Positions 1 to 64,000 of a DNA stretch of 64,000 nt are shown in pieces. The stretch is taken from positions 2,728,001-2,792,000 of the forward strand of contig NZ_JAUSUT010000001.1 of NCBI RefSeq assembly GCF_030814215.1. Direction: 5' to 3'. How positions within the stretch are numbered: position 1 is the first letter of the stretch; every line of letters starts with the position of its first letter. Origin of the DNA: Amycolatopsis thermophila (GTDB lineage Bacteria; Actinomycetota; Actinomycetes; Mycobacteriales; Pseudonocardiaceae). The notes under the pieces were generated by a model that was not told where the DNA came from, ran no database searches, and worked only from the letters and a program-made list of their open reading frames with translations. The translations under genes were made by a program, and so were the position numbers.

Positions 1-1
1 C

Positions 2-160
2 CCGTTCCAGCACGGCGTCGTGCACTGGCGGGTCAAGCCGGACGTGTGGGGCTGGCGGCTGCCGTCCGCCGAGGCCGTGCACACCGTGCTCGCCCGCGCG
101 CTCGACCAGCAGGGAACCGACCGGCCGCTCGTCGGCGCCGGTCAGTTCGCCGCAGCCTGA
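2..160 (+). CDS. C-terminal fragment of an unrecognised protein (partial, cut by window start)
   Basis: The frame is open from the first bases and ends with TGA at 158-160, giving the last 52 residues of a protein that begins outside the window. The piece holds HWRVKPDVWGWRLPSAEAVH and ends in GQFAAA. It is rich in Trp, which suggests a folded C-terminal domain, but I cannot name the family. Its last 19 bases overlap the 3' end of the convergent helicase gene. Codon third positions are mostly G or C, as in the real genes around it, which supports this frame over the competing frames. Confidence 0.55.
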   Translation, partial: PFQHGVVHWRVKPDVWGWRLPSAEAVHTVLARALDQQGTDRPLVGAGQFAAA

Positions 161-2553
161 GCCACCCCGTGGTCGTGCCGGTCACTGTGAGAACTCACCG
201 CCCCGAGCACGGTATCCAGCACGGCCACCGCCCCCGCCTTGTCCAGTGGGTCGTTACCGTTCCCGCACTTCGGTGACTGCACACAGGACGGGCAACCCGC
301 CGGGCACTCGCAGGAGATGATGGCCTCCCGCGTAGCGGCCAGCCACGGGACAACAGCAGCGAAACCGCGATCGGCGAATCCCGCGCCTCCGGGATGGCCG
401 TCGTGCACGAACACCGTCGCCTCCCCGGTGTCAGCGTGCAAAGCGGTCGACACGCCGCCGATGTCCCAGCGGTCGCACGTAGCGAACAGCGGTAGCAGGC
501 CGATCGCCGCGTGCTCGGCGGCGTGCAGGGCGCCGGGGATGCGCGCCGGATCCAGACCGGCGCCCCCCGGCGCCCCGCCACCTTCGAGCGCCCCGCCACC
601 TTCGAGCACCCGGCCGGCCTCCAGCAACTCGGGCGTGATCGTGTACCACACCGCGCGCGTCTCCAACGTCTGCGCAGGCAGGTCCAACGCCACCTGGTCC
701 AGCACCTCACCCGACGGGCGCCGGCGCAGATACCCCACCACCTGCGACGTCACCGCCACCTCGCCCAGGCACACGCTCACCCCGCCGTAATCCACCCGCT
801 CCTGGGTGCTCAACACGGTGATGTCCGCGACCTCACGCGCCGACGTGGTCCACTCCGGGTCCTCGGCGTGCACCAAGGCGATCCCCGACTCCAGATCCAG
901 CTCGTCCACCACGTACGACGAACCCTGGTGCAGGTAGACCGCGCCCGGATGCACCGTCGTGCACGCCGACCCCGGATCGACCGTGCCCAGCAGCCGCGAC
1001 GTGTCCGCCTCCACCACCGCGATCTGCTCACCACCCGATCCCCGGATGTCCACCTGGTAGTGCGGCCTGTCCCGCGAAGTCCAGTACCAGCCACTCGGCC
1101 GCCGCCGCAGCAACCGGTCCGCCACCAGCCGGTCCAGCACCTCCCGCGCCGCGGCACCGCCGAACGTCTCCAGCTCACCGGTCGTCAACGGCAACTCCGC
1201 CGCGGCGCACGCCAGCTGCGGCGCCAGCACGTACGGGTTCGACGGGTCCAGCACCGCCGACTCCACCGGCCGCTCCAGCACCGCAGCCGGATGGTGCACC
1301 AGGAACGTGTCCAGCGGATCGTCCCGCGCCACGAACACCACCAGCGCGTCGTCGCCCGACCGGCCCGCCCGGCCCGCCTGCTGCCAGAACGACGCGAGCG
1401 TGCCCGGGTACCCGGCCAGCACCACCGCGTCCAGCCCCGCGATGTCCACGCCCAGCTCGAGCGCGTTCGTCGTCGCCACGCCCTTCAGCTCGCCGGACAG
1501 GAGCGCCCGCTCCAGCGCCCGCCGCTCCTCCGGCAGGAACCCCGCCCGATATGCCGCGACCTGCGACGGCAATTCGCTGTCCACTTCGGACAACAACCGC
1601 CGCGCTCCCAGCGCCGTCAGCTCCGCGCCCCGCCGCGACCGGACGAACGCCAGCGTCCGCGCGCCCTCGATGACCAGCTCGGCCAGGATCCGGCTCGCCT
1701 CCGCCCCGGCCGAACGGCGCACCGGTGCCCCGTTCTCGCCGCGGTGGTCCTCCATCAGCGGCGGCTCCCACAGCGCCACGGTCCGCGCCCCGCGCGGTGA
1801 GGCGTCCTCGACCACCGGCTCGCAGTCCGCGCCCAGCAGCCGGCAGGCGAACTCGTGCGGCTCGGCCGTCGTCGCCGACGCCAGGATGAACACCGGCGAC
1901 GACCCGTAGTGCCGCGCCACCCGCTGCAACCGCCGCAGCAACAGCGCGACGTGCGACCCGAACACGCCCCGGTAGCTGTGGCACTCGTCGATCACGACGT
2001 AGGACAGCTTGCGGAACAGCCGCGCCCACCGCGAGTGCGCGGCCAGGATGCCGCGGTGCAGCATGTCCGGGTTCGTGAACACCCACCGCGCGTGCGCCCG
2101 CACCCAGTCGCGCTCCGCCATCGGGGTGTCCCCGTCGTACGACGCGGCCCGCACCCCGGGCACGTCCAATGCGGACACCGACCGCAGCTGGTCGGCGCCC
2201 AGCGCCTTCGTCGGCGCCAGGTACAGCGCGCACGCCTTGTCGTCCCGCGCCAGCGTCGACAGCACCGGCAGCTGGTAGCACAGCGACTTGCCCGACGCGG
2301 TGCCCGTGGACACGACGACGTGCCGCCCGCCGAAAGCCAGCGACGCCGCCTCCGCCTGGTGCGCCCACGGCTCGTCGACCCCGGACGACCGCAGCGCCGC
2401 CACCACCCGCTCGTCCGCCCAGGACGGCCACTCGACGTGCCGCGCCTCGCGCGCCGGCAGCTCGGCCACGTGGGTCACCGGGTTCTCCGGAATCCCGGCG
2501 GTGACCCGCTGCAGCAACCGCCGCGCCCGCTCGGTCCCCACCCTGGCTTCCAC
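142..2553 (-). CDS. SF2 DEAD/DEAH-box helicase with DUF1998 Zn domain (SftH/MrfA/Hrq1 clade)
   Basis: An 803-residue superfamily 2 ATPase. The Walker A motif GTASGKS lies at about residues 84-90, the DECH box at about 190-193, and motif VI (QQAGRAGRSGDD) in the second RecA domain. The C-terminus has a four-cysteine cluster (CECPAGCPSC followed by CGNGNDPLDK), the mark of DUF1998 proteins. Family knowledge: the mycobacterial homologue SftH is a 3'-to-5' DNA translocase/helicase, Bacillus MrfA repairs mitomycin adducts, and fungal Hrq1 is related. A DNA-repair role is inferred by homology. It starts with GTG (CAC at 2551-2553). The order helicase, WhiA-like gene, topA matches Rv3649, Rv3647c, Rv3646c as remembered; the cold-shock gene that sits there in mycobacteria is absent. 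Confidence 0.93.
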   Translation of the reverse strand: MEARVGTERARRLLQRVTAGIPENPVTHVAELPAREARHVEWPSWADERVVAALRSSGVDEPWAHQAEAASLAFGGRHVVVSTGTASGKSLCYQLPVLSTLARDDKACALYLAPTKALGADQLRSVSALDVPGVRAASYDGDTPMAERDWVRAHARWVFTNPDMLHRGILAAHSRWARLFRKLSYVVIDECHSYRGVFGSHVALLLRRLQRVARHYGSSPVFILASATTAEPHEFACRLLGADCEPVVEDASPRGARTVALWEPPLMEDHRGENGAPVRRSAGAEASRILAELVIEGARTLAFVRSRRGAELTALGARRLLSEVDSELPSQVAAYRAGFLPEERRALERALLSGELKGVATTNALELGVDIAGLDAVVLAGYPGTLASFWQQAGRAGRSGDDALVVFVARDDPLDTFLVHHPAAVLERPVESAVLDPSNPYVLAPQLACAAAELPLTTGELETFGGAAAREVLDRLVADRLLRRRPSGWYWTSRDRPHYQVDIRGSGGEQIAVVEADTSRLLGTVDPGSACTTVHPGAVYLHQGSSYVVDELDLESGIALVHAEDPEWTTSAREVADITVLSTQERVDYGGVSVCLGEVAVTSQVVGYLRRRPSGEVLDQVALDLPAQTLETRAVWYTITPELLEAGRVLEGGGALEGGGAPGGAGLDPARIPGALHAAEHAAIGLLPLFATCDRWDIGGVSTALHADTGEATVFVHDGHPGGAGFADRGFAAVVPWLAATREAIISCECPAGCPSCVQSPKCGNGNDPLDKAGAVAVLDTVLGAVSSHSDRHDHGVAQAAAN

Positions 2554-2791
2554 GGCATCCAGCTTCGCACACCAGTACGACAGAACCGCCCGGACGTGAA
2601 AAGATCATGAACCGTGAGCAGACTCACATGTACTGAGCGTGATCGTTGTGGGACGCCCTGACCGTGCCGAACGCAATACCAATACACTCCGGGCAACCGG
2701 CACCACTTGTGGTGTAGATCCCATGCCAGCGTCGGCACGGCTTCCCCTAGGCGGGCTGTCACTGGCGACAGGAACGTTTCCAGGAGGACGG

Positions 2792-5086
2792 ATGTCCCGG
2801 CAGACCCTCGCGGAGGGCCTCGAGTTTTCCGGAGGTGACTACGGCATAGCTGCCGTCGTCGCCGTCATCGCCCTGGCCGCACTGGTCATCGGCTGGTTCC
2901 TGCTCAAGGAGGTGCTGGCCGCCGGCCAGGGCACCGCCAAGATGCAGGACATCGCCAAGGCGGTGCAGGAAGGGGCCGCCGCCTATCTCAAGAGGCAGCG
3001 CAACACCCTCTCGATCTTCGGGGTCGTGGTGTTCCTGCTGCTGCTCGCGCTCCCGGCGGACGACTGGAACGAGCGCATCGGCCGTTCGGTGTTCTTCCTC
3101 GTCGGCGCGGTGTTCTCCTTCCTCATCGGCTACACCGGCATGTGGCTGGCGACGCGGGCGAACCTGCGGGTCGCCGCCGCCTCCCGTGAGCCGGGTGGCC
3201 GCGAGAAGGCGATGCGCGCCGCGTTCCGCACCGGTGGCGCGGTCGGCATGTTCACGGTCGGCCTCGGCCTCTTCGGCGCCGCGGTCGTCGTGCTCGCCTA
3301 CACCGGTCAGGCCCCGAAGGTGCTCGAGGGCTTCGGTTTCGGCGCCGCGCTGATCGCGATGTTCATGCGTGTCGGCGGCGGCATCTTCACCAAGGCCGCC
3401 GACGTGGGCGCGGACCTGGTCGGCAAGGTCGAGCAGAACATCCCGGAGGACGACCCGCGCAACGCCGCCACCATCGCCGACAACGTCGGTGACAACGTGG
3501 GTGACTGCGCGGGCATGGCCGCCGACCTGTTCGAGTCCTACGCGGTGACGCTGGTCGCCGCGCTGATCCTGGGCAGCACCGCCTTCGGCGTGCACGGCCT
3601 GCTGTTCCCGCTGATCGTGCCCGCCATCGGCGTCATCACGGCGGTCATCGGCGTCTACATCACGCGCGCCCGCTCCGGTGAGAACGGCCTGGTGACGATC
3701 AACCGCTCGTTCTACATCTCCGCCGTCATCTCGGCGGTGCTGTGCGCGGTCGCCGCGTTCGTCTACCTGCCCGGTTCGTTCGCCGACTTCGGCCAGGACC
3801 AGGCCGGCACCGCGGGCAACCCGGCGCTCATCGCGTTCATCGCGGTGGTCATCGGCATCGTGCTGGCCGGCGTCATCCTGAAGCTCACCGGCTACTACAC
3901 CGGCACCGAGCACGGCCCGGTGAAGAACGTCGGGGAGACCTCGCGCACCGGTGCCGCGACCGTGATCCTGTCCGGTATCTCGGTCGGGTTCGAGTCGGCC
4001 GTCTACACCGCGCTGGTGATCGGTGCGGCGGTGTTCGGCGCCTACCTGCTGGGCGGCACGGTCGCCCTGTTCGCGGTCGCACTGGCCGGCACCGGCCTGC
4101 TGACCACGGTCGGCGTCATCGTCGCGATGGACACCTTCGGCCCGGTCTCGGACAACGCGCAGGGCATCGCGGAGATGTCCGGCGAGGTCGACGAGGACGC
4201 CGCGCAGATCCTGACCGAGCTGGACGCGGTGGGCAACACCACCAAGGCCATCACCAAGGGCATCGCGATCGCGACCGCCGTGCTCGCGGCGACCGCGCTG
4301 TTCGGCTCCTACCAGGACTCGATCTCCAAGGCGCTGGCCGACATCGGCGAGTCCGCCGCGGGCGTGAAGTCGTTCGTGGACACCATCGTCAGCCCGAACA
4401 CGCTGGTCGGCGTGATCGTCGGTGCCGCCGTGGTCTTCCTGTTCTCGGGCCTGGCGGTCAACGCCGTGTCGCGCGCCGCCGGTGCGGTCGTCTACGAGGT
4501 GCGCCGCCAGTTCCGCGACATCCCGGGGATCATGGAGGGCACCACGCGGCCCGAGTACGGCAAGGTCGTGGACATCGTGACCCGCGACTCGCTGCGTGAG
4601 CTGGCCACCCCGGGTCTGCTCGCGGTGTTCGCCCCGATCGCCGTCGGCTTCGGCCTCGGCACCGGTGCGCTGGCCGGGTACCTGGCCGGTGCGATCGCGA
4701 CCGGCACCCTGATGGCGATCTTCCTCGCCAACTCCGGTGGTGCCTGGGACAACGCGAAGAAGCTGGTCGAGGACGGCTACCACGGTGGCAAGGGCTCCGA
4801 GGCGCACGCCGCGACGGTCATCGGTGACACCGTCGGTGACCCGTTCAAGGACACCGCGGGCCCGGCGATCAACCCGCTGATCAAGGTGATGAACCTGGTC
4901 TCGGTGCTGATCGCGCCGGCCGTCGTGCAGTTCTCGATCGGGCCGGACGCCTCGGCCGGCGTCCGGATCGCGATCTCGCTGGTCGCGGTGGCCATCATCA
5001 TCGCCGCGATCGTGGTGTCGAAGCGGCGCGCGAGCGTCATGACGGAGACGCCGAGCGAGGACACCACCCCGGCGAAGACCGCCTGA
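2792..5086 (+). CDS. hppA: Membrane-bound proton-translocating pyrophosphatase, K+-independent type
   Basis: A 764-residue integral membrane pump that couples pyrophosphate hydrolysis to proton export. About 15-16 hydrophobic segments run through the protein. The substrate-site motif DVGADLVGKVE is at about residue 202, and the conserved DNVGDNVGDCAGMAADLFES motif follows. The diagnostic GNTTKAITKG motif puts Lys at about residue 485 with Thr three residues on; K+-dependent enzymes have Ala there, so this one should not need potassium. The ATG at 2792 is chosen because AGGAGG lies 5 nt upstream; the frame stays open upstream to 2639 but without coding character. A strong terminator follows. 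The soluble pyrophosphatase ppa is also present at 21.4 kb. Confidence 0.96.
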   Translation: MSRQTLAEGLEFSGGDYGIAAVVAVIALAALVIGWFLLKEVLAAGQGTAKMQDIAKAVQEGAAAYLKRQRNTLSIFGVVVFLLLLALPADDWNERIGRSVFFLVGAVFSFLIGYTGMWLATRANLRVAAASREPGGREKAMRAAFRTGGAVGMFTVGLGLFGAAVVVLAYTGQAPKVLEGFGFGAALIAMFMRVGGGIFTKAADVGADLVGKVEQNIPEDDPRNAATIADNVGDNVGDCAGMAADLFESYAVTLVAALILGSTAFGVHGLLFPLIVPAIGVITAVIGVYITRARSGENGLVTINRSFYISAVISAVLCAVAAFVYLPGSFADFGQDQAGTAGNPALIAFIAVVIGIVLAGVILKLTGYYTGTEHGPVKNVGETSRTGAATVILSGISVGFESAVYTALVIGAAVFGAYLLGGTVALFAVALAGTGLLTTVGVIVAMDTFGPVSDNAQGIAEMSGEVDEDAAQILTELDAVGNTTKAITKGIAIATAVLAATALFGSYQDSISKALADIGESAAGVKSFVDTIVSPNTLVGVIVGAAVVFLFSGLAVNAVSRAAGAVVYEVRRQFRDIPGIMEGTTRPEYGKVVDIVTRDSLRELATPGLLAVFAPIAVGFGLGTGALAGYLAGAIATGTLMAIFLANSGGAWDNAKKLVEDGYHGGKGSEAHAATVIGDTVGDPFKDTAGPAINPLIKVMNLVSVLIAPAVVQFSIGPDASAGVRIAISLVAVAIIIAAIVVSKRRASVMTETPSEDTTPAKTA

Positions 5087-5097
5087 TCTCCACCCCC

Positions 5098-5141
5098 GGC
5101 CGGGCCCGTCACGCACGCAGCGTGACGGGCCCGGCCTTTTT
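5098..5141 (+). terminator. Rho-independent terminator of hppA
   Basis: A perfect 17-bp stem (5098-5114 with 5120-5136) closes a 5-nt loop and is followed directly by five T residues. It begins 11 bases after the hppA stop codon. This is the textbook intrinsic terminator form, uncommon in so GC-rich a genome. Confidence 0.95.
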
Positions 5142-5216
5142 CCGGCCCGGCGGTTGCGATCCGCAATCGTCTCGGTACCGTCGGGAAAGAGCTTCGCGTC
5201 GGCAGGAGGTGTCTGG

Positions 5217-5807
5217 GTGCGGCCCGGCAAGTCCGTGTTCTTGGTGGTGCTCACCGGGCTCTGCGTGAGCCTGTCGGGGTGCGGCCGGCAACCGGCGAGA
5301 ACCGTCGAGCCGGGCGGCCCCGGGATGTCCCGGGAAGAGGTGCAGCGGCAGGACGCCGCCGCCGTGTGGGCCGACGAGTACTGCACCGCGGTCGGCTCGC
5401 TGGTGCAGGGCCTGGCGACGATGCCGAGCGTCGACCCGAGCAGCCCGGACCGTGCGTTGCGGACCTCCAGCGAGCTGCTCGGATCGGTCATCGGCGGCTT
5501 GGACCGGGCGCTGGACGGCCTCACCACGCTGCCGCCGTCCCCGGTGCCGGGCGGCGACCAGGTGCGGGCCCAGGCGGTCACCGACTTCCAGGGCGTGCGC
5601 GACCGCGCCCAGGCCGCGCGTCAGCGGCTGGACGCGGCCGACGCCGATCGCCTCGACGAAGCGACGCTCGGGCAGGCGCACGGCCCGCTGGACGAGGTCG
5701 CCCACCTCGACCTGCTCGACCGGTTCAACACCGTGCCCGAGCTGGCGACCGCTGTCGCCCACGCCCCGGTCTGCCAGCAGCTCACCGTCGAGGCCTCACC
5801 CCGCTAA
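5217..5807 (+). CDS. Predicted lipoprotein, function unknown
   Basis: A 196-residue protein with a lipoprotein signal peptide: MRPGK, a hydrophobic stretch, then the lipobox LSGC, so Cys near residue 22 should be lipidated and the rest held outside the membrane. The mature part is alanine-rich and probably helical, with two cysteines (EYCTA near the start and PVCQQL near the end) that could pair. I do not recognise a family. GTG at 5217 is preferred because AGGAGG lies 7 nt upstream; an ATG at 5154 would put a non-signal sequence in front of the lipobox. Its stop overlaps the convergent MerR gene by 4 bases. Confidence 0.8.
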   Translation: MRPGKSVFLVVLTGLCVSLSGCGRQPARTVEPGGPGMSREEVQRQDAAAVWADEYCTAVGSLVQGLATMPSVDPSSPDRALRTSSELLGSVIGGLDRALDGLTTLPPSPVPGGDQVRAQAVTDFQGVRDRAQAARQRLDAADADRLDEATLGQAHGPLDEVAHLDLLDRFNTVPELATAVAHAPVCQQLTVEASPR

Positions 5808-6565
5808 CCCATGCGGGCCCGCGCGTAGGCGGCGATGGCATCCCGCAGGTACTCGGCGAAGCCCGGGTTGAGCTTGTCGTACCGGCTGCGGAACCGCTCG
5901 TCGTCGGCGTAGAGCCGGCCCAGTCCGGTGTAGGACTCCGCGTCCGGCGTCCAGTGGTGCTCCAGCCAGGCGCGGTGCGCGGCGACCGCGTCGAGCACGC
6001 GCTCGTCGTCGGCCGGCACGCCCGCGCGTGCCAGTTCGATCAGCCGGTCGGTCGCCTCGCCGCCCTGCCGGTTGACCGCGGCCCACTTCTCCGTGGACCA
6101 GTTCCTGCTCCGTTCGTGTGACTGCGTGGCTTGCGAGCCCCACCGGTCGGCGGCCTCCCGTGCGAGCTGCTTCGCCGTTTCCGAGTCCGGTGAGAACCCG
6201 TCGAACAGCTCTTTCGCGGACATCCGTTCCCCTCCTTCCAGTTCGTTGATCGTGCGGGCGACGGTGCCGGCGAGCCGGTCCAGCCGATCGCGCTCCGCCA
6301 GCAGCCATTTCCGGTGCAGGCGCAGTGCCTCGGCCCGGTCCGCGGTTCCGTCCAGGATCTCCGCGATCGTGTCCAGGCCGAGGCCCAGTTCCCGCAGCAG
6401 CAGGATCTGCTGCAGCCGGATGAGCTGGTCACGCCGGTAGAAGCGCCTCCCACTGGCGTCGGCGAAGGCCGGTGGCAGCAGGCCGATGCCGTCGTAGTGC
6501 CGGAGGGTCCGGGAGGTCACCCCGGAGGCCTTCGACACCTGGGCGATCGACATCGGCTCGTCCAT
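5804..6565 (-). CDS. MerR-family regulator with TipAS-type ligand domain
   Basis: 253 residues. The N-terminal winged helix carries the MerR signature (SKASGVTSRTLRHYDGIGLL, then GRRFYRRDQLIRLQQI), followed by a long dimerisation helix with LAERDRLDRL. The C-terminal half (from about residue 110) has the TipAS/albicidin-binding pattern, including the DRLIELARAGVPADDERV segment and a basic end. TipA-type proteins bind drugs and activate efflux or sequester the drug; the ligand here is unknown. ATG at 6565 follows GGAGA by 5 nt; an in-frame ATG at 6553 is possible. Its own promoter has the 19-bp spacer typical of MerR control (separate entry), so autoregulation is likely. Confidence 0.9.
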   Translation of the reverse strand: MDEPMSIAQVSKASGVTSRTLRHYDGIGLLPPAFADASGRRFYRRDQLIRLQQILLLRELGLGLDTIAEILDGTADRAEALRLHRKWLLAERDRLDRLAGTVARTINELEGGERMSAKELFDGFSPDSETAKQLAREAADRWGSQATQSHERSRNWSTEKWAAVNRQGGEATDRLIELARAGVPADDERVLDAVAAHRAWLEHHWTPDAESYTGLGRLYADDERFRSRYDKLNPGFAEYLRDAIAAYARARMG

Positions 6566-6593
6566 CTCGTCTCCATTCGTGCCCGTGAAAATC

Positions 6594-6624
6594 ACCGTAG
6601 AGGTTGACGCTGCGTCAACTTCAA
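6594..6624 (-). promoter_or_regulatory. MerR-type promoter with 19-bp spacer and internal palindrome
   Basis: On the minus strand a -35 TTGAAG (6624-6619) and a -10 TACGGT (6599-6594) are 19 bp apart, the overlong spacer that MerR proteins act on. The spacer holds most of the perfect palindrome GTTGACGC-T-GCGTCAAC (6603-6619). The element sits 29 bp upstream of the MerR start. The sequence geometry is direct; binding by this regulator is inferred. Confidence 0.82.
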
Positions 6625-6682
6625 GAACTTTTTTGGCGCGACGGCTCGCGGGAAATCGAACGGGTGTTCTACCCTGTCGGCT

Positions 6683-7276
6683 GTGGATCAGATGTCGCTC
6701 TTCTCGGCGGAGGCGAGCGGCCCGGACATCGCCGACCTGTGCGGCGTCCTGTGCGGGCAGGGCCAGATCACCGGGTTCGCGCGCACCGCCGCCCGCCTCA
6801 CCGTGGAGGTGGACGAGGTGTGGCGCGCGCGGGTGCTGGCCGCCGAGTTCGGACGGCGCGGGGTGTCGGCCGAGCTGGGCCGCACCGAGGAGGGCAGGCC
6901 ACTGATCCGCACGGCGTTCCGGCGGGACCTGATCGGGCTGGCGAGGGCGTGGCTCGACGACGACGGCAAGGCGCTGCCGGGCCGGTTCCGGCTCACCGGT
7001 GCGGCACTGCGGCTGTGGGCGCTGGCATCCGGCCGCCCGGGCGTCCAGGGCTATCTGCTGGCCGTCGACGAGCGGGCGCCGGAGACGCACGAGCCGCTGG
7101 CCGGGGCGTTCCGGCAACTGGGGCTGCCGGCCCAGCTGGTGGGGCCGAAGGGCGGCGGGCCCGCGGTGCGGGTCACCGGCCGCCGCAGGCTGGCGACGCT
7201 GGCCGAGCTGATCGGCATGCCGCCGCCCGGCGCCGAACCGGTGTGGCCACAAGCACCGGCCCGGCAGGCGGTCTGA
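6683..7276 (+). CDS. Stand-alone WhiA-like LAGLIDADG-fold protein (Rv3647c-type)
   Basis: 197 residues, the position and length of the conserved actinobacterial protein Rv3647c next to topA. The first half (DIADLCGVLCGQGQITGF, then LTVEVDEVWRARVLAAEF) follows the layout of the WhiA N-terminal domain. The second half (LWALASGRPGVQGYLLAVDE, FRQLGLPAQLVG, AVRVTGRRRLATLAELIG) follows the second LAGLIDADG-like domain of WhiA. The WhiA C-terminal helix-turn-helix is missing. A DNA-related role is inferred from fold resemblance only; no function is known to me. GTG at 6683 is used; ATG at 6692 is an alternative. No clear ribosome binding site is visible. It ends flush against the convergent protease gene. 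Confidence 0.82.
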   Translation: MDQMSLFSAEASGPDIADLCGVLCGQGQITGFARTAARLTVEVDEVWRARVLAAEFGRRGVSAELGRTEEGRPLIRTAFRRDLIGLARAWLDDDGKALPGRFRLTGAALRLWALASGRPGVQGYLLAVDERAPETHEPLAGAFRQLGLPAQLVGPKGGGPAVRVTGRRRLATLAELIGMPPPGAEPVWPQAPARQAV

Positions 7277-8125
7277 TCAGGCGGGGATGGGGATGGGCAC
7301 CGGCAGCGCGGCAGGCCGCGGCAGCATGCACCCGTCGCGCACCAGGCTCAGCTGCCCGCCGCGGGAGAAGCAGGCCGGGATGCGGTAGGTCTGCTGGCCG
7401 TAGGTGAGGCCGCGCTGGGCGAACACGACGCCGTTCTCGTCCACCTCGCACGGGTTGTTGAACGTGCACACCTCGCCGTCGTCGTTGCCCGTGTTGTTGA
7501 CTCCGACGATCTGGTGGGTCGCGTCGTCGACGATCGGCGATCCGGACGTGCCGTGGATCGTGTCGCAGCCCGGGGCGTAGCGGATGGAGTCCTTCCAGGT
7601 CCAGCCGCCTTCGCGGACCGAGTACACGACGCGGTCGATCGAGCAGTGCCAGGTGCGCGTGAAGTACCCGGAGACGACGCTGACCGGGGTGCCGACGTTC
7701 GCCGGCGCCGCGGCGATCGTCAGCGGCCGTCCGCCGGTCTCGCGGGCGATTTCGCGGTAGGACGAGTCGAGCGCGTAGACGGCGATGTCGGTGTCCGTCA
7801 TCGTCGCGTACACGACCTTCGTCGCGTGCAGCTCGCCCAGCACGCGGCCGTCCGCGCCGAGCAGCCCCATGGCGCGGTGGGCCGGCTGGTTGACGATCAC
7901 CTCGCCGGGCTCCGGCATGCCCGACTCCAGGCAGTGACCGTTCGTCAGGACGAGTGCCCGGTCGGTTTCGTCCGACTGGGGCAGCCGGACGAGCGAGCCC
8001 GAGCAGTTGCTGAGCTTGACGATCCCGGTGTAGTCCGGGGCGGGCGCGGCGAACGCCGGAACGGACCCGGCCAGCGCGGGGCCGAGGAGGACGACGGTCA
8101 GAACCGTGAGCAGGCGGCGGAACAT
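7277..8125 (-). CDS. Secreted trypsin-like serine protease
   Basis: 282 residues with a signal peptide (MFRRLLTVLTVVLL, cleaved near AFA). The catalytic triad is visible: His in LTNGHC, Asp in DTDIAVYALD, and Ser in HGTSGSPIVDD. Six or more cysteines (SGSLV and NGHC region, TWHCSID, APGCDT, VCTFNNPCEV, ACFSRG, DGCML) suggest several disulfides, as expected for an exported chymotrypsin-fold enzyme. A proline-rich tail ends the protein. The first in-frame start gives 20 more residues, but ATG at 8125 puts the signal peptide at the N-terminus. Substrate is unknown. The stop codon abuts that of the upstream WhiA-like gene with no gap. Confidence 0.88.
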   Translation of the reverse strand: MFRRLLTVLTVVLLGPALAGSVPAFAAPAPDYTGIVKLSNCSGSLVRLPQSDETDRALVLTNGHCLESGMPEPGEVIVNQPAHRAMGLLGADGRVLGELHATKVVYATMTDTDIAVYALDSSYREIARETGGRPLTIAAAPANVGTPVSVVSGYFTRTWHCSIDRVVYSVREGGWTWKDSIRYAPGCDTIHGTSGSPIVDDATHQIVGVNNTGNDDGEVCTFNNPCEVDENGVVFAQRGLTYGQQTYRIPACFSRGGQLSLVRDGCMLPRPAALPVPIPIPA

Positions 8126-8356
8126 GACGCGGAGCGTAGCGGAACGGTCACCCAGAAGCCCCGAGCGGCGTGTGTCCGGTATCACGTGCTAGGTGTGGAA
8201 AGGGACGGACGGCGCACGTCGTCGGACTTCCGGATCGCGGAGCGGCGCGGCGTGTTGCGTCACCTCGGGGGACATGAGCGACCGGCAACGTGCACACTTG
8301 CTGGTTGAACAGGCGCCGCTGTCACAGCGGCGGGATGAAGCAGGAGAGCGGACAGC

Positions 8357-11122
8357 GTGGCTGGATCGACGAAGACGAAGAAGAACGACGCCGGGGCGAA
8401 CGGCGCCGGTCGTCGACGGCTGGTGATCGTCGAGTCGCCCGCCAAGGCCCGCAAGATCGCGTCCTACCTCGGCCCGGGCTACGTGGTGGAGTCCTCGGTC
8501 GGGCACATCCGCGACCTGCCGTCGAAGGCCGACGACGTCCCGGCCAAGTACAAGGGCGAGTCCTGGGCGAAGCTCGGCGTGAACGTCGACCACGACTTCG
8601 AACCGCTCTACGTCGTGTCCGCGGACAAGAAGGCCAAGGTCACCGAGCTCAAGGGCCTGCTCAAGGACGTCGACGAGCTCTTCCTCGCCACCGACCCCGA
8701 CCGTGAGGGCGAGGCCATCGCCTGGCACCTGCTGGAGACCCTCAAGCCGAAGGTCCCGGTGCGCCGGATGGTCTTCCACGAGGTCACCGAGCAGGCCGTC
8801 CGCGCGGCCGCCGAGGACACCCGCGAGCTGGACGGGGACCTCGTCGACGCGCAGGAGACCCGTCGCATCCTGGACCGGCTCTACGGCTACGAGGTCTCGC
8901 CGGTGCTGTGGAAGAAGGTCATGCCGAGGCTGTCGGCGGGCCGCGTGCAGTCGGTGGCGACCCGCCTGGTCGTCGAGCGCGAGCGGGAGCGCATCAAGTT
9001 CACCTCGGCCTCCTACTGGGACATCTCGGCGACGATGGACGCGGGCGAGGACGCGACACCCCGTCAGTTCCCGGCGCGCCTGGTGTCGGTCGACGGCGCG
9101 CGCCTGGCCACCGGCAAGGACTTCGACGCCTCGGGGCAGCTGAAGGCGAACGCGCAGGACGTCCGGGTGCTCGACGAGGCCGGCGCGCGGGCGCTGGCCC
9201 AGGGCCTGCACCAGCGGGACTTCAAGGTCACCAGCGTCGAGGAGAAGCCGTACACCCGGCGGCCGTACGCGCCGTTCATGACGTCGACGCTGCAGCAGGA
9301 GGCCGGCCGCAAGCTGCGCTTCAACGCCGAGACGACCATGCAGATCGCGCAGCGGCTGTACCAGAACGGGTACATCACCTACATGCGTACCGACTCCACG
9401 ACGCTGTCGGAGTCGGCGCTCGCGGCGGCCCGCAGCCAGGCGACCGAGCTGTACGGCAAGGACCACGTCTCGCCGACGCCGCGGCAGTACACCCGCAAGG
9501 TCAAGAACGCGCAGGAGGCCCACGAGGCGATCCGGCCCGCGGGTGAGGTGTTCCGGACGCCCGGCCAGGTCGCGGGCGAGCTGCAGGCCGACGAGTTCCG
9601 GCTGTACGAGCTGATCTGGCAGCGCACGATCGCCTCGCAGATGGCCGACGCGAAGGGCACCACGATCTCGGTGCGCATCACCGGCACCTCGAGCACGGGC
9701 GAGGAGTGCACCTTCGCCTCGTCCGGCCGCACCATCACCTTCGCCGGCTTCCTCAAGGCCTACGTCGAGGCCGTGGACGCCGACTCGGGCGCCGAGGCGG
9801 ACGACAAGCAGAGCCGTCTGCCGCAGCTGGTCAAGGACCAGCCGGTGACGGCGACCGAGCTGTCCCCGGACGGCCACGCGACCACGCCGCCGGCCCGGTA
9901 CAACGAGCCCAGCCTGGTCAGCAAGCTGGAGGAGCTGGGCATCGGCCGCCCGTCGACGTACGCGTCGATCATCAAGACCATCCAGGACCGCGGTTACGTG
10001 TGGAAGAAGGGTTCCGCCCTGGTCCCGTCGTGGGTGGCCTTCGCCGTGGTCGGGCTGCTCGAGCGGCACTTCGAGCGGCTGGTCGACTACGACTTCACCG
10101 CCGCGATGGAGGACGAGCTCGACCGCATCGCGGCCGGGAACGAGCAGCGCACCCGGTGGCTGTCGCGGTTCTACTTCGGCGGCGAGCAGGGCGTGGATGG
10201 CTCGGTCGGCCGCCTGGGCGGGCTGAAGAAGCTGGTCAGCGGTGGTGTCGAGGACATCGACCCGCGCGAGATCAACTCCATCCCGATGTTCGAGGACCAC
10301 GACGGCCGCACGGTGTACGTGCGGGTGGGCCGCTACGGCCCGTACATCGAGCGCGAGGTCGACGGGAAGCCGCAGCGCGCGAACCTGCCCGAGGACCTGC
10401 CGCCGGACGAGCTGACCGCGGAGATCGCGGAGAAGCTGTTCGCGACGCCGCAGGAGGGCCGCTCGCTGGGCGTGGACCCGGTCAGCGGGCACGAGATCGT
10501 CGCCAAGGAGGGCCGCTTCGGCCCGTACGTGACCGAGGTGCTGCCCGAGCCCGAGGAGGCCGAGGGCGGCAAGAAGACCAGCAAGGCGAAGAAGCCGAAG
10601 CCGCGCACGGGCTCGCTGTTCCAGTCGATGGACATCCAGACGGTGACGCTGGAGGACGCTCTCAAGCTGCTGTCGCTGCCGCGCGTGGTGGGCAAGGACC
10701 CGGAGTCGGGCGAGGAGATCACCGCGCAGAACGGGCGCTACGGGCCGTACCTGAAGAAGGGCACCGACTCGCGGTCGCTGTCGAGCGAGGACCAGATCTT
10801 CTCGATCACGCTCGACGAGGCGCTGAAGATCTACGCCGAGCCGAAGCAGCGCGGCCGTCGTGGCCCGGCCAAGCCGCCGCTGAAGGAGCTGGGCGAGGAC
10901 CCGGTGTCCAAGAAGCCGATGGTGGTCAAGGACGGCCGGTTCGGGCCGTACGTGACCGACGGGGAGTACAACGCGACCCTGCGCAAGGGCGACAGCATCG
11001 AGGGGCTGACACCGGAGCGCGCGTCCGAGCTGCTCGCCGAGAAGCGGGCGAAGGGGCCGGCGCCGAAGAAGAAGGCGCCGGCGCGCAAGGCACCGGCCAA
11101 GAAGGCCGCCGCCAAGAAGTAG
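8357..11122 (+). CDS. topA: DNA topoisomerase I
   Basis: 921 residues. This type IA enzyme relaxes negative supercoils. The N-terminal TOPRIM domain has VIVESPAKARKI and the acidic DPDREGEAIAWHL motif. The active-site tyrosine is in YMRTDS at about residue 342, the same position as in M. tuberculosis TopA as I recall. The C-terminal region lacks zinc-finger cysteines and instead carries several repeated domains of the GRYGPY / DGRFGPYVT type, ending in a Lys/Ala/Pro-rich tail (KKAPARKAPAKKAAAKK), the actinobacterial form. GTG at 8357 follows AGGAG by about 10 nt. It is divergent from the protease gene, and the 231-bp gap should hold its promoter. Confidence 0.97.
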   Translation: MAGSTKTKKNDAGANGAGRRRLVIVESPAKARKIASYLGPGYVVESSVGHIRDLPSKADDVPAKYKGESWAKLGVNVDHDFEPLYVVSADKKAKVTELKGLLKDVDELFLATDPDREGEAIAWHLLETLKPKVPVRRMVFHEVTEQAVRAAAEDTRELDGDLVDAQETRRILDRLYGYEVSPVLWKKVMPRLSAGRVQSVATRLVVERERERIKFTSASYWDISATMDAGEDATPRQFPARLVSVDGARLATGKDFDASGQLKANAQDVRVLDEAGARALAQGLHQRDFKVTSVEEKPYTRRPYAPFMTSTLQQEAGRKLRFNAETTMQIAQRLYQNGYITYMRTDSTTLSESALAAARSQATELYGKDHVSPTPRQYTRKVKNAQEAHEAIRPAGEVFRTPGQVAGELQADEFRLYELIWQRTIASQMADAKGTTISVRITGTSSTGEECTFASSGRTITFAGFLKAYVEAVDADSGAEADDKQSRLPQLVKDQPVTATELSPDGHATTPPARYNEPSLVSKLEELGIGRPSTYASIIKTIQDRGYVWKKGSALVPSWVAFAVVGLLERHFERLVDYDFTAAMEDELDRIAAGNEQRTRWLSRFYFGGEQGVDGSVGRLGGLKKLVSGGVEDIDPREINSIPMFEDHDGRTVYVRVGRYGPYIEREVDGKPQRANLPEDLPPDELTAEIAEKLFATPQEGRSLGVDPVSGHEIVAKEGRFGPYVTEVLPEPEEAEGGKKTSKAKKPKPRTGSLFQSMDIQTVTLEDALKLLSLPRVVGKDPESGEEITAQNGRYGPYLKKGTDSRSLSSEDQIFSITLDEALKIYAEPKQRGRRGPAKPPLKELGEDPVSKKPMVVKDGRFGPYVTDGEYNATLRKGDSIEGLTPERASELLAEKRAKGPAPKKKAPARKAPAKKAAAKK

Positions 11123-11158
11123 GCCTCGAACAGCAGTTCGACGAAACTGTCGTACCCC

Positions 11159-11175
11159 GGGGGCACACTGCCCCC
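11159..11175 (+). other. Small hairpin abutting the start codon of the next gene
   Basis: A perfect 7-3-7 hairpin (GGGGGCA, loop CAC, TGCCCCC) ends one base before the GTG at 11176. No ribosome binding site is seen there, so this structure may affect initiation; alternatively CACACT inside it may act as a weak -10 for a leaderless start. Either reading is inference. Confidence 0.5.
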
Positions 11176-11979
11176 GTGACGACGATCGACGAACTGCTGA
11201 CCGAGGCCGCGCGGCCGGTGCTGGACGCCGTGCCGCAGCGCGCCAGCACCTGGGACCTGTACGCGCCGTACGCGACGGACGACGACGTCGAGCGGATCCG
11301 GTACCCGCTGAGCCGCACCCAGGACACCGCCGACCCGGCTGCTCTCATCGCCGAGGTGGAGGCGCACAACGCGTGGATGGCGCAGCTGCGGGACTCGCCG
11401 TTCGTCGAGGGCGGTGACCTGACCGACGACGCCGTGCGGGCGTTCGGGCTGATGCTGCGGGGCCCGATCCGGATGGTGCTGACGGGTGTGCACCGGGATC
11501 TGGCCGGGCCGCTGGACGTGCGGGTGTACGCGGACACGGCGGCCGGTGTGCTGTGGAGCTGGCGGCCGGACACCACGCAGGTCGGCGGGTGGGGTTTCCG
11601 CGAGCTGCGCTTCTTCTTCGACAAGGTGGTCGGGTTCGTGCCCGAGCAGCCGTACGGCCGGTTCGGGTCGCTCATGCTGCGGGCCGGCGAGCGCGGCGAG
11701 CTGACCGGGCGGGACGCCGAGCGGGCGGCGCGGGTGCGCGAGTTCCTGCGCCGGCCGCGGACGGGCACGACGGTGGTGGACCTGATGGCGTTCGACCGGC
11801 GCTGTGCCCAGTTCCCCCGGCTCGGGTACGTGGTGGTCGACAACGACCTGGGACGGCACGTCCTGGCCACGGTCACCGAACCGGGTGAGGGCGCGCAGCT
11901 GTTCCTGGTGCCCTCGGACCGCGACGGGCTGGCGCGGTGGATGACCGACGCGGTCGAGGCGGCGATGACCTGTGCCTGA
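11176..11979 (+). CDS. Conserved hypothetical protein
   Basis: 267 residues, no signal peptide or membrane segment. The sequence opens VTTIDELLTEAARPVLDAVP and is a soluble alpha/beta protein with a well-formed central part (LMLRGPIRMVLTGVHRDLAG, then GWGFRELRFFFDKVVGFVP) and a VVVDNDLGRHVLATV strand near the C-terminus. I do not recognise the family. The frame is open far upstream through topA, but coding character starts only after the topA stop, and GTG at 11176 is the first sensible start. The gene lies 53 bp behind topA in the same direction and may be read through from it. Confidence 0.75.
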   Translation: MTTIDELLTEAARPVLDAVPQRASTWDLYAPYATDDDVERIRYPLSRTQDTADPAALIAEVEAHNAWMAQLRDSPFVEGGDLTDDAVRAFGLMLRGPIRMVLTGVHRDLAGPLDVRVYADTAAGVLWSWRPDTTQVGGWGFRELRFFFDKVVGFVPEQPYGRFGSLMLRAGERGELTGRDAERAARVREFLRRPRTGTTVVDLMAFDRRCAQFPRLGYVVVDNDLGRHVLATVTEPGEGAQLFLVPSDRDGLARWMTDAVEAAMTCA

Positions 11980-12089
11980 ACCGGTGGTTGCGCACAGTGA
12001 TCGCATGGTTGCCCGGATGGGCGCGTCCACGCCGCGAAAAGCCCACTACGCTGGGTCGAGGTGTTTCGGACAGCACGGGAGTGGTCAGC

Positions 12090-12593
12090 ATGAGTCCGGC
12101 GAAGGACGACGCTCGCTTCGACGGCGACGGCACGCAGTCCGGTCTGCAGCCTCTGACGTTCGGCGACGCCGTCTCGGGGTCGGTGAGCGACGACGAGGGC
12201 TACCAGCCGTTGAAGGTGGCCAAGCCGGTCGAGCCGGACCCGGAGAAGGTCCGCCAGATGATCGAGGCGATGGCCGCCGAACCGGGTGCGCCGGCCGAGG
12301 TCCCCGCGGACGACACCCCACCAGCCGCGCCGGCCCCGGCGGTGCCGCCCGCGCCACCCCTGGGCATCCTGCCGCGGCAGCGCACCTGGCGGGGGCGCCA
12401 GAAGATCGGCTCCTGGACGCGCCCGTCGTTCAAGCTGCCGCGCCCCGGTCAGAACGGCTCGGTGCGCCGGGCGAAGCCGTCCAGCGGGTCGGCGGCGTTC
12501 CTCGTCGCGGCCGTGCTGATGATCGTGTTCGGCGTACTGGCGATCGAGTTCCTGGCGAGCCTGATCGACACCCTCCGCGGGCTGTTCGACTAG
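12090..12593 (+). CDS. Single-pass membrane protein with proline-rich cytoplasmic region
   Basis: 167 residues. The first 90 residues are acidic and then Pro/Ala-rich (PPAAPAPAVPPAPPLG), followed by a basic stretch with RQRTWRGRQK and FKLPRPGQ. One transmembrane helix lies near the C-terminus (AAFLVAAVLMIVFGVLAIEF), followed by a short tail ending GLFD. The layout predicts a mostly cytoplasmic protein anchored at its C-terminus. No family is recognised. ATG at 12090 is chosen because GGGAG lies 9 nt upstream; GTG at 12081 is possible, and the frame stays open further up without coding signal. Confidence 0.7.
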   Translation: MSPAKDDARFDGDGTQSGLQPLTFGDAVSGSVSDDEGYQPLKVAKPVEPDPEKVRQMIEAMAAEPGAPAEVPADDTPPAAPAPAVPPAPPLGILPRQRTWRGRQKIGSWTRPSFKLPRPGQNGSVRRAKPSSGSAAFLVAAVLMIVFGVLAIEFLASLIDTLRGLFD

Positions 12594-12739
12594 GACCCAG
12601 CCGGACGATCTTCACGTTCCGGGCGCGTGGGGCCGACCACGACGGGCACTCTCAGACAGGCAGAGCTACCCTGGCCGCACGGTTGGGGGACACCGGTTTG
12701 TCGCGCGAGGGGTTCCCCAGCGTCACGGGAGTAAGTGGG

Positions 12740-14836
12740 GTGGGTCCGATCAGCGAGGTCGTGCACGTGCAACCCGGCGCGGAAAGCGAGGCGCCGGGAG
12801 GGCGTGGTGCCTCGACGATCTACCGGGCCCGGCGGGTCCTGGCGATCCGGCCCTTCCGGCGGCTGTGGGGCGTCACGTACCTGTGCAGCGTCGCCGACTG
12901 GCTGACCATCCTCGGCCTGACCAGCCTCGCCACCCAGCTGACCAACAACTACACCGCGCAGAACTTCGCGTTCACCGGTGTCCTGCTCTCCGCACTGCTG
13001 CCCGGCCTGATCTTCGCGCCGCTGGGCGGGCTGCTCGCCGACCGTTTCGACCGGCGCAAGGTCATGTTCGTCGCGGACCTCTTCCGCTGCGGGTTCCTGT
13101 TGTCGGTGGCGTTCGTGGGCACCTGGTGGTGGCTCTACATCGCGAACTTCCTGACCAGCGCGAGCGCGATGATGTGGATCCCGTCCAAGGAGGCGGCGGT
13201 CCCGAACCTGCTCAAGCGACCGGACCAGGTGGAGACGGCCAACCAGCTCGGCCTGGTGATGACCTACGGCCTGGCCACCGTCACCGCAGGCGGGCTCTAC
13301 GCGATCGTGACGCGGATCGCGGCGTCGGTCGGCCTGCCCTCCGGGTTCTTCGGCGAGCTGGGCGTCGCCAAGGTCATCGTCGTGCTGATCGCGCTGCTGT
13401 ACCTGGCCAGCGCCGTCCTGGTGCTGACCCGCGTCAAGGAACTGTCGATCCGCAAGCCCAAGATGGCCGCGGTCGCGCACGAGCAGGCCGAGAAGGTCGC
13501 GAAACCGGTCACCGAGGAAGCGCCGGGGCTGGGCGCGCTGATCAAGGACGCGGGCAAGTACATCAAGAGCACCCCCCTGGTCCGCGGACTGCTGATCGGC
13601 GCGGCGGGTGCGTTCGCCGCGGGCGGCGCGGTGGTCGGTTCGGCCAAGACGTACTCGGCCAGCCTGAACGCGGGCGACTCGACGTGGGGCCTGCTGGTGG
13701 TGGCCGTGTTCATCGGGCTCGCCACCGGGATGGGCGGGGCGCCGAAGCTGGCCCGGCGGCTGCCGCACGACCGGTTGTTCGGCATCTCGATCGTGCTCGC
13801 CGGGCTGGCGCTGATCCTGGTGGCGCTGTCGCCGCACCTGACCGTGTCGCTGGTCGCGGTGGCGATCGTCGGCGCGTGTGCGGGCGCCGCGTTCCTGACC
13901 GGCGTGACGATCATCGGTTCGCAGGTCGAGGACGCGATCCGCGGCCGGATCAACGCGATCTACCAGTCGATGATGAAGATCATCGTGTTCGGGTCGGTCT
14001 CGGTGGTGCCGCTGCTGATCGGCCTCACCCAGGCGCGGCGGGTCACGGTCTGGGGCAACGAGATCATCATCGACGGCACCCGGCCGGTGATGCTCGGTGG
14101 CGGTGCGCTGGCCGCGATCGTGGGCGTCGTCGCCTACCGGCAGATGGACTCGCGCCGGTCCGAGCCGATCATGGCGGACCTGCGCAACGCGATCCGCCGC
14201 CGCCCGCGCCGGGTGAACGGCCTGCTCATCGCCCTTGAGGGCACCACCGCCGCGGACACCGCCGAGCAGGCGACGAAGCTCGCCGAGTGGCTGCGGTCGG
14301 TCAGCCCGCGCCCGGTCGTGCTGGCCGCGGACCCGGCCCTGGACGACGCGCGGTTGGCCACGATCATCGGCAACGCCTCGCTGTCCGGCGCGCGGGCGCA
14401 GGCGCTCGCGGCCGCCGCGGTGCGCGCCGACCTGGTGGAACGCAACGTCCAGCCCGCCCTGGACGGCGGCGCGATCGTGGTGATGGAGCGCTTCGTCGAC
14501 TCGCCGCTGGCGCACCTGTCCGCCGTGGCCGGGCTCGACGCCAAGGAACTCGAAGGCTTGGCGGACTGGGCCACCGGACGGCTGCGCCCCGACGTGACGG
14601 TGCTGCTGGACGCCGACCCGGGCGCCAACGCGCCCGGCCCGCTGTCGGTCGAGGAGCAGTGGCGCGTGCAGACCCTGCTCAGCGAGATGGCCGCCGCCGA
14701 CCCCGACCACTACGTCGTGGTGGACGCCGACGGGCCCGAGGACGAGGTCACCGGCCGGGTGCGCACCGCGGTGCGGGCCGTGCTCGCGCAGCGCAAGCTC
14801 GGCCTGGCGCCCCTGGCCGAGGTGGAGGCCCGGTGA
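12740..14836 (+). CDS. MFS transporter fused to a degenerate thymidylate-kinase domain
   Basis: 698 residues. Residues about 45-470 form an MFS transporter with about 12 membrane segments and the loop-2 motif GGLLADRFDRRKVM. From about residue 490 a dTMP-kinase-like domain follows (NGLLIALEG, then ATKLAEWLR, QPALDGGAIVVMERFVDSPL). The P-loop, normally GxxxxGK(S/T), reads EGTTAADTAEQ with no lysine or glycine-rich turn, and the DR(Y/F) motif is ERF, so catalysis is doubtful. From memory, Streptomyces has a similar membrane protein/kinase fusion between topA and holB, so the fusion is ancient. The start is uncertain: GTG 12740, or TTG 12698 with GGGGGA 7 nt upstream. A likely -10 TACCCT lies near 12666. 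It overlaps holB by 4 bases. Confidence 0.88.
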   Translation: MGPISEVVHVQPGAESEAPGGRGASTIYRARRVLAIRPFRRLWGVTYLCSVADWLTILGLTSLATQLTNNYTAQNFAFTGVLLSALLPGLIFAPLGGLLADRFDRRKVMFVADLFRCGFLLSVAFVGTWWWLYIANFLTSASAMMWIPSKEAAVPNLLKRPDQVETANQLGLVMTYGLATVTAGGLYAIVTRIAASVGLPSGFFGELGVAKVIVVLIALLYLASAVLVLTRVKELSIRKPKMAAVAHEQAEKVAKPVTEEAPGLGALIKDAGKYIKSTPLVRGLLIGAAGAFAAGGAVVGSAKTYSASLNAGDSTWGLLVVAVFIGLATGMGGAPKLARRLPHDRLFGISIVLAGLALILVALSPHLTVSLVAVAIVGACAGAAFLTGVTIIGSQVEDAIRGRINAIYQSMMKIIVFGSVSVVPLLIGLTQARRVTVWGNEIIIDGTRPVMLGGGALAAIVGVVAYRQMDSRRSEPIMADLRNAIRRRPRRVNGLLIALEGTTAADTAEQATKLAEWLRSVSPRPVVLAADPALDDARLATIIGNASLSGARAQALAAAAVRADLVERNVQPALDGGAIVVMERFVDSPLAHLSAVAGLDAKELEGLADWATGRLRPDVTVLLDADPGANAPGPLSVEEQWRVQTLLSEMAAADPDHYVVVDADGPEDEVTGRVRTAVRAVLAQRKLGLAPLAEVEAR

Positions 14837-16041
14837 CGGCTGTCGTCGCGCCGACGGGGGTGTGGGCCCAGCTGGTCGGCCAGGACCACGCCGTCGAGGT
14901 GCTGTCCGCGGCCGCGGACGCGGCGGCGAAGATCGTGGCCGGCGAGCCGGCACCGGCCGGTGCGATGACCCACGCCTGGCTGCTCACCGGCCCACCCGGT
15001 TCGGGTCGGTCGGTGGCGGCCCGGGCGTTCGCGGCGGCGCTGCAGTGCATCACCGGCACCGGGTGCGGGCAGTGCCCGGGCTGCCGCACCGCGATGCACG
15101 GCACCCACGCCGACGTGCGGCTCGTCATCCCGGAGGGGCTGTCGATCTCGGTGGCCGAGATGCGGTCGCTGGTGCAGGCCGGGGCCCGCCGCCCGACGAC
15201 GGGCCAGTGGCAGGTCGTGATCATCGAGGACGCCGACCGGCTCACCGAGGGTGCGTCGAACGCGCTGCTCAAGGCGGTCGAGGAGCCGCCGGACCGGACG
15301 GTGTTCCTGTTGTGCGCGCCGTCGGACCACCCGGAGGACATCTCGGTGACCATCCGTTCGCGGTGCCGCCTGGTCACGCTGCGCACGCCGGTAGCCGAGG
15401 CGATCGCCCGGGTGCTCGCCGAGCGGGACGGCGTCGACCCGGAGCTGGCCGAGTGGGCGGCGTCGGTGTGCGGTGGGCACGTGGGCCGCGCCCGGCGGCT
15501 GGCCACCGACGAGAACGCCCGCAAGCGCCGCGAGGCGGTGCTGCGCATCCCGCTGGGCCTGAGCCGCCCCGGCGACGTGTTCCGGTGCGCGGACGAGCTG
15601 ATCGCCGCGTCGGAGGCGGACGCGACGGAGGAGAGCAAGGTCCGCGACGAGGCCGAGAAGGCCGAGTTGCGCAACGCGATGGGCGGCGACGCGACGGGCA
15701 AGGGTGTCGCCGGGGCGAAGCGAGCGGCCGAAGCGGCGGTCAAGCAACTGGAGAAGCGGCAGAAGTCCCGGGCGACGCGCACTCAGCGGGACACCCTCGA
15801 CCTGGCGCTGGTCGACCTGGCCGGTTTCTACCGGGACGTGCTGGTGGCCATCAGCGGCGCCGACGCGCGCTTCAACCACCCGGACCACGCGCACGACATC
15901 GCGACCGCCGCGCGGCAGTGGACAGCGGACTCCACCCTGAAGCGCTTGGAAGCAGTGCTGTCCTGCCGCGAGGCGATCCTGTGGAACGTGAAACCGAGGA
16001 TCGCGGTGGAAGCCATGCTGACCGCTCTGCGTCACGGCTGA
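14833..16041 (+). CDS. holB: DNA polymerase III clamp-loader subunit delta-prime
   Basis: 402 residues. This AAA+ subunit helps load the beta sliding clamp. The P-loop is GPPGSGRS (Arg where ATPases have Lys), fitting the usual non-hydrolysing role of delta-prime. A zinc module follows (CITGTGCGQCPGC). Other motifs are HADVRLVIPEG, VVIIEDADRLTEGASNALLKAVEEPP and the SRC segment (IRSRCRLVTLRT). An acidic, Lys-rich linker near residues 250-300 precedes the C-terminal collar domain. The GTG start lies inside the TGA of the upstream fusion gene (GTGA overlap), implying translational coupling. It is convergent with the surface-protein gene, with a bidirectional hairpin between them. Confidence 0.95.
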   Translation: MTAVVAPTGVWAQLVGQDHAVEVLSAAADAAAKIVAGEPAPAGAMTHAWLLTGPPGSGRSVAARAFAAALQCITGTGCGQCPGCRTAMHGTHADVRLVIPEGLSISVAEMRSLVQAGARRPTTGQWQVVIIEDADRLTEGASNALLKAVEEPPDRTVFLLCAPSDHPEDISVTIRSRCRLVTLRTPVAEAIARVLAERDGVDPELAEWAASVCGGHVGRARRLATDENARKRREAVLRIPLGLSRPGDVFRCADELIAASEADATEESKVRDEAEKAELRNAMGGDATGKGVAGAKRAAEAAVKQLEKRQKSRATRTQRDTLDLALVDLAGFYRDVLVAISGADARFNHPDHAHDIATAARQWTADSTLKRLEAVLSCREAILWNVKPRIAVEAMLTALRHG

Positions 16042-16069
16042 CGCCCGGCGCCGGATCCTCCGGCCGGAG

Positions 16070-16107
16070 AACGGCGCCGCCCCCCCGGATCGAGGGCCGG
16101 CGCCGTT
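16070..16107. terminator. Bidirectional hairpin between holB and surface-protein gene
   Basis: Perfect 10-bp arms AACGGCGCCG (16070-16079) and CGGCGCCGTT (16098-16107) with an 18-nt loop lie between two convergent genes. There is no T-run, so it is a GC-type terminator at best. Confidence 0.6.
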
Positions 16108-16117
16108 GGCGTCACCG

Positions 16118-17752
16118 TCAGTCGCGTGGCCTCGGCGAGGGCTTCACGACCGCCGCCTTGATCCGCTTCCGCGCGGGGAACGCCGCCACCAGCACGACGC
16201 CGAGCAGCAGCATCGCCGTCCCGGTCCAGAACAGCGGCACCGCGGAGTAGGCGCCGGCCGTGTAGGCCAGCTTCTGCGGCGCCTGCGGCGCGGCGTTGCC
16301 CGCGGGCGCCGCCGGCGTGGTGCTGCCGCACACGACGCCACCCTCGGGCGCGTAGGCCCGCCCGATCTGCTCGCCCAGCGAGATCTGCGCCAGCGACGAC
16401 GGCAGCGAGTCGCTGCCCGCCGGGAGCAGGTTCTTCAGCCCGGCCGTGGGCAGGATCTGCAGGTTCAGCATCCGCGCGGAGGCGCCCAGCTGGAAGCCCT
16501 TGAACGGGTCGGTGAGGTTCTGGCCCTTCTGGGTCAGCTCGGCGATGCTCAGCCGCAGCACACCGAGGTCGAGCACCTTGCCCGCGGTGTCGGGCACCTG
16601 CTGCAGTCCCTCGTTCGCCGTGGCGACCAGGCCACCGACCACGGGCAGGTCCTTGAGCGCGCCGAACTGGTCCGACAGCCCGGACAGCGGCAGGCCGATC
16701 GGGATGTCCTTGGTCGGGTTGGTCGCGTCGAGCGTGTACAGCACCTTGCCCTGCCGCTCGATCGTGATGACCGGCGCCGTGTACTCGACCTTCGACGTCT
16801 TCTCGTCGCCGGTGGACAGGACCTTCAGCGTCGGCTGGCTGGCGACCTTGAGCGTCAGCTCGAGCGGGGTGCCCTTGAGGATCTCGATGTCCGCGGCCTG
16901 CAGGGTCGAGGTCGACTGGACCGCCTTGTTCGGCGAGCCGGGGATGTCGACCAGCTCCACCACCGACCGCGAGGACAGCGTGTTCGGCAGGCTGAGCACC
17001 GAGTTCGTCCCGTCGGCCGTGGTCTGCGCGCCGCCGCTGAGCAGGCCGCCGAGCGTCTGCAGGCCCTTGGCCGGGTCGAAGCCCTTCGCCAGGTCGACGC
17101 CCTGCAGGTTGAGGCTGCTGATCGGCAGGTTCGGCAGCGACGGGATGACGTTGAGCAGCGACAGGCTCGCCACCGACGTGCTGGCGTCGGCGATGGTGCC
17201 GACGCACGGGCCGAGCGTCGGGCTGTAGCGCGCGTGCACCTTGCCGTTGAGCACGCCCAGGTTGAGCAGCGGGTTGTCCGGTGCGTTCAGGCCGCCGGTC
17301 AGGGGCTGTTCGTTGTCGGGCAGCGCGGTCTGCACGAGGCTGCCGGGCGCCGGCGGCGAGTTGCCCGCCACGGCGAGCCCGAACGGCGACGACTGCGCGA
17401 TCGACTTCTCGTAGCTGAGCAGGGCCTCGGAGTTGGCCTGGGCGCTGGACAGGCCCATGCCGGCCTCGAGCGCGGACTGCTTCGGCAGCTGGTCGCCGAA
17501 GCCCGGCAGGATCGTGCTGGTCGGGACCGAGTTGGGGAGCAGGCGCAGCACCCCGAGCGCGGCGGCCGCGTCGGCGACGGCGTGACCGAGCGGCTGCGGC
17601 CCCTCCTGGCCCACGAACGGCGGTTGCCCCGGGTTCGCCGGCTCCGGCGTGGGGGTGGTCGGGATGGTCTGTGCCATCGCCGGAGTGCCCGAAAGCACCA
17701 GGACGGCCGCGGCGACCGGCAGCGCCAGCGCGCGTGGCATGCGTCGACGCAT
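16118..17752 (-). CDS. Exported, membrane-anchored surface protein, function unknown
   Basis: 544 residues. A signal peptide (MRRRMPRALALPVAAAVLVL, cleavage near AMAQ) leads into a Pro/Thr-rich segment and a long extracellular part rich in Leu, Gly, Ser and Asn (LLNVIPSLPNLPISSLNLQG, TLQAADIEILKGTPLELTLK). A C-terminal hydrophobic helix (VPLFWTGTAMLLLGVVLVAA) and a basic tail (RKRIKAAVVKPSPRPRD) anchor it in the membrane. This is a sortase-free cell-envelope layout. Only two cysteines flank the ectodomain (GPCVGT and VVCGST) and may be disulfide-linked. GGAGGG lies 9 nt upstream of the ATG. No family is recognised. Confidence 0.8.
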   Translation of the reverse strand: MRRRMPRALALPVAAAVLVLSGTPAMAQTIPTTPTPEPANPGQPPFVGQEGPQPLGHAVADAAAALGVLRLLPNSVPTSTILPGFGDQLPKQSALEAGMGLSSAQANSEALLSYEKSIAQSSPFGLAVAGNSPPAPGSLVQTALPDNEQPLTGGLNAPDNPLLNLGVLNGKVHARYSPTLGPCVGTIADASTSVASLSLLNVIPSLPNLPISSLNLQGVDLAKGFDPAKGLQTLGGLLSGGAQTTADGTNSVLSLPNTLSSRSVVELVDIPGSPNKAVQSTSTLQAADIEILKGTPLELTLKVASQPTLKVLSTGDEKTSKVEYTAPVITIERQGKVLYTLDATNPTKDIPIGLPLSGLSDQFGALKDLPVVGGLVATANEGLQQVPDTAGKVLDLGVLRLSIAELTQKGQNLTDPFKGFQLGASARMLNLQILPTAGLKNLLPAGSDSLPSSLAQISLGEQIGRAYAPEGGVVCGSTTPAAPAGNAAPQAPQKLAYTAGAYSAVPLFWTGTAMLLLGVVLVAAFPARKRIKAAVVKPSPRPRD

Positions 17753-17850
17753 GTGGTGGGTCCCTCCAGGAACGACTGGGGCCGGCCGTTGTGACCGGCG
17801 TCGCAGAGCCTAACGACCAAGGGGGTCGCAAGTGACGCGAGAGGGGTCGC

Positions 17851-17856
17851 TACACT
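17851..17856 (+). promoter_or_regulatory. -10 element of the tRNA-Thr promoter
   Basis: TACACT, a near-perfect actinobacterial -10, lies 10 bp upstream of the tRNA 5' end. No good -35 is visible at the usual spacing. Confidence 0.65.
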
Positions 17857-17866
17857 AGTTCGTGTT

Positions 17867-17940
17867 GCCGCCTTAGCTCAGTCGGCCAGAGCGGCTCACT
17901 CGTAATGAGCAGGTCAGGGGTTCGATTCCCCTAGGCGGCT
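17867..17940 (+). tRNA. tRNA-Thr (anticodon CGT)
   Basis: 74 nt. The acceptor stem GCCGCCT pairs with AGGCGGC. The D-arm holds AGCTCAGTCGGCCAGAGC. The anticodon stem GCTCA/TGAGC closes the loop CTCGTAA, so the anticodon is CGT, reading ACG threonine codons. The T-arm has GGTTCGATTCC. The discriminator base is T and the CCA end is not encoded. Confidence 0.97.
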
Positions 17941-17949
17941 CCGGCAACG

Positions 17950-17981
17950 GTCGGGGGCTCTCCAGCCGGAGGGCCCCCGAC
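17950..17981 (+). terminator. Hairpin terminator behind tRNA-Thr
   Basis: GTCGGGGGC (17950-17958) and GCCCCCGAC (17973-17981) form a perfect 9-bp stem starting 10 bases after the tRNA. Further pairing is possible inside the loop. No T-run follows. Confidence 0.6.
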
Positions 17982-18008
17982 GTCGTTCCCGGCCTAGGCT
18001 GTCCCGCC

Positions 18009-18830
18009 ATGGCCCGCCGCTCCGAGACGATCAGCCCCACCGCGCACTACACCGGCTACGTGTGGGTGCGCAGCGGCCTGTCCGATCCCGCGTTCGCCAC
18101 CGGCGAGGGGCGGCTGCTGCACCGCCTCCTGGCGCCGGCGATGGCGGTGAGCGGCGCGGTGGGCGGGCCGACGCTGGAGGGGTTCCTGCTCGCCCGGCAC
18201 CGCCTGATCGACGAGTTGCTGACCGAGGCGATCGAGCGGCACGGCATCACGCAGGTCGTCGAGATCGCGGCCGGGCTGGCCGCCCGCGGCTGGCGGTTCA
18301 CCCGGCGCCACCCCGACCTCACCTACCTCGAGGCCGACCTGCCGGGCATGGCCGGGCGGAAACGGCGGATCCTCCGGCGCGCGAGCCCGGCCGGGCCCGG
18401 TCACCGCGTCGTCGAGCTGGACGTCCTCGAAGACGGAGGTCTGGACCGCGTGGTCGCCGGCCTCGATCCCGCGCGCGGACTGGTGATCGTCACCGAGGGG
18501 CTGGTCAACTACTTCGACGAGCGGACCGTGCGGGCCATGTGGTCGCGCTTCGCCCGCGCGCTCGGCCGGTTCGAGCGCGGGCGCTACCTGTCGGACCTGC
18601 ATCTGGCCACTTCGGACTTCGCGGTGCGGGCGTTCACGCGGGCGCTGTCGGTTTTCGTGCGCGGCAAGGTGCACCTGCACTTCGACGGCGAGGCCGCCGC
18701 CGAGCGGGCCCTGAAAACGGCGGGTTTCGCCCGCGCCGTCCTCCACGTGCCGCCGGACAACCGCCTGGTGCGGGTGATCGAGGCGGACACAGTGGACGGT
18801 CGGGTTCAGGACGCCGGTCCTGAAAGGTAG
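18009..18830 (+). CDS. LCM-family SAM-dependent O-methyltransferase
   Basis: 273 residues. The pattern is that of the leucine-carboxyl / polyketide O-methyltransferase family (PF04072): an N-terminal ISPTAHYTGYVW segment, then RHRLIDELLTEAI, VVEIAAGLAARGW in place of the SAM-binding glycine loop, YLEADLPGMAGRK, LDVLEDGG, and VIVTEGLVNYFD as the conserved VxxEGLxxYL block. The substrate is unknown. A -10-like TAGGCT (17995-18000) lies 8 nt before the ATG and no ribosome binding site is seen, so the transcript is probably leaderless. The gene sits just behind tRNA-Thr and 36 bp ahead of a TetR gene in the same direction. Confidence 0.88.
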   Translation: MARRSETISPTAHYTGYVWVRSGLSDPAFATGEGRLLHRLLAPAMAVSGAVGGPTLEGFLLARHRLIDELLTEAIERHGITQVVEIAAGLAARGWRFTRRHPDLTYLEADLPGMAGRKRRILRRASPAGPGHRVVELDVLEDGGLDRVVAGLDPARGLVIVTEGLVNYFDERTVRAMWSRFARALGRFERGRYLSDLHLATSDFAVRAFTRALSVFVRGKVHLHFDGEAAAERALKTAGFARAVLHVPPDNRLVRVIEADTVDGRVQDAGPER

Positions 18831-18865
18831 GCTGGGTGTCCTTGTCGCGTCAGGAGGACATCGCT

Positions 18866-19447
18866 GTGGTCGTCACCCCGCCGGGGCAGCGCGAGCGGCT
18901 CTCGCCGAACCAGCTCGCCAAGCAGGAGCAGATCGTGGAAGCCGCGCGCGCGGTGCTGGCCCGTGACGGGCTCGCCGGGTGCACCGCCCGCGCCATCGCG
19001 GACGCGAGCCCGCTCACCAAGAGCGCGATCCACTACTACTTCTCCGACACCGACGTCCTCGTCGACCGCGCGATGGCCGCCCACGTCACGGCCTTCCTCG
19101 ACGACCTGCGCGCGGTGGCCGCGCGCCACGACGACCCGCGCGAGCGCCTGTGGGCCGTGCTCGAGGCCTACCTCGGCACCTTCACCGCCCAGCCCAACTC
19201 GGCGTTCCTGTGGTTCGAGTACTGGATCGCGGTCGGCCGGGCCGACCACCCGGAGGCCATCGAGGCGATGCTCCGGTCGGTCACCGAACTGCTCACCGAG
19301 CTGCTGGCCGGCGTCGGCGTCGACGATCCCCGGGCGCGGGCCCGTGCGCTGCTGTCCTACCTGCTGGGCGCCGTCGTGCAGCAGCGCGTCCGGCGCCGCC
19401 CCTTCGCGACCCTCCGCGAGGAGATCGAGTCCCTCTGCCTGCCCTAA
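18866..19447 (+). CDS. TetR-family transcriptional regulator
   Basis: 193 residues. The N-terminal helix-turn-helix (KQEQIVEAARAVLARDGLAG, ARAIADASPLTKSAIHYYFS) is typical of TetR repressors. The C-terminal ligand domain is helical (FLWFEYWIAVGRADHPE, LLSYLLGAVVQQRVRR), and its effector is unknown. GTG at 18866 is chosen over GTG 18836 because AGGAGG lies 8 nt upstream. It follows the methyltransferase closely and may be co-transcribed with it, though the methyltransferase is not a proven target. Confidence 0.9.
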   Translation: MVVTPPGQRERLSPNQLAKQEQIVEAARAVLARDGLAGCTARAIADASPLTKSAIHYYFSDTDVLVDRAMAAHVTAFLDDLRAVAARHDDPRERLWAVLEAYLGTFTAQPNSAFLWFEYWIAVGRADHPEAIEAMLRSVTELLTELLAGVGVDDPRARARALLSYLLGAVVQQRVRRRPFATLREEIESLCLP

Positions 19448-19457
19448 GGTTCCCGGT

Positions 19458-19979
19458 ATGCCACTGTTCTCGTTCGAGGGCGTCAGCCCCACCGTGCACC
19501 CCGACGCCTGGATCGCGCCCACCGCGACCCTCATCGGTGACGTCGTCATCGAGAAGGACGCCTCGATCTGGTACGGGGCGGTCGTCCGCGCCGACTTCGG
19601 GAAGATCATCGTGCGCGAAGGGGCCAACATCCAGGACAACACGGTCGTGCACGTGAACACCGGCGTGTGCGAGATCGGCCGCAACGTGACCGTCGGCCAC
19701 ATGTGCCTGGTGCACGACTGCACGGTCGGCGAGCAGGCCCTGATCGGCAACGGGGCGACGGTCCTGGACCAGGCCGTCATCGGCGAGCGCGCGCTGATCG
19801 CCGCCGGCTCCACGGTCACGCCGGGCACGCAGGTGCCCCCGGAGGTCATCGCGATGGGCAGCCCGGCGAAGAAGTTCGTGCCGCTGACCGACTCCGCGCG
19901 CGGCTGGGTGGACCACAACGCGGCCATCTACCAGCAGCTGGCCAAGCGGCACGCGGACGGTGTCGCACCCGTCGACTAA
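19458..19979 (+). CDS. Gamma-class carbonic anhydrase-like hexapeptide-repeat protein
   Basis: 173 residues forming a left-handed beta-helix. Hexapeptide turns are visible from [20 protein letters not shown] onwards. The zinc-ligand histidines match the gamma-CA pattern: one in VVHVNTG and two in [12 protein letters not shown]-terminal helix with YQQLAKRHA follows. Carbonic anhydrase activity is inferred from the ligands; many relatives (YrdA/PaaY type) are weak enzymes. A TAAGGT -10 (19445-19450) that overlaps the TetR stop codon lies 7 nt before the ATG, with no ribosome binding site, so the mRNA is probably leaderless. Confidence 0.9.
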
Positions 19980-19991
19980 GCTGGGCTGACA

Positions 19992-20075
19992 GCAACTTTG
20001 CGACTGGCGCCGTAGAGGTGGAGCACCACCGGGAAGCGACCGACGAGGCCGGCACCGCGCGCCTGGGTGTGGCCA
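19992..20075 (+). ncRNA. ZTP riboswitch (pfl motif) upstream of glyA
   Basis: The glyA leader holds the core blocks of the pfl motif in order: CGACTGGCG (20001-20009), GGTGGAGCACCACCGGGAAG (20017-20036) and, after a short linker, CGCGCGCCTGGGT near 20055-20068. The last block can pair with CTGGCG as the ligand-binding pseudoknot. Family knowledge: this riboswitch senses ZTP/ZMP, a sign of low 10-formyl-THF, and switches on folate and purine genes, often glyA in actinobacteria. The gene control here is probably at the ribosome site AGGAG near 20081, which lies just after the pseudoknot. Confidence 0.87.
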
Positions 20076-20092
20076 GTGTCAGGAGTAGGAAG

Positions 20093-21361
<1,269 letters not shown>

Positions 21362-21369
21362 TCAACGAG

Positions 21370-21405
21370 AAACGCCCCCTTCCCCGCGCGGGGAAGGGGG
21401 CGTTT
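21370..21405. terminator. Bidirectional terminator between glyA and ppa
   Basis: A perfect 17-bp inverted repeat (21370-21386 and 21389-21405) begins with AAA and ends with TTT, so each strand has a short U-tract. It serves both convergent genes. Confidence 0.92.
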
Positions 21406-21417
21406 CCGCGTCCGCAC

Positions 21418-21936
21418 TCAGTGGTGCTCGCCGCCCTCGGCGGCCTCCTTCGCGATCCGGTCGATCTCACGCTGGTAGGAGCGCTTGATCTCGGCCTCCG
21501 CCTCGGCGCGGCCCACCCAGGCCGAGCCCTCGACGCTCTTGGCCGGCTCCAGGTCCTTGTAGACCTGGAAGAAGTGCTCGATCTCCAGCTTGTGGAACTC
21601 GTTCAGGTGGTGGATGTCGCGCAGGTGCTCCAGGCGCGGGTCGTCCGACGGCACGGCCAGGACCTTGTCGTCCGGGCCCTTCTCGTCGGTCATCCGGAAC
21701 ATGCCGATCGCCCGGCAGCGGATCAGGCAGCCCGGGAACGTCGGCTCCTGCACCAGCACCAGCACGTCGAGCGGGTCGCCGTCCTGCCCCAGGGTGTCGT
21801 CGATGAACCCGTAGTCGGCCGGGTACTGGGTGGCCGTGAACAGGGTCCGGTCCAGTCGGATCCGGCCCGTCTTGTGGTCCACCTCGTACTTGTTGCGCTC
21901 CCCCTTGGGGATTTCGATCGTGGCGTCGAACTCCAC
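21418..21936 (-). CDS. ppa: Inorganic pyrophosphatase (soluble family I)
   Basis: 172 residues. It hydrolyses pyrophosphate to phosphate and drives biosynthetic reactions forward. The conserved motifs are [36 protein letters not shown] (with the metal-binding aspartates), and [13 protein letters not shown]. The length fits the hexameric bacterial enzyme. A GTG start at 21936 matches the N-terminus of mycobacterial homologues. It is divergent from the carboxypeptidase gene and convergent with glyA, the same order as Rv3628/Rv3627c. Confidence 0.97.
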
Positions 21937-22100
21937 GGCGTCCTCGCTGACCTCGTCTTTTCCCGCCGAGTCCGGCGGCTTACGGTTTCGCTAACTTGTC
22001 GTCACTAGTGTGGACCACGCGCCGTTGGGAAGTCGCACCGATGTCGTCTTGACAACAGTGAGTTTGCCCGCGGCGTGTCGCCGGCGAGGAGGAGGGGTGC

Positions 22101-24029
22101 GTGCCGAGCAACGACCAGCCCGAGTGGCCGTCCGAGGATTCCGACGTCACGGACGTCTCCGCCGAGGAGAAGCCGGCCGACGGCGGTGCGACGGCGCAGC
22201 TGCCGGTGCCCGGCGAGGTGTCCCTGCCCGAGTCGGCGACGGTGTTCGTGCCCGGTCCGTCGCCGGACGGTGAGCGGACCCGGTTCCTCGCGACGCCGGA
22301 ACCGCGGGACGAGCGGGGCGCCGAGAGCACCCAGGTGATCGACCTGCGGCAGGCGCGCACCCCGGCCTCCGAGCGGACGGCCGGGGAGCAGGCGTCCCCG
22401 TCTGAGCAGGAGACCGCGCCCCAGCAGGTCCCGCGGCCCGAACGCCCTCAGCAGCAACCACAACCGCAGCAACGGCCTCCGCAGCAGCCGCCGCGCCCGC
22501 AGCCGGTGCCGCCGGCCGCCGCCCCGCTCGTGCAGCCGATGCGGATCGAGCCCAGCGGCGAGATCCACCCCGCCGAGGTGACCACGGGCGAGGAGCCGCC
22601 GCCCGCCGAGCCACCGGCCGCGCCGCCGGAGAAGCCGAAGCGCCGCCGCAGGGGCGTGCTGATCACGAGCATCGTCGCGCTGGTCCTGGTCATCGCGATC
22701 GGCGCCGCGCTGGCCACGCCGTACGTGTCGAACCGCCTCGGCCTGCCGTGGGCGCCGAACCTGCCCAAGGCCGACGCGCCCGAGCCGGTCGCGGTGGCGC
22801 TGTCGTTGAAGGCGCCCAGCGCCTCGGCGCCCGAGCCGACGCCGTCCGGGCTGTCCGCGGCGCTCGCCGGCCCGATCTCGAGCCCGGCGCTGGGCACGCT
22901 CACCGGCACGGTGGTCGACCCGGCCAGCGGGACGACCCTGTGGGACCGCAACTCCGGTCAGCTGCTGACCCCGGCCTCGACGACCAAGCTGCTGACCTTC
23001 GCGGCGGCGCTGCTCGCGGTCGACGACGGGACCCAGCTGAGCACGAAGGTCGTCGAGGGTTCCTCGCCGGACACCGCGGTGATCGTCGCGGGCGGGGACA
23101 TCACGCTGTCGTCGCTGCCCGCCGGACGGCAGTCGGTCTACTCCGGCGCCGCGCACCTCGACGACCTCGTCGCGCAGGTCAAGCAGGCCAGCGGCGGCAC
23201 GATCAAGAAGGTGCAGATCGACACCTCGGCCTGGACCGGCCCGCAGACCGCGCCCGGGTGGGCCCCCGACGACGCGCCCGTCTACACGGCGGCGATGACG
23301 CCGGTGATGCTGGACGGCGGCCTCACCGACCCGGCCAACGACCACTCGGTCCGCGTCGCGCAGCCGGCGACCACCGTCCTGCAGACCTTCGCCGGCCGCC
23401 TCGGCGCGACCGCGGCGGGCACCGGCAAGGCGCCGCCGGACGCGAAGGTGCTCGGGGAGGTCAAGTCCGCGCCGCTGAGCGAGCTGACCGCGCACGCGCT
23501 GGAGGCCTCGGACAACACGCTCGCCGACGCGATCGGCCGGCTGACCGCGACCGCGACCGGCGCCCCGGCGTCGTTCGCCGGTGCGGCTCAGGCGACGCTG
23601 TCCGTGTTGTCCCAGAACGGTTTCGACGTCTCACAGGTCAGCCTGAGCGACAACAGCGGGCTGTCCCCGCAGAACAAGGTCCCGGCGAAGCTGCTCGCGC
23701 AGATCCTGGCGGTCGCTTCCGCGCCGGACGGCTCGGACCCGCGGACGGTGAAGCTGCGCCCCCTGCTGGCCGGGCTCCCGGTCGCGGGCGGCAGCGGCAC
23801 GCTCGACAACCGCTACGAGAAGCCCGGCTCGACCGCGGGCAAGGGGTGGGTCCGGGCGAAAACGGGCACTCTCTCCGGCGTCAACACGTTGGCAGGGGTA
23901 GTGCTGGACGAGGACGGGCGCGTGCTGGTGTTCGCGTTGATGTCCAACCAGGGCAATCCGGACAACAACGTGGTGCGCGACGCGCTCGACGTCGTCGCGG
24001 CCTCGTTGAGGGGCTGCGGCTGCCGATAG
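22101..24029 (+). CDS. dacB: D-alanyl-D-alanine carboxypeptidase, PBP4 class (membrane-anchored)
   Basis: 642 residues. A 185-residue cytoplasmic region rich in Pro and Gln (QQPQPQQRPPQQPPRPQP) leads to basic residues and one membrane helix (GVLITSIVALVLVIAIGAAL, about 187-207). The extracellular part carries the penicillin-binding triad: SxxK as STTK with Ser near residue 293, SxN as SDN in EASDNTLAD, and KTG in VRAKTGTLSG. It trims peptidoglycan stem peptides. The GTG start has a strong AGGAGGAGG upstream. A TTGACA at 22049-22054 may be its -35. The long Pro-rich N-terminal part suggests partner contacts on the cytoplasmic side, as in Rv3627c relatives. Confidence 0.94.
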   Translation: MPSNDQPEWPSEDSDVTDVSAEEKPADGGATAQLPVPGEVSLPESATVFVPGPSPDGERTRFLATPEPRDERGAESTQVIDLRQARTPASERTAGEQASPSEQETAPQQVPRPERPQQQPQPQQRPPQQPPRPQPVPPAAAPLVQPMRIEPSGEIHPAEVTTGEEPPPAEPPAAPPEKPKRRRRGVLITSIVALVLVIAIGAALATPYVSNRLGLPWAPNLPKADAPEPVAVALSLKAPSASAPEPTPSGLSAALAGPISSPALGTLTGTVVDPASGTTLWDRNSGQLLTPASTTKLLTFAAALLAVDDGTQLSTKVVEGSSPDTAVIVAGGDITLSSLPAGRQSVYSGAAHLDDLVAQVKQASGGTIKKVQIDTSAWTGPQTAPGWAPDDAPVYTAAMTPVMLDGGLTDPANDHSVRVAQPATTVLQTFAGRLGATAAGTGKAPPDAKVLGEVKSAPLSELTAHALEASDNTLADAIGRLTATATGAPASFAGAAQATLSVLSQNGFDVSQVSLSDNSGLSPQNKVPAKLLAQILAVASAPDGSDPRTVKLRPLLAGLPVAGGSGTLDNRYEKPGSTAGKGWVRAKTGTLSGVNTLAGVVLDEDGRVLVFALMSNQGNPDNNVVRDALDVVAASLRGCGCR

Positions 24030-24048
24030 CTTCGGGAAGGTGGACACG

Positions 24049-25101
24049 ATGAGCGAGGTCGCGACCCGGCCGGTCGTGGACTGGTCACTGGCCGCGTCGA
24101 CGGGTGCCTTCCTCGCCCGTGGCGGGCCGGTGGTCTCCCGCGAGGAGGCCGGCCTGGCCGTCAGCGAGCTGCGTGATCTGACCGTCGACGCCGAGGCCCA
24201 CGTCCGCGAGCTGACCGGGCTGGGCGCCGGGCTGCCGCTGCTCCCCGGTGACGTCGTGGACCGGCCCGGCTGGGTCCGCTCGGCCGCCGCCGGGCTCGAC
24301 GCGCTCACCGCGAAGGCGTTGCCGCCCAACCCGGCCGGCCCGCTGGGGCCCGTCCTGGCCGGCGGCGCGGGCGTGCAGACCGGCGTGGTGCTGGCCTTCC
24401 TCGCCTCGCGCGTGCTCGGGCAGTACGACCCGTTCGGTGGCCCGGACGGCACCGGCAGGCTGCTGCTGGTGGCGCCGAACGTCGTCACCGCCCAGCAGGC
24501 GCTGCAGGTGCCGGGCCGCGACTTCCGGCTGTGGGTCTGCCTGCACGAGAGCACGCACCGCCTGCAGTTCACCGCGGTGGGCTGGCTGCGCGACTACTTC
24601 GCCGGCGAGGTCGAGCGGCTGGTCAGCGGGCTGACCGGCGACGACGACCGCGTGACCGACCTGCTCGGGCGGCTGCCGGACGCGCTGCGCGAGGCCAGGC
24701 GCGCGAAGGCCGACGGGCTGGTCGCGGTCGGCCAGCTGTTGCGGTCGCCGGAGCAGCGCGCGGTGTTCGACCGGCTGCTTGCGCTGTCCACGCTGCTCGA
24801 GGGGCACGCCGACTACGTGATGGACGCCGTCGGGCCGAGCGTGGTGCCCACGGTCGAGACGATCCGCGCCCGGTTCACCGACCGGCGCAAGGGCGGTGGC
24901 GTGCTGGACCGGCTGCTGCGGGCGCTGCTCGGGGTGGACGCCAAGATCCGCCAGTACGCGCAGGGGGCGGCCTTCACCCGGCACGTCGTCGACCGGGTCG
25001 GGATGACCGGGTTCAACGCCGTGTGGACCTCGCCGTACACCCTGCCGACCCGCGCCGAGATCGCCGATCCGGAGGCCTGGGTGCGGCGCGTCCGCCCGTG
25101 A
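24049..25101 (+). CDS. Zincin-like metalloprotease of the DUF2342 / Rv3626c family
   Basis: 350 residues. The zinc motif is clear: HESTH in WVCLHESTHRLQF, with a downstream glutamate in LLEGHADYVMD that can serve as the third ligand. This is the pattern of the DUF2342 family, sometimes named coenzyme F420 biosynthesis-associated protein, though its real substrate is unknown. No signal peptide is visible, so it acts in the cytoplasm. ATG 24049 has GGGAAGG about 8 nt upstream; GTG 24040 lies 7 nt behind a TAGCTT -10-like element and could be a leaderless start. It follows dacB closely and overlaps tilS by 4 bases, so the three are likely co-expressed. Confidence 0.9.
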   Translation: MSEVATRPVVDWSLAASTGAFLARGGPVVSREEAGLAVSELRDLTVDAEAHVRELTGLGAGLPLLPGDVVDRPGWVRSAAAGLDALTAKALPPNPAGPLGPVLAGGAGVQTGVVLAFLASRVLGQYDPFGGPDGTGRLLLVAPNVVTAQQALQVPGRDFRLWVCLHESTHRLQFTAVGWLRDYFAGEVERLVSGLTGDDDRVTDLLGRLPDALREARRAKADGLVAVGQLLRSPEQRAVFDRLLALSTLLEGHADYVMDAVGPSVVPTVETIRARFTDRRKGGGVLDRLLRALLGVDAKIRQYAQGAAFTRHVVDRVGMTGFNAVWTSPYTLPTRAEIADPEAWVRRVRP

Positions 25102-26057
25102 CCGGCCCGCACCCCGCGGTGGCGGCGGTCCGCCGCGCGGTGCGGCAGCTGCTCTCCGACTGCGCGGAGCAGCCCGCGATCGACGTCGCGTTGTCCGGCG
25201 GCGCCGATTCGCTCGCGCTCACCGAGGCGGCGGTGTTCACCGGACGGCGGCTCGGGTTGCCGGTGCGCGCACTGGTCGTCGACCACGGCTTGCAGGCGGA
25301 CTCCGCGCGCGTGGCCGCCGAGGCGGCCGAGGTGGCGCGCAAGCTCGGCGTGGACTCCGCCGAGGTGCTGACCGTCGAGGTGACCGGGCCGGGTGGGGTC
25401 GAAGCCGCCGCCCGGAACGCCCGGTACGCCGCGCTCCGCGAACACCGCCGCGGGATCGTCCTGCTCGGCCACACGCGCGACGACCAGGCGGAGACCGTCC
25501 TCCTCGGACTCGGCCGTGGTTCCGGCCCGCGCTCGATCGCCGGCATGCGTGCTGTGGATCTCCCGTGGGGTAGGCCACTCCTCGACGTCCCGCGCGCGAC
25601 CACGCGCGAAGCCTGCCGGGCGCTCGGCCTGACCCCGTGGGAGGACCCGCACAACAGCGACCCCCGGTACACGCGGGTGCGCCTGCGCACCGAAGTGCTG
25701 CCGCTGCTGGAAGACGTGCTCCACGGTGGGGTAGCGGCCGCTCTCGCCCGCACCGCCGCCCAGCTCAGGGAGGATTCCGAGGCGCTCGACGCCCTCGCCG
25801 CGGACTTCCTGGCGCGTCACGGGGAACCGGACATCCCGGCGCTGACCCCGCTCCCGGCCTCCCTCCGGCGGAGGATCCTGCGCGAGTGGCTGGCCGGCCG
25901 CGGCGCCCGCGAACTCACCGACTCCCACCTGCGGTCGGTCGACGCGTTGATCGGCGATTGGCGTGGTCAGGGCGGAGTTTGGCTACCCGGCGGCTTGGTG
26001 GTGACCCGGACACATGGCAGGCTTGCCGTGAATCCACCGGAAACAAGAGGGGACTGA
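25098..26057 (+). CDS. tilS: tRNA(Ile)-lysidine synthetase
   Basis: 319 residues. It adds lysine to C34 of the CAT-anticodon tRNA-Ile so that AUA is read as isoleucine. The PP-loop ATP-binding motif is ALSGGADSLAL near residue 33. Other family blocks are VVDHGLQADSARVAAEAA, ARNARYAAL, LLGHTRDDQAETVLL and PLLDVPRATTREACR. The C-terminal region is short, as in the actinobacterial form. The GTG start sits in the GTGA overlap with the preceding zincin gene. It lies 3 bp before hpt; tilS-hpt-ftsH order is widely kept in bacteria. Confidence 0.96.
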   Translation: MTGPHPAVAAVRRAVRQLLSDCAEQPAIDVALSGGADSLALTEAAVFTGRRLGLPVRALVVDHGLQADSARVAAEAAEVARKLGVDSAEVLTVEVTGPGGVEAAARNARYAALREHRRGIVLLGHTRDDQAETVLLGLGRGSGPRSIAGMRAVDLPWGRPLLDVPRATTREACRALGLTPWEDPHNSDPRYTRVRLRTEVLPLLEDVLHGGVAAALARTAAQLREDSEALDALAADFLARHGEPDIPALTPLPASLRRRILREWLAGRGARELTDSHLRSVDALIGDWRGQGGVWLPGGLVVTRTHGRLAVNPPETRGD

Positions 26058-26060
26058 CCC

Positions 26061-26615
26061 GTGTACGAAGGCGAGATCGCCTCCGTCCTCATCACCGAGC
26101 AGCAGATCAACGACAAGATCACCGAGCTCGCCAAGCAGATCGCCGCCGACTACGAGCGCGAGACGACTGCCGGCGACCTGCTGCTGGTGGGTGTGCTCAA
26201 GGGCGCCGTCATGTTCATGACCGACTTCGCCCGCGTGCTGCCGATGCCGGCGCAGCTGGAGTTCATGGCCGTCTCCTCCTACGGCTCGTCCACGTCGTCC
26301 TCCGGCGTGGTGCGGATCCTCAAGGACCTCGACCGCGACATCACCGGGCGGCACGTGCTGATCGTCGAGGACATCGTCGACTCCGGGCTCACGCTGTCCT
26401 GGCTGCTGAAGAACCTGGCCAGCCGCAACCCGGCGTCGCTCGAGGTCGTCACGCTGCTGCGCAAGCCCGACGCGGTCAAGGTGGACGTGCCGGTGCGCTA
26501 CGTCGGGTTCGACATCCCGAACGAGTTCGTCGTCGGCTACGGCCTGGACTACGCGGAGCGCTACCGGGACCTGCCCTACATCGGCACCCTTGATCCGAAG
26601 GTGTACGGCGCCTGA
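26061..26615 (+). CDS. hpt: Hypoxanthine-guanine phosphoribosyltransferase
   Basis: 184 residues. It salvages hypoxanthine and guanine with PRPP. The PRPP-binding motif is [19 protein letters not shown]. The N-terminal [19 protein letters not shown] and the C-terminal [18 protein letters not shown] blocks are typical. The GTG start has GAGGGG about 9 nt upstream. It follows tilS with almost no gap. No terminator is evident before the next gene, but a TAGCCT -10-like element at 26690-26695 suggests a new promoter there. Confidence 0.97.
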
Positions 26616-26750
26616 ACACGCTGCGTAAGCAGCGAAAAATCCCGAACCCGATCGAACCGGAACGCGTCATGACCGTCGGTGCGGTGCGTTAGCCTGACGA
26701 ACGAGGGTGACGGGCCGCGACGTGGCACGGACATGGGGTAGGGAGAACTG

Positions 26751-27119
26751 ATGGGGAGCTACGCGGACGCCGCGGCGTTCCGGAACGCCGCTGTGAACGG
26801 TCAGCTGGGGGTCGACCCGGACGCCGCGCAGACAGTGCTGAAGAAGATCCGCCTCGGCAAGGACCAGGTGGAGAACCTGCTGCGCAACGCCGGGTCCCTG
26901 GCCGAGGCGCCCAAGCTCGGGAACAACCCGGTCGGCAACGCCATCGCCGCGAAGTTCGTGCAGCGCGCCGACGGGGGCGGCGAGTCGTACGTGACCGCGT
27001 TGCGCAACCTCTACAGCCAGTACCAGCAGGCCGAGGAGGCCGTCGTGGCCGCCATGGGCCACTACGACAAGATCGAGCAGGCCGCCGAGGACGCGCTGGC
27101 GTCCGGCCGTCAGGTCTGA
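26751..27119 (+). CDS. Small PE/WXG100-like protein of a type VII secretion group
   Basis: 122 residues, mostly helical. The C-terminal part has a second long helix and ends with HYDKIEQAAEDALASGRQV. YDKIE fits the YxxxD/E type VII secretion signal placed after a helical hairpin. I identify it as the small partner of the PPE-like protein encoded 19 bp downstream; this rests on size, helix layout, signal motif and context, not on a clear PE motif. ATG at 26751 follows AGGGAG. In M. tuberculosis the hpt-ftsH interval also holds ESX-related genes (PE/PPE, esx and espACD) as I recall. Confidence 0.7.
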   Translation: MGSYADAAAFRNAAVNGQLGVDPDAAQTVLKKIRLGKDQVENLLRNAGSLAEAPKLGNNPVGNAIAAKFVQRADGGGESYVTALRNLYSQYQQAEEAVVAAMGHYDKIEQAAEDALASGRQV

Positions 27120-27138
27120 ACCGGGGGGACCGATCACG

Positions 27139-28455
27139 ATGACTTCTCCGAGCAGCGAGCCCAGAAGCGACGCCGTCCAGCTGGGCGACAACGGCGAGTC
27201 CGCCGCGCTGGTGCAGCAGGCGCGCAGCAGCGCGGGCGGGTTCACCTACGGCGGTGACCGCGCCATCGGCAGCCCGCCGAACTGGGCCTCGCAGGAGAGC
27301 ACCCAGCTCTACCTCGGCGCCACCCAGAACAACGACCCGGCCACGGCCGAGTCCACCGGCAGGCAGTGGAAGTCCCACGGGGACGACCTGCACCAGGCCG
27401 CCGACGACCTGTACAACGCGATCAGCGAGCTGGGCAACGCGTGGATCGGGCAGGGCGCCGGGTCCGCGCAGGGCGCGCTGGTCGCCATCGCGAACTCCAG
27501 CAAGCAGGCCGGCGACGCGGCGCACACCATGGCCAGCCGCATGGCGCAGCAGGCCGCCGCGGCCGCCGAGGTCAAGAAGATGCCGGCGCCGAAGGAGTTC
27601 GACCCGGCCAAGCAGACCGCGGCGATGCTCGCCGGCGGCCCGGCCGCGATGGTCGCGGACATGAAGCAGCAGGCCGACGAGGCCCGCGCCGTGCACGCGC
27701 AGCAGGTCCAGTACTTCAACGCCTACACCCAGGCGATGTCCGAGGTGGACAGCGCGACCCCGAGCTTCGGCCCGGAGTCGCTCGGCCTGCCCGCGGACGG
27801 CCGTCTCGGCGGCACCTCGGCGCAGTCGGTCGGTGCCTCCGCGGGCGCGGTGCCGGGTGGTCTCGGCGCCACCGGGGTCGGCCCGATCGGCGCCGTCGCC
27901 GCCGGTATCCCCGGTGCTGGCGGGGCCGCCTTCGCCGGTGGCGGCCTGCCCGGCGGCGCGCCTGCTCCGCACGGTTCCCCGGCTGCTCCCGCGCCGGGTG
28001 CGGTCTCGGGTGCCGCTCAGCCGGCTGCGGCGGCGTCCTCCGGTGGCGGTGGTTCGGCCGCGCTGGGTGCGGCGGTCGGTCTCGGTGCCGCGGGCCTGGG
28101 CGCGGTGGGCGGCAAGGCGGTGCTCGGCCGGGGCAGCAAGTCCGGGGCCAAGGAGAAGCAGGCCGACGGCACGGCGGCCAGCTCGGACCAGTCCCAGCAG
28201 GCTCAGGGCGGGGCTCAGCAGCAGCAGGCCCAGCAGAGCCTGATGAACACCGGTGGCACCATCGGGGGCACCAGCGCCCCGCCGGCTTCCGGCATGGGCG
28301 GTGGCATGGGCGCCGGCGGCGCGCACGGCGCGGAGGACGAGGAGCACACTCGTGCGTCCTTCCTCGTCGAGGCCGACCCGGACGAGGCGTTCGGCGCCAA
28401 CGTGGCGACGGCTCCGCCGGTCATCGGCGCCTGGAACGACGAGGACGACCGCTGA
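27139..28455 (+). CDS. PPE-like type VII secretion substrate
   Basis: 438 residues. The N-terminal 180 residues are helical and PPE/WXG-like (TGRQWKSHGDDLHQAADDLY, then ELGNAWIGQGAGSAQGALVA, with WIG as the WxG turn). The rest is low-complexity: Gly/Ala/Pro-rich (GGAAFAGGGLPGGAPAPHG), then Gln-rich (QAQGGAQQQQAQQS), ending in an acidic tail with AWNDEDDR. Such a folded helical head with a disordered tail is typical of ESX substrates. The two EspG-like genes downstream are the expected chaperones, since EspG binds PPE proteins in the cytoplasm. The gene group has no ESX membrane components in this window. Confidence 0.78.
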   Translation: MTSPSSEPRSDAVQLGDNGESAALVQQARSSAGGFTYGGDRAIGSPPNWASQESTQLYLGATQNNDPATAESTGRQWKSHGDDLHQAADDLYNAISELGNAWIGQGAGSAQGALVAIANSSKQAGDAAHTMASRMAQQAAAAAEVKKMPAPKEFDPAKQTAAMLAGGPAAMVADMKQQADEARAVHAQQVQYFNAYTQAMSEVDSATPSFGPESLGLPADGRLGGTSAQSVGASAGAVPGGLGATGVGPIGAVAAGIPGAGGAAFAGGGLPGGAPAPHGSPAAPAPGAVSGAAQPAAAASSGGGGSAALGAAVGLGAAGLGAVGGKAVLGRGSKSGAKEKQADGTAASSDQSQQAQGGAQQQQAQQSLMNTGGTIGGTSAPPASGMGGGMGAGGAHGAEDEEHTRASFLVEADPDEAFGANVATAPPVIGAWNDEDDR

Positions 28456-28497
28456 TCCGGCGCGTGGGCGCCGGATCCGAACAGAGGGTGAGACTCG

Positions 28498-29298
28498 ATG
28501 GTGCGAGCGGAGCTGCTCACTCCGCTGGAGCTCGACTTCCTCTGGGAGTCGTTCGGAGCAGGTGAACTGCCGTACCCCCTGGAGGTGCGCTCGCACGGCG
28601 CGACGATGGACGAGCGCGCCTCCCTGCGCCGGCAAACCCTCGACCGCCTGGTCGCGCGCGGCGCGGCCGACGGGCGGGGCCGCCCGGCGCCGCACATCGA
28701 GGAGTTCTTCGAGGTGCTGGCGGGCGCGGAGACCAGCCTGGACAGCGTGCACATCACCGCGCCCGAAGCGCGCCCGCTGCTGGCCGTGGCGTCCGCGCTG
28801 AACGGCCGCGGGGTGCTCGCGGTGCACGACGACCGGGGTTTCCACCTGCAGCCGATGCCCGCCGACGGGCTGGCGAGCGCCATCGTGTCGCTGCTGCCCG
28901 CGGCGCCGCGCGGCACCGAGAAGTCGATCACCGTCCCGCTCGAGCAGCTGCTCACCGCGACGGGCGCGGACTTCCTGCAGCGCCGGTCGGCGAGCGGCGA
29001 GCGCACGAGCGCGGACGACGACCGCAAGGCGCTGGCCCGGCTCCAGGCCCAGCCGCGCCTGCGCGGCGGCCAGATCGGCGCCAACGCCCGCAGCCGCAGC
29101 GGCGCGAAGTCCCGTCCGCCGGTGCTGAGCTGGTTCGACACCGAGGGCGGCCGCTACTTCACGCAGGCCAGCCGCGGGCACGACGGCCGCGACTGGATCA
29201 CCATCGCGCCCGCCGACGCCGCCAGCCTGCGGCACCGCCTCGGCGAGATGCTGGTCAGCGCGGCCGGCATGAACCTGGCGCCCGGTGGTGCGTGGTGA
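28498..29298 (+). CDS. EspG-family type VII secretion chaperone, copy 1
   Basis: 266 residues. The N-terminus (LTPLELDFLWESFGAGELPY) and the VRSHGATMDER block fit the ESX-1 EspG family (PF14011) common in Pseudonocardiaceae. Later blocks are VHDDRGFHLQPMPADG, QPRLRGGQIGANARSR and VLSWFDTEGGRYF. EspG proteins keep PE/PPE pairs soluble and hand them to the secretion machine. It shares the start block, the QPRLRGGQ block and the WFDT block with the next gene, so the two are tandem paralogues. ATG at 28498; GAGGGTGAG lies about 8 nt upstream. Confidence 0.82.
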   Translation: MVRAELLTPLELDFLWESFGAGELPYPLEVRSHGATMDERASLRRQTLDRLVARGAADGRGRPAPHIEEFFEVLAGAETSLDSVHITAPEARPLLAVASALNGRGVLAVHDDRGFHLQPMPADGLASAIVSLLPAAPRGTEKSITVPLEQLLTATGADFLQRRSASGERTSADDDRKALARLQAQPRLRGGQIGANARSRSGAKSRPPVLSWFDTEGGRYFTQASRGHDGRDWITIAPADAASLRHRLGEMLVSAAGMNLAPGGAW

Positions 29299-30098
29299 AC
29301 CGTCCGGAGTTCTTCACGCCGGTCACGTTCGACTTCCTGTGGGAGGCCGCGGGCATCGGCGAGCTGCCGTACCCGCTGCAGGTCCGGTCGCACGGCGCGA
29401 CCATGGACGAGCGGTCGGTGCTGCGCCAGCGCGCGCACGAGGAGCTGAAGGCCCGCGGCCTGCGCGACCACTACGGCCGGCTGGAACCGCACGTCGAGGA
29501 CTGGTTCCGGGTGCTGTCGCAGGGCACCGCCAGCATCGACGCGGTGCACATCCCGGACTTCCGCGTCCCGCCGGTGTCGATCCTGGCGGCCACCGACGGC
29601 ACGCTCGGCGTGGTGGCGATCCAGGACGCCGACGGCATCTGGATCCGGCCGGCGTTCCCCGAGGGCCTGGTCTCGACGGTGGTCGACCTGCTGCCGCCGG
29701 GCACCCGCGGCACCGAGGCTTCCATCACACTGCCGGTCGACGAGGCACTGCGGATCCCGCCGTCGCGCACCGCCGTGCCGGTCGGCGCCGGGGCCAAGCC
29801 GCGGCGCCGGTCGCTGAGCGAGGCGCCGTCCGACCCCCGAGAGGCGTACGCGCGCCTGTCCGGCCAGCCGCGGTTGCGCGGCGGCCAGCTCGCCGCCAAC
29901 AGCCGCTCCGACGTGGGCGGACGTCGCAGGTCACCGGTGCTGGGCTGGTTCGACACGGCCAGCGGCCGCTACCTGAGCCTGTCCCGGCCGGGTGCCGACG
30001 GGCGGGAGTGGGTCACGGTGTCCTCGGCGGACGCGAAGACGCTGCGCACCAGGCTCGGTGAGATGGTGGCGAGCGTCACAACCGAGCCGGGCTACTGA
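29295..30098 (+). CDS. EspG-family type VII secretion chaperone, copy 2
   Basis: 267 residues. It mirrors the previous gene: FTPVTFDFLWEAAGIGELPY, VRSHGATMDER, QPRLRGGQLAANSRSD, VLGWFDTASGRYL and a C-terminal LRTRLGEMVASV. The middle regions differ, which suggests that each copy recognises a different surface or partner. GTG 29295 lies in the GTGA overlap with the upstream stop; GTG 29292 is one codon earlier. A terminator is not evident. The 199-bp gap behind it holds the ftsH promoter region. Confidence 0.82.
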   Translation: MNRPEFFTPVTFDFLWEAAGIGELPYPLQVRSHGATMDERSVLRQRAHEELKARGLRDHYGRLEPHVEDWFRVLSQGTASIDAVHIPDFRVPPVSILAATDGTLGVVAIQDADGIWIRPAFPEGLVSTVVDLLPPGTRGTEASITLPVDEALRIPPSRTAVPVGAGAKPRRRSLSEAPSDPREAYARLSGQPRLRGGQLAANSRSDVGGRRRSPVLGWFDTASGRYLSLSRPGADGREWVTVSSADAKTLRTRLGEMVASVTTEPGY

Positions 30099-30297
30099 CG
30101 TGCACCGGTCCGGGGAACCAGACCACGGCACCGCCCGTTGACCTGCTTGAGACTCGTGCAGGTGCCCATGTCGGCCGGACTGTACCCTGGATGGACGGGG
30201 TGTTCCTCGCACACCGCAAGTTGTTGTCTACACCGTGACGGCGGATGTGACATCTACCGCCTAACCAGGGAGGGTCGAGGCCGAACGGCCGAGGCAT

Positions 30298-32628
30298 ATG
30301 GACCGGAAGCGCCTGCTCAGGAACCCGCTGCTGTGGATCGTCGCGGTTGTGTTGATCTTCCTCGCGGTCAACACCCTCACCGACAGCGACCGTGGTTATA
30401 CCCAGGTCCCCACTTCACAGGCGATCGCGCAGATCGACACGAACAACGTGAAGGAAGCCAACCTGGAGGACAAGGAGCAGCAGCTCAAGCTGTCGCTCAA
30501 CAACAAGATCGACGTCGACGGCCAGCAGGTCGACCAGATCATCGCGCCGTTCCCCTCGGACGCGACGAGCCTGATCTACAGCAGGCTGATCGAAAAGCCG
30601 AACATCAAGTTCTCCACCACGGTGACGCAACAGGGCTTCTTCACGCAGATCCTGTACTACATCATCCCGCTGGGCCTGCTGCTCCTGCTGCTGATGTGGA
30701 TGATGAACAACGCGCAGGGCGGCGGCAACCGCGTCCTCAACTTCGGCAAGTCCAAGGCCAAGCAGCTGAACAAGGACATGCCGAAGACGACCTTCGGCGA
30801 CGTCGCGGGTGCCGACGAGGCGGTCGAAGAGCTCTACGAGATCAAGGACTTCCTGCAGAACCCGGCCCGCTACCAGGCACTGGGCGCGAAGATCCCGAAG
30901 GGCGTGCTGCTCTACGGCCCGCCCGGTACCGGTAAGACCCTGCTCGCGCGGGCCGTCGCCGGTGAGGCCGGCGTGCCGTTCTACACGATCTCGGGGTCCG
31001 ACTTCGTCGAGATGTTCGTCGGTGTCGGTGCCTCCCGCGTCCGCGACCTGTTCGAGCAGGCCAAGCAGAACGCCCCGTGCATCATCTTCGTCGACGAGAT
31101 CGACGCGGTCGGCCGCCAGCGCGGCGCCGGCCTCGGCGGCGGTCACGACGAGCGCGAGCAGACGCTGAACCAGCTGCTCGTCGAGATGGACGGCTTCGAC
31201 TCGCGCGGCGGCATCATCCTGATCGCCGCCACCAACCGGCCGGACATCCTCGACCCGGCGCTGCTGCGACCGGGCCGCTTCGACCGGCAGATCCCGGTGT
31301 CCGCGCCGGACCTCGCCGGCCGTCGCGCCATCCTCGAGGTCCACTCGAAGGGCAAGCCGCTCGCGCAGGGCGTCGACCTGAACGCGCTGGCCAAGCGGAC
31401 CGTCGGCATGTCGGGCGCCGACCTGGCCAACGTCATCAACGAGGCCGCGCTGCTCACCGCCCGCCAGAACGGGCACGTGATCACCGACGCGGCGCTGGAG
31501 GAGTCGGTCGACCGCGTGATCGGCGGTCCGGCCCGCAAGAGCCGGATCATCTCCGAGCAGGAGAAGAAGATCACCGCCTACCACGAGGGCGGGCACGCGC
31601 TCGCCGCGTGGGCGATGCCGGATCTCGAGCCGGTGTACAAGCTGACGATCCTGCCGCGCGGCCGGACCGGTGGGCACGCGCTGGTCGTCCCCGAGGACGA
31701 CAAGCAGCTGATGACCCGGTCCGAGATGATCGCCCGGCTGGTGTTCGCGATGGGTGGCCGCACGGCCGAGGAGCTGGTCTTCCACGAGCCGACCACCGGT
31801 GCGTCCTCCGACATCGAGCAGGCGACCAAGATCGCCAAGGCGATGGTCATGGAGTACGGCATGAGCGCCCGGCTGGGTGCCGTGAAGTACGGCCAGGACC
31901 AGGGCGACCCGTTCCTGGGCCGCTCCGCCGGGCGCCAGCCCGACTACTCGCTCGAGGTCGCGCACGAGATCGACGAAGAGGTCCGCAAGCTCATCGAGAC
32001 CGCGCACACCGAGGCGTGGGAGGTGCTCAACACCTACCGCGACGTGCTCGACGACCTGGTGCTGGAGCTCCTGGAGAAGGAGACGCTGAACCGCAAGGAC
32101 CTCGAGCGGATCTTCGCCACCGTCGAGAAGCGCCCGCACATCACGGTCTTCAACGAGTTCGGTGAGCGCACGCCGTCGGACAAGCCGCCGATCAAGACCC
32201 CGGGCGAGCTGGCGATGGAGCGCGGCGAGCCGTGGCCGCCCCCGGAGAAGAAGCCCGCGCCGCGTCAGGTGCCGACCCCGGTCGGGACCGCGCCCGGTGG
32301 CAGCGACCTCCCCGGTGGCCCGCCGTACGGCCAGCCGGAGCCGCCGTCGAACCCGTACGCGCCACCGCCGTCCAACGGCGGCCGGCCCTACGGTCCGAAC
32401 GGCAGCGGTCAGTGGCCGCAGCCCTCCAACGGTGGCAACCAGTCCGGCCCGCCGAACTACGGTGCGCCTCCGGGCTGGACCCCGGCGACCCAGCCGGGTG
32501 GTCAGACGCCGTGGCGCCCTGGCCAGGGCGGCCAGCAGCGGCCGGGTGACTGGTTCGGCGGCCCGGAGGAGGGCCAGGGCCAGCACCGGCGGAATTCCGA
32601 CGAGCAGGACGGTCAAGATCGACAGTGA
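30298..32628 (+). CDS. ftsH: ATP-dependent zinc metalloprotease FtsH
   Basis: 776 residues. It degrades misfolded membrane and regulatory proteins at the inner membrane. Two membrane helices flank the short periplasmic domain ([15 protein letters not shown] and [17 protein letters not shown]). The AAA domain has Walker A GPPGTGKT at about 207-214, Walker [12 protein letters not shown] and the SRH region ([18 protein letters not shown]). The zinc motif is HEGGH near residue 429. The C-terminal 170 residues are Pro/Gly/Asn/Gln-rich ([20 protein letters not shown]), an actinobacterial extension. Candidate -10 elements are TACCCT near 30181 and TACACC near 30230. Its end overlaps folE, so it leads the folate operon. 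Confidence 0.97.
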
Positions 32629-33220
32629 GCTGACGCCCGACGAGGGGCCGGTCTTCGACCAGGCGCGGGCCGAGAAGGCGGTGCGCGAGCTGCTCGAGGC
32701 CGTGGGCGAGAACCCGGACCGGGAGGGTCTGCGTGACACCCCCGCCCGGGTCGCTCGCGCGTACCGGGAGATGTTCGCCGGGCTCTACACCGATCCCGCC
32801 GCGGTGCTGGAACGCACCTTCGACGAATCGCACGAAGAGCTCGTGCTGGTCACCGACATCCCGATGTACAGCACCTGCGAACACCACCTGGTGCCGTTCC
32901 ACGGGGTCGCGCACGTGGGGTACATCCCGAACAGCCACGGCAAGGTCACCGGGTTGTCCAAGCTCGCCCGCCTGGTCGACCTCTACGCGAAGCGCCCGCA
33001 GGTGCAGGAGCGGCTGACGTCGCAGATCGCCGACGCGCTGGTGCGCAAGCTGCAGCCGCGCGGCGTGATCGTCGTGGTCGAGGCCGAGCACCTGTGCATG
33101 TCGATGCGTGGCATCCGCAAGCCGGGCGCGCGCACCACCACCTCGGCCGTGCGCGGCATGTTGCAGACGTCGGCGACCTCGCGTGCGGAGGCCCTGGAAC
33201 TGATCAAGGGCCGTCGATGA
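32546..33220 (+). CDS. folE: GTP cyclohydrolase I
   Basis: First step of folate synthesis: GTP to dihydroneopterin triphosphate. The core is unmistakable: [17 protein letters not shown], the zinc/catalytic block [29 protein letters not shown], and [11 protein letters not shown] with the second cysteine ligand. The start is odd. Homologues begin about 15 residues before VFDQ, but between 32580 and 32640 no ATG, GTG or TTG is in frame; only GTC 32612, ATT or CTG are there. GTG 32546 is the nearest standard start, giving 224 residues and an 83-base overlap with ftsH. The stop overlaps the folP start. Confidence 0.93.
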
Positions 33221-34047
33221 CGGACGGGGTGCCGGACCGCTGTCTGGTGATGGGCGTCCTGAACGTCACACCGGACTCCTTCTCCGACGGCGGCCGGTAC
33301 CTCGACCTGGACGCGGCGCTGGCGCACGCCCACGAGATGTGGGAGCGCGGCGCGGACATCATCGACGTGGGCGGCGAGTCCACGCGGCCCGGTTCGTCCC
33401 GGGTGGACGCGGAGACCGAGATCGCCCGTGTGCTGCCCGTGGTGCGCACGCTGGCGGCCGACGGCCTGCGGCTCTCGGTGGACACCACGCGCGCCGCCGT
33501 CGCCGAGGCGGCGCTGGACGCGGGTGCCGCGATCATCAACGACGTGTCCGGCGGTCTGGCCGACCCGGACATGGCGAAGGTGGCCGCGACCAGCCAGGCG
33601 CCGTGGGTGCTGATGCACTGGCGCGGGCACAGCAAGGACATGAACGCGCTGGCCACCTACGACGACGTGGTGTCCGACGTGCGGGACGAGCTGCGGGCGC
33701 GGGTCGACGCGGCACTGGCGGCCGGTGTCGCGCCGGAGAAGATCATCCTCGACCCGGGGCTGGGGTTCGCCAAGCGCGGCGAGCACGACTGGGCGCTGCT
33801 GAACCGGCTGGAAGTCTTTCTGGACATGGGTTTCCCGGTGCTGGTGGGGGCTTCGCGGAAGCGGTTCCTGGGCACGCTGCTGGCCTCGGACGGTGTGCCG
33901 CGCCCACCCGCCGGACGCGAGGACGCGACGGCGGCGGTGACGGCGATCGCCGCGGTGAAGGGTGCGTGGGGCGTGCGGGTGCACAACGTGGGGGCGTCGC
34001 TGGACGCGGTTGCGGTCGCGGCGGCGTGGAGGCGCGGGCGTGCCTGA
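33217..34047 (+). CDS. folP: Dihydropteroate synthase
   Basis: 276 residues. It joins p-aminobenzoate to the pterin and is the sulfonamide target. Family blocks are visible: [73 protein letters not shown] and [12 protein letters not shown]. This is the FolP1-like active form, with the complete pterin-binding residues. ATG 33217 overlaps the folE stop (ATGA), and the stop overlaps folB by 8 bases, so the four fol genes are probably translationally coupled. Confidence 0.97.
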
Positions 34048-34402
34048 CCGGATCACACTCACCGGGCTGCGGGTGTTCGGGCGCCACGGGGTGTTCGAGC
34101 ACGAGAAGCGGGACGGGCAGGATTTCGTCGTCGACATCGTCGTGTGGCTGGACCTCGCGCCGGCCGCCGCGTCGGACGATTTGCGGGAAACCCTGCACTA
34201 CGGCGAGCTGGCCCAGATGGCGGCGGAGATCGTCGGTGGGGAGCCGTACGACCTGATCGAGAGCGTGGCGGGCCGGATCGCCGATGAGGTGCTGAAGGAT
34301 TCGCGGCTGTCAGCGGTGGAGGTGACCGTGCACAAGCCGTCCGCGCCGATCCCGTTGGATTTCGCGGACGTGGCGGTCACCGTTCACCGGGAGCGTTCGT
34401 GA
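34040..34402 (+). CDS. folB: Dihydroneopterin aldolase
   Basis: 120 residues, the usual length. It cleaves dihydroneopterin to hydroxymethyl-dihydropterin. Motifs are LTGLRVFGRHGVFEHEKRDG with the conserved FGRHGVF-E block, TLHYGELAQ, LIESVAGRIADEVL and VTVHKPSAPIP with the catalytic lysine. The GTG start overlaps the folP stop by 8 bases and its own stop overlaps folK. Confidence 0.96.
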   Translation: MPDRITLTGLRVFGRHGVFEHEKRDGQDFVVDIVVWLDLAPAAASDDLRETLHYGELAQMAAEIVGGEPYDLIESVAGRIADEVLKDSRLSAVEVTVHKPSAPIPLDFADVAVTVHRERS

Positions 34403-34887
34403 GGGCGGTCCTGTCGCTCGGTTCGAACCTCGGTGACCGGCTGGGATACCTGAGGTCGGTCGTCGAGTTCTTCGGTCCGGCCGTGGTCGCGGTGTCCAGT
34501 GTGTACGAAACGGAACCGTGGGGCGTCGAGGACCAGCCGGATTTCCTGAACGCGGTGTGCATTGTGGACGATCCGGCGCGGGACGCGTGGGCGTGGCTGC
34601 GGGCGGGCCAGGCGCTGGAAGCCCGAGCCGGCCGCGTCCGGGAGTTGCGGTGGGGGCCGCGGACGCTGGACGTGGACGTCGTCACGGTGGACGGCGTCCG
34701 CTCCGACGATCCCGAGCTGCTGTTGCCCCACCCCGGAACCCCCGAGCGGGCGAGCGTGCTCATCCCGTGGCTGGAAATCGACCCGGACGCGGTGTTGCCG
34801 GGGCACGGCCCGGTCCGCGCGCTGCTGGAGGCACGCCCGGACTCGGACCGAGCCTCCGTCCGGCTCCTGCAGCCCTTCCCCCGCTGA
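34399..34887 (+). CDS. folK: HPPK (hydroxymethyldihydropterin pyrophosphokinase)
   Basis: 162 residues. It transfers pyrophosphate from ATP to the pterin before the folP step. The start VLSLGSNLGDRLGYLRSVVE, the VSSVYETEPWGVEDQPDFLN block and GPRTLDVDVV with the magnesium-binding DxD are classical. LLLPHPGTPERASVLIPW completes the fold. The GTG is embedded in the folB stop codon. It is the last gene of ftsH-folE-folP-folB-folK. No stem-loop terminator is apparent directly after the stop; repeat-rich DNA follows instead. Confidence 0.96.
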   Translation: MRAVLSLGSNLGDRLGYLRSVVEFFGPAVVAVSSVYETEPWGVEDQPDFLNAVCIVDDPARDAWAWLRAGQALEARAGRVRELRWGPRTLDVDVVTVDGVRSDDPELLLPHPGTPERASVLIPWLEIDPDAVLPGHGPVRALLEARPDSDRASVRLLQPFPR

Positions 34888-35020
34888 GCACGGGCGCCCA
34901 GCGGGTTTCCCCCTGGGATGCCTGACTGTCTGGGCGGCTGGGGATCGGGGCGGGGGAGGTGTGGGTGAGGTGGCGGTCCGGTCGCCGTTGCCGGGCGCCG
35001 GTTCCGGGCGGCGGAATTCC

Positions 35021-35180
35021 TTCCCGTCCGATCAGTTCCGCAGGGTGGCGGTCATCCGCTGCACTGCCGGTAGCGGGCTGGGCGTGGGTGGCCAGCGGGT
35101 TTTCCCGTCCGATCACTTCCGCAGGGCGGCGGTCATCCACTGCACTGCCGGTACCCGGCTGGGCACGGGCGGCCAGTCGT
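35021..35180. repeat. 81-bp tandem duplication covering the 3' end of the MerR gene
   Basis: Two copies about 79 nt long start at 35021 and 35102 (period 81). Each begins TTCCCGTCCGATCA and holds GGTCATCC(G/A)CTGCACTGCC. The second copy is the real C-terminal coding end of the minus-strand MerR gene. The first repeats that end, with its own in-frame TGA, just after the true stop. A shorter piece of the same unit (near CAGCGGGTTTCCCC) lies at about 34886-34915 beside the folK stop. The rest of 34888-35020 shows no gene. Confidence 0.85.
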
Positions 35181-36024
35181 TCATGATCGCCATCAGCTGC
35201 CAGTACCGTTCGGCCCGCACGTCGGTCCCGGCCGCGATCCGGTCGGCCACCGTGTCCCGGAAGGCGCGGTCATCCGGATCCTGCCCCGTCGTCGCCCAGC
35301 CGCGAGCGATGTCGTCCGCCAGTGCGCGGCCCTCCGCGGAATCCGGGGCGAGTCCGGCGTCCAGTGCCTTCTGGGCCCGCTCGCTCCAGGCGCACCACTC
35401 CTGCGACGGCGGGCTGACCTCCTCGCCGGCCGCGAGGGCGTCCGAGTGCCGCTCGCTCATGCGGCGGATCGCGGCGCGGAACCCGGGGTCCTGGATGAGC
35501 TCGGCGAACTCGATCCAGGCCTCCAGCTGCTCGGGCGTCGGGTCGTCCGGCAGCTGCGGCTTGGCCGAGCGCATCCGCTCGTAGAACTCCGGGTCGACGG
35601 CCAGCCCTTCGCTCACCTCCCGCCAGAACTCGTCGACCAGGCGGGCCCGTTCCTCGTCGGACATCGACGCGAGCTTGTTCATCAGCTTCACCTCCTCCGG
35701 TTCGGACTTCCGCTTCACGACCGCCCGGAGCACCGCGCGTCGCAGCCGCAGCCTGCGGATCTGCTCGTCGAGCGCGTCGATGTGCCGGTGCGCCAGCCGG
35801 GAAACGCTCGTCTCCCGCGACAGCACCGCGCCGACGTCGGCCAGGCCGAGGCCGAGCTCCCGCAACGTCTTGATCAGTTCGAGCCGGGCCATGGCCTTGA
35901 CGTCGTAGAGCCGGTAGCCGGAGCGCGTGCGGTCGGCGGGCGGCAACAATCCCTCGTCGGAGTAGAACCGGATGGTCTTGACAGGCAACCCGGTCCGCCG
36001 GCTCAGCTCGCCGATGGTGAACAT
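35113..36024 (-). CDS. MerR-family regulator, long helical C-terminal domain
   Basis: 303 residues from ATG 36024. The N-terminal MerR domain reads MFTIGELSRRTGLPVKTIRF, then GYRLYDVKAMARLELIKTLR. A dimerisation helix (IDALDEQIRRLRLRRAVLRA) leads into a 190-residue helical region (MSDEERARLVDEFWREV, then ERHSDALAAGEEVSPPSQEW) of unknown ligand. ATG 36042 also has GGAGGG before it, but that sequence is part of the operator and lies inside the inferred promoter, so the shorter start is preferred; GTG 36033 is also possible. Relative to mycobacterial order the gene is an insertion between folK and the DUF3180 gene. Its 3' end is duplicated in tandem. Confidence 0.87.
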   Translation of the reverse strand: MFTIGELSRRTGLPVKTIRFYSDEGLLPPADRTRSGYRLYDVKAMARLELIKTLRELGLGLADVGAVLSRETSVSRLAHRHIDALDEQIRRLRLRRAVLRAVVKRKSEPEEVKLMNKLASMSDEERARLVDEFWREVSEGLAVDPEFYERMRSAKPQLPDDPTPEQLEAWIEFAELIQDPGFRAAIRRMSERHSDALAAGEEVSPPSQEWCAWSERAQKALDAGLAPDSAEGRALADDIARGWATTGQDPDDRAFRDTVADRIAAGTDVRAERYWQLMAIMNDWPPVPSRVPAVQWMTAALRK

Positions 36025-36050
36025 CCCGCCCACTCGCTCCATCGTCAACC

Positions 36051-36071
36051 CTCCAGTCGCTGGAGAGTCAA
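36051..36071 (-). promoter_or_regulatory. MerR operator/promoter, palindrome behind a TTGACT -35
   Basis: CTCCAG-TCG-CTGGAG (36051-36065) is a perfect palindrome directly behind TTGACT (36071-36066, minus strand). This matches the dyad-in-spacer plan of MerR-controlled promoters. The -10 is weak (GACGAT after a 19-nt spacer). Self-regulation is inferred. The neighbouring TACCGT on the plus strand drives the divergent gene. Confidence 0.65.
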
Positions 36072-36103
36072 CTCTCGCACGGGCCGCTCGGTACCGTGGC
36101 CGT

Positions 36104-36565
36104 ATGCACTTCACCCGGCCCCGTGAACTGGTGATCGCCGGGCTGGTCGGGCTCGTGGTCGCCTACCTGCTGTTCGAGTTCGCCTACGGCGACCTGCCCC
36201 GGTTGCCGCGGCTGGCCGGCGTGTCGCTGGTGGCGCTCGCGGTGATCGAAGTCGCACTCGCCTTCTCGATGCGGTCGCGCGTCAGGTCCGGCCGGGTCGT
36301 CAACGCGGTCTCGGCGGCGCGCACCGTGGCGCTCGCGAAGGCCTCGTCGTTGCTCGGCGCGATCATGCTCGGTGCGTGGGTGGGCATCGCGGCCGCGTTG
36401 TTCCCGCGGGCGTCGGAGCTGGCCGCGGCGTCGAGCGACCTCCGCAGCGTCGCGATCGGCGGGGTGTGCGCGGCGGCGTTGATCGCCGCGGCGCTGTGGC
36501 TCGAGCACTGCTGCCGCACGCCGGAGGACGACGAACGTGATCCCGATCATCACCCGACCGGTTAA
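36104..36565 (+). CDS. DUF3180 membrane protein
   Basis: 153 residues with four predicted membrane helices (LVIAGLVGLVVAYLLFEFAY, LAGVSLVALAVIEVALAF, ASSLLGAIMLGAWVGIAAAL, VAIGGVCAAALIAAALWL) and short charged ends. It matches the DUF3180 family (Rv3605c) that always follows folK in actinobacteria, so a link to folate or cell-envelope function has been suggested only by context. TACCGT (36092-36097) lies 6 nt before the ATG and there is no ribosome binding site: probably leaderless and separately transcribed because the MerR gene now interrupts the old operon. Confidence 0.9.
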   Translation: MHFTRPRELVIAGLVGLVVAYLLFEFAYGDLPRLPRLAGVSLVALAVIEVALAFSMRSRVRSGRVVNAVSAARTVALAKASSLLGAIMLGAWVGIAAALFPRASELAAASSDLRSVAIGGVCAAALIAAALWLEHCCRTPEDDERDPDHHPTG

Positions 36566-36634
36566 CGCTGGGAACCGACCGCTCGAAGTACCAAACAGGT
36601 CTCAGACGGATAACTAGCGGGTACGGTGTGGTTC

Positions 36635-38299
36635 ATGACTGGCGAGGGTGACGAGACGCGCGGCCGCGTCCTGGGCAGGCCGTGGTTTCTCATCGGCCTT
36701 GCCCTCGCGGTCGCCGCCACGATTCCCCTGGTGTTGGCGGACGACGTCCGGTACATGCGGCTGGGGATCGTCGCCGCGCTGTGGGCGGCGCTGATCGGCG
36801 CTTTCCTCGCGGTGCGGTACCGCAAGCAGGCGACCACCACCGAGGAGGCGGTCGCGCAGGCGCAGGAAGTGTACGAGCTGGAGCTCGAACGCGAGATCGC
36901 CGCGCGGCGCGAGTTCGAGCTCGAGGTGGAAGCCGAGACGCGGCAACGGGTCGAGGCCGAGTCCCGCACCGAACTGGACGCGCTGCGCGCGGAGATCGCG
37001 TCCCTGCGGGACAACCTGCAGGGCCTCTTCGGCGGTGAGGTGCTGCTCGAGCGCGTCGCGCTGACCGCGCAGGCCACCCGGATGCGCGCGCTGCGCGAGG
37101 AGCAGCGGGTCGTCGAGCCGGGTTCGGGCAAGCCGGCGCAGATCACCGCGGCGAAGAAGGAGAGCAGCGACCGGCCGACCGAGTTCATCGAGCGGGTGCG
37201 GGAGAAGGAGCCGGTGCGCACCGGCGGCCGCCCCACGGCGCCCGAACCGCGCCGCCCGGAACGGTCGATGGACCTCCCGGTGCGCCGCGTCGCGAAGGCC
37301 GAGCCGGTGGCCCCACCGGCCGACCTGGAGCGGACGCGCGTGCAGCCCGCCGCGAAGAAGCCGGAACGCCCGCAGGCGCGGCCGGTCGAGCCGAGCCGTC
37401 CCGCGCCCAGCCGCCCCGAGCGGGCCCGGCCGAACGCCGCGACCACGCCGGTCAAGCGCGAGCCGCCGCGCGAACCCGACCCCGTGGAGCAGCCGACCCA
37501 GGTCGCGAAGGCACTCGACCCGGACTGGACTCCGCGGGCCGAGCGCTCGGCGACGGACCTGTCCGCCGCGTTCCCGACGCGGATGACGCGACCGGTGCAG
37601 CCGGAGCCCCCGCGCGCCGAGGTCGCGCGCCCGGAGCCCGCGCGCGCCGAGCCGTCGTGGGTGGAGCCGGTGCAGCCGGAGCCCGCACGTGCGGAGCCGG
37701 AGAAGCAGTCGGCGGTCGTACCGGTGCCCGAGGACCACCCGGTGGTCAACGAGACGTTGCCGGTCGAGGTCCGGCGGCTGGCGCAGCAGGGCAGGCCGGG
37801 CGGTCGCCGTCGCCGCGCGGAGGACGACGAGGCGCCCGCCGGACGCCGTCGCCGTCCCGACGCGGACGAGGCCCAGCCCGGCGTGCCGGTGCCGGATGCG
37901 GACGTGGCGCCCGGGGGGCCGCGCCGGTCGGTCGCCGAGGCCGAGACCGCCGGACGACGCTCATCCGCGGGGGACGCGGTGAGCAGCCGCCGGCCCGCGG
38001 AGTCGAGCGGGTACCGGTCCGCGGACGCGATCAAGGGCCGCCGCTCCGCCGAGGCCGGCCGCCGTGCCGAGCCCGACGAGGCCCCGGCCGGACGACGGCA
38101 CCGCGCCGAGGGCGAGCCGCCGTCGTGGGTGAGCACGGGCCGCCGCGCGAAGCCGGAGGCGGACACCCCGCGCTCCGGGCACCGCACCACAGCGGCCGAG
38201 GACACCGGCTCGCATTCCGCGGGGCGCTCGGTGAGCGAACTCCTCGCCGCGAACGGCAAAACAGCCACCCCGCGACGCCGCCGCCGCGCCGAGGACTGA
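36635..38299 (+). CDS. Membrane protein with coiled coil and long disordered tail (Rv3604c-like)
   Basis: 554 residues. Two membrane helices (PWFLIGLALAVAATIPLVL and GIVAALWAALIGAFLAV) are followed by a charged coiled coil (EEAVAQAQEVYELELEREIA, about residues 70-130). From about 170 on, the chain is disordered, built of Pro, Arg, Glu and Ala with repeated RRRRAEDDEAPAGRRRR-type patches. Position after DUF3180 matches Rv3604c, whose function is not known to me; the layout suggests a scaffold at the cell envelope. TACGGT (36622-36627) lies 7 nt before ATG 36635 with no ribosome binding site: leaderless. The 3' end contains an 18-bp tandem repeat that includes the stop codon. Confidence 0.85.
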   Translation: MTGEGDETRGRVLGRPWFLIGLALAVAATIPLVLADDVRYMRLGIVAALWAALIGAFLAVRYRKQATTTEEAVAQAQEVYELELEREIAARREFELEVEAETRQRVEAESRTELDALRAEIASLRDNLQGLFGGEVLLERVALTAQATRMRALREEQRVVEPGSGKPAQITAAKKESSDRPTEFIERVREKEPVRTGGRPTAPEPRRPERSMDLPVRRVAKAEPVAPPADLERTRVQPAAKKPERPQARPVEPSRPAPSRPERARPNAATTPVKREPPREPDPVEQPTQVAKALDPDWTPRAERSATDLSAAFPTRMTRPVQPEPPRAEVARPEPARAEPSWVEPVQPEPARAEPEKQSAVVPVPEDHPVVNETLPVEVRRLAQQGRPGGRRRRAEDDEAPAGRRRRPDADEAQPGVPVPDADVAPGGPRRSVAEAETAGRRSSAGDAVSSRRPAESSGYRSADAIKGRRSAEAGRRAEPDEAPAGRRHRAEGEPPSWVSTGRRAKPEADTPRSGHRTTAAEDTGSHSAGRSVSELLAANGKTATPRRRRRAED

Positions 38300-38330
38300 C
38301 GCCGCGCCGAGGACTGACGCCGCGCCGAGG
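38283..38330 (+). repeat. 18-bp tandem repeat (2.7 copies) spanning a stop codon
   Basis: The unit GCCGCGCCGAGGACTGAC occurs at 38283-38300 and 38301-38318, with a partial third copy (12 bases) at 38319-38330. It includes the TGA of the preceding gene, so copy-number change would not alter the protein's end. Confidence 0.9.
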
Positions 38331-38350
38331 GCCACCGGCCGTAGCGACCG

Positions 38351-38660
38351 GCAAGATCGCCGCTTCGCGACCGCCGTCGCCGGGGGGGTGCCGCGTCGGG
38401 GCTACTCGCGGAGTGACTGGCGAGTTCGCTGCTTCGCGACCGTCGCCGCTGGGAGTGGCGCGCCGAGCGCCACCCGCGGAGCGACCCGCGAGTTCGCTGC
38501 TTCGCGACCGCCGTCGCTGGGGAGTGACGCGTCGGGGCTACTCGCGGAGTGATCGGCGAGTTCGCTGCTTCGGGACGGTCGCTGCTGGGGGGTGCCGCAT
38601 CGAGGGTCACCCACGGAGCGCAGGGCAGGTTCGCCGCTTCGCGACCGTCGCCGCGACCCA
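38351..38660. repeat. Minisatellite of about five 68-69 bp imperfect tandem copies
   Basis: Copies begin near 38351, 38420, 38488, 38556 and 38625. Each starts with a form of GCGAGTTCGCTGCTTCGCGA and most carry a small hairpin such as ACTC-GCG-GAGT. The period (68-69) is not a multiple of three throughout, so an encoded repeat protein is unlikely. The surrounding gap 38300-38844 holds no other gene that I can support. Long ORFs on both strands cross the area but are open only because of high GC. Confidence 0.82.
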
Positions 38661-38844
38661 GAGGTGGGCGCGCCTCGCGGCGAGTGACAACGCCGCTGTC
38701 GCCGCCGCCCCTGCAGCCGCACGGCAGCCGCACCGTCGCCGTCGCGGCGGCCGCCGTGCGCGGCGCTGGAGGCAGCGAGGCGCCTCCGCCGGAGGGCGGA
38801 CAGGGCGCCGCGGCGCAAAAGCAGTCACCGTAGAGTTCCGGGCT

Positions 38845-39978
38845 GTGACCGCACCTCCTCGCAGGCTCACCGTGCTCCTGCCCGTGCTCGGCCTCGTCGT
38901 CCTCGCCGTCTGCGGGCTGACCGTGCTCGGCCTGGTCACGGTGCGCGTCGGGCCCGTGGCGGTGGCCATCGGCGTCGCCGCGGCGCTCGTGCCCGTCGCG
39001 GTCGTCGTGGCGACCATCCTGTGGGTCGATCGCTGGGAACCGGAGCCGGCGAAGTTCCTGCTCGTCGCCTTCTTCTGGGGCGCCTGCGTCGCCGCGATCA
39101 CCGCCCTGCTGATCAACAACACCGCCGAAACGGTGGGCGACCTGCTGCTCGGCGAGGGCCGCGGCAGCAAACTGTCCGCCCTCCTGTCCGCGCCGCTCGT
39201 CGAGGAAGCGGCGAAGGCCTCGTTCGTGCTCGCGATCCTCCTGCGCCGCTCCGACGAGTTCGACGGGATCATCGACGGCATCGTCTACGCCGGATTCACC
39301 GCGGCCGGCTTCGCGTTCACCGAGAACATCTACTACTTCGGCCGCGCCTTCAACGACTACGGCTTCGGCAACGCCACCAGCAGCGGGGTGATCGCCGCGT
39401 TCGTGCTGCGCGGTGTGATGTCCCCGTTCACGCACCCGTTGTTCGCCGCCCTCACCGGCATCGGCTTCGGCTACGCCTCCCGCGCCGACAGCAGATCCGT
39501 CAAGATCCTCGCCCCGCTCGGCGGCTACCTCGCCGCCGTCCTGTTGCACGCCCTGTGGAACGGCGCGGCGGTCCTCGGGGGCGCCCAGACCTTCCTCAAC
39601 GTCTACTTCCTGATCATGGTGCCGATGTTCATCGCGGTCGTGCTGCTCGTCCTGCTGCAACGCCGCCGCGAACAGCGGATCGTCACCGCCGCCCTGCCCG
39701 CGATGGTGGAGGCCCGCCTGATCGCGCCGTCGGAGGTCGAACTGCTGTCGACCCTCGCCGGCCGCCGCGACTGGCGCCGCCAGGCCCGGCAGCAGTCCGG
39801 GCGGGACGCCGCGAAAGCCGTCGCACGCTACCAGGCGAGCGTGACCGAGCTCGCGTTCCTGCGCCGCCGCAAACCCACCCCCGAACACGAAAAGCGCAGG
39901 CGGGAACTGCTGACCGCGCTGCGCACCTCCCGCGCCGACGCGGTCCGGCTCGCGGGTGACGGCAGCCGAACCGGATGA
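38845..39978 (+). CDS. PrsW-family intramembrane metalloprotease
   Basis: 377 residues with about eight membrane helices. PrsW signature residues are visible: the EExxK motif in APLVEEAAKASFVLAI, EFDGIIDGIVYAGFTAAGFA, FTENIYYFGRA, MSPFTHPLFAALTGIGFGY and LLHALWN, supplying the conserved Glu and His metal ligands. In Bacillus PrsW cleaves an anti-sigma factor; no anti-sigma gene is in this window, so the substrate here is unknown. The C-terminal 100 residues are cytoplasmic and basic. TAGAGT (38831-38836) lies 8 nt before GTG 38845, with no ribosome binding site: leaderless. The frame is open far upstream but without coding signal. Confidence 0.92.
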   Translation: MTAPPRRLTVLLPVLGLVVLAVCGLTVLGLVTVRVGPVAVAIGVAAALVPVAVVVATILWVDRWEPEPAKFLLVAFFWGACVAAITALLINNTAETVGDLLLGEGRGSKLSALLSAPLVEEAAKASFVLAILLRRSDEFDGIIDGIVYAGFTAAGFAFTENIYYFGRAFNDYGFGNATSSGVIAAFVLRGVMSPFTHPLFAALTGIGFGYASRADSRSVKILAPLGGYLAAVLLHALWNGAAVLGGAQTFLNVYFLIMVPMFIAVVLLVLLQRRREQRIVTAALPAMVEARLIAPSEVELLSTLAGRRDWRRQARQQSGRDAAKAVARYQASVTELAFLRRRKPTPEHEKRRRELLTALRTSRADAVRLAGDGSRTG

Positions 39979-40124
39979 ACCGGGTCGGGTGAAGCTGGTC
40001 ACCCGCGCCCGACTCGGCGCGTTCCGGCGAGCTACCCTCGCCCCGTCGTCCGGTACCCGCACCAAGAGCGGGACTGGAACGAGCTGAGGAGTTCTGCTGC
40101 CATGAGCGTCCACAGGGGCACGCC

Positions 40125-41018
40125 GTGAGTCGTCCCGCCAGGCTCGGCGTCGGGGTGATCTCCGCCGGGCGCGTGGGCAGCGTGGTCGGCGCCGCGCTCG
40201 CCCGCACCGGGCACACCGTGGTCGCCGCCGCCGGGATTTCGGCCGCCTCGCAGGCCCGCGCCGAACGCATGCTGCCCGGTGTCCCGCTGCAACCGCCGGA
40301 CCAGGTCGCGGCCACCGCCGACCTGGTCCTGCTGGCCGTGCCCGACGACGAGCTCGCCGGCCTGGTCCGCGGCCTGGCCGCCACCGGGTCCTGGCGCCCC
40401 GGCCAGATCGTCATCCACACCTCCGGCGCGCACGGTCTGGACGTGCTGGCCCCGGCCGCCGAAGCCGGTGCCCTGCCGTTGGCGCTGCACCCGGTGATGA
40501 CCTTCACCGGGCGCACCGAGGACCTCGACCGGCTCGCCGCGTGCAGCGTCGGCGTCACCGCCGCGGCCGACGACGAGATGGCGTGGAGCGTCGGCGAGGC
40601 GCTGACCGTCGAGATGGGCGCCGAACCGGTCCGGGTGCCGGAGGCGGCCCGCCCGCTGTACCACGCGGCGCTCGCGCACGGCGCCAACCACCTGATCACG
40701 CTCGTCGACGACTGCGTGGACCTGTTGCGCGGCGCGGGCATCGGGAACGCGGAGCGCATGCTCGGCCCGCTGCTGTCGGCCGCGCTGGACAACGCGCTGC
40801 GGCACGGGGATCGCGCGCTGACCGGTCCGGTCGCGCGCGGCGACACCGGTACGCTGCGCAAGCACCTCGCGGTGCTCGAAGCCACCGATCCCGCGATCGT
40901 GCCCGCCTACACCTCGCTCGCCCGGCGCACCGCGCGGCGAGCCGAATCGGCCGGCCTGCTTGAACCGCGCGCCGCCGCCGAGATCACCGAACTCCTGGAA
41001 GGGCCGGGAAACCCGTGA
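40125..41018 (+). CDS. Rossmann-fold / DUF2520 protein linked to pantothenate genes
   Basis: 297 residues. The N-terminal NAD(P)-binding fold begins LGVGVISAGRVGSVVGAALA (GxxxAGRVG), with a mid-domain LLAVPDDELAGLVRGLA and VIHTSGAHG block. The helical C-terminal half (YHAALAHGANHLITLVDDC) is the DUF2520 domain. The layout resembles 6-phosphogluconate or ketopantoate reductases. It is the first gene of a cluster with panC, panD and coaX, as Rv3603c is in mycobacteria, so a ketopantoate reductase-like or regulatory role is plausible but unproven. GTG 40125 lacks a clear ribosome binding site; a TACCCT near 40033 may be the promoter. Confidence 0.88.
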   Translation: MSRPARLGVGVISAGRVGSVVGAALARTGHTVVAAAGISAASQARAERMLPGVPLQPPDQVAATADLVLLAVPDDELAGLVRGLAATGSWRPGQIVIHTSGAHGLDVLAPAAEAGALPLALHPVMTFTGRTEDLDRLAACSVGVTAAADDEMAWSVGEALTVEMGAEPVRVPEAARPLYHAALAHGANHLITLVDDCVDLLRGAGIGNAERMLGPLLSAALDNALRHGDRALTGPVARGDTGTLRKHLAVLEATDPAIVPAYTSLARRTARRAESAGLLEPRAAAEITELLEGPGNP

Positions 41019-41899
41019 CCACACCGAAATTCAGCCGCGGGCGGCTGAACACGTTCCAGACACCGGCCGACGTCCACCGGGTCACCGCGGCGCTGCGCTC
41101 GGTCGGCCGCAAGGTCGCGCTGGTGCCCACGATGGGCGCACTGCACGCCGGCCACCGTGAGCTGATCCGCCGCGCGAAGCGGCTGCCGAACACCGTCGTC
41201 GCCGTGTCGATCTTCGTGAACCCGTTGCAGTTCGGCGAGGGCGAGGACTTCGACGCCTACCCGCGCCCGCTGGAGCGGGACCTGGAGATCCTGGCCGAGG
41301 ACGGCGTCGAGATCGCCTTCGTGCCCAAGGTGGGCGACCTCTACGCCGAGGGCCACGCCGTGACGTTGCACCCCGGCCCGCTCGGCGACGACCTGGAGGG
41401 CGCCCACCGGCCCGGCCACTTCGGCGGGGTGCTGACCGTCGTGGCGAAGCTGTTCAACATCGTCACCCCGGACTACGCGTTCTTCGGCGAGAAGGACTAC
41501 CAGCAGCTGGTCCTGATCAAGCGGATGGTGCGGGACCTGAACCTGGACGTCCGCGTGATCGGTGTGCCGACGGTGCGCGAGCCGGACGGGCTGGCCCTGT
41601 CCTCGCGCAACGTCTACCTCTCGCCGGAGCAGCGGGAGTCGGCGATGGTGCTGTCCGCGGCGCTGGTGGCCGGCGCGCACTCCGGTCCGAAGGGGGCCGG
41701 CGCCGTGCTCGCGGCGGCGCGCGAAACGCTGGCCGCCCGTCCGGGTGTCGCAGTGGATTATCTCGAGTTGCGTGGAACCGATCTTGGTCCCGCGCCCGTC
41801 GATGGGGAAGCACGGTTGCTGGTCGCCGCCCGCGTGGGGCGGACCCGGCTGATCGACAACGTCCCGGTGGTGCTGGGCGCGTCGGAGGAAGAGAGATAA
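41015..41899 (+). CDS. panC: Pantothenate synthetase
   Basis: 294 residues. It ligates pantoate and beta-alanine with ATP. Class I HIGH-like motif in [66 protein letters not shown] and the late [13 protein letters not shown] (KMSKS equivalent) are all present. GTG 41015 lies in the GTGA overlap with the DUF2520 gene. It precedes panD by 2 bases. Confidence 0.97.
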
Positions 41900-41901
41900 C
41901 C

Positions 41902-42399
41902 ATGTACCGCACGATGCTGAAGTCGAAGATCCATCGCGCGACGGTCACCCAGGCCAACCTGCACTACGTCGGGTCGGTCACGATCGACGAGACGCTGATG
42001 GAGGCGGCGGACCTGCTGCCGGGCGAGCTGGTGTCCATAGTGGACGTCACGAACGGCGCGCGGCTGGAGACCTACGTGATCCCCGGCGAGCGCGACAGCG
42101 GTGTCATCGGGATCAACGGCGCGGCCGCGCACCTGGTGCACCCGGGCGACCTGGTCATCCTGATCTCCTACGGGCAGATGGACAACGCCGAGGCGGCCTC
42201 GTTCAAGCCGCGGATCGTGTTCGTCGACGACGAGAACCGGATCAAGCACGAGGGCGCCGACCCCGGCCACGCGCCGGCCGGTTCCGGTCTGGTGAGCGGC
42301 AGCATCCCGATCGTGTCGCCGGACCGGGAGAACCCGTTCCCGGTCGCCGAGACCGTCGACGCGGCCAAGCTGGACGCGCTCCTGCACGCCGAGAGCTGA
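41902..42399 (+). CDS. panD: Aspartate 1-decarboxylase (pro-enzyme)
   Basis: 165 residues. It makes beta-alanine for PanC and self-cleaves to give a pyruvoyl group. The cleavage site is Gly24-Ser25 in HYVGSVTID. The core ([44 protein letters not shown]) is complete. The C-terminal tail of about 40 residues ([20 protein letters not shown]) is longer than in the 139-residue M. tuberculosis protein, where the tail governs turnover and pyrazinoate response. ATG 41902 is preceded by GAAGAGAG. Confidence 0.97.
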
Positions 42400-42404
42400 C
42401 GACG

Positions 42405-43190
42405 TTGCTCCTGGCGATCGACGTCGGCAACACCAACATCGTGCTCGGCCTCTACGAGGGCCGCGGGGACGGCGCCCGGCTCGTCGGCGACTGGCGGATG
42501 CGGACCGACGCGCAGATGACCGCCGACGAGCTGGCCCTGACCATGCGCGGCCTGCTCGGCGAGCACGCCGACGCGATCACCGGGATCAGCGCGCTGTCGA
42601 CCGTGCCCGCCGTGCTGCGCGAGATGCGGGTGATGCTCGGCCGGTACTACTCGCGCGTGCCGAAGGTCGTGGTCGAGCCCGGTGTGCGCACCGGTGTGCC
42701 GCTGCTGGTGGACAACCCGCGAGAGGTGGGCGCGGACCGGCTGGTCAACACGCTCGCCGCCCACCACCTGCACCGCACGGCGTGCGTGGTGGTCGACTTC
42801 GGCACCTCGACCAACGTCGACGTCATCTCGGCGAAGGGCGAGTTCCTCGGCGGCGCCTTCGCGCCGGGCATCGAGATCTCGGTCGACGCGCTGGCCTCGC
42901 GGGCGGCCGCGCTGCGCAAGGTCGAGCTGGCCCGGCCGCGGTCGGTGATCGGGAAGAACACCGTGGAGTGCCTGCAGTCGGGCATCGTGTTCGGGTTCGC
43001 CGGGCAGGTCGACGGGCTGGTGCGGCGGATCGTGCGCGAGCTGACCGAACGGACTCGCGAACCGGTGACCGTGCTGGCCACCGGCGGCCTCGCGCCGCTG
43101 GTGATCGGCGAATCTGAGACCATCACCGAGCACGTCCCCGATCTGACGCTGCTGGGCCTGCGCCTGGCCTTCGAGCGGCAGACGCGTTAG
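42405..43190 (+). CDS. coaX: Type III pantothenate kinase
   Basis: 261 residues. It phosphorylates pantothenate as the first step to CoA. The acetate/sugar-kinase fold blocks are [18 protein letters not shown] at the N-terminus, [36 protein letters not shown] and [12 protein letters not shown] at 42405 is the start; no strong ribosome binding site stands before it, but panD ends 5 bases upstream, so coupling is likely. Its stop overlaps the convergent methyltransferase gene by 4 bases. The operon thus covers beta-alanine, pantothenate and CoA entry. Confidence 0.95.
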
Positions 43191-43942
43191 CGGCGTTCGC
43201 CGCGCAGCACGGTCGTCTCCAGCGGCAGGTCGAATTCGCCCGCCGCGGTGTCCGGGTGGGTGCCGAGGAATTCCCGCACGCGCTTCCGGATCTCGTCGCG
43301 CTCCGGCTCGGGCGCGACGAGCAGGGCGGAATGCGTGAACAGCGTTTCGACCAGGCTTTCGGCGGTCCGCCGGTGCGCGTGCCGGAATGTCCGCCGCTCG
43401 AACGGACCGAACGCGGGGTGGTCGGCGAGCCGGGCGTTCGTGCTGCCGCGCTGGACGAAGCCGGAAATCCGGGCGAATTCGGCGACCCACGGCACGGAAC
43501 GGTCGTTGCTGTTCCACAGCCCGGCGACGAACCCGCCGGGACGCAGCACGCGCGCGATCTCGGTCAGCGCGGGGACCGGGTCGAACCAGTGGAACGCCTG
43601 TCCGGCGAGAACCGCGTCGGCGCTGCGGTCCGGGAGCGGAATGCGTTCCGCGGTGCCGTCGAGCACGGGCACGTCCGGGTGGTGCCGGGTGAACTCGGAC
43701 CGCATTTCCGCGTCCGGCTCCACGGCCGTCACCTCGAGGCCGAGGGCGAGCAGACCGGTGGTGAGCTTCCCGGTGCCGGCGGCCAGGTCGATCACGCGGG
43801 TCGCCCCAGGCGGCAAGCACCATCGCAAACCGTCGAGCGGGTAGTCCGGCCGGTGCCGCGCGTACTCGGCGGCGCGTCCCCCGAATGAGCGGGACCGACG
43901 GGACCAGAGTTCACGCTCCGCAGGTGAGGTGGCTTCGCTCAC
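43187..43942 (-). CDS. Class I SAM-dependent methyltransferase
   Basis: 251 residues. The motif I block [19 protein letters not shown], then [14 protein letters not shown] and the [20 protein letters not shown] region match the UbiE/trans-aconitate type of methyltransferase. The substrate is unknown. GTG 43942 is chosen: TAGCAT (43955-43950, minus strand) lies 7 nt before it and no ribosome binding site is present, so a leaderless start is likely; GTG 43966 would add 8 residues. It is divergent from lysS across 86 bp, with both promoters packed in that gap. Confidence 0.9.
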
Positions 43943-44028
43943 TTGCGCGATGCTAACCACGAACACGCGCAGGTCGATACAGGTAATCCGGTTGGCCCAG
44001 CCGGAACGCGAGTTCGTACCCTATCCGC

Positions 44029-45540
44029 ATGACGGATTCCCCCTCCCCGGATCGCCCGGTGCCCGCTGACGACCTGCCCGAACAAATGCGGGTCCGGCGT
44101 GCCAAGCGCGATCGGCTGCTCGCGGAGGGCGTGGAGCCGTACCCGGTCGAGGTGCCGCGCACCCACACGCTCGCGGAGGTGCGCGCCGCCCACCCGGACC
44201 TGCCCGCCGACACGGCCACCGGCGAGATCGTCGGCGTGACCGGTCGCGTCATGTTTTCGCGCATCGGCGGCAAGCTGTGCTTCGCGACGCTGCGCGAAGG
44301 CGACGGCACGGAACTGCAGGCGATGATCAGTCTCGCGAACGTCGGCGAAGAGGCGCTGGCCGCGTGGAAGGCGAACGTCGACCTCGGCGACCACGTGTTC
44401 GTGCACGGCGAGGTCATCACCTCCAAGCGCGGCGAACTTTCGATCATGGCCGACGAGTGGCGGCTCACCGCCAAGGCGCTGCGCCCGCTGCCGGTCGCGC
44501 ACAAGGACCTGGCCGAGGAAACGCGCGTCCGTCAGCGCTACGTCGACCTGATCCTGCGCCGTCAGGCCCGCGACGTCGTGCGCACCCGCGCTGCCGTGAT
44601 GCGGTCGCTGCGCGATTCGTTCCACCGCCGCGGTTTCACCGAGGTGGAAACGCCGATGCTGCAGACACTCCACGGTGGGGCCGCGGCCCGGCCGTTCGTC
44701 ACCCATTCGAACGCGTTCGACATCGATCTGTACCTGCGGATCGCGCCGGAGCTGTTCCTCAAGCGGTGCGTGGTCGGCGGGATCGAGAAGGTCTTCGAGA
44801 TCAACCGCAACTTCCGCAACGAGGGCAGCGACTCCTCGCATTCGCCGGAATTCGCGATGCTCGAGTACTACGAGGCCTACGCCACCTACGACACCAACGC
44901 GGCGATGACCCGCGAGCTGATCCAGGAAGCCGCGGAGGCGGTTTTCGGCGGTCTCGAGGTGACGCTCGCCGACGGTTCGCCCTACGACCTGTCCGGGGAA
45001 TGGACCTCCCTGAGCATGTACGAGTCGTTGTCGGACGCGCTGGGCGAGGAAGTGACGCCGGAAACGTCGGTCGAGAAGCTGCGCGGGTTCGCCGCGGCGC
45101 GCGACCTGGAGGTCGATCCGAAACTCGGCCACGGAAAGCTCGTCGAGGAACTGTGGGAGCACCTCGTCGGTGATCACCTGCACGAACCCACTTTCGTTCG
45201 TGATTTCCCGATCGAGACCTCGCCGCTGACTCGCCAGCACCGCAGCAAGCCGGGCGTGGCCGAGAAGTGGGACCTCTACGTGCGCGGTTTCGAGTTGGCC
45301 ACCGGATACTCCGAGCTGGTCGACCCGGTGATCGAGCGGGAACGATTGATGGATCAAGCCCGCCAGGCCGCCGCGGGTGATAGCGAAGCGATGCGCCTGG
45401 ATGAGGATTTCCTGCGCGCGCTCGAGTACGGAATGCCACCCAGCGGCGGTGTGGGAATGGGCATCGATCGCTTGCTGATGGCGCTGACCGGGCTGGGCAT
45501 CCGGGAGACCATCCTGTTCCCGCTGGTGCGACCCGAATAA
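44029..45540 (+). CDS. lysS: Lysyl-tRNA synthetase, class II
   Basis: 503 residues. The N-terminal OB-fold anticodon domain ([20 protein letters not shown]) is followed by class II motifs: motif 1 in [20 protein letters not shown], motif 2 in [20 protein letters not shown], motif 3 in [21 protein letters not shown] (44017-22) lies 6 nt before the ATG, with no ribosome binding site, so the transcript is probably leaderless. It is followed by lsr2 in the same direction after 143 bp. The pair lysS-lsr2-clpC keeps the mycobacterial order. Confidence 0.97.
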
Positions 45541-45554
45541 CTGGTACCCACTAG

Positions 45555-45574
45555 TCACGGTATCGGTAACGTGA
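45555..45574. repeat. Inverted repeat in the lsr2 upstream region
   Basis: TCACGGTA-TCGG-TAACGTGA is a dyad with one mismatch per arm, 110 bp before the lsr2 start and 15 bp after the lysS stop. The surrounding 45541-45620 is relatively AT-rich, which could let Lsr2 bind its own promoter. Function is inference; it could also be a weak terminator for lysS. Confidence 0.5.
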
Positions 45575-45683
45575 TTTGCGCGCGGCCGTGATTCCGGGTA
45601 TTAATGTCCTAGTCAATGGCTTCTGGTCAGGGCGCCTGCCCCTGCCCGATCATTCGCGGCTGGCCTAAAACAGGAGGAAACAC

Positions 45684-46037
45684 ATGGCACAGAAGGTGCT
45701 GGTGTCGCTCATCGACGACATCGACGGCTCGGAGGCGGACGAGACCGTCGAGTTCGGACTGGACGGCATCTCGTACCAGATCGACCTGTCGGCGGAAAAC
45801 GCCGAGGAGCTCCGTGACGCGCTGGCCCAGTACGTCGAGCACGCACGCCGTGCCGGTGGCCGCAAGCGGGGCACGCCGGGTCGCGCGCCAGCGGGCAAGG
45901 TGGCCGGCCGTTCCGCATCGGTGGACCGGGAGCAGAACCAGGCTATTCGCGCCTGGGCCCGCAAGAACGGCTACCAGGTTTCCGACCGCGGGCGTATCCC
46001 GTCGGAGGTCGTGGAGGCCTACCACAAGAAGAACTGA
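45684..46037 (+). CDS. lsr2: Lsr2-type nucleoid-associated protein
   Basis: 117 residues. The N-terminal dimerisation domain ([20 protein letters not shown]) is joined by a basic linker ([19 protein letters not shown]) to the C-terminal DNA-binding domain with the RGR AT-hook-like motif in [14 protein letters not shown]. Lsr2 coats AT-rich DNA and silences foreign genes, the actinobacterial counterpart of H-NS. AGGAGG at 45671-45676 stands 7 nt before the ATG. A strong terminator follows. Confidence 0.98.
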
Positions 46038-46067
46038 GCGCAGTTCGGGTAAAGCGGGGCGGAAGAG

Positions 46068-46096
46068 GCCGCCGGGGGATTCCCGGCGGCTTTTTT
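46068..46096 (+). terminator. Rho-independent terminator of lsr2
   Basis: Stem GCCGCCGGG / CCCGGCGGC (9 bp, 5-nt loop) followed by six T residues, 30 bp after the lsr2 stop. Confidence 0.95.
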
Positions 46097-46200
46097 CATC
46101 GCCGCCGTAGGTTGAACGCAGTTCTGTCCCGGCCGGTGATTCGCGTGGCGCTGTCGCTTTTGTTCAAGACGACCGCGCCGTGATTCGGCTGAATGGACGC

Positions 46201-46782
46201 ATGACCGACCTTCGACCCGTGCTGACCGCGGCGGCGGAGCAGTTCACCGGGCTCCTCCGTCAGATCGAACCCGCACAACTCGGCAACCGGACCCCGTGCA
46301 CCGAATACGACGTCCGGACCCTGCTCAACCACCTCCTGTACTGGGGCCCGTGGCTCGAGGCGGCGCTCCGGCGGGAGCCGGCGCCGTCCGTGTCCGGCGG
46401 CGAGCGGGACGTGGATCTCACACAGGGTGACTGGCTGGGTGATCTGTGCACGCTTGTGGATGGACTTGTGGATGCCTGCTCGCGACCGGGCGCGCTCGAG
46501 GGGACCACGAAGTTCGGCGGTTCGGAGATGCCGGCGCGGATGATCGCCGAGATGGTGCTGACCGAATGGGTCGTGCACGGCTGGGACCTCTCGCGAGCGA
46601 CCGGGCACCCGCTGGCGGTCGCCCCCGAGGTGGCGAAGGCGTTGTTCACCGCGGTTCAGGGGACGGCTGAGCAGGCGCGGGAGATGAAGGTCTTCGGCGC
46701 CGAGGTGCCGTGCGCCGAGGACGCCCCCGCGCTGGACCGCCTGCTGGCCCTCACCGGACGGGACCCGGCCTGGAGCCGCTGA
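46201..46782 (+). CDS. DinB/mycothiol-dependent-type TIGR03086 family protein
   Basis: 193 residues. The pattern is that of the TIGR03086/DinB helical-bundle family: TPCTEYDVRTLLNHLLYWG with a metal-binding His, and MVLTEWVVHGWDLSRATGHP with the second metal-binding His. Relatives use mycothiol as thiol cofactor for transfer or isomerisation, but the reaction here is unknown. ATG 46201 is chosen; a GTG 21 bases upstream is possible. It stands alone between lsr2 and the convergent FhuF gene. Confidence 0.85.
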   Translation: MTDLRPVLTAAAEQFTGLLRQIEPAQLGNRTPCTEYDVRTLLNHLLYWGPWLEAALRREPAPSVSGGERDVDLTQGDWLGDLCTLVDGLVDACSRPGALEGTTKFGGSEMPARMIAEMVLTEWVVHGWDLSRATGHPLAVAPEVAKALFTAVQGTAEQAREMKVFGAEVPCAEDAPALDRLLALTGRDPAWSR

Positions 46783-46798
46783 GCCCGTGTGGTGAAAG

Positions 46799-47536
46799 TC
46801 ACCGGCGGCAGGTTCGCGGGCAACCTTCGCACAGGGGCTGGTCCGGCAGCAGGTAGGAGAAGCAGCAGCTCTCCCGGCGCCGGGCCCAGCCCTCGCCCGT
46901 CCGGCGCAGCCGGGTCGAGGCCGTCAGGGGCGGGTGGCGCTCGTCGAGCACCAGGCCGGCGTCCGCGACACCGGCGTCCTCGTTTCCCGCGTACAACCCG
47001 GCCCACCACAGGGTGCTGTCGAGCGCGTCGGTCGCCGCGGCCCAGAGCATGCGGCGGCCGAGGCGGCTGAGCGGGGCGTAGGCCTGCACGAACTGGGCCG
47101 CGTGCGCGGTGTACCGGGCGCGCAGCACCGCGGCCAGCGCCTTCTCGTCGGCGACGACCGTCGCCTCCGGCAACCCGGCGCCCGGGTCGCCGGGCAGGCA
47201 GTAGAACTCCTCGCCCAGCACCGCCACCCCTTCCGGGTGCGGCCGGTCGGCGCACAGGCGGAAGGCGAGTTCGCCCGGCCGGAGCATCGGTACGCGCCGT
47301 TCGTGATGGAGCAGCAACGCACCGGTGAACGCCGGCACGTGCAGGTACCACGACATGACGAACCCGGCCGTCGTCCGTTCCGGTGCCTCGCCGAAGTGGT
47401 GCCGCAGCCATTCGGCGAGCAGCTTGCGCCACACGTCGAACCGCGCGGTGTCGGTCAGCAGGTCGCTGCAGCGCTGCCAGGTGCCCGTCGTGGGCACGTC
47501 GGTGCGCACCTCCATGCGGTTCTGCAGGCCCGCCAC
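46799..47536 (-). CDS. FhuF-type 2Fe-2S siderophore-iron reductase
   Basis: 245 residues. The C-terminus carries CC-(x10)-C-(x2)-C (ESCCFSY, then LCEGC), exactly the 2Fe-2S ligand spacing of FhuF ferric-siderophore reductases. The rest is a helical domain (FVMSWYLHVPAFTGALLLHH). An IdeR box stands 73 bp upstream, so expression should rise under iron limitation. The GTG 47536 start lacks a good ribosome site. An AGGGAGG lies about 55 nt further upstream, just ahead of an in-frame ATC, so a longer protein with a rare start codon is possible. Confidence 0.87.
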   Translation of the reverse strand: MAGLQNRMEVRTDVPTTGTWQRCSDLLTDTARFDVWRKLLAEWLRHHFGEAPERTTAGFVMSWYLHVPAFTGALLLHHERRVPMLRPGELAFRLCADRPHPEGVAVLGEEFYCLPGDPGAGLPEATVVADEKALAAVLRARYTAHAAQFVQAYAPLSRLGRRMLWAAATDALDSTLWWAGLYAGNEDAGVADAGLVLDERHPPLTASTRLRRTGEGWARRRESCCFSYLLPDQPLCEGCPRTCRR

Positions 47537-47608
47537 CCTGGTGACGGACGCCCCGAGGGTGCCCGGCGCGGTGTCGATGGGGACCTCCCTGCTGCTCCGT
47601 CCGAGTGG

Positions 47609-47627
47609 TTAGGTTGGCCTTACCTTA
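47609..47627. promoter_or_regulatory. IdeR/DtxR iron box
   Basis: TTAGGTTGGCCTTACCTTA matches the 19-bp actinobacterial iron box TTAGGTTAGGCTAACCTAA at 14 of 19 positions, including both half-site cores TTAGGTT and ACCT-A. It lies between the FhuF gene (minus) and clpC (plus), nearer to FhuF. The rest of the 376-bp gap (47537-47912) shows no gene; a CTACAGT near 47833 may be part of the clpC promoter. Confidence 0.88.
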
Positions 47628-47912
47628 CTCAATCCGGTGGGGAGCGCCAGTCCGGTCCCCGGAACGAGGTGTTCGCGGTGAGCGGACAAACCGGGGCTTG
47701 CGGAATCGCCGGGAGAAGTCCCGCGTTGCACAGTTACGTCAGCTACCAGCGCAGACGTCGAGCCGGGGTCGTCCGGCACCTACATCAGCTGTGACCCGAT
47801 TCGCCCCTGTGGTAGTCCGGCGCGACCGCATGGCTACTACAGTGGACTCACGGTGCTGAATCCATCGCGACGATGGGTGCTCACCGCCGGCGCAGCAGTC
47901 GAGGGAGTGGGA

Positions 47913-50465
47913 ATGTTCGAGAGGTTCACCGACCGCGCGAGGCGGGTGGTCGTCCTGGCCCAGGAAGAGGCCCGGATGCTCAACCACAACTACATCGGCA
48001 CCGAGCACATCCTCCTGGGCCTGATCCACGAGGGTGAGGGTGTCGCCGCCAAGGCGCTCGAATCGTTGGGTATCGCGCTGGAGGGCGTGCGTCAGCAGGT
48101 CGAGGAGATCATCGGCCAGGGCCAGCAGGCCCCGAGCGGGCACATCCCGTTCACCCCGCGAGCCAAGAAGGTGCTCGAGCTGTCGCTGCGCGAGGCGCTG
48201 CAGCTCGGCCACAACTACATCGGCACCGAGCACATCCTGCTCGGCCTCATCCGCGAAGGCGAAGGCGTGGCCGCGCAGGTCCTCGTCAAGCTGGGCGCGG
48301 ACCTCAACCGGGTGCGCCAGCAGGTGCTGCAGCTGCTGTCCGGTTACCAGGGCAAGGAGCCGGCCGAGGCCGGCGCCGGCCGCGGCGAGGGCGCCCCGTC
48401 CTCCTCGCTCGTGCTCGACCAGTTCGGCCGCAACCTCACCCAGTCGGCGCGTGAGGGCAAGCTGGACCCGGTCATCGGGCGCGGCAAGGAGATCGAGCGG
48501 GTCATGCAGGTGCTGTCCCGCCGCACCAAGAACAACCCGGTGCTGATCGGCGAGCCCGGCGTCGGCAAGACCGCCGTCGTCGAGGGCCTGGCCCAGAACA
48601 TCGTCAAGGGCGAGGTGCCCGAGACGCTGAAGGACAAGCAGCTCTACACGCTGGACCTGGGCTCCCTGGTCGCCGGTTCCCGGTACCGCGGTGACTTCGA
48701 AGAGCGCCTGAAGAAGGTGCTCAAGGAGATCAAGACCCGCGGCGACATCATCCTGTTCATCGACGAGCTGCACACGCTCGTCGGCGCGGGTGCCGCCGAG
48801 GGCGCGATCGACGCCGCGTCGATCCTCAAGCCGATGCTGGCCCGTGGCGAGCTGCAGACCATCGGTGCCACCACGCTCGAGGAGTACCGCAAGTACATCG
48901 AGAAGGACGCCGCGCTGGAGCGCCGCTTCCAGCCGATCCAGGTCGGCGAGCCCTCGCTCGAGCACACCATCGAGATCCTCAAGGGCCTGCGGGACCGCTA
49001 CGAGGCGCACCACCGCGTGTCGATCACCGACTCCGCGCTGGTCGCCGCGGCCACCCTGGCCGACCGGTACATCAACGACCGGTTCCTGCCGGACAAGGCG
49101 ATCGACCTGATCGACGAGGCCGGTGCCCGCATGCGCATCCGCCGCATGACGGCTCCGCCGGACCTGCGCGAGTTCGACGAGAAGATCGCCAAGGTGCGCC
49201 GCGACAAGGAGTCCGCGATCGACGCGCAGGACTTCGAGCGCGCCGCCCGGCTGCGCGACGAGGAGAAGAACCTCCTCGCGCAGAAGTCCGAGCGGGAGAA
49301 GCAGTGGAAGGACGGTGACCTGGACGTCGTCGCCGAGGTCGACGACGAGCAGATCGCCGAGGTCCTGGCCAACTGGACCGGCATCCCGGTGTTCAAGCTC
49401 ACCGAGGAGGAGACCACGCGTCTGCTCCGCATGGAGGACGAGCTGCACAAGCGGATCATCGGCCAGGAGGACGCCGTCAAGGCCGTCTCCCAGGCGATCC
49501 GACGCACCCGTGCCGGCCTGAAGGACCCGAAGCGCCCGTCCGGCTCGTTCATCTTCGCCGGCCCGTCCGGTGTCGGTAAGACCGAGCTGTCCAAGGCGCT
49601 GGCGGAGTTCCTGTTCGGCGAGGACGACGCGCTCATCCAGATCGACATGGGTGAGTTCCACGACCGCTACACCGCCTCGCGGCTGTTCGGTGCCCCTCCG
49701 GGGTACGTCGGCTACGAGGAGGGTGGCCAGCTGACCGAGAAGGTCCGCCGGAAGCCGTTCTCCGTGGTCCTGTTCGACGAGATCGAGAAGGCCCACCAGG
49801 AGATCTACAACACCCTCCTGCAGGTTCTGGAGGACGGCCGGCTCACCGACGGTCAGGGCCGCACGGTCGACTTCAAGAACACGGTGCTGATCTTCACCTC
49901 GAACCTGGGCACGTCGGACATCTCCAAGAGCGTCAGCCTGGGCTTCTCTTCCGGTAACGACGAGGGATCGCGTTACGAGAAGATGAAGCAGAAGGTCAAC
50001 GAGGAGATGAAGAAGCACTTCCGGCCCGAGTTCCTCAACCGGATCGACGACATCATCGTCTTCCACCAGCTCACCCAGGAGCAGATCATCGAGATGGTCG
50101 ACCTGATGGTGACGCGGGTGGAGACCCAGCTGAAGGCCAAGGACATGGCTCTCGAGCTGACCGACAAGGCGAAGGCGCTGCTGGCCAAGCGCGGCTTCGA
50201 CCCGGTGCTCGGTGCCCGTCCGCTGCGCCGGACCATCCAGCGGGAGATCGAGGACCAGCTGTCCGAGAAGATCCTGTTCGGCGAGGTCGAGCCGGGTCAG
50301 ATCGTGATCGTCGACGTCGAGGGCTGGAGCGGCAACCCCGAGGACCGCGACGAGGAGGCCCGCTTCGTCTTCCGCGGCGAGCCGAAGCCGTCCGACGTCC
50401 CCGACGCCCCGCCGGTGTCGATCGGCGCGGGCAGCCACGAGGACGACGCCGAAGGCGAGCGCTGA
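47913..50465 (+). CDS. clpC: ATP-dependent Clp protease ATPase subunit ClpC
   Basis: 850 residues. This unfoldase feeds proteins into ClpP. Two N-terminal repeats ([20 protein letters not shown] and [19 protein letters not shown]) form the adaptor-binding domain. D1 Walker A GEPGVGKT lies near 213-220. A UVR/M-domain coiled coil holds [21 protein letters not shown]2 Walker A GPSGVGKT lies near 550-557, followed by [20 protein letters not shown]. The sequence is nearly the same as mycobacterial ClpC1, the target of cyclomarin and ecumicin. ATG 47913 has GGGAG before it; an upstream GTG at 47853 would add 20 residues unlike the family. Confidence 0.98.
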
Positions 50466-50484
50466 CCTCGTAGCAGGCCGGGCG

Positions 50485-50516
50485 AGTGCCCCCAGGGAGC
50501 GATCCCTGGGGGCACT
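50485..50516 (+). terminator. Hairpin terminator of clpC
   Basis: A perfect 14-bp stem (50485-50498 with 50503-50516) with a GCGA loop starts 20 bases after the clpC stop. A short T-run appears only a few bases later, so efficiency is uncertain. Confidence 0.8.
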
Positions 50517-50589
50517 TCGCGTTTCCAGGGCCAGACGCGCCCGGTTTACGGCGCGTGCGGCTCCGTGCCGGCGCCGGCCCCGGCCGGCG

Positions 50590-50640
50590 GTTCTCCCCGA
50601 ACCGTTTCACCAGGCCCTTCGCCTGGATCGCCAAGGTCAT
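50590..50640 (-). pseudogene. 5' remnant of an ABC-transporter ATPase gene (DrrA type)
   Basis: On the minus strand AGGAGGAGG (50653-50645) stands 4 nt before ATG 50640. The first 17 codons read MTLAIQAKGLVKRFGEN, the standard N-terminus of daunorubicin-resistance-type ABC ATPases. After that the frame turns into Arg/Pro-rich nonsense and no Walker motifs follow. The natural ribosome site and start are intact but the gene body is missing, so I call it a truncated relic left by a deletion between clpC and the EEP gene. Confidence 0.75.
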
Positions 50641-50654
50641 GAAATCCTCCTCCT

Positions 50655-51662
50655 GTGTCGGAACCGACTCTCCCGGGTGAACCTGACAGCGCGCGCGCAG
50701 ACGACTGTCAGCCGCCGAAACGGCGTGACGGGAAAACTGGTCGTGTGGTCTTCTTCGCCGTTCTGGCCGCCGTGTTCGCGGTGTTCGCGGCGATGCGCCT
50801 GGCCGGTGTCGACGGCGGCCGGCTGACGTCGTCGCTGGTCGCGCTGACCCCGTACTGGGTCGTGTGCGGCCTGGTGCTGGCGGTCCTCACCCTCGCGCTC
50901 CGGCACTGGTGGATCGGCGGGATCGTGCTGGTGCTCGCCCTCGCCGTGGGTGGGGTGGTGCTGCCGCGCGCGTTCCCCGCGGCCCAGCCGCAGGTGCATG
51001 GCCGGACGCTGCGCGTGATGTCGTCGAACATGTATTTCGGCGAGGCCGATCCGCAGACCCTCGTCCGGCTCGTGCGGGACAACCAGGTCGACGTGCTGAA
51101 CCTGCTGGAGCTGACGCCGCAGGCGGTGTCCGCGCTCGAGGCGGCCGGGTTGTTCGACGTGCTGCCCCACCGCGTGCTGGAGCCGGCCCCGCGTGGCGCG
51201 GGGTCCGGGCTCGTGTCGCGGTACCCGGTGACCGAGCTGTCACTGGCCGGTCCGTCGGGTTTCGCGCAGCCGAGCGCGCGCCTGGACCTCGGTGGTGGCG
51301 TGTCCATCGAGGTCGTCGCCGTGCACCCGACCGCGCCGGTCGCGGACGCGGGCGCCTGGAAGTCGGAGATCGCCGGCCTGCCGCATCCCGCCCCCCACGG
51401 CCCGGTGCGCGTTCTGGCCGGCGACTTCAACGCGACCCTGGACCACGTCGCGTTGCGGAACCTGATCTCGACCGGCTACGCGGACGCGGGCAGCGCGCGG
51501 GGTGACGGGTTCACCGCGACCTGGCCGTCGAAGCTGCTGCCGCCCCCGGTCACGATCGACCACGTCCTGGTGGACCGGCGCGCGGCGGTGACTGGCTACC
51601 GCGTCTTCCCGATGCCGGACTCCGATCACAAGGCCGTGTTCGCCGCGATCACGCTCCCGTGA
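50655..51662 (+). CDS. Membrane-anchored endonuclease/exonuclease/phosphatase (EEP) family protein
   Basis: 335 residues. Three membrane helices (VVFFAVLAAVFAVFAAMRLA, YWVVCGLVLAVLTLALRHW, GIVLVLALAVGGVVLPRAF) precede an extracellular EEP domain: VMSSNMYFGEADPQ, NLLELTPQ (metal Glu), LAGDFNATLDH and VTIDHVLVDRR, PDSDHKAVFAAI. All catalytic residues (Asn, Glu, Asp, Asn, His) are present. Substrate unknown: a nuclease or phospholipid phosphodiesterase are both possible. The GTG 50655 start has no ribosome site because a relic gene start occupies the region; GTG 50745, just before the first helix, is a good alternative. Its end overlaps the LysR gene by 14 bases. Confidence 0.88.
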   Translation: MSEPTLPGEPDSARADDCQPPKRRDGKTGRVVFFAVLAAVFAVFAAMRLAGVDGGRLTSSLVALTPYWVVCGLVLAVLTLALRHWWIGGIVLVLALAVGGVVLPRAFPAAQPQVHGRTLRVMSSNMYFGEADPQTLVRLVRDNQVDVLNLLELTPQAVSALEAAGLFDVLPHRVLEPAPRGAGSGLVSRYPVTELSLAGPSGFAQPSARLDLGGGVSIEVVAVHPTAPVADAGAWKSEIAGLPHPAPHGPVRVLAGDFNATLDHVALRNLISTGYADAGSARGDGFTATWPSKLLPPPVTIDHVLVDRRAAVTGYRVFPMPDSDHKAVFAAITLP

Positions 51663-52533
51663 GCGGCGCCGGTTCGGTCGCGTGCCGGACGAAGCGCGCC
51701 ACGTCCGGCGAGGTCGTGGTGGACGGCCAGGCGATCCGCAGCTCGCTGGCGGACAGCCCGGTCACCGGCACCACGCTGACCCCGGTGAGCGGCAGTTCGG
51801 GCAGCAGCGTGATGGGCACGAAACCGACCGCCTGGCCGAGCCGGATCGCGCTGGTGTACTGGGCCGCGTCGCGCACGATCGGGCCCGCGCGCCAGTCGTG
51901 GTGGGCGAGGTCGGTGCCGGTCCAGTACGCGGTCTCGGCCGGGCCCACGTCCGCCCACTGCGGGAACGCCTCGCCCGCCAGTTCCGCGCGGTCGATCAGC
52001 TCGCGCCCGGCCAGCGGGTGGGACTGCGGCAGCAGGGCGACCCGCTCATCGCTGCGCACCGGATCGCTGTCCAGCCCGCGATCGTCGAACGGAGTGCGCA
52101 GCAGCGACACGTCGGCCGCGCCGGCGCGCAGCTCGTCGGCCTGGGTCGGCCAGTTGGCGACCGCGGCGCGGGCGGGCAGCCCGTTGCGGTACCGCACGTT
52201 GTAGGACTCCACGAGCCCCTGCAACACGTCGACGTCGCACGCTCGCGCGGTCACCCGCAGCTGGGGCCCTTCGCGGCCGAGCCGCGCCACCCGGGCGAGG
52301 GCGGCCCGCGCGTACTCGTCGACCCCGGGGGCGTCCTCGGCGAGCACTCGCCCGGCGGCGGTGAGTTCCGCGCCGTGGCGGCCTCGCACGAACAACGCGG
52401 TCCCCACCTCGTCCTCGAGGGCCCGGATCGCGCGGGACAGGGCCGGTTGCGTCATGCCCAGGCGCTGCGCCGCCGCGGTGAAGGTGCCTTCGGTGGCGCC
52501 GGCGAGGAAGTAGCGCAGGTGCTTGAGATCCAC
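51649..52533 (-). CDS. LysR-family transcriptional regulator
   Basis: 294 residues. The helix-turn-helix (LRYFLAGATEGTFTAAAQRL, then MTQPALSRAIRALEDEVGTA) and the linker LTAAGRVLAED are typical. The substrate domain runs from about residue 90 (VTARACDVDVLQGLVESYN, SHPLAGRELIDRAELAGEAF). The effector is unknown. It is divergent from an SDR gene with a perfect LTTR palindrome in the 85-bp gap, so it most likely controls that gene and itself. GTG 52533 is the first start consistent with the family N-terminus. Confidence 0.93.
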   Translation of the reverse strand: MDLKHLRYFLAGATEGTFTAAAQRLGMTQPALSRAIRALEDEVGTALFVRGRHGAELTAAGRVLAEDAPGVDEYARAALARVARLGREGPQLRVTARACDVDVLQGLVESYNVRYRNGLPARAAVANWPTQADELRAGAADVSLLRTPFDDRGLDSDPVRSDERVALLPQSHPLAGRELIDRAELAGEAFPQWADVGPAETAYWTGTDLAHHDWRAGPIVRDAAQYTSAIRLGQAVGFVPITLLPELPLTGVSVVPVTGLSASELRIAWPSTTTSPDVARFVRHATEPAPLTGA

Positions 52534-52545
52534 TCCGACAGGCTG

Positions 52546-52564
52546 CCATGCCGTGGCGGCATGG
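52546..52564. promoter_or_regulatory. LysR-type operator (T-N11-A palindrome)
   Basis: CCATGCC-GTGGC-GGCATGG is a perfect 7-5-7 palindrome that contains T-N11-A (T at 52549, A at 52561), the LTTR box. It lies 13 bp from the LysR start and 55 bp from the SDR start. Binding by the adjacent LysR is inferred from position. Confidence 0.8.
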
Positions 52565-52618
52565 ACCCATGTCAGCGGGGCTTTGGACGTTTTCCCGCTA
52601 CTCGGCTGAGGTCGAGGT

Positions 52619-53452
52619 ATGACACGCAAGGCGATCGTGACGGCAGGCACCCGGGGTCTCGGCTTCGAGGTGGCCGCGGAACTGTCACGGCGGGACCACG
52701 CCGTGACGATCATCGGACGGGACGTCGAACGCGGGAAGGAAGCGGCACAGGAGATCGGGGCGCGGTTCGTCCAGGCGGACCTGTCGGTGCTGGGTGAGGT
52801 GCGCGCGCTCGGGGCGCGGCTGGCCGAGGAGGGGCCGTGGCACCTCCTCGTCAACAACGTCGGCGGCATGTGGTCCACGCGGTGGGAGACGGCCGACGGC
52901 ATCGAGGCGAGCTTCGCGGTGAACCACCTGTCGCCGCTGGTGCTCACCGAGGCGCTGCTGGACTCCCTGGTCGCGGGGAGCCGGATCGTCGACGTGACCT
53001 CGTCGTCCATCCAGGCCGCGCTGATGCTCGGCACGCCGGTCTACGACGACGTCGATCCCGGTGAGTACTACGGCATGGCCGCGTCCGGGCGGGCGAAGCT
53101 CGCGCACCTGGCGTACAACCGGGACCTGGCTTCCCGGTTGCGCGGCAGCGGCGTCTCGGTGTTCGCCGCCGATCCCGGTGCCGCGGCGACGCCCAACGCG
53201 GCCGCGATGACGCCCGAGATCCTGCCGCCCCCGCTGCGCCCGCAGTGGGACCAGATCCGGCAGGGCGTCCAGCGGCCGGCGGCGGAGGCGGCCCGGTCGA
53301 TCGTGTTCGCGGCGACCGATCCGTCGCTCGAGGGCGAGACGGGCCTCGTGATCGACCCCGGGTGCCGGCCGTCGGAAGCACTGCGCTCGGCGCTCACCGG
53401 CGAGCTCGCGGCCGCGGCCACGTCATTGACCGAACGGGTTCTGAAGAGCTAG
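52619..53452 (+). CDS. Short-chain dehydrogenase/reductase with replaced catalytic tyrosine
   Basis: 277 residues. The Rossmann start VTAGTRGLGFEVAAELSRR (TAGTRGLG for TGxxxGIG), the NNVGG turn, and IVDVTSSSIQAA (Ser) fit the classical SDR family. The active-site YxxxK is not intact: the conserved YGxSKLAN block reads SGRAKLAH, with Ser in place of Tyr, though Lys remains. Either the enzyme uses another proton donor (a Tyr lies in GEYYGM a few residues before) or it is not a typical dehydrogenase. ATG 52619 lies 85 bp from the divergent LysR gene. A hairpin follows the stop. Confidence 0.88.
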   Translation: MTRKAIVTAGTRGLGFEVAAELSRRDHAVTIIGRDVERGKEAAQEIGARFVQADLSVLGEVRALGARLAEEGPWHLLVNNVGGMWSTRWETADGIEASFAVNHLSPLVLTEALLDSLVAGSRIVDVTSSSIQAALMLGTPVYDDVDPGEYYGMAASGRAKLAHLAYNRDLASRLRGSGVSVFAADPGAAATPNAAAMTPEILPPPLRPQWDQIRQGVQRPAAEAARSIVFAATDPSLEGETGLVIDPGCRPSEALRSALTGELAAAATSLTERVLKS

Positions 53453-53457
53453 TGCAG

Positions 53458-53501
53458 TACCGGATCCGGCCGCTCGGGGGGCGTGACGGCCGGATCCGGT
53501 A
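53458..53501 (+). terminator. Long-stem hairpin behind the SDR gene
   Basis: Perfect 15-bp arms TACCGGATCCGGCCG (53458-53472) and CGGCCGGATCCGGTA (53487-53501) with a 14-nt loop lie 6 bases after the SDR stop. Each arm also contains the self-complementary CCGGATCCGG. No T-run follows. Confidence 0.68.
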
Positions 53502-53618
53502 TGCCGACAGTTGCCATCGCACGGTGGCGCCCGTGCGGCCGCAACTGCTGGGTTAGAGGGGCGAACGGGCCGGGCGGGACGCGTGGGGCCCACGGTTCCA
53601 CCCGATCGAGTGGTTGGA

Positions 53619-54806
53619 TCAGTAGTCCTTGACCGCGTACGACCGCACGACCTGGTCGAACTGGTCGGCGCCGGCTTCGACGAGCACTTCGGCGGCCTCG
53701 CTGTCGCCCTCCGTCTGCGTCGTCTCCGCGCGGCGCATCCGCAGGTTCGCGACGGCCATGTCCTGGTTGGCCCGCACGTAGTCGCGGAGCTCGTTCTCGT
53801 AGGCGGGGAACGCGACGAGGTGGTCGCCGCCGCCGGCCTTGAGCTCCCCGGCCAGCACGTACGCGCCGACCAGCGCCATGCTGGTGCCCTGCCCGGACAT
53901 CGGCGAACCGCAGTAACCGGCGTCACCGAGCAGCACGACCCGGCCGCGCGACCACGAGTCCAGGTGGATCTGCGCGGCGGAGTCGAAGTGGAAGTCGGTG
54001 GCCGTGCGCGCCAGCTCCAGCAGCCGGGGCATCACCCAGCTGTCGCCGGCCAGTTTCTCGGCCAGGAGCGCCTTCTGCCCCTCGATGTCGCGGTAGTCGT
54101 ACTCGACCGGCTCGTCGGAGTCGAACATCAGGTAGGCGCGGGCCTCGGTGTTGCCGCGGGCGCTCATCACCATCCCGCCGCGCATCCCGTCGCCGGGCAT
54201 CTGGTGCATGACCTGCCAGCGGTCGAGGCCGAGGAAGTTCGGCACCGTGTACACGGCCATGTAGGTGCCCAGGTGGCTGATGAACCGCTCGGTGGGGCCC
54301 CAGACCAGGCGGCGGGTGTTCGAGTGCAGCCCGTCCGCGCCGACCACCAGGTCGAACGTGCGCCGCAGCCCGCTGTCGAACACCACACGGACCTCGTCGT
54401 CGTCCTGCTCGAGCGCGGCGATCGAGTCATCGTAGAGGTATTCGATCCCGTCACCGGCCGCTTCGGTGACGATCGCGACCAGGTCGTCGCGGAGGACCTC
54501 GATGTCGGGGCTGTCCAGGTCGCCGCCGGTGGCCGTGCGCTCGGTGGTGCGGTAGATCTCGTTGCCGTCCGGGTCGACCACCGACATGCCGCGCATCTCG
54601 GTGGTGCAGGCGCGCATTTTCTCCAGCACGCCCATGCGCTCGGCGACGTCGAGCGCCGGTCCGCGCACGTCGAGCGCCTGGCCGCCGGGGCGCGCGCCCG
54701 GTGCGCGCTCGACGACGGTCACCTCGAAGCCGTAGCGGGAGAGCCAGTGGGCGAGGGCGGGTCCGGCGATGCTGGCGCCGGAGATGAGGACCTTGGTGTT
54801 GTTCAT
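53619..54806 (-). CDS. FAD-dependent monooxygenase (PHBH/TetX-like)
   Basis: 395 residues. The FAD fold begins VLISGASIAGPALAHWLSRY (GxGxxG variant), VERAPGARPGGQALDVRG follows, the mid motif is LVVGADGLHSNTRRLVW, and the second FAD motif is VVLLGDAGYCGSPMSGQGTS. This is a class A flavin hydroxylase related to TetX and polyketide hydroxylases. The substrate is unknown; drug modification is a possibility only. ATG 54806; the next gene upstream (sirtuin) ends 47 bp away on the same strand and may be co-transcribed. Confidence 0.92.
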   Translation of the reverse strand: MNNTKVLISGASIAGPALAHWLSRYGFEVTVVERAPGARPGGQALDVRGPALDVAERMGVLEKMRACTTEMRGMSVVDPDGNEIYRTTERTATGGDLDSPDIEVLRDDLVAIVTEAAGDGIEYLYDDSIAALEQDDDEVRVVFDSGLRRTFDLVVGADGLHSNTRRLVWGPTERFISHLGTYMAVYTVPNFLGLDRWQVMHQMPGDGMRGGMVMSARGNTEARAYLMFDSDEPVEYDYRDIEGQKALLAEKLAGDSWVMPRLLELARTATDFHFDSAAQIHLDSWSRGRVVLLGDAGYCGSPMSGQGTSMALVGAYVLAGELKAGGGDHLVAFPAYENELRDYVRANQDMAVANLRMRRAETTQTEGDSEAAEVLVEAGADQFDQVVRSYAVKDY

Positions 54807-54853
54807 GCCGCAAGCGTGCTGGGCGCCGCTGACCACCCGCTGACAGCCGGCTG

Positions 54854-55666
54854 TCAGCTGCCGAGCAACGCCGTCAGCGCGGGCAGCGCGGCGTGGGGGA
54901 GCGAGATGCCGCGGTTGTGCCGGACCTCCGGCTCGCGCGGGTTGATGCGGATCAGGGCACCGGTCGCGGCGGAGGCCAGCTCGGCGTAGCGGCGCACGGT
55001 CGGCACCGCGCGCCCGGCGCCCACCTCGACGACGACGGCGTCCCGGTTCGCGCGCCGCCACTCGTCGAGCGCCCGCATCTGCGCGTCGGTGCGGTGGGAG
55101 ATCCAGTCGAAGTCGCCGAACATCAGGATGTTCGGGCGAGCCGGCCCGCCGCAGTTCGGGCAGGACGGCAGTGGCGGCCGGGCCTTCATCGTCGACTCGT
55201 CGACGTGCAGCACCACGTCGTCCGCGGGCCAGATGTCCGGTCCACAGGGGACGGTGCACTGCAGGTGGTGGATCGACCCGTGAGCCTCGGCGACCAGCTC
55301 GAAACCGGCCCGCTGGAACTGCCCGTCCACATTGGAAGTGAACACGGCGGCGCCGCCGGGCAGGCGGGAGCCGTGCCGCAGCAGCAGACCGAAACCGGCG
55401 TGCGGCTCGGTGCGGCGGTACAGGTCGAGCCGGTGGCCGTAGAACCCCCACGCCAGCTCGGGGTCCTCGGCGAAGTGGCGGGGGTCGGCGATCTCGGCGA
55501 AGCTCAGCCCGAGCCGGGCGTACGGCGGGTAGGCGCGCCAGAAGCCCTCGTCGCCGCGGAAGTCCGGTAGCCCCGAATCGACGCCCATACCGGCGCCCGC
55601 GCAGACCAGGAGCGCGGAGGCGCCGGCGAGCAGCTCGGCGGCCTTCGCCAGACCGTCGTCGTTCAT
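54854..55666 (-). CDS. Sirtuin (NAD-dependent protein deacylase)
   Basis: 270 residues. Sirtuin blocks: VCAGAGMGVDSGLPDFRGDE (NAD loop), FTSNVDGQFQRAG, AEAHGSIHHLQC with the catalytic His, and a zinc site made by CTVPCG and CPNCGG. RPNILMFGDFDW is the substrate-side loop. It removes acyl groups from lysines; targets are unknown. It lies 4 bases behind mhuD on the same strand, so the two form an operon. ATG 55666 has GAGG before it. Confidence 0.93.
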   Translation of the reverse strand: MNDDGLAKAAELLAGASALLVCAGAGMGVDSGLPDFRGDEGFWRAYPPYARLGLSFAEIADPRHFAEDPELAWGFYGHRLDLYRRTEPHAGFGLLLRHGSRLPGGAAVFTSNVDGQFQRAGFELVAEAHGSIHHLQCTVPCGPDIWPADDVVLHVDESTMKARPPLPSCPNCGGPARPNILMFGDFDWISHRTDAQMRALDEWRRANRDAVVVEVGAGRAVPTVRRYAELASAATGALIRINPREPEVRHNRGISLPHAALPALTALLGS

Positions 55667-55670
55667 CGCC

Positions 55671-55967
55671 TCAGTCGAACGAGACGACCTCGAACTCCAG
55701 CAGGTTCGCCCCGCTGGCCACCGGCTTCGCGCGCTGGCCCGCGTGGGCCTCCTTCGCCGCGCCGTTAGCCCAGGCCTGGTAGGCCTCTTCGGACTCCCAC
55801 TTCGTGTAGACGAAGTAGCGGTTCTCGCCGGCGACCGGGCGGAGCAGCTCGAAGCCGAGGAAGCCGGGCTGCCCGTCCACCGAGTGCGCCCGGTTGGCGA
55901 AGCGTTTCTCCAGCTCGGGGCCCGCGCCCTCGGGAACCTCGATCGCGTTGATCTTCACGACTGCCAT
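55671..55967 (-). CDS. mhuD: Heme-degrading monooxygenase MhuD
   Basis: 98 residues. It aligns almost residue for residue with M. tuberculosis MhuD (Rv3592) as remembered: VVKINAIEVPEGAGPELEKR, FLGFELLRPV, YQAWANG. The heme ligand His75, Asn7, Arg26 and Trp66 are all conserved. The enzyme opens heme to mycobilin and frees iron without CO release. TAGGCT (55979-55974, minus strand) lies 6 nt before the ATG, so it is probably leaderless. Its operon partner is the sirtuin gene. Confidence 0.95.
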   Translation of the reverse strand: MAVVKINAIEVPEGAGPELEKRFANRAHSVDGQPGFLGFELLRPVAGENRYFVYTKWESEEAYQAWANGAAKEAHAGQRAKPVASGANLLEFEVVSFD

Positions 55968-56025
55968 ACCGCCAGCCTACCGACGCCCCCACCGCGGACC
56001 GGGCCCCTCGGTATGGTGGAACGTA

Positions 56026-57429
56026 ATGGGGATCACAGATGAAGAGCGGACACTGGCCCGGGGGCTCGCCGGGGACCTGCGGAAGATTGTCCGGGCGGCG
56101 GCCGTCGTGGTCGACGAGGACAGCCCGGCCGAGGAGCTGATCGGCAAGATCACCGGGCACCTCGGGGTCGAGTTCCGGCAGGTCGTGCTGGTCGCGCAGG
56201 AGTTCCCGCCGTGGGAGCACGGTTGCGTCCATCGGGGCGTCGAGGCCTACCTCGCCGAGCGCGGCGGGCGGGCGGAGTGGTTCGGCGCCACCGGCGCGAA
56301 CCGCACGAACGAGGAACTGACGGGCATCCTGTCCGCGGCCCGGCGGCACGGCGGGTTCGAGCTGGGCGCGGTCGACATGGCGACCGTCGCGACCGGACCG
56401 GAGTCGGCCGAGGAGGTCATCCAGTTCGGGCTGGTGGCCACCACCGCCCCGGACGGCAGCCCGGCGATCGTCGCGGTGCGCGGGCCGATCGCGCAGCACG
56501 GGCCCAGCGCGGTGTCGCGGGTCGAGGTCCTGGCGGCCGACCGCGACACGGCCGGCGCGATCCGCGACCGCATCGACCACCTCGCCCGGGTGCACGACGT
56601 GCTGCGCGGGCAGGTCCTCGCGTTCGGCAGCAGCGAGTACCGCGGCAACGAGCTGCTCACGTTCCTGCCGCGCCCGGACCTGAGCGCGGAACAGGTGGTG
56701 CTGCCCGCCGGTGTGCTGCCGGCGATCGAGGACCACATCGTCGGCATCGCCGAGCACGCCGACCGGCTCCGGAGGGCGGGGCAGCACCTCAAACGCGGGC
56801 TGCTGCTGCACGGCCCGCCGGGCACCGGCAAGACCCACACGGTGCGGTACCTGATGAGCCGCCTGTCCGGCAGCACGGTGATCATCCTGACCGGCGCGGC
56901 GATGCGGTTCATCGGCAAGGCCGCGGAGCTGGCGCGGCGGCTGCAGCCGTCCATCCTGGCGGTGGAGGACGTCGACCTGGTCGCCGAGGACCGCACGATG
57001 CCCGGTGGCGGTGGGGCGCTGCTGTTCAGCCTGCTCGACGCGATGGACGGGATCGGCGCGGACGCCGACGTCACGTTCGTGCTCACCACGAACCGGCCGG
57101 AGGCGCTGGAGGCCGCGCTGCGGGACCGGCCGGGCCGGGTCGACCTGGCGGTGGAGATCCCGCGCCCGGACGCCGAGGGGCGGCGGAAGCTGATCGAGCT
57201 GTACGCCCGCGGGGTCGAGCTGCGGGCCGACCTCGAGCCGGTCGTCGCCGCGACCGACGGTGTGACGGCGTCGTTCATCAAGGAACTGCTGCGGCGGGCG
57301 GTGCTGCACGAGGTGCGGGCCGGTGCGGACGGCGACCGGGTACGGGTGGGCGACAAGGCGCTGACCACGGCGTTCCGCGACATGCAGGATTCGCGGAACT
57401 CACTGACCAGGTCGTTGCTCGGCAGCTGA
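56026..57429 (+). CDS. AAA+ ATPase with uncharacterised N-terminal domain
   Basis: 467 residues. The first 230 residues form a domain that I do not recognise (EERTLARGLAGDLRKIVRAA, EEFPPWEHGCVHR-like block near residue 60). The AAA module has Walker A GPPGTGKT near 263-270, Walker B ILAVEDVDLVAEDR, sensor 1 VLTTNRPEALEAAL and arginine fingers in RDRPGRVD, like the ATPases of the CDC48/26S proteasome group. Partners and substrates are unknown. TATGGT (56012-56017) lies 8 nt before the ATG with no ribosome site: leaderless. The alpha/beta hydrolase gene follows 4 bases behind, implying co-expression. Confidence 0.87.
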   Translation: MGITDEERTLARGLAGDLRKIVRAAAVVVDEDSPAEELIGKITGHLGVEFRQVVLVAQEFPPWEHGCVHRGVEAYLAERGGRAEWFGATGANRTNEELTGILSAARRHGGFELGAVDMATVATGPESAEEVIQFGLVATTAPDGSPAIVAVRGPIAQHGPSAVSRVEVLAADRDTAGAIRDRIDHLARVHDVLRGQVLAFGSSEYRGNELLTFLPRPDLSAEQVVLPAGVLPAIEDHIVGIAEHADRLRRAGQHLKRGLLLHGPPGTGKTHTVRYLMSRLSGSTVIILTGAAMRFIGKAAELARRLQPSILAVEDVDLVAEDRTMPGGGGALLFSLLDAMDGIGADADVTFVLTTNRPEALEAALRDRPGRVDLAVEIPRPDAEGRRKLIELYARGVELRADLEPVVAATDGVTASFIKELLRRAVLHEVRAGADGDRVRVGDKALTTAFRDMQDSRNSLTRSLLGS

Positions 57430-57433
57430 TTGA

Positions 57434-58192
57434 ATGGCGCGGGTGAGGGTCGTGGACTTCGGCGGTGCGGGCCGGCCCATCGTGTTGCTGCACGGGCTGA
57501 TGGGCCGGGCGCGCACCTGGTGGCGGGTGGCGCAGTGGCTGCGGCCGTACGGGCACGTCGTCGGGCTGGACGCGCGCGGGCACGGGCGGGCGCCGCGGGT
57601 CGGGCCGTGGACGACGGAACAGTTCGTCGCCGACGCCGCCGAGGCGGTGCGGTCGCTGGGTTCGCCCGCGGTGCTGATCGGGCACTCGATGGGCGGCCTG
57701 CACGCGTGGGCCCTGGCGGCGACGCACCCCGAGCTGGTGGACGCCGTGGTGGTCGAGGACATGGCGCCCGACCAGCGCGGCAAGACCGTCGAGACGTGGC
57801 GCGGATACTTCGAATCGTGGCCGGTGCCGTTCCAGTCGCTGGCGCACGTGCGGGACTTCTTCGGGGAAACCGGCGACTACTTCACCGAATGCATGGCGGA
57901 ACGCGACGATGGCTGGCACCTGATGGCCTCGCTGGACGACCTGTACGAGATCGCCGCAGAATGGGGGCGGCGCGAGTACTGGTCCCTGGTGGAGGCCGTG
58001 AAGTGCCCATTGCTGGTCATCGAGGCCGAGCACACCCTGATGCCGCCGGGCCAGCAGGCGGAGATGGCGAAGCGGGCGGTGCGGGGACGGCACGTGGTGG
58101 CCCCCGGCGCGGGGCACGTGGTGCACGACTCGGCGCCCGACTTCTATCGCGGCGCGGTGGAGGCCTTCCTTTCCGAGGTCCTGGAGCGGTAG
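57434..58192 (+). CDS. Alpha/beta hydrolase (Rv3591c-like)
   Basis: 252 residues. The oxyanion block IVLLHGLMGRARTWW, GLDARGHGRAPRVG, the nucleophile elbow LIGHSMGGLHAW (Ser), VVVEDMAP and the final AGHVVHDSAP (His) show a complete hydrolase. The acidic residue is probably in VIEAEHTLMPPGQQ. Substrate unknown. It is coupled to the AAA gene (4-bp gap) and keeps the mhuD-hydrolase-mutY neighbourhood of mycobacteria. A PE_PGRS gene occupies the following gap in M. tuberculosis; here the gap is a palindromic island. Confidence 0.9.
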   Translation: MARVRVVDFGGAGRPIVLLHGLMGRARTWWRVAQWLRPYGHVVGLDARGHGRAPRVGPWTTEQFVADAAEAVRSLGSPAVLIGHSMGGLHAWALAATHPELVDAVVVEDMAPDQRGKTVETWRGYFESWPVPFQSLAHVRDFFGETGDYFTECMAERDDGWHLMASLDDLYEIAAEWGRREYWSLVEAVKCPLLVIEAEHTLMPPGQQAEMAKRAVRGRHVVAPGAGHVVHDSAPDFYRGAVEAFLSEVLER

Positions 58193-58260
58193 GTATCGGG
58201 AAAACCGCGCGCCGCACGAGACCCTCCCGCCGCCCGGCAACGCCAAGCGACGTGGGGCCA

Positions 58261-58359
58261 CAACCCGAACCAGAACCCGGCAACGCGAGCCCTCAACCCG
58301 AACCGGAACCCGGCAACGCGAGCCCCCGACCCAAACCGGAACCCGGCAACGCATGCGGG
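58261..58359 (+). repeat. 33-bp tandem repeat, three copies
   Basis: Three head-to-tail copies of a 33-bp unit lie at 58261-58293, 58294-58326 and 58327-58359. They share a form of CAACCCGAACC(A/G)GAACCCGG and CAACGCGAGCCC. A further GCGGCCTCCCCAGAC motif is repeated near 58362 and 58405. The period of 33 is in frame with a possible read-through peptide, but no start or ribosome site supports one. Confidence 0.88.
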
Positions 58360-58452
58360 GCGCGGCCTCCCCAGACGTCCCGGCGGCCGGCAACGCCAGG
58401 CGAGGTGCGGCCTCCCCAGACCTCCCCCGCCCCCGATCCCCAGCCCGCCTTT

Positions 58453-58512
58453 GGTCGCCGACCAGGCGTGTCAAGGTACTCTTTCCCGCCTTGACACGCC
58501 TGCTCGGCGACC
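58453..58512. repeat. Hairpin with 24-bp arms
   Basis: Left arm 58453-58476 and right arm 58489-58512 pair at 23 of 24 positions around a 12-nt loop (TACTCTTTCCCG). The arms include CAGGCGTGTCAAGG and CCTTGACACGCCTG. No gene encodes here. It could act as a terminator for the hydrolase gene, but the arms are longer than needed. Confidence 0.9.
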
Positions 58513-58566
58513 GAAAACACTCCATCCGGAGGGGGCGGGGGAGGTCGGCACCCAAGGTGACCGTTC

Positions 58567-58600
58567 GGCGCCGTAGGCGCCCTCCGCCGCGAAGCGGCGG
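58567..58600. repeat. Two adjacent short hairpins
   Basis: GGCGCC-GTA-GGCGCC (58567-58581) and CCGCCGC-GAA-GCGGCGG (58584-58600) stand 2 bases apart. The second is followed by GAAAAGATCAAAAG, unusually A-rich for this genome. Confidence 0.8.
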
Positions 58601-58686
58601 GAAAAGATCAAAAGAATGTCCTCGCCGGACGGGCAGGCTCCGGGATGACCGGGGAGCGTTGTCATCTCACCTCATGCAGTGGGTCG

Positions 58687-58832
58687 CTGGGTGGTCATCC
58701 CGTCGCCTGCATTGAGGCCTATCACTGTGAGCCAGGCCCGCACGCTTGACATGTCATCTCGCGCGGGTGCCGGGGGTGCGGGCCTGGCTCACAGTGATCG
58801 AGACGGCCTCAGGCGACGGGATGACCACCCAG
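58687..58832. repeat. Large inverted repeat: two 57-nt arms with symmetric internal loop
   Basis: Left arm 58687-58743 and right arm 58776-58832 are complementary over two blocks of 23 perfect base pairs. The blocks are separated by an 11 x 11 mismatched segment. The outer block starts CTGGGTGGTCATCCCGTCGC; the inner block starts ATCACTGTGAGCCAGGCCCG. The 32-nt loop contains the 10-bp palindrome TGACATGTCA. Another 4 bp (AGTG/CACT) may extend the ends. No coding gene covers it, and it lies between two convergent genes. It could be a MITE, a structured RNA or a protein-binding cruciform. Confidence 0.9.
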
Positions 58833-58879
58833 CTCACTTTGGGGGCAGGGCGCTTCGCGCTGCGAAAGCGTCTGCGCGG

Positions 58880-59755
58880 CTAGTGTTCGCCGGGGAGGGC
58901 GAATCGTCCGTCTTGGGTTTGCTCCACCAGGCCGTCCACGAGCAGCGAGTCCAGGCACCGGTCGCGCTGGCCGGCGTCCGACCAGACCACGTCCAGGCTC
59001 GACTTCCACACCGGTTCCGGCGTCCCGCGCAGCACGTCCAGCAGCAGGCCCCGCACGTGCCGGTCCGTCCCGGCGTACTTCTGCGTCGCCTTCGCCGGGC
59101 CGCTGTAGGCGGGCCGGCCGGCCTTCTGCCAGGCGCAGTCGTCGTACACCGGGCAGTCCGCGCACCGCGGCGAGCGGGCCGTGCACACGACCGCGCCCAG
59201 CTCCATCAGCGCCGCCGAGAACCGCGCCGCTCGTGCCTCGTCGTCGGGCAGGATCGCGGCCACGTCGGCCATGTCGCGCGTGTTCGACGGCGGCCCCGCG
59301 TCACCCGCGCCGTGGACCGCCCGTGCCACCACGCGCCGCACGTTCGTGTCCACCACCGGCGCCCGCTTGCCGTACGCGAACGCCGCCACCGCCCGTGCCG
59401 TGTAGGACCCGATGCCGGGCAACGACAACAGCGTGTCCACATCGGACGGGACGACGTCGCCGTGCTCCTCGGCGATAGCCGAAGCGGCCGCGTGCAGGCG
59501 CAGCGCGCGCCGCGGGTAGCCGAGCTTGCCCCACGCCCGCAGCACCTCGCCGTGGCTCGCCGCCGCCAGCGCCGACGGCACCGGCCACCGCGCCAGCCAC
59601 TCGTGCCAGACCGGCTCGACCCGTGCGACCGGCGTCTGCTGCAGCATGATCTCGCTGACCAGCACACCCCACGGGGTGCACTCCGGCCGCCGCCACGGCA
59701 GGTCACGGGCGCACGAGTCGAACCAGTCGATCAGCAGTTCGGAGTCGATGGGCAC
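58880..59755 (-). CDS. mutY: A/G-specific adenine glycosylase
   Basis: 291 residues. It removes A mispaired with 8-oxoG. The conserved SEIMLQQTPVARV contains the catalytic Glu, LLSLPGIGSYTARAV is the HhH motif, and APVVDTNVRRVVAR supplies the catalytic Asp. The [4Fe-4S] ligands follow the C-x6-C-x2-C-x5-C rule in CTARSPRCADCPVYDDC. The C-terminal 8-oxoG recognition domain is shorter than in E. coli MutY, a common actinobacterial form. It lies 9 bp behind the beta carbonic anhydrase gene on the same strand. Confidence 0.95.
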   Translation of the reverse strand: MPIDSELLIDWFDSCARDLPWRRPECTPWGVLVSEIMLQQTPVARVEPVWHEWLARWPVPSALAAASHGEVLRAWGKLGYPRRALRLHAAASAIAEEHGDVVPSDVDTLLSLPGIGSYTARAVAAFAYGKRAPVVDTNVRRVVARAVHGAGDAGPPSNTRDMADVAAILPDDEARAARFSAALMELGAVVCTARSPRCADCPVYDDCAWQKAGRPAYSGPAKATQKYAGTDRHVRGLLLDVLRGTPEPVWKSSLDVVWSDAGQRDRCLDSLLVDGLVEQTQDGRFALPGEH

Positions 59756-59764
59756 CGGCCCAGA

Positions 59765-60262
59765 CTAGTTGTCCTGCACTTCGGTGACCTTGCCGGTGAA
59801 CACGTCGTAGACGAACCCGCGCACCTTGTCCGTGTGCGGCAGGTACCGGCTGGTCCGCACGCGGCGCATCGACCGCCGCACGCTGTCCTCCACGTCCCGG
59901 AACGCCTCGACCGCCCACGTCGGCCGCACGCCGCCGGCCTCTTCCAGCTCGTCCTTGAAGCCGTCCTCGGTGACGGTCGACAGGCCGCACGCCGTGTGCT
60001 GCATGATCAGCACCTCTTCGGTGCCCAGCTTGCGCTGCGACAGCGACAGCGACCGCACCACGTCGTCGGTGACCACACCGCCGGCGTTGCGCAGGATGTG
60101 CGCTTCACCCTGGATCAGGCCGAAGATCTCGAACACCCGGATGCGGGCGTCCATGCAGGTCAGGATGGCGATCTTCATCGACGGGCTGGCCGTGGAACGG
60201 TCGCCCAGCACGGGGTCGGTCAGTTCGGTGTTGCGCTGCAGCAGGGTGTCGATCGCGGTCAC
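59765..60262 (-). CDS. Beta-class carbonic anhydrase (short form)
   Basis: 165 residues. Zinc ligands lie in AILTCMDARIRV (Cys and the Asp-Arg dyad) and MQHTACGLS (His, Cys). ILRNAGGVVTDDVVRSLSLS is typical. The length is near Rv1284 rather than the longer CanB (Rv3588c), although the position next to mutY matches canB. It interconverts CO2 and bicarbonate. The GTG start has GGGAGG 5 nt upstream. A gamma-class homologue is encoded at 19.5 kb. Confidence 0.93.
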   Translation of the reverse strand: MTAIDTLLQRNTELTDPVLGDRSTASPSMKIAILTCMDARIRVFEIFGLIQGEAHILRNAGGVVTDDVVRSLSLSQRKLGTEEVLIMQHTACGLSTVTEDGFKDELEEAGGVRPTWAVEAFRDVEDSVRRSMRRVRTSRYLPHTDKVRGFVYDVFTGKVTEVQDN

Positions 60263-60330
60263 AAGTGCCTCCCGGGTTCAGGTCCGGTAACAATTCCACC
60301 GGGTGCGCAGGCGGCCCGCAATGAGGCAGA

Positions 60331-61431
60331 TCACGGCCCGAACCAGTGCTGCTCCATCGTGCGCGGCGGTGCGGACGTCGTGCCGATCCGCAGTTGCGTG
60401 TGGAGCGTGATGATCCGCGGCTTCACGTGGTCACCGGAGGACAGCAGCAGCTTGCCCGCGGCCCGGCCCTTCTCCAGGACCGGCTGGTGCACCGTCGTCA
60501 GCCCGGCCCGCTCGGCCTCGGCGATGCCGTCGAAACCGGTCACCGTCAGGTCCGCCGGCACCCGCAGACCGCGCCGGTTCGCCTCCGCGAGCGCGCCCAG
60601 CGCGAGGATGTCCGAGGTGCACAGCAGGGCGGTCACCTGCGGGTTGGCGTCGAGCAGCTGGCGGGCCGCGGCCGCGCCGTCGTCCATGGTGTGCTCGAAC
60701 CGCTCGACCACCGGCACGGTCGACCAGTCGACACCGACCTTGGCGAACGCCTTCGACATCGCCTCCAGCCGGGCGCGCTGCACGTGGAAGTGCGCGCTCT
60801 GCTGCCGGTCCAGGTAGGCGAAGCCGTCGTTGCGGTCACGCGCCAGCCGCATGCACAGGACGCCGATCTGGCGGTGCCCGAGCCCGATGATGTGCTCGGC
60901 GAGCGCGGTCACGGCGGTGGTGTCGTCCGGGCCGACGCGGTCGACACCCTCGATGCGGGGCTGGTCGATGATCACCGTCGGCACCGGACGCGCCAGCACG
61001 GCGCCCAGGTGCGGGTCGTCGTCCGGCACCGAATAGACGACGAACCCGTCGACGCCCGCCCGGTGCACGGCGGCCACGTCGTCGCGGCCGGGGCTGGCCG
61101 GCACCAGGTGCAGGCCGACGCCGGCGTCCTCGCACGCCAACGCGAGACCTTCGAGCACGCCGATCGCGGCCGGGTCGCGGAAGGCGTAGGACAGGTTCTC
61201 GGTGAGCAGCAGTCCGACCGCGCCGGCCTTGCGGGTGCGCAGCGACCGCGCCACCGGGTCCGGGCCGGGGTAGCCCAGGCGCCGGGCCGTTTCCAGCACG
61301 CGCTTGCGCAGTTCGGGAGACAGCTGGTCCGGGCGGTTGTACGCGTTGGACACGGTGGTCCGCGACACGCCGAGCTCCGCGGCGAGCGACGCCAACGTCG
61401 CCTGTCGCCTCATGCGCATAGGACGCCCCAT
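60331..61431 (-). CDS. LacI-family transcriptional regulator
   Basis: 366 residues. The helix-turn-helix (TLASLAAELGVSRTTVSNAY, NRPDQLSPELRKRVLETAR) and hinge are followed by a periplasmic-binding-protein-like domain (AGAVGLLLTENLSYAFRDPA, VPTVIIDQPRIEG, ALLCTSDILALGALAEANRR, TVTGFDGIAEAER). The effector, probably a sugar, is unknown. TACGGT lies 6 nt before ATG 61431, inside a perfect palindrome, so it is probably leaderless and self-regulated; ATGs 6 and 4 codons later are alternatives. The next gene on this strand, the beta carbonic anhydrase, starts 68 bp after its stop. Confidence 0.92.
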   Translation of the reverse strand: MGRPMRMRRQATLASLAAELGVSRTTVSNAYNRPDQLSPELRKRVLETARRLGYPGPDPVARSLRTRKAGAVGLLLTENLSYAFRDPAAIGVLEGLALACEDAGVGLHLVPASPGRDDVAAVHRAGVDGFVVYSVPDDDPHLGAVLARPVPTVIIDQPRIEGVDRVGPDDTTAVTALAEHIIGLGHRQIGVLCMRLARDRNDGFAYLDRQQSAHFHVQRARLEAMSKAFAKVGVDWSTVPVVERFEHTMDDGAAAARQLLDANPQVTALLCTSDILALGALAEANRRGLRVPADLTVTGFDGIAEAERAGLTTVHQPVLEKGRAAGKLLLSSGDHVKPRIITLHTQLRIGTTSAPPRTMEQHWFGP

Positions 61432-61435
61432 GAGG

Positions 61436-61450
61436 GAACCGTAACGGTTC
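61436..61450. promoter_or_regulatory. Palindrome over the LacI-gene -10 (likely autoregulatory operator)
   Basis: GAACCGT-A-ACGGTTC is a perfect 7-1-7 palindrome; its TACGGT half is the -10 of the LacI gene. LacI proteins bind such dyads, so self-repression is the simplest reading. Confidence 0.75.
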
Positions 61451-61566
61451 AGAACGAAGTCGTGAAGTCGAACTCCGTCCGTGCGGCGTGCGCCACGGCG
61501 CAAGGTCCCGTTCAGGCGGGGGTAACCGACCCGGTCCGGGGCTCACCCGTTGGGGTAAGGTGAACT

Positions 61567-61581
61567 CGAAAACCGTTTCCA
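61567..61581 (+). promoter_or_regulatory. Zur-box-like dyad upstream of the metal transporter
   Basis: CGAAAACCGTTTCCA resembles the actinobacterial Zur box TGAAAATGATTTTCA at 10 of 15 positions, mismatching mainly in the centre. It lies 46 bp before the ribosome site region of the transporter gene, where a zinc repressor should act. The similarity is partial; a LacI-type operator is the alternative, since its central AAACCGTTT also suits LacI proteins. Confidence 0.5.
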
Positions 61582-61627
61582 ATAGCGCTGACGCCGCATC
61601 CCACCTCGGACTTCAGGAGTGCTCGCG

Positions 61628-62521
61628 ATGAGTTTCCCCCGCCTGCTCGGTCTCGCGTCCGCTGCGACGGCCCTCGCCCTCGGCCTCACGGCCTGTGGCG
61701 GGGGTAACACCGGGAGCGACACCGGCGGCAGGATCGACGTCGTCGCCTCGACCAACGTCTGGGGCAGCGTGCTGTCCGCCGTCGGGGGCGACCAGGTGGC
61801 GGTCACCGCGATCATCGACGACCCGAGCGCCGACCCGCACTCCTACGAGACCACCCCCGAGGACGCCATCGCCGCCCAGAAGGCCCAGCTGACCCTGGCC
61901 AACGGCGGAGGCTACGACGACTTCTTCGGCAAGCTCGCCGACCAGGCCGCGAGCGCCCGCAAGCTCAACGCGTACGACATCGGCGCGACCGGCGACGAGA
62001 ACGAGCACGTCTGGTACAGCTTCACCACCGTGGCCAAGGTCGCCGACCAGGTCGCCGCCGAGCTCGGCCGGATCAAGCCGGACGCCGCGCAGACCTTCAC
62101 CGCCAACGCCACGAACTTCAAGGCCCAGCTCGACCAGCTGACCCGGAAGGCCGCCCAGATCGGCAGCAGCCACCCGGGCACGAAGATCCTGGTCACCGAG
62201 CCGGTCGCGCACTACCTGGTCCAGGAGGCCGGGATCACCGACGCGACCCCGGAGCGGTTCTCCGAGGCCGTCGAGGAGGAGACCGACGTCCCGCCCGCCG
62301 CGGTGGCCGAGGTGAACGACCTGATCACCGGCAAGCAGGTCCGCGCGCTGATCAACAACGAGCAGACGGTCACCCCGGTCACCGGGCAGGTCGTGGCCAC
62401 GGCGAACGGGGCCGGTGTCCCCGTGGTGGGCGTGACCGAAACGCTGCCCGCCGGTACGACGGACTACATTGCCTGGATGACCGGCGAAGTCGACGACCTG
62501 GCGAAGGCGCTGAACTCTTGA
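61628..62521 (+). CDS. Metal (Zn/Mn) ABC transporter, substrate-binding lipoprotein
   Basis: 297 residues. A lipoprotein signal (LLGLASAATALALGLTAC) is followed by a Gly/Thr linker and the cluster-9 binding fold: IDVVASTNVWGSVLSAVGGD, DDPSADPHSYETTP with the first His ligand, ENEHVWYSF with the second, and TEPVAHYL further on. Typical ZnuA His-rich loops are absent, so zinc versus manganese is open; a Zur-like box upstream favours zinc. ATG 61628 follows AGGAG by 8 nt; GTG 61619 is less likely. It overlaps the ATPase gene. Confidence 0.9.
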   Translation: MSFPRLLGLASAATALALGLTACGGGNTGSDTGGRIDVVASTNVWGSVLSAVGGDQVAVTAIIDDPSADPHSYETTPEDAIAAQKAQLTLANGGGYDDFFGKLADQAASARKLNAYDIGATGDENEHVWYSFTTVAKVADQVAAELGRIKPDAAQTFTANATNFKAQLDQLTRKAAQIGSSHPGTKILVTEPVAHYLVQEAGITDATPERFSEAVEEETDVPPAAVAEVNDLITGKQVRALINNEQTVTPVTGQVVATANGAGVPVVGVTETLPAGTTDYIAWMTGEVDDLAKALNS

Positions 62522-63312
62522 GCCCCGCGGTGGAGATCTCCGGCGCGACCCTCGCGTTCGGTTCGCGCACCCTGTGGTCCGGTTTGGACCTCGCGGTCGA
62601 GCCCGGCGAGTTCGTCGCCGTGCTCGGCCCGAACGGGTCCGGCAAGACCAGCCTGCTGAAGGTGCTGCTCGGTCTGCAGCACCTGTCCCGCGGCAGCGTG
62701 CGCATCCACAGCGGCCGCCCGGTCGGGTACGTCCCGCAGCAGCGGGCGATGTCCGAGGCGCTGACGCTGCGCGGTGTGGACCTGGTCGGCCTCGGGCTCG
62801 ACGGGCACCGCTGGGGCACCGGGCTGCGAGGTCTGGCCGAGCGACGGCGGCGCGTGTCGGCCGCCGTGGCGGCCGTCGGCGCCGAGTCCTACGCGAAGCA
62901 GCCGGTGGGCAAGCTGTCCGGCGGTGAGCAGCAGCGGCTGCGGGTGGCGCAGGCCCTCGTCGGCGAGCCGGACGTGCTGCTGTGCGACGAGCCGCTGCTG
63001 TCGCTGGACCTCGCGCACCAGCGGGCGGTGAGCGAGCTGATCGACGCCCGCCGCCGCGAGGCCGGCACCGCGGTGCTGTTCGTGACGCACGAGATCAACC
63101 CGATCCTGCCCTATGTGGACCGCGTGCTGTACCTGGTCGAGGGCCGGTTCCGGATCGGCAGGCCGGAGGTCGTGATGACCTCGGAGACCCTGTCCGAGCT
63201 GTACCGGGCGCGCGTGGAGGTGGTCCGCGTCGGCGGGCAGATCCACGTCGCCGGCGCGCGCAGCGCGGTCTGCGAGGACGAACCCCACCACCTGGACGAG
63301 CGCGTCTCGTGA
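62518..63312 (+). CDS. Metal ABC transporter ATP-binding protein
   Basis: 264 residues. Walker A is VLGPNGSGKTSLLKVLLG, the signature KLSGGEQQRLRVAQ, and Walker B VLLCDEPLLSLDLAHQ with a D-loop. The C-terminal end (EDEPHHLDERVS) is His/Asp-rich. It powers import through the permease encoded next. TTG 62518 lies in a TTGA overlap with the preceding stop, consistent with coupling. Confidence 0.93.
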   Translation: MSPAVEISGATLAFGSRTLWSGLDLAVEPGEFVAVLGPNGSGKTSLLKVLLGLQHLSRGSVRIHSGRPVGYVPQQRAMSEALTLRGVDLVGLGLDGHRWGTGLRGLAERRRRVSAAVAAVGAESYAKQPVGKLSGGEQQRLRVAQALVGEPDVLLCDEPLLSLDLAHQRAVSELIDARRREAGTAVLFVTHEINPILPYVDRVLYLVEGRFRIGRPEVVMTSETLSELYRARVEVVRVGGQIHVAGARSAVCEDEPHHLDERVS

Positions 63313-63334
63313 CCACCGAAGGTTTCCGCTGACC

Positions 63335-64000
63335 ATGGACAAGCTCTTCGACTTCGGCCTGACCGCGCAGCTGCTGGGGCTGCCGTTCGTGCAGACCGCC
63401 CTGCTCGCCGCGGCCGTCCTCGGTCTCGTCGCGGGCGTCCTCGGCCCGCTGATCGTGACGCGGCGGATGTCCTTCGCCGTGCACGGCACCGCCGAACTGG
63501 CCTTCACCGGCGCCGCCGGTGCGCTGCTGCTCGGAGTCGGTGTCGAGTTCGGGGCGCTCGCCGGCGCGGTGATCGCCGCGCTGCTGCTCGGCCTGCTCGG
63601 CGGGCGGGAGTCCGATCGCGACTCGGTGATCGGCGCGATCCTGTCCTTCGGGCTCGGCCTCGGCGTGCTGTTCCTGTGGTTCTACCCGGGCCGCGCGGCC
63701 AACAAGTTCGGCATCCTGGTTGGCCAGATCGTGTCGATCGAGACGACCAACCTGATCGTGCTGGTCATCGCCGCGCTCGTGGTGCTGGCGATCCTCGCGT
63801 TCATCTACCGGCCGCTGTTGTTCGCCAGCGTCGACCCGCACGTCGCGGCCGCGCGCGGGGTTCCGGCGCGCACGCTGTCGGTCGTGTTCGCGGTGCTCGT
63901 CGGTGTCGCGACGGCGCTGGGTGTGCAGATCGTCGGCGCGCTGCTGGTGGTCGCGATGATGGTGACCCCGGCGGCCGCGGCCGCGCGGCTGACCGCCAAC
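63335..64000 (+). CDS. Metal ABC transporter permease (partial, cut by window end)
   Basis: 222 residues are visible of an open frame. Five or more membrane helices (FVQTALLAAAVLGLVAGVLG, FGALAGAVIAALLLGLLG, AILSFGLGLGVLFLWF, TNLIVLVIAALVVLAILAF, VVFAVLVGVATALGVQIVGA) and the motif RRMSFAVHGTAELAF, plus VGALLVVAMMVTPAAAAARL, match ZnuB/AztB-type permeases. ATG 63335 lies 22 bases after the ATPase stop. The C-terminus is outside the window. Confidence 0.93.
   Translation, partial: MDKLFDFGLTAQLLGLPFVQTALLAAAVLGLVAGVLGPLIVTRRMSFAVHGTAELAFTGAAGALLLGVGVEFGALAGAVIAALLLGLLGGRESDRDSVIGAILSFGLGLGVLFLWFYPGRAANKFGILVGQIVSIETTNLIVLVIAALVVLAILAFIYRPLLFASVDPHVAAARGVPARTLSVVFAVLVGVATALGVQIVGALLVVAMMVTPAAAAARLTAN

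Follow-up and report, generated by a model that had tools for sequence, protein, structure and literature searches.

The 146-bp inverted repeat picked out by an earlier note on the window (the whole 64,000-nucleotide stretch of Amycolatopsis thermophila DNA analysed here) is the right-hand hairpin, D, of a much longer composite intergenic unit. This dispersed unit carries a second large hairpin, A, and patterns of base change point to selection for folding of A in plus-strand transcripts and of D in minus-strand transcripts. On balance, we favor the reading that the element supplies 3′-end hairpins to convergent genes.

A repeat search of the window gave perfect outer arms of 24 bp at 58686–58709 and 58810–58833 and perfect inner arms of 23 bp at 58721–58743 and 58776–58798, confirming the two perfect blocks per arm described previously and extending the outer arms by one base. 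The spacers at 58710–58720 (CATTGAGGCCT) and 58799–58809 (CGAGACGGCCT) have no resemblance in register, and both contain the GAGGCC that had been pointed out. The proposed symmetric 11 × 11 mismatch, however, is partly paired in the predicted minus-strand fold, where GAGGCC pairs out of register with GGCCUC and leaves unequal bulges. The palindrome noticed at the apex, TGACATGTCA, is present in the window copy and, as an exact string, is unique to it among the 21 close copies of the window's genome. Zero occurrences of the arm–gap–arm pattern are expected by chance (100 shuffles), and the minus strand of 58560–58870 folds at −177 kcal/mol versus −127 ± 5.5 for 100 shuffles (z −9.06). Scanning 58150–58920 revealed no U-tract terminator, in agreement with the earlier view that D is not an ordinary terminator, and no sigma70 promoter by consensus. 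At Rfam gathering scores, a scan of the window placed no family on the element; the only matches were a tRNA gene at 17867–17940 and a ZMP/ZTP riboswitch at 19990–20075 (40 bits, gathering score 39). A weak full-length match to the DUF3800-IV RNA (RF02963), confined to 58633–58710 (18.2 bits, E 3.9), was rejected because it falls far below the gathering score of 60.7, is absent in ten related loci and has no accompanying DUF3800 gene in any of the 19 genus genomes.

Homology with at least ten other close copies, measured on the 17 of 21 close copies that are correctly oriented, extends 321–615 bp to the left and 12–30 bp to the right of the palindrome, and element length by homology among close copies of the window's genome is about 480–790 bp. 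The left side of the window copy consists of degenerate tandem repeats (CGGCAACGC... units of ~33–45 bp; 58225–58400; direct repeats D1–D3), and CGGCAACGC-like repeats stand before many copies in the window's genome. Degenerate tandem repeats of this type are also found at places without the palindrome, with a minisatellite-like variation in unit number; one match (79% over 66 bases) lies at 34936–35001 of the window. To their right, a fully (100%) complementary 16-bp outer stem, pairing 58419–58434 with 58531–58546, encloses hairpin A (58450–58515), and was seen by eye in other close copies too. The inverted-repeat search resolved A into 27-bp arms and a 12-nt loop, TACTCTTTCCCG, and its wobble pattern assigns it to plus-strand transcripts. 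Hairpin A sits 168–235 bp left of D and was recovered by a single fixed motif in 44 of the 99 copies with enough sequence.

Between the two large hairpins, we read from the sequence a small hairpin B (58567–58581; GGCGCC-GTA-GGCGCC, with a loop of GTGA, GCA or GTA among copies) and a small hairpin C (58584–58600; CCGCCGC-GAA-GCGGCGG, with other short hairpins in other copies). These are followed by an A-rich linker alike in many copies (AAAAGATCAAAAGAA; 58602–58616), a small hairpin with a 4-bp stem (58618–58630; GTCC-TCGCC-GGAC, the stem elsewhere being GCCC/GGGC or GCC/GGC), a third arm copy (GCAGGCTCCGGGATGACC; 58633–58650) and a variable module, V, that is swapped among copies (58651–58685). 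D itself (58686–58833, minus strand), defined by repeats, covariation and wobble, comprises the outer 24-bp arms, the shifted GAGGCC/GGCCTC, the inner 23-bp arms and a variable apex, and is bordered by a short right flank alike in close copies (TCACTTTGGGGGCAGGGCGC and the start of a small hairpin; 58834–58858). The third arm, found in most copies as CAGGCTCCGGGATG and near variants, can pair with 58693–58710 (89%), a pairing potential that makes competition with the D outer arm and two alternative folds possible; the predicted minimum-energy fold of the window copy lacks this pairing. At L023:1501–1570 and G000:C1:2797377–2797443, the palindrome takes a short form, its outer arms coming together and its inner helix small or missing. 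The homologous units carry no recognized gene. In the window, the element is flanked by an alpha/beta-hydrolase-like ORF, named by eye, on the plus strand (57434–58192) and a mutY-like A/G-specific adenine glycosylase gene, named from a matching plasmid record, on the minus strand (58880–59755). Both point their 3′ ends toward the element, and 46 bp separate the palindrome from the end of the mutY-like coding sequence.

The window's genome (G000; 7,315,124 bp, one contig) contains 21 full copies at ≥86% identity, which we call close copies, and four of a second type at 69–73%, or at least 25 full-length copies in total, plus fragments. The last 30% of the contig (5.13–7.32 Mb) contains no close copy, and we saw no replichore bias by eye from the coordinates. 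A blastn search gave matches in 17 of 19 genus genomes and in none of 22 others, with abundance varying unevenly among congeners, from 0 to 52 match rows (both strands counted). A pattern scan of named genomes yielded at least 120 stretches; among the 120 listed, 116 are from Amycolatopsis, two from Saccharomonospora iraqiensis and one each from Thermocrispum municipale and Prauserella cavernicola. A covariance model of hairpin D detected relatives in 46 of 120 family genomes and 26 of 46 genera, own genus included. The first 80 listed loci formed our main set, three of them not orientable. The other 40 formed a later set, a separate sample from the same scan, in which two loci had no oriented match and from which we counted the 34 elements that were new to the set. 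Four of the 120 copies lack the strict inner D motif. The covariance model supplied 16 loci of other genera, of which ten were usable and eight had the strict motif; among these loci, L324 comes from the Prauserella contig that already appears as L206 in the later set.

Both hairpins covary. For D, we aligned 41 of 59 chosen copies on the window-copy structure, with one row (L160) in reverse orientation. Changes on both sides are seen in 16 of the 43 pairs (100 cells), and 98.2% of cells are paired; 0 of 500 shuffles reach any of five measures, and slid-partner controls give 3–7 pairs and 30–47% paired. The compensatory changes that the earlier note proposed to look for are therefore present beyond both kinds of control, and together with the copy number and insertion-like site polymorphism they bear out its picture of a multi-copy, mobile-looking element in place of a single copy devoid of such changes. 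The inner helix holds 12 of the 16 pairs that change on both sides, and takes the form of 41 distinct stems in 116 copies, with changes of compensatory type at 12 of 22 positions. The outer helix has 15 of 21 pairs invariant, so here conservation extends to the sequence itself, perhaps for binding. Selection for pairing in both blocks, as had been suggested, is thus strongly evident in the inner helix, and in the outer block is carried by four pairs at or near the base.

Stem mismatches distinguish the two strands, because a G·T on one strand is an A·C on the other and single transitions should yield both equally. Read on the plus strand, the D inner stem has 2 G·T to 39 A·C per copy (P = 8 × 10^−10), corresponding to G·U on the minus strand. 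The ratio is 2:31 over distinct stems and 2:12 over distinct position-pairs (P = 0.013), the shared ancestry of copies weakening the asymmetry when independent changes are counted. A looser registration gave 11:51, and 8:18 over distinct position-pairs (P = 0.076); the looser motif mis-registers some copies, and the strict motif replaces it for D. The outer D helix alone shows 6:26 per copy, yet 5:4 over distinct position-pairs. Hairpin A has the opposite pattern, with plus-strand ratios of 26:0 per copy, 23:0 over distinct stems and 10:0 over distinct position-pairs (P = 0.002). The later set repeats both patterns (D, 1:14 in 33 copies; A, 12:0 in 13 copies), and D in other genera stands at 0:21 (eight copies, one shared with the later set). 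With every stem closed by one fixed loop, D is steadier on the minus strand in 27 of 31 differing stems, and A is steadier on the plus strand in 15 of 17. Whole-hairpin energy favors the plus strand for A (19 versus 4 of 24) but also for D (77 versus 42 of 119), where loops confound the comparison; the strand call for D thus draws on stem mismatches and not on total stability, and we discarded whole-hairpin energy as strand evidence in favor of the fixed-loop stems. The V-module hairpin gave mixed results and was dropped. The A-like region of the second type leans, not significantly, toward the minus strand (11 of 18 loci, P = 0.085). Because the wobble falls on opposite strands, each mostly that of the preceding gene, RNA folding fits better than a single strand of DNA, and we infer that the selected folding occurs in RNA.

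The genes around the element match these strand assignments. We examined 87 of the 120 copies, those with a called gene on both sides, after excluding one further copy inside a called ORF; Amycolatopsis genes were called by a simple codon-bias script, and the counts include sites shared between genomes. Convergent, L−R−, L+R+ and divergent arrangements account for 52, 19, 12 and 4 copies versus 66, 103, 73 and 84 control pairs (80 named loci), a convergent enrichment with a Fisher P of 7 × 10^−12. In the later set, 13 of 22 copies are convergent, with a median of 13.5 bp to the minus-strand right gene. Overall, the right gene is on the minus strand, reading toward D, in 71 of 87 copies, and its coding end lies a median of 31 bp from the palindrome in the 52 convergent copies and 57 bp in the 19 L−R− copies. 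Because this gene reads toward D, D would fold, according to the wobble test, in the transcript running into it, and A likewise on the opposite side. The 19 L−R− copies offer no plus-strand gene for A; two of them, L076 and L079, still keep A. Sequence evolution alone suggests a working strand for each hairpin, and the two answers are opposite and correspond to the neighboring genes.

In the arrangement that we favor, each converging transcript would meet its own large hairpin past the stop codon. The hairpin would then contribute to 3′-end formation by ending transcription or preventing read-through into the gene opposite, and/or its long double-stranded stem would be processed in an RNase III-like manner that protects the 3′ end. 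3′-end formation is the most likely work of the hairpins; the sequence fits termination, read-through blocking and processing alike.

Dispersed bacterial palindromes are usually read as selfish DNA or as DNA sites. One alternative to the 3′-end reading is accordingly a selfish, non-autonomous MITE-like element, mobilized in trans by an enzyme dependent on the hairpins, for which the ends of genes are a safe landing. We consider this unlikely, while recognizing that several observations fit it. The mutY site is polymorphic for presence and absence: the palindrome arms are found only in the window's genome, and the exact arms are absent in all 17 other readable genus genomes (in the 18th, G015, the contig ends inside the gene, and it was not counted). 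The spacing between aligned coding ends is 10 bp in G010, 60 bp in G012 and 59 bp in G001, and in 6 of the 17 a different gene stands on the left or the left neighbor could not be located in the stretch. G009 has a 141-bp gap with element remnants, recognized by eye, which implies that the element either was ancestral there and decayed in G009 or arrived more than once. Patchy abundance among congeners also suits a MITE, as does the scarcity of copies between divergent genes (4 of 87) and the form of the second type, a discrete unit of 387–395 bp with sharp ends. This 390-bp type is represented at six loci in two genera (L302, L303, L305, L306 and L195 in Amycolatopsis and L175 in Thermocrispum), 90–94% identical to L302. 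Its two ends differ, however, and by eye we saw no target duplication or terminal repeat at seven loci showing both ends; the flanks of the main type are too diverged to show a duplication. Furthermore, some sites are occupied in several species, and a mover has no need of opposite-strand stem selection for A and D. The MITE proposal of the earlier note therefore holds as regards many short non-coding copies devoid of their own transposase, and not as regards terminal inverted repeats with target duplications.

Searches for a mover also speak against a MITE. Six-frame ORFs adjoining 80 loci were clustered, and by eye we recognized no transposase among the 40 largest clusters; these looked like translated element and orthologous neighbors, and we rejected a recurrent partner gene. 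RVT_1 (PF00078) has no match in the window's genome and matches in 8 of 19 genus genomes, not tracking element abundance; Y1_Tnp (PF01797) has no match in the window's genome and occurs in 1 of 19 in the genus. The congener G005 has ten RVT_1 matches, eight of them within 7.73–7.82 Mb. On these grounds, we rejected a retron or group II intron (no RVT_1 match in the window's genome) and RAYT/REPIN or IS200 systems in their usual form (no Y1_Tnp match there). The retron or IS200-type single-stranded DNA substrate suggested earlier fails on the same counts, and the opposite-strand wobble suits RNA better.

Instead of depending on a dedicated transposase, copies would spread by recombination and on integrative vehicles. 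One site occupied in several species is L069 of the window's genome, which can be aligned to occupied loci of A. deserti and A. sp. GM8 and, via these, of A. bartoniae. Element identity there is 70–76% between G000 and the other species, as against a median of 86.5% between this copy and 18 G000 paralogues, although in the gene flanks G000 matches A. deserti at 88 and 94% identity. No two of the 21 close copies have the same combination of modules, and for 23 of 28 module pairs each of the four combinations is represented, with labels assigned by hand and the pair counts of the 'arm' label inflated by its mixed class 'oth'. The excess of within-genome over between-species likeness at L069, together with module recombination, points to copies exchanging sequence within a genome, being homogenized and having their modules reshuffled. 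Homogenization is weak or absent in the A. rifamycinica/A. vancoresmycina/A. bullii group, where few paralogues are available. Gene conversion had been raised previously as an exchange between arms; the evidence is for conversion-like exchange between copies.

Candidate vehicles come into view with the 390-bp type, which has, by eye, a different long hairpin at a place similar to A. The stretch around one copy also contains a pSAM2-type RepSA (4.9 × 10^−152) and an FtsK/SpoIIIE gene, and L305, a stretch of G018, has the 390-bp unit together with homologues of both. Of ten loci scanned, three (L301, L304 and L123) have a tRNA gene within 500 bp. A phosphatase-like ORF or fragment precedes the 390-bp type in L301, L302, L303, L332 and L337, with another small ORF between in L302; we take it, by eye, to be PP2C-like, and it has no Pfam match. 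An HTH-type ORF and a phosphatase-like ORF of no clear family were seen by eye at L302:7669–9372. A phage origin was rejected, as the exact arm pattern has no match in viral contigs and the 390-bp type matches no phage record, and so was a defense cassette, as PADLOC matched none of four ORFs beside the 390-bp type.

Related motifs extend to plasmids. A Streptosporangium plasmid has the third-arm motif adjoining a giant hairpin with CATCCCGTC arms, and Streptomyces plasmids have a left-end motif in common with the 390-bp type (84% over 57 query bases). The Streptomyces plasmids also bear repeated hairpin units of their own, at 43 places in 21 records. In L339, L340 and L341, the left end of the Streptomyces unit reads TGTTCAGAGTTTC..TTACTTG.TCAAGGCGGCCC, as in the Amycolatopsis 390-bp type; L344 has only the hairpin part of that unit. 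The region of the main type matched two plasmid records, in the mutY part only. These plasmid units have motifs in common with the element and may form a wider class with it. The eight annotated Streptomyces places examined (a further place, L342, is unannotated) lie between tandem or divergent genes in 8/8 and convergent genes in 0/8, with the nearest left gene reading toward the unit in 6/8 and the right gene away in 8/8, which speaks against extending the convergent-gene reading to those units.

Such associations raise the alternative that the element served actinomycete integrative elements or plasmids in replication or transfer, as a sequence of the single-strand origin or TraB-site type, and was copied from them into the chromosome. 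The RepSA and FtsK/SpoIIIE genes, the nearby tRNA genes and the plasmid motifs all favor this origin, but the stretches were picked for holding the element and the survey covered only element-bearing ones. Moreover, the 21 close copies sit between chromosomal genes, and two hairpins selected on opposite strands misfit one single-strand origin, making this explanation improbable in our view. For BIMEs, a DNA-level structural role, as a cruciform, gyrase or nucleoid-protein site, has been proposed. A structural site of this kind between convergent genes is highly improbable here: it would fit the convergent location and the 15 invariant outer-arm pairs suggestive of a bound sequence, but the inner stems vary freely provided that pairing holds, and a double-stranded site does not predict a strand-specific wobble bias.

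The 3′-end reading can be taken further, to a portable bidirectional 3′-end module that has no transposase, is carried by integrative elements of Actinomycetota, takes up sites where genes converge and gives one hairpin to each transcript. Conversion would keep its copies alike and reshuffled, making the whole set evolve as one, and the third arm (58633–58650) could switch the folds of D. We offer this wider scheme tentatively and think it doubtful as a whole, having lowered our estimate because of the Streptomyces plasmid places. If the 3′-end reading itself is right, the element would provide a natural experiment on the insulation of convergent genes and show how a non-coding element with no recognized mover spreads and evolves in concert.

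Our searches of the open-access PMC literature showed no description of the element. Among known systems, the sections of PMC3733652 compared here describe REP palindromes as dispersed and intergenic, commonly located between genes that are convergent or unidirectional, and as probably acting in RNA. In two species, REP palindromes lie near the 3′ ends of the genes on both sides. The REP/BIME/REPIN group, as presented there, resembles our element in its dispersed intergenic palindromes near 3′ ends and in the idea of action in RNA. GTAG-type REPs are tied to RAYT transposases, and CGTC-type REPs have no dedicated transposase (PMC3733652, same sections), as for the Amycolatopsis element; the absence of a Y1 transposase in the window's genome thus argues against the GTAG class only. 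CGTC does occur in the Amycolatopsis D arms (CCCGTCGCC), not as an end tag. REPs are 20–40 bp, whereas the Amycolatopsis unit measures hundreds of base pairs and has two large covarying hairpins on opposite strands. CREE/NEMIS of Neisseria are likewise small dispersed elements with inverted repeats, and according to PMC2649163 the inverted repeats of CREE can be bound by RNase III, with either cleavage or protection as the outcome. We compared CREE by description, and on the Amycolatopsis 390-bp type no target duplication was seen. Intrinsic bidirectional terminators share the position between convergent genes and the hairpins; the Amycolatopsis element differs in its very long stems, the lack of a U-tract, its repeated family and its mobile appearance. 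Two covarying hairpins on opposite strands are not described in the sections of PMC3733652 and PMC2649163 compared. Together, these comparisons suggest that the element is a new variant among dispersed intergenic palindromic repeats, with a function at transcript 3′ ends that we infer from its sequence.
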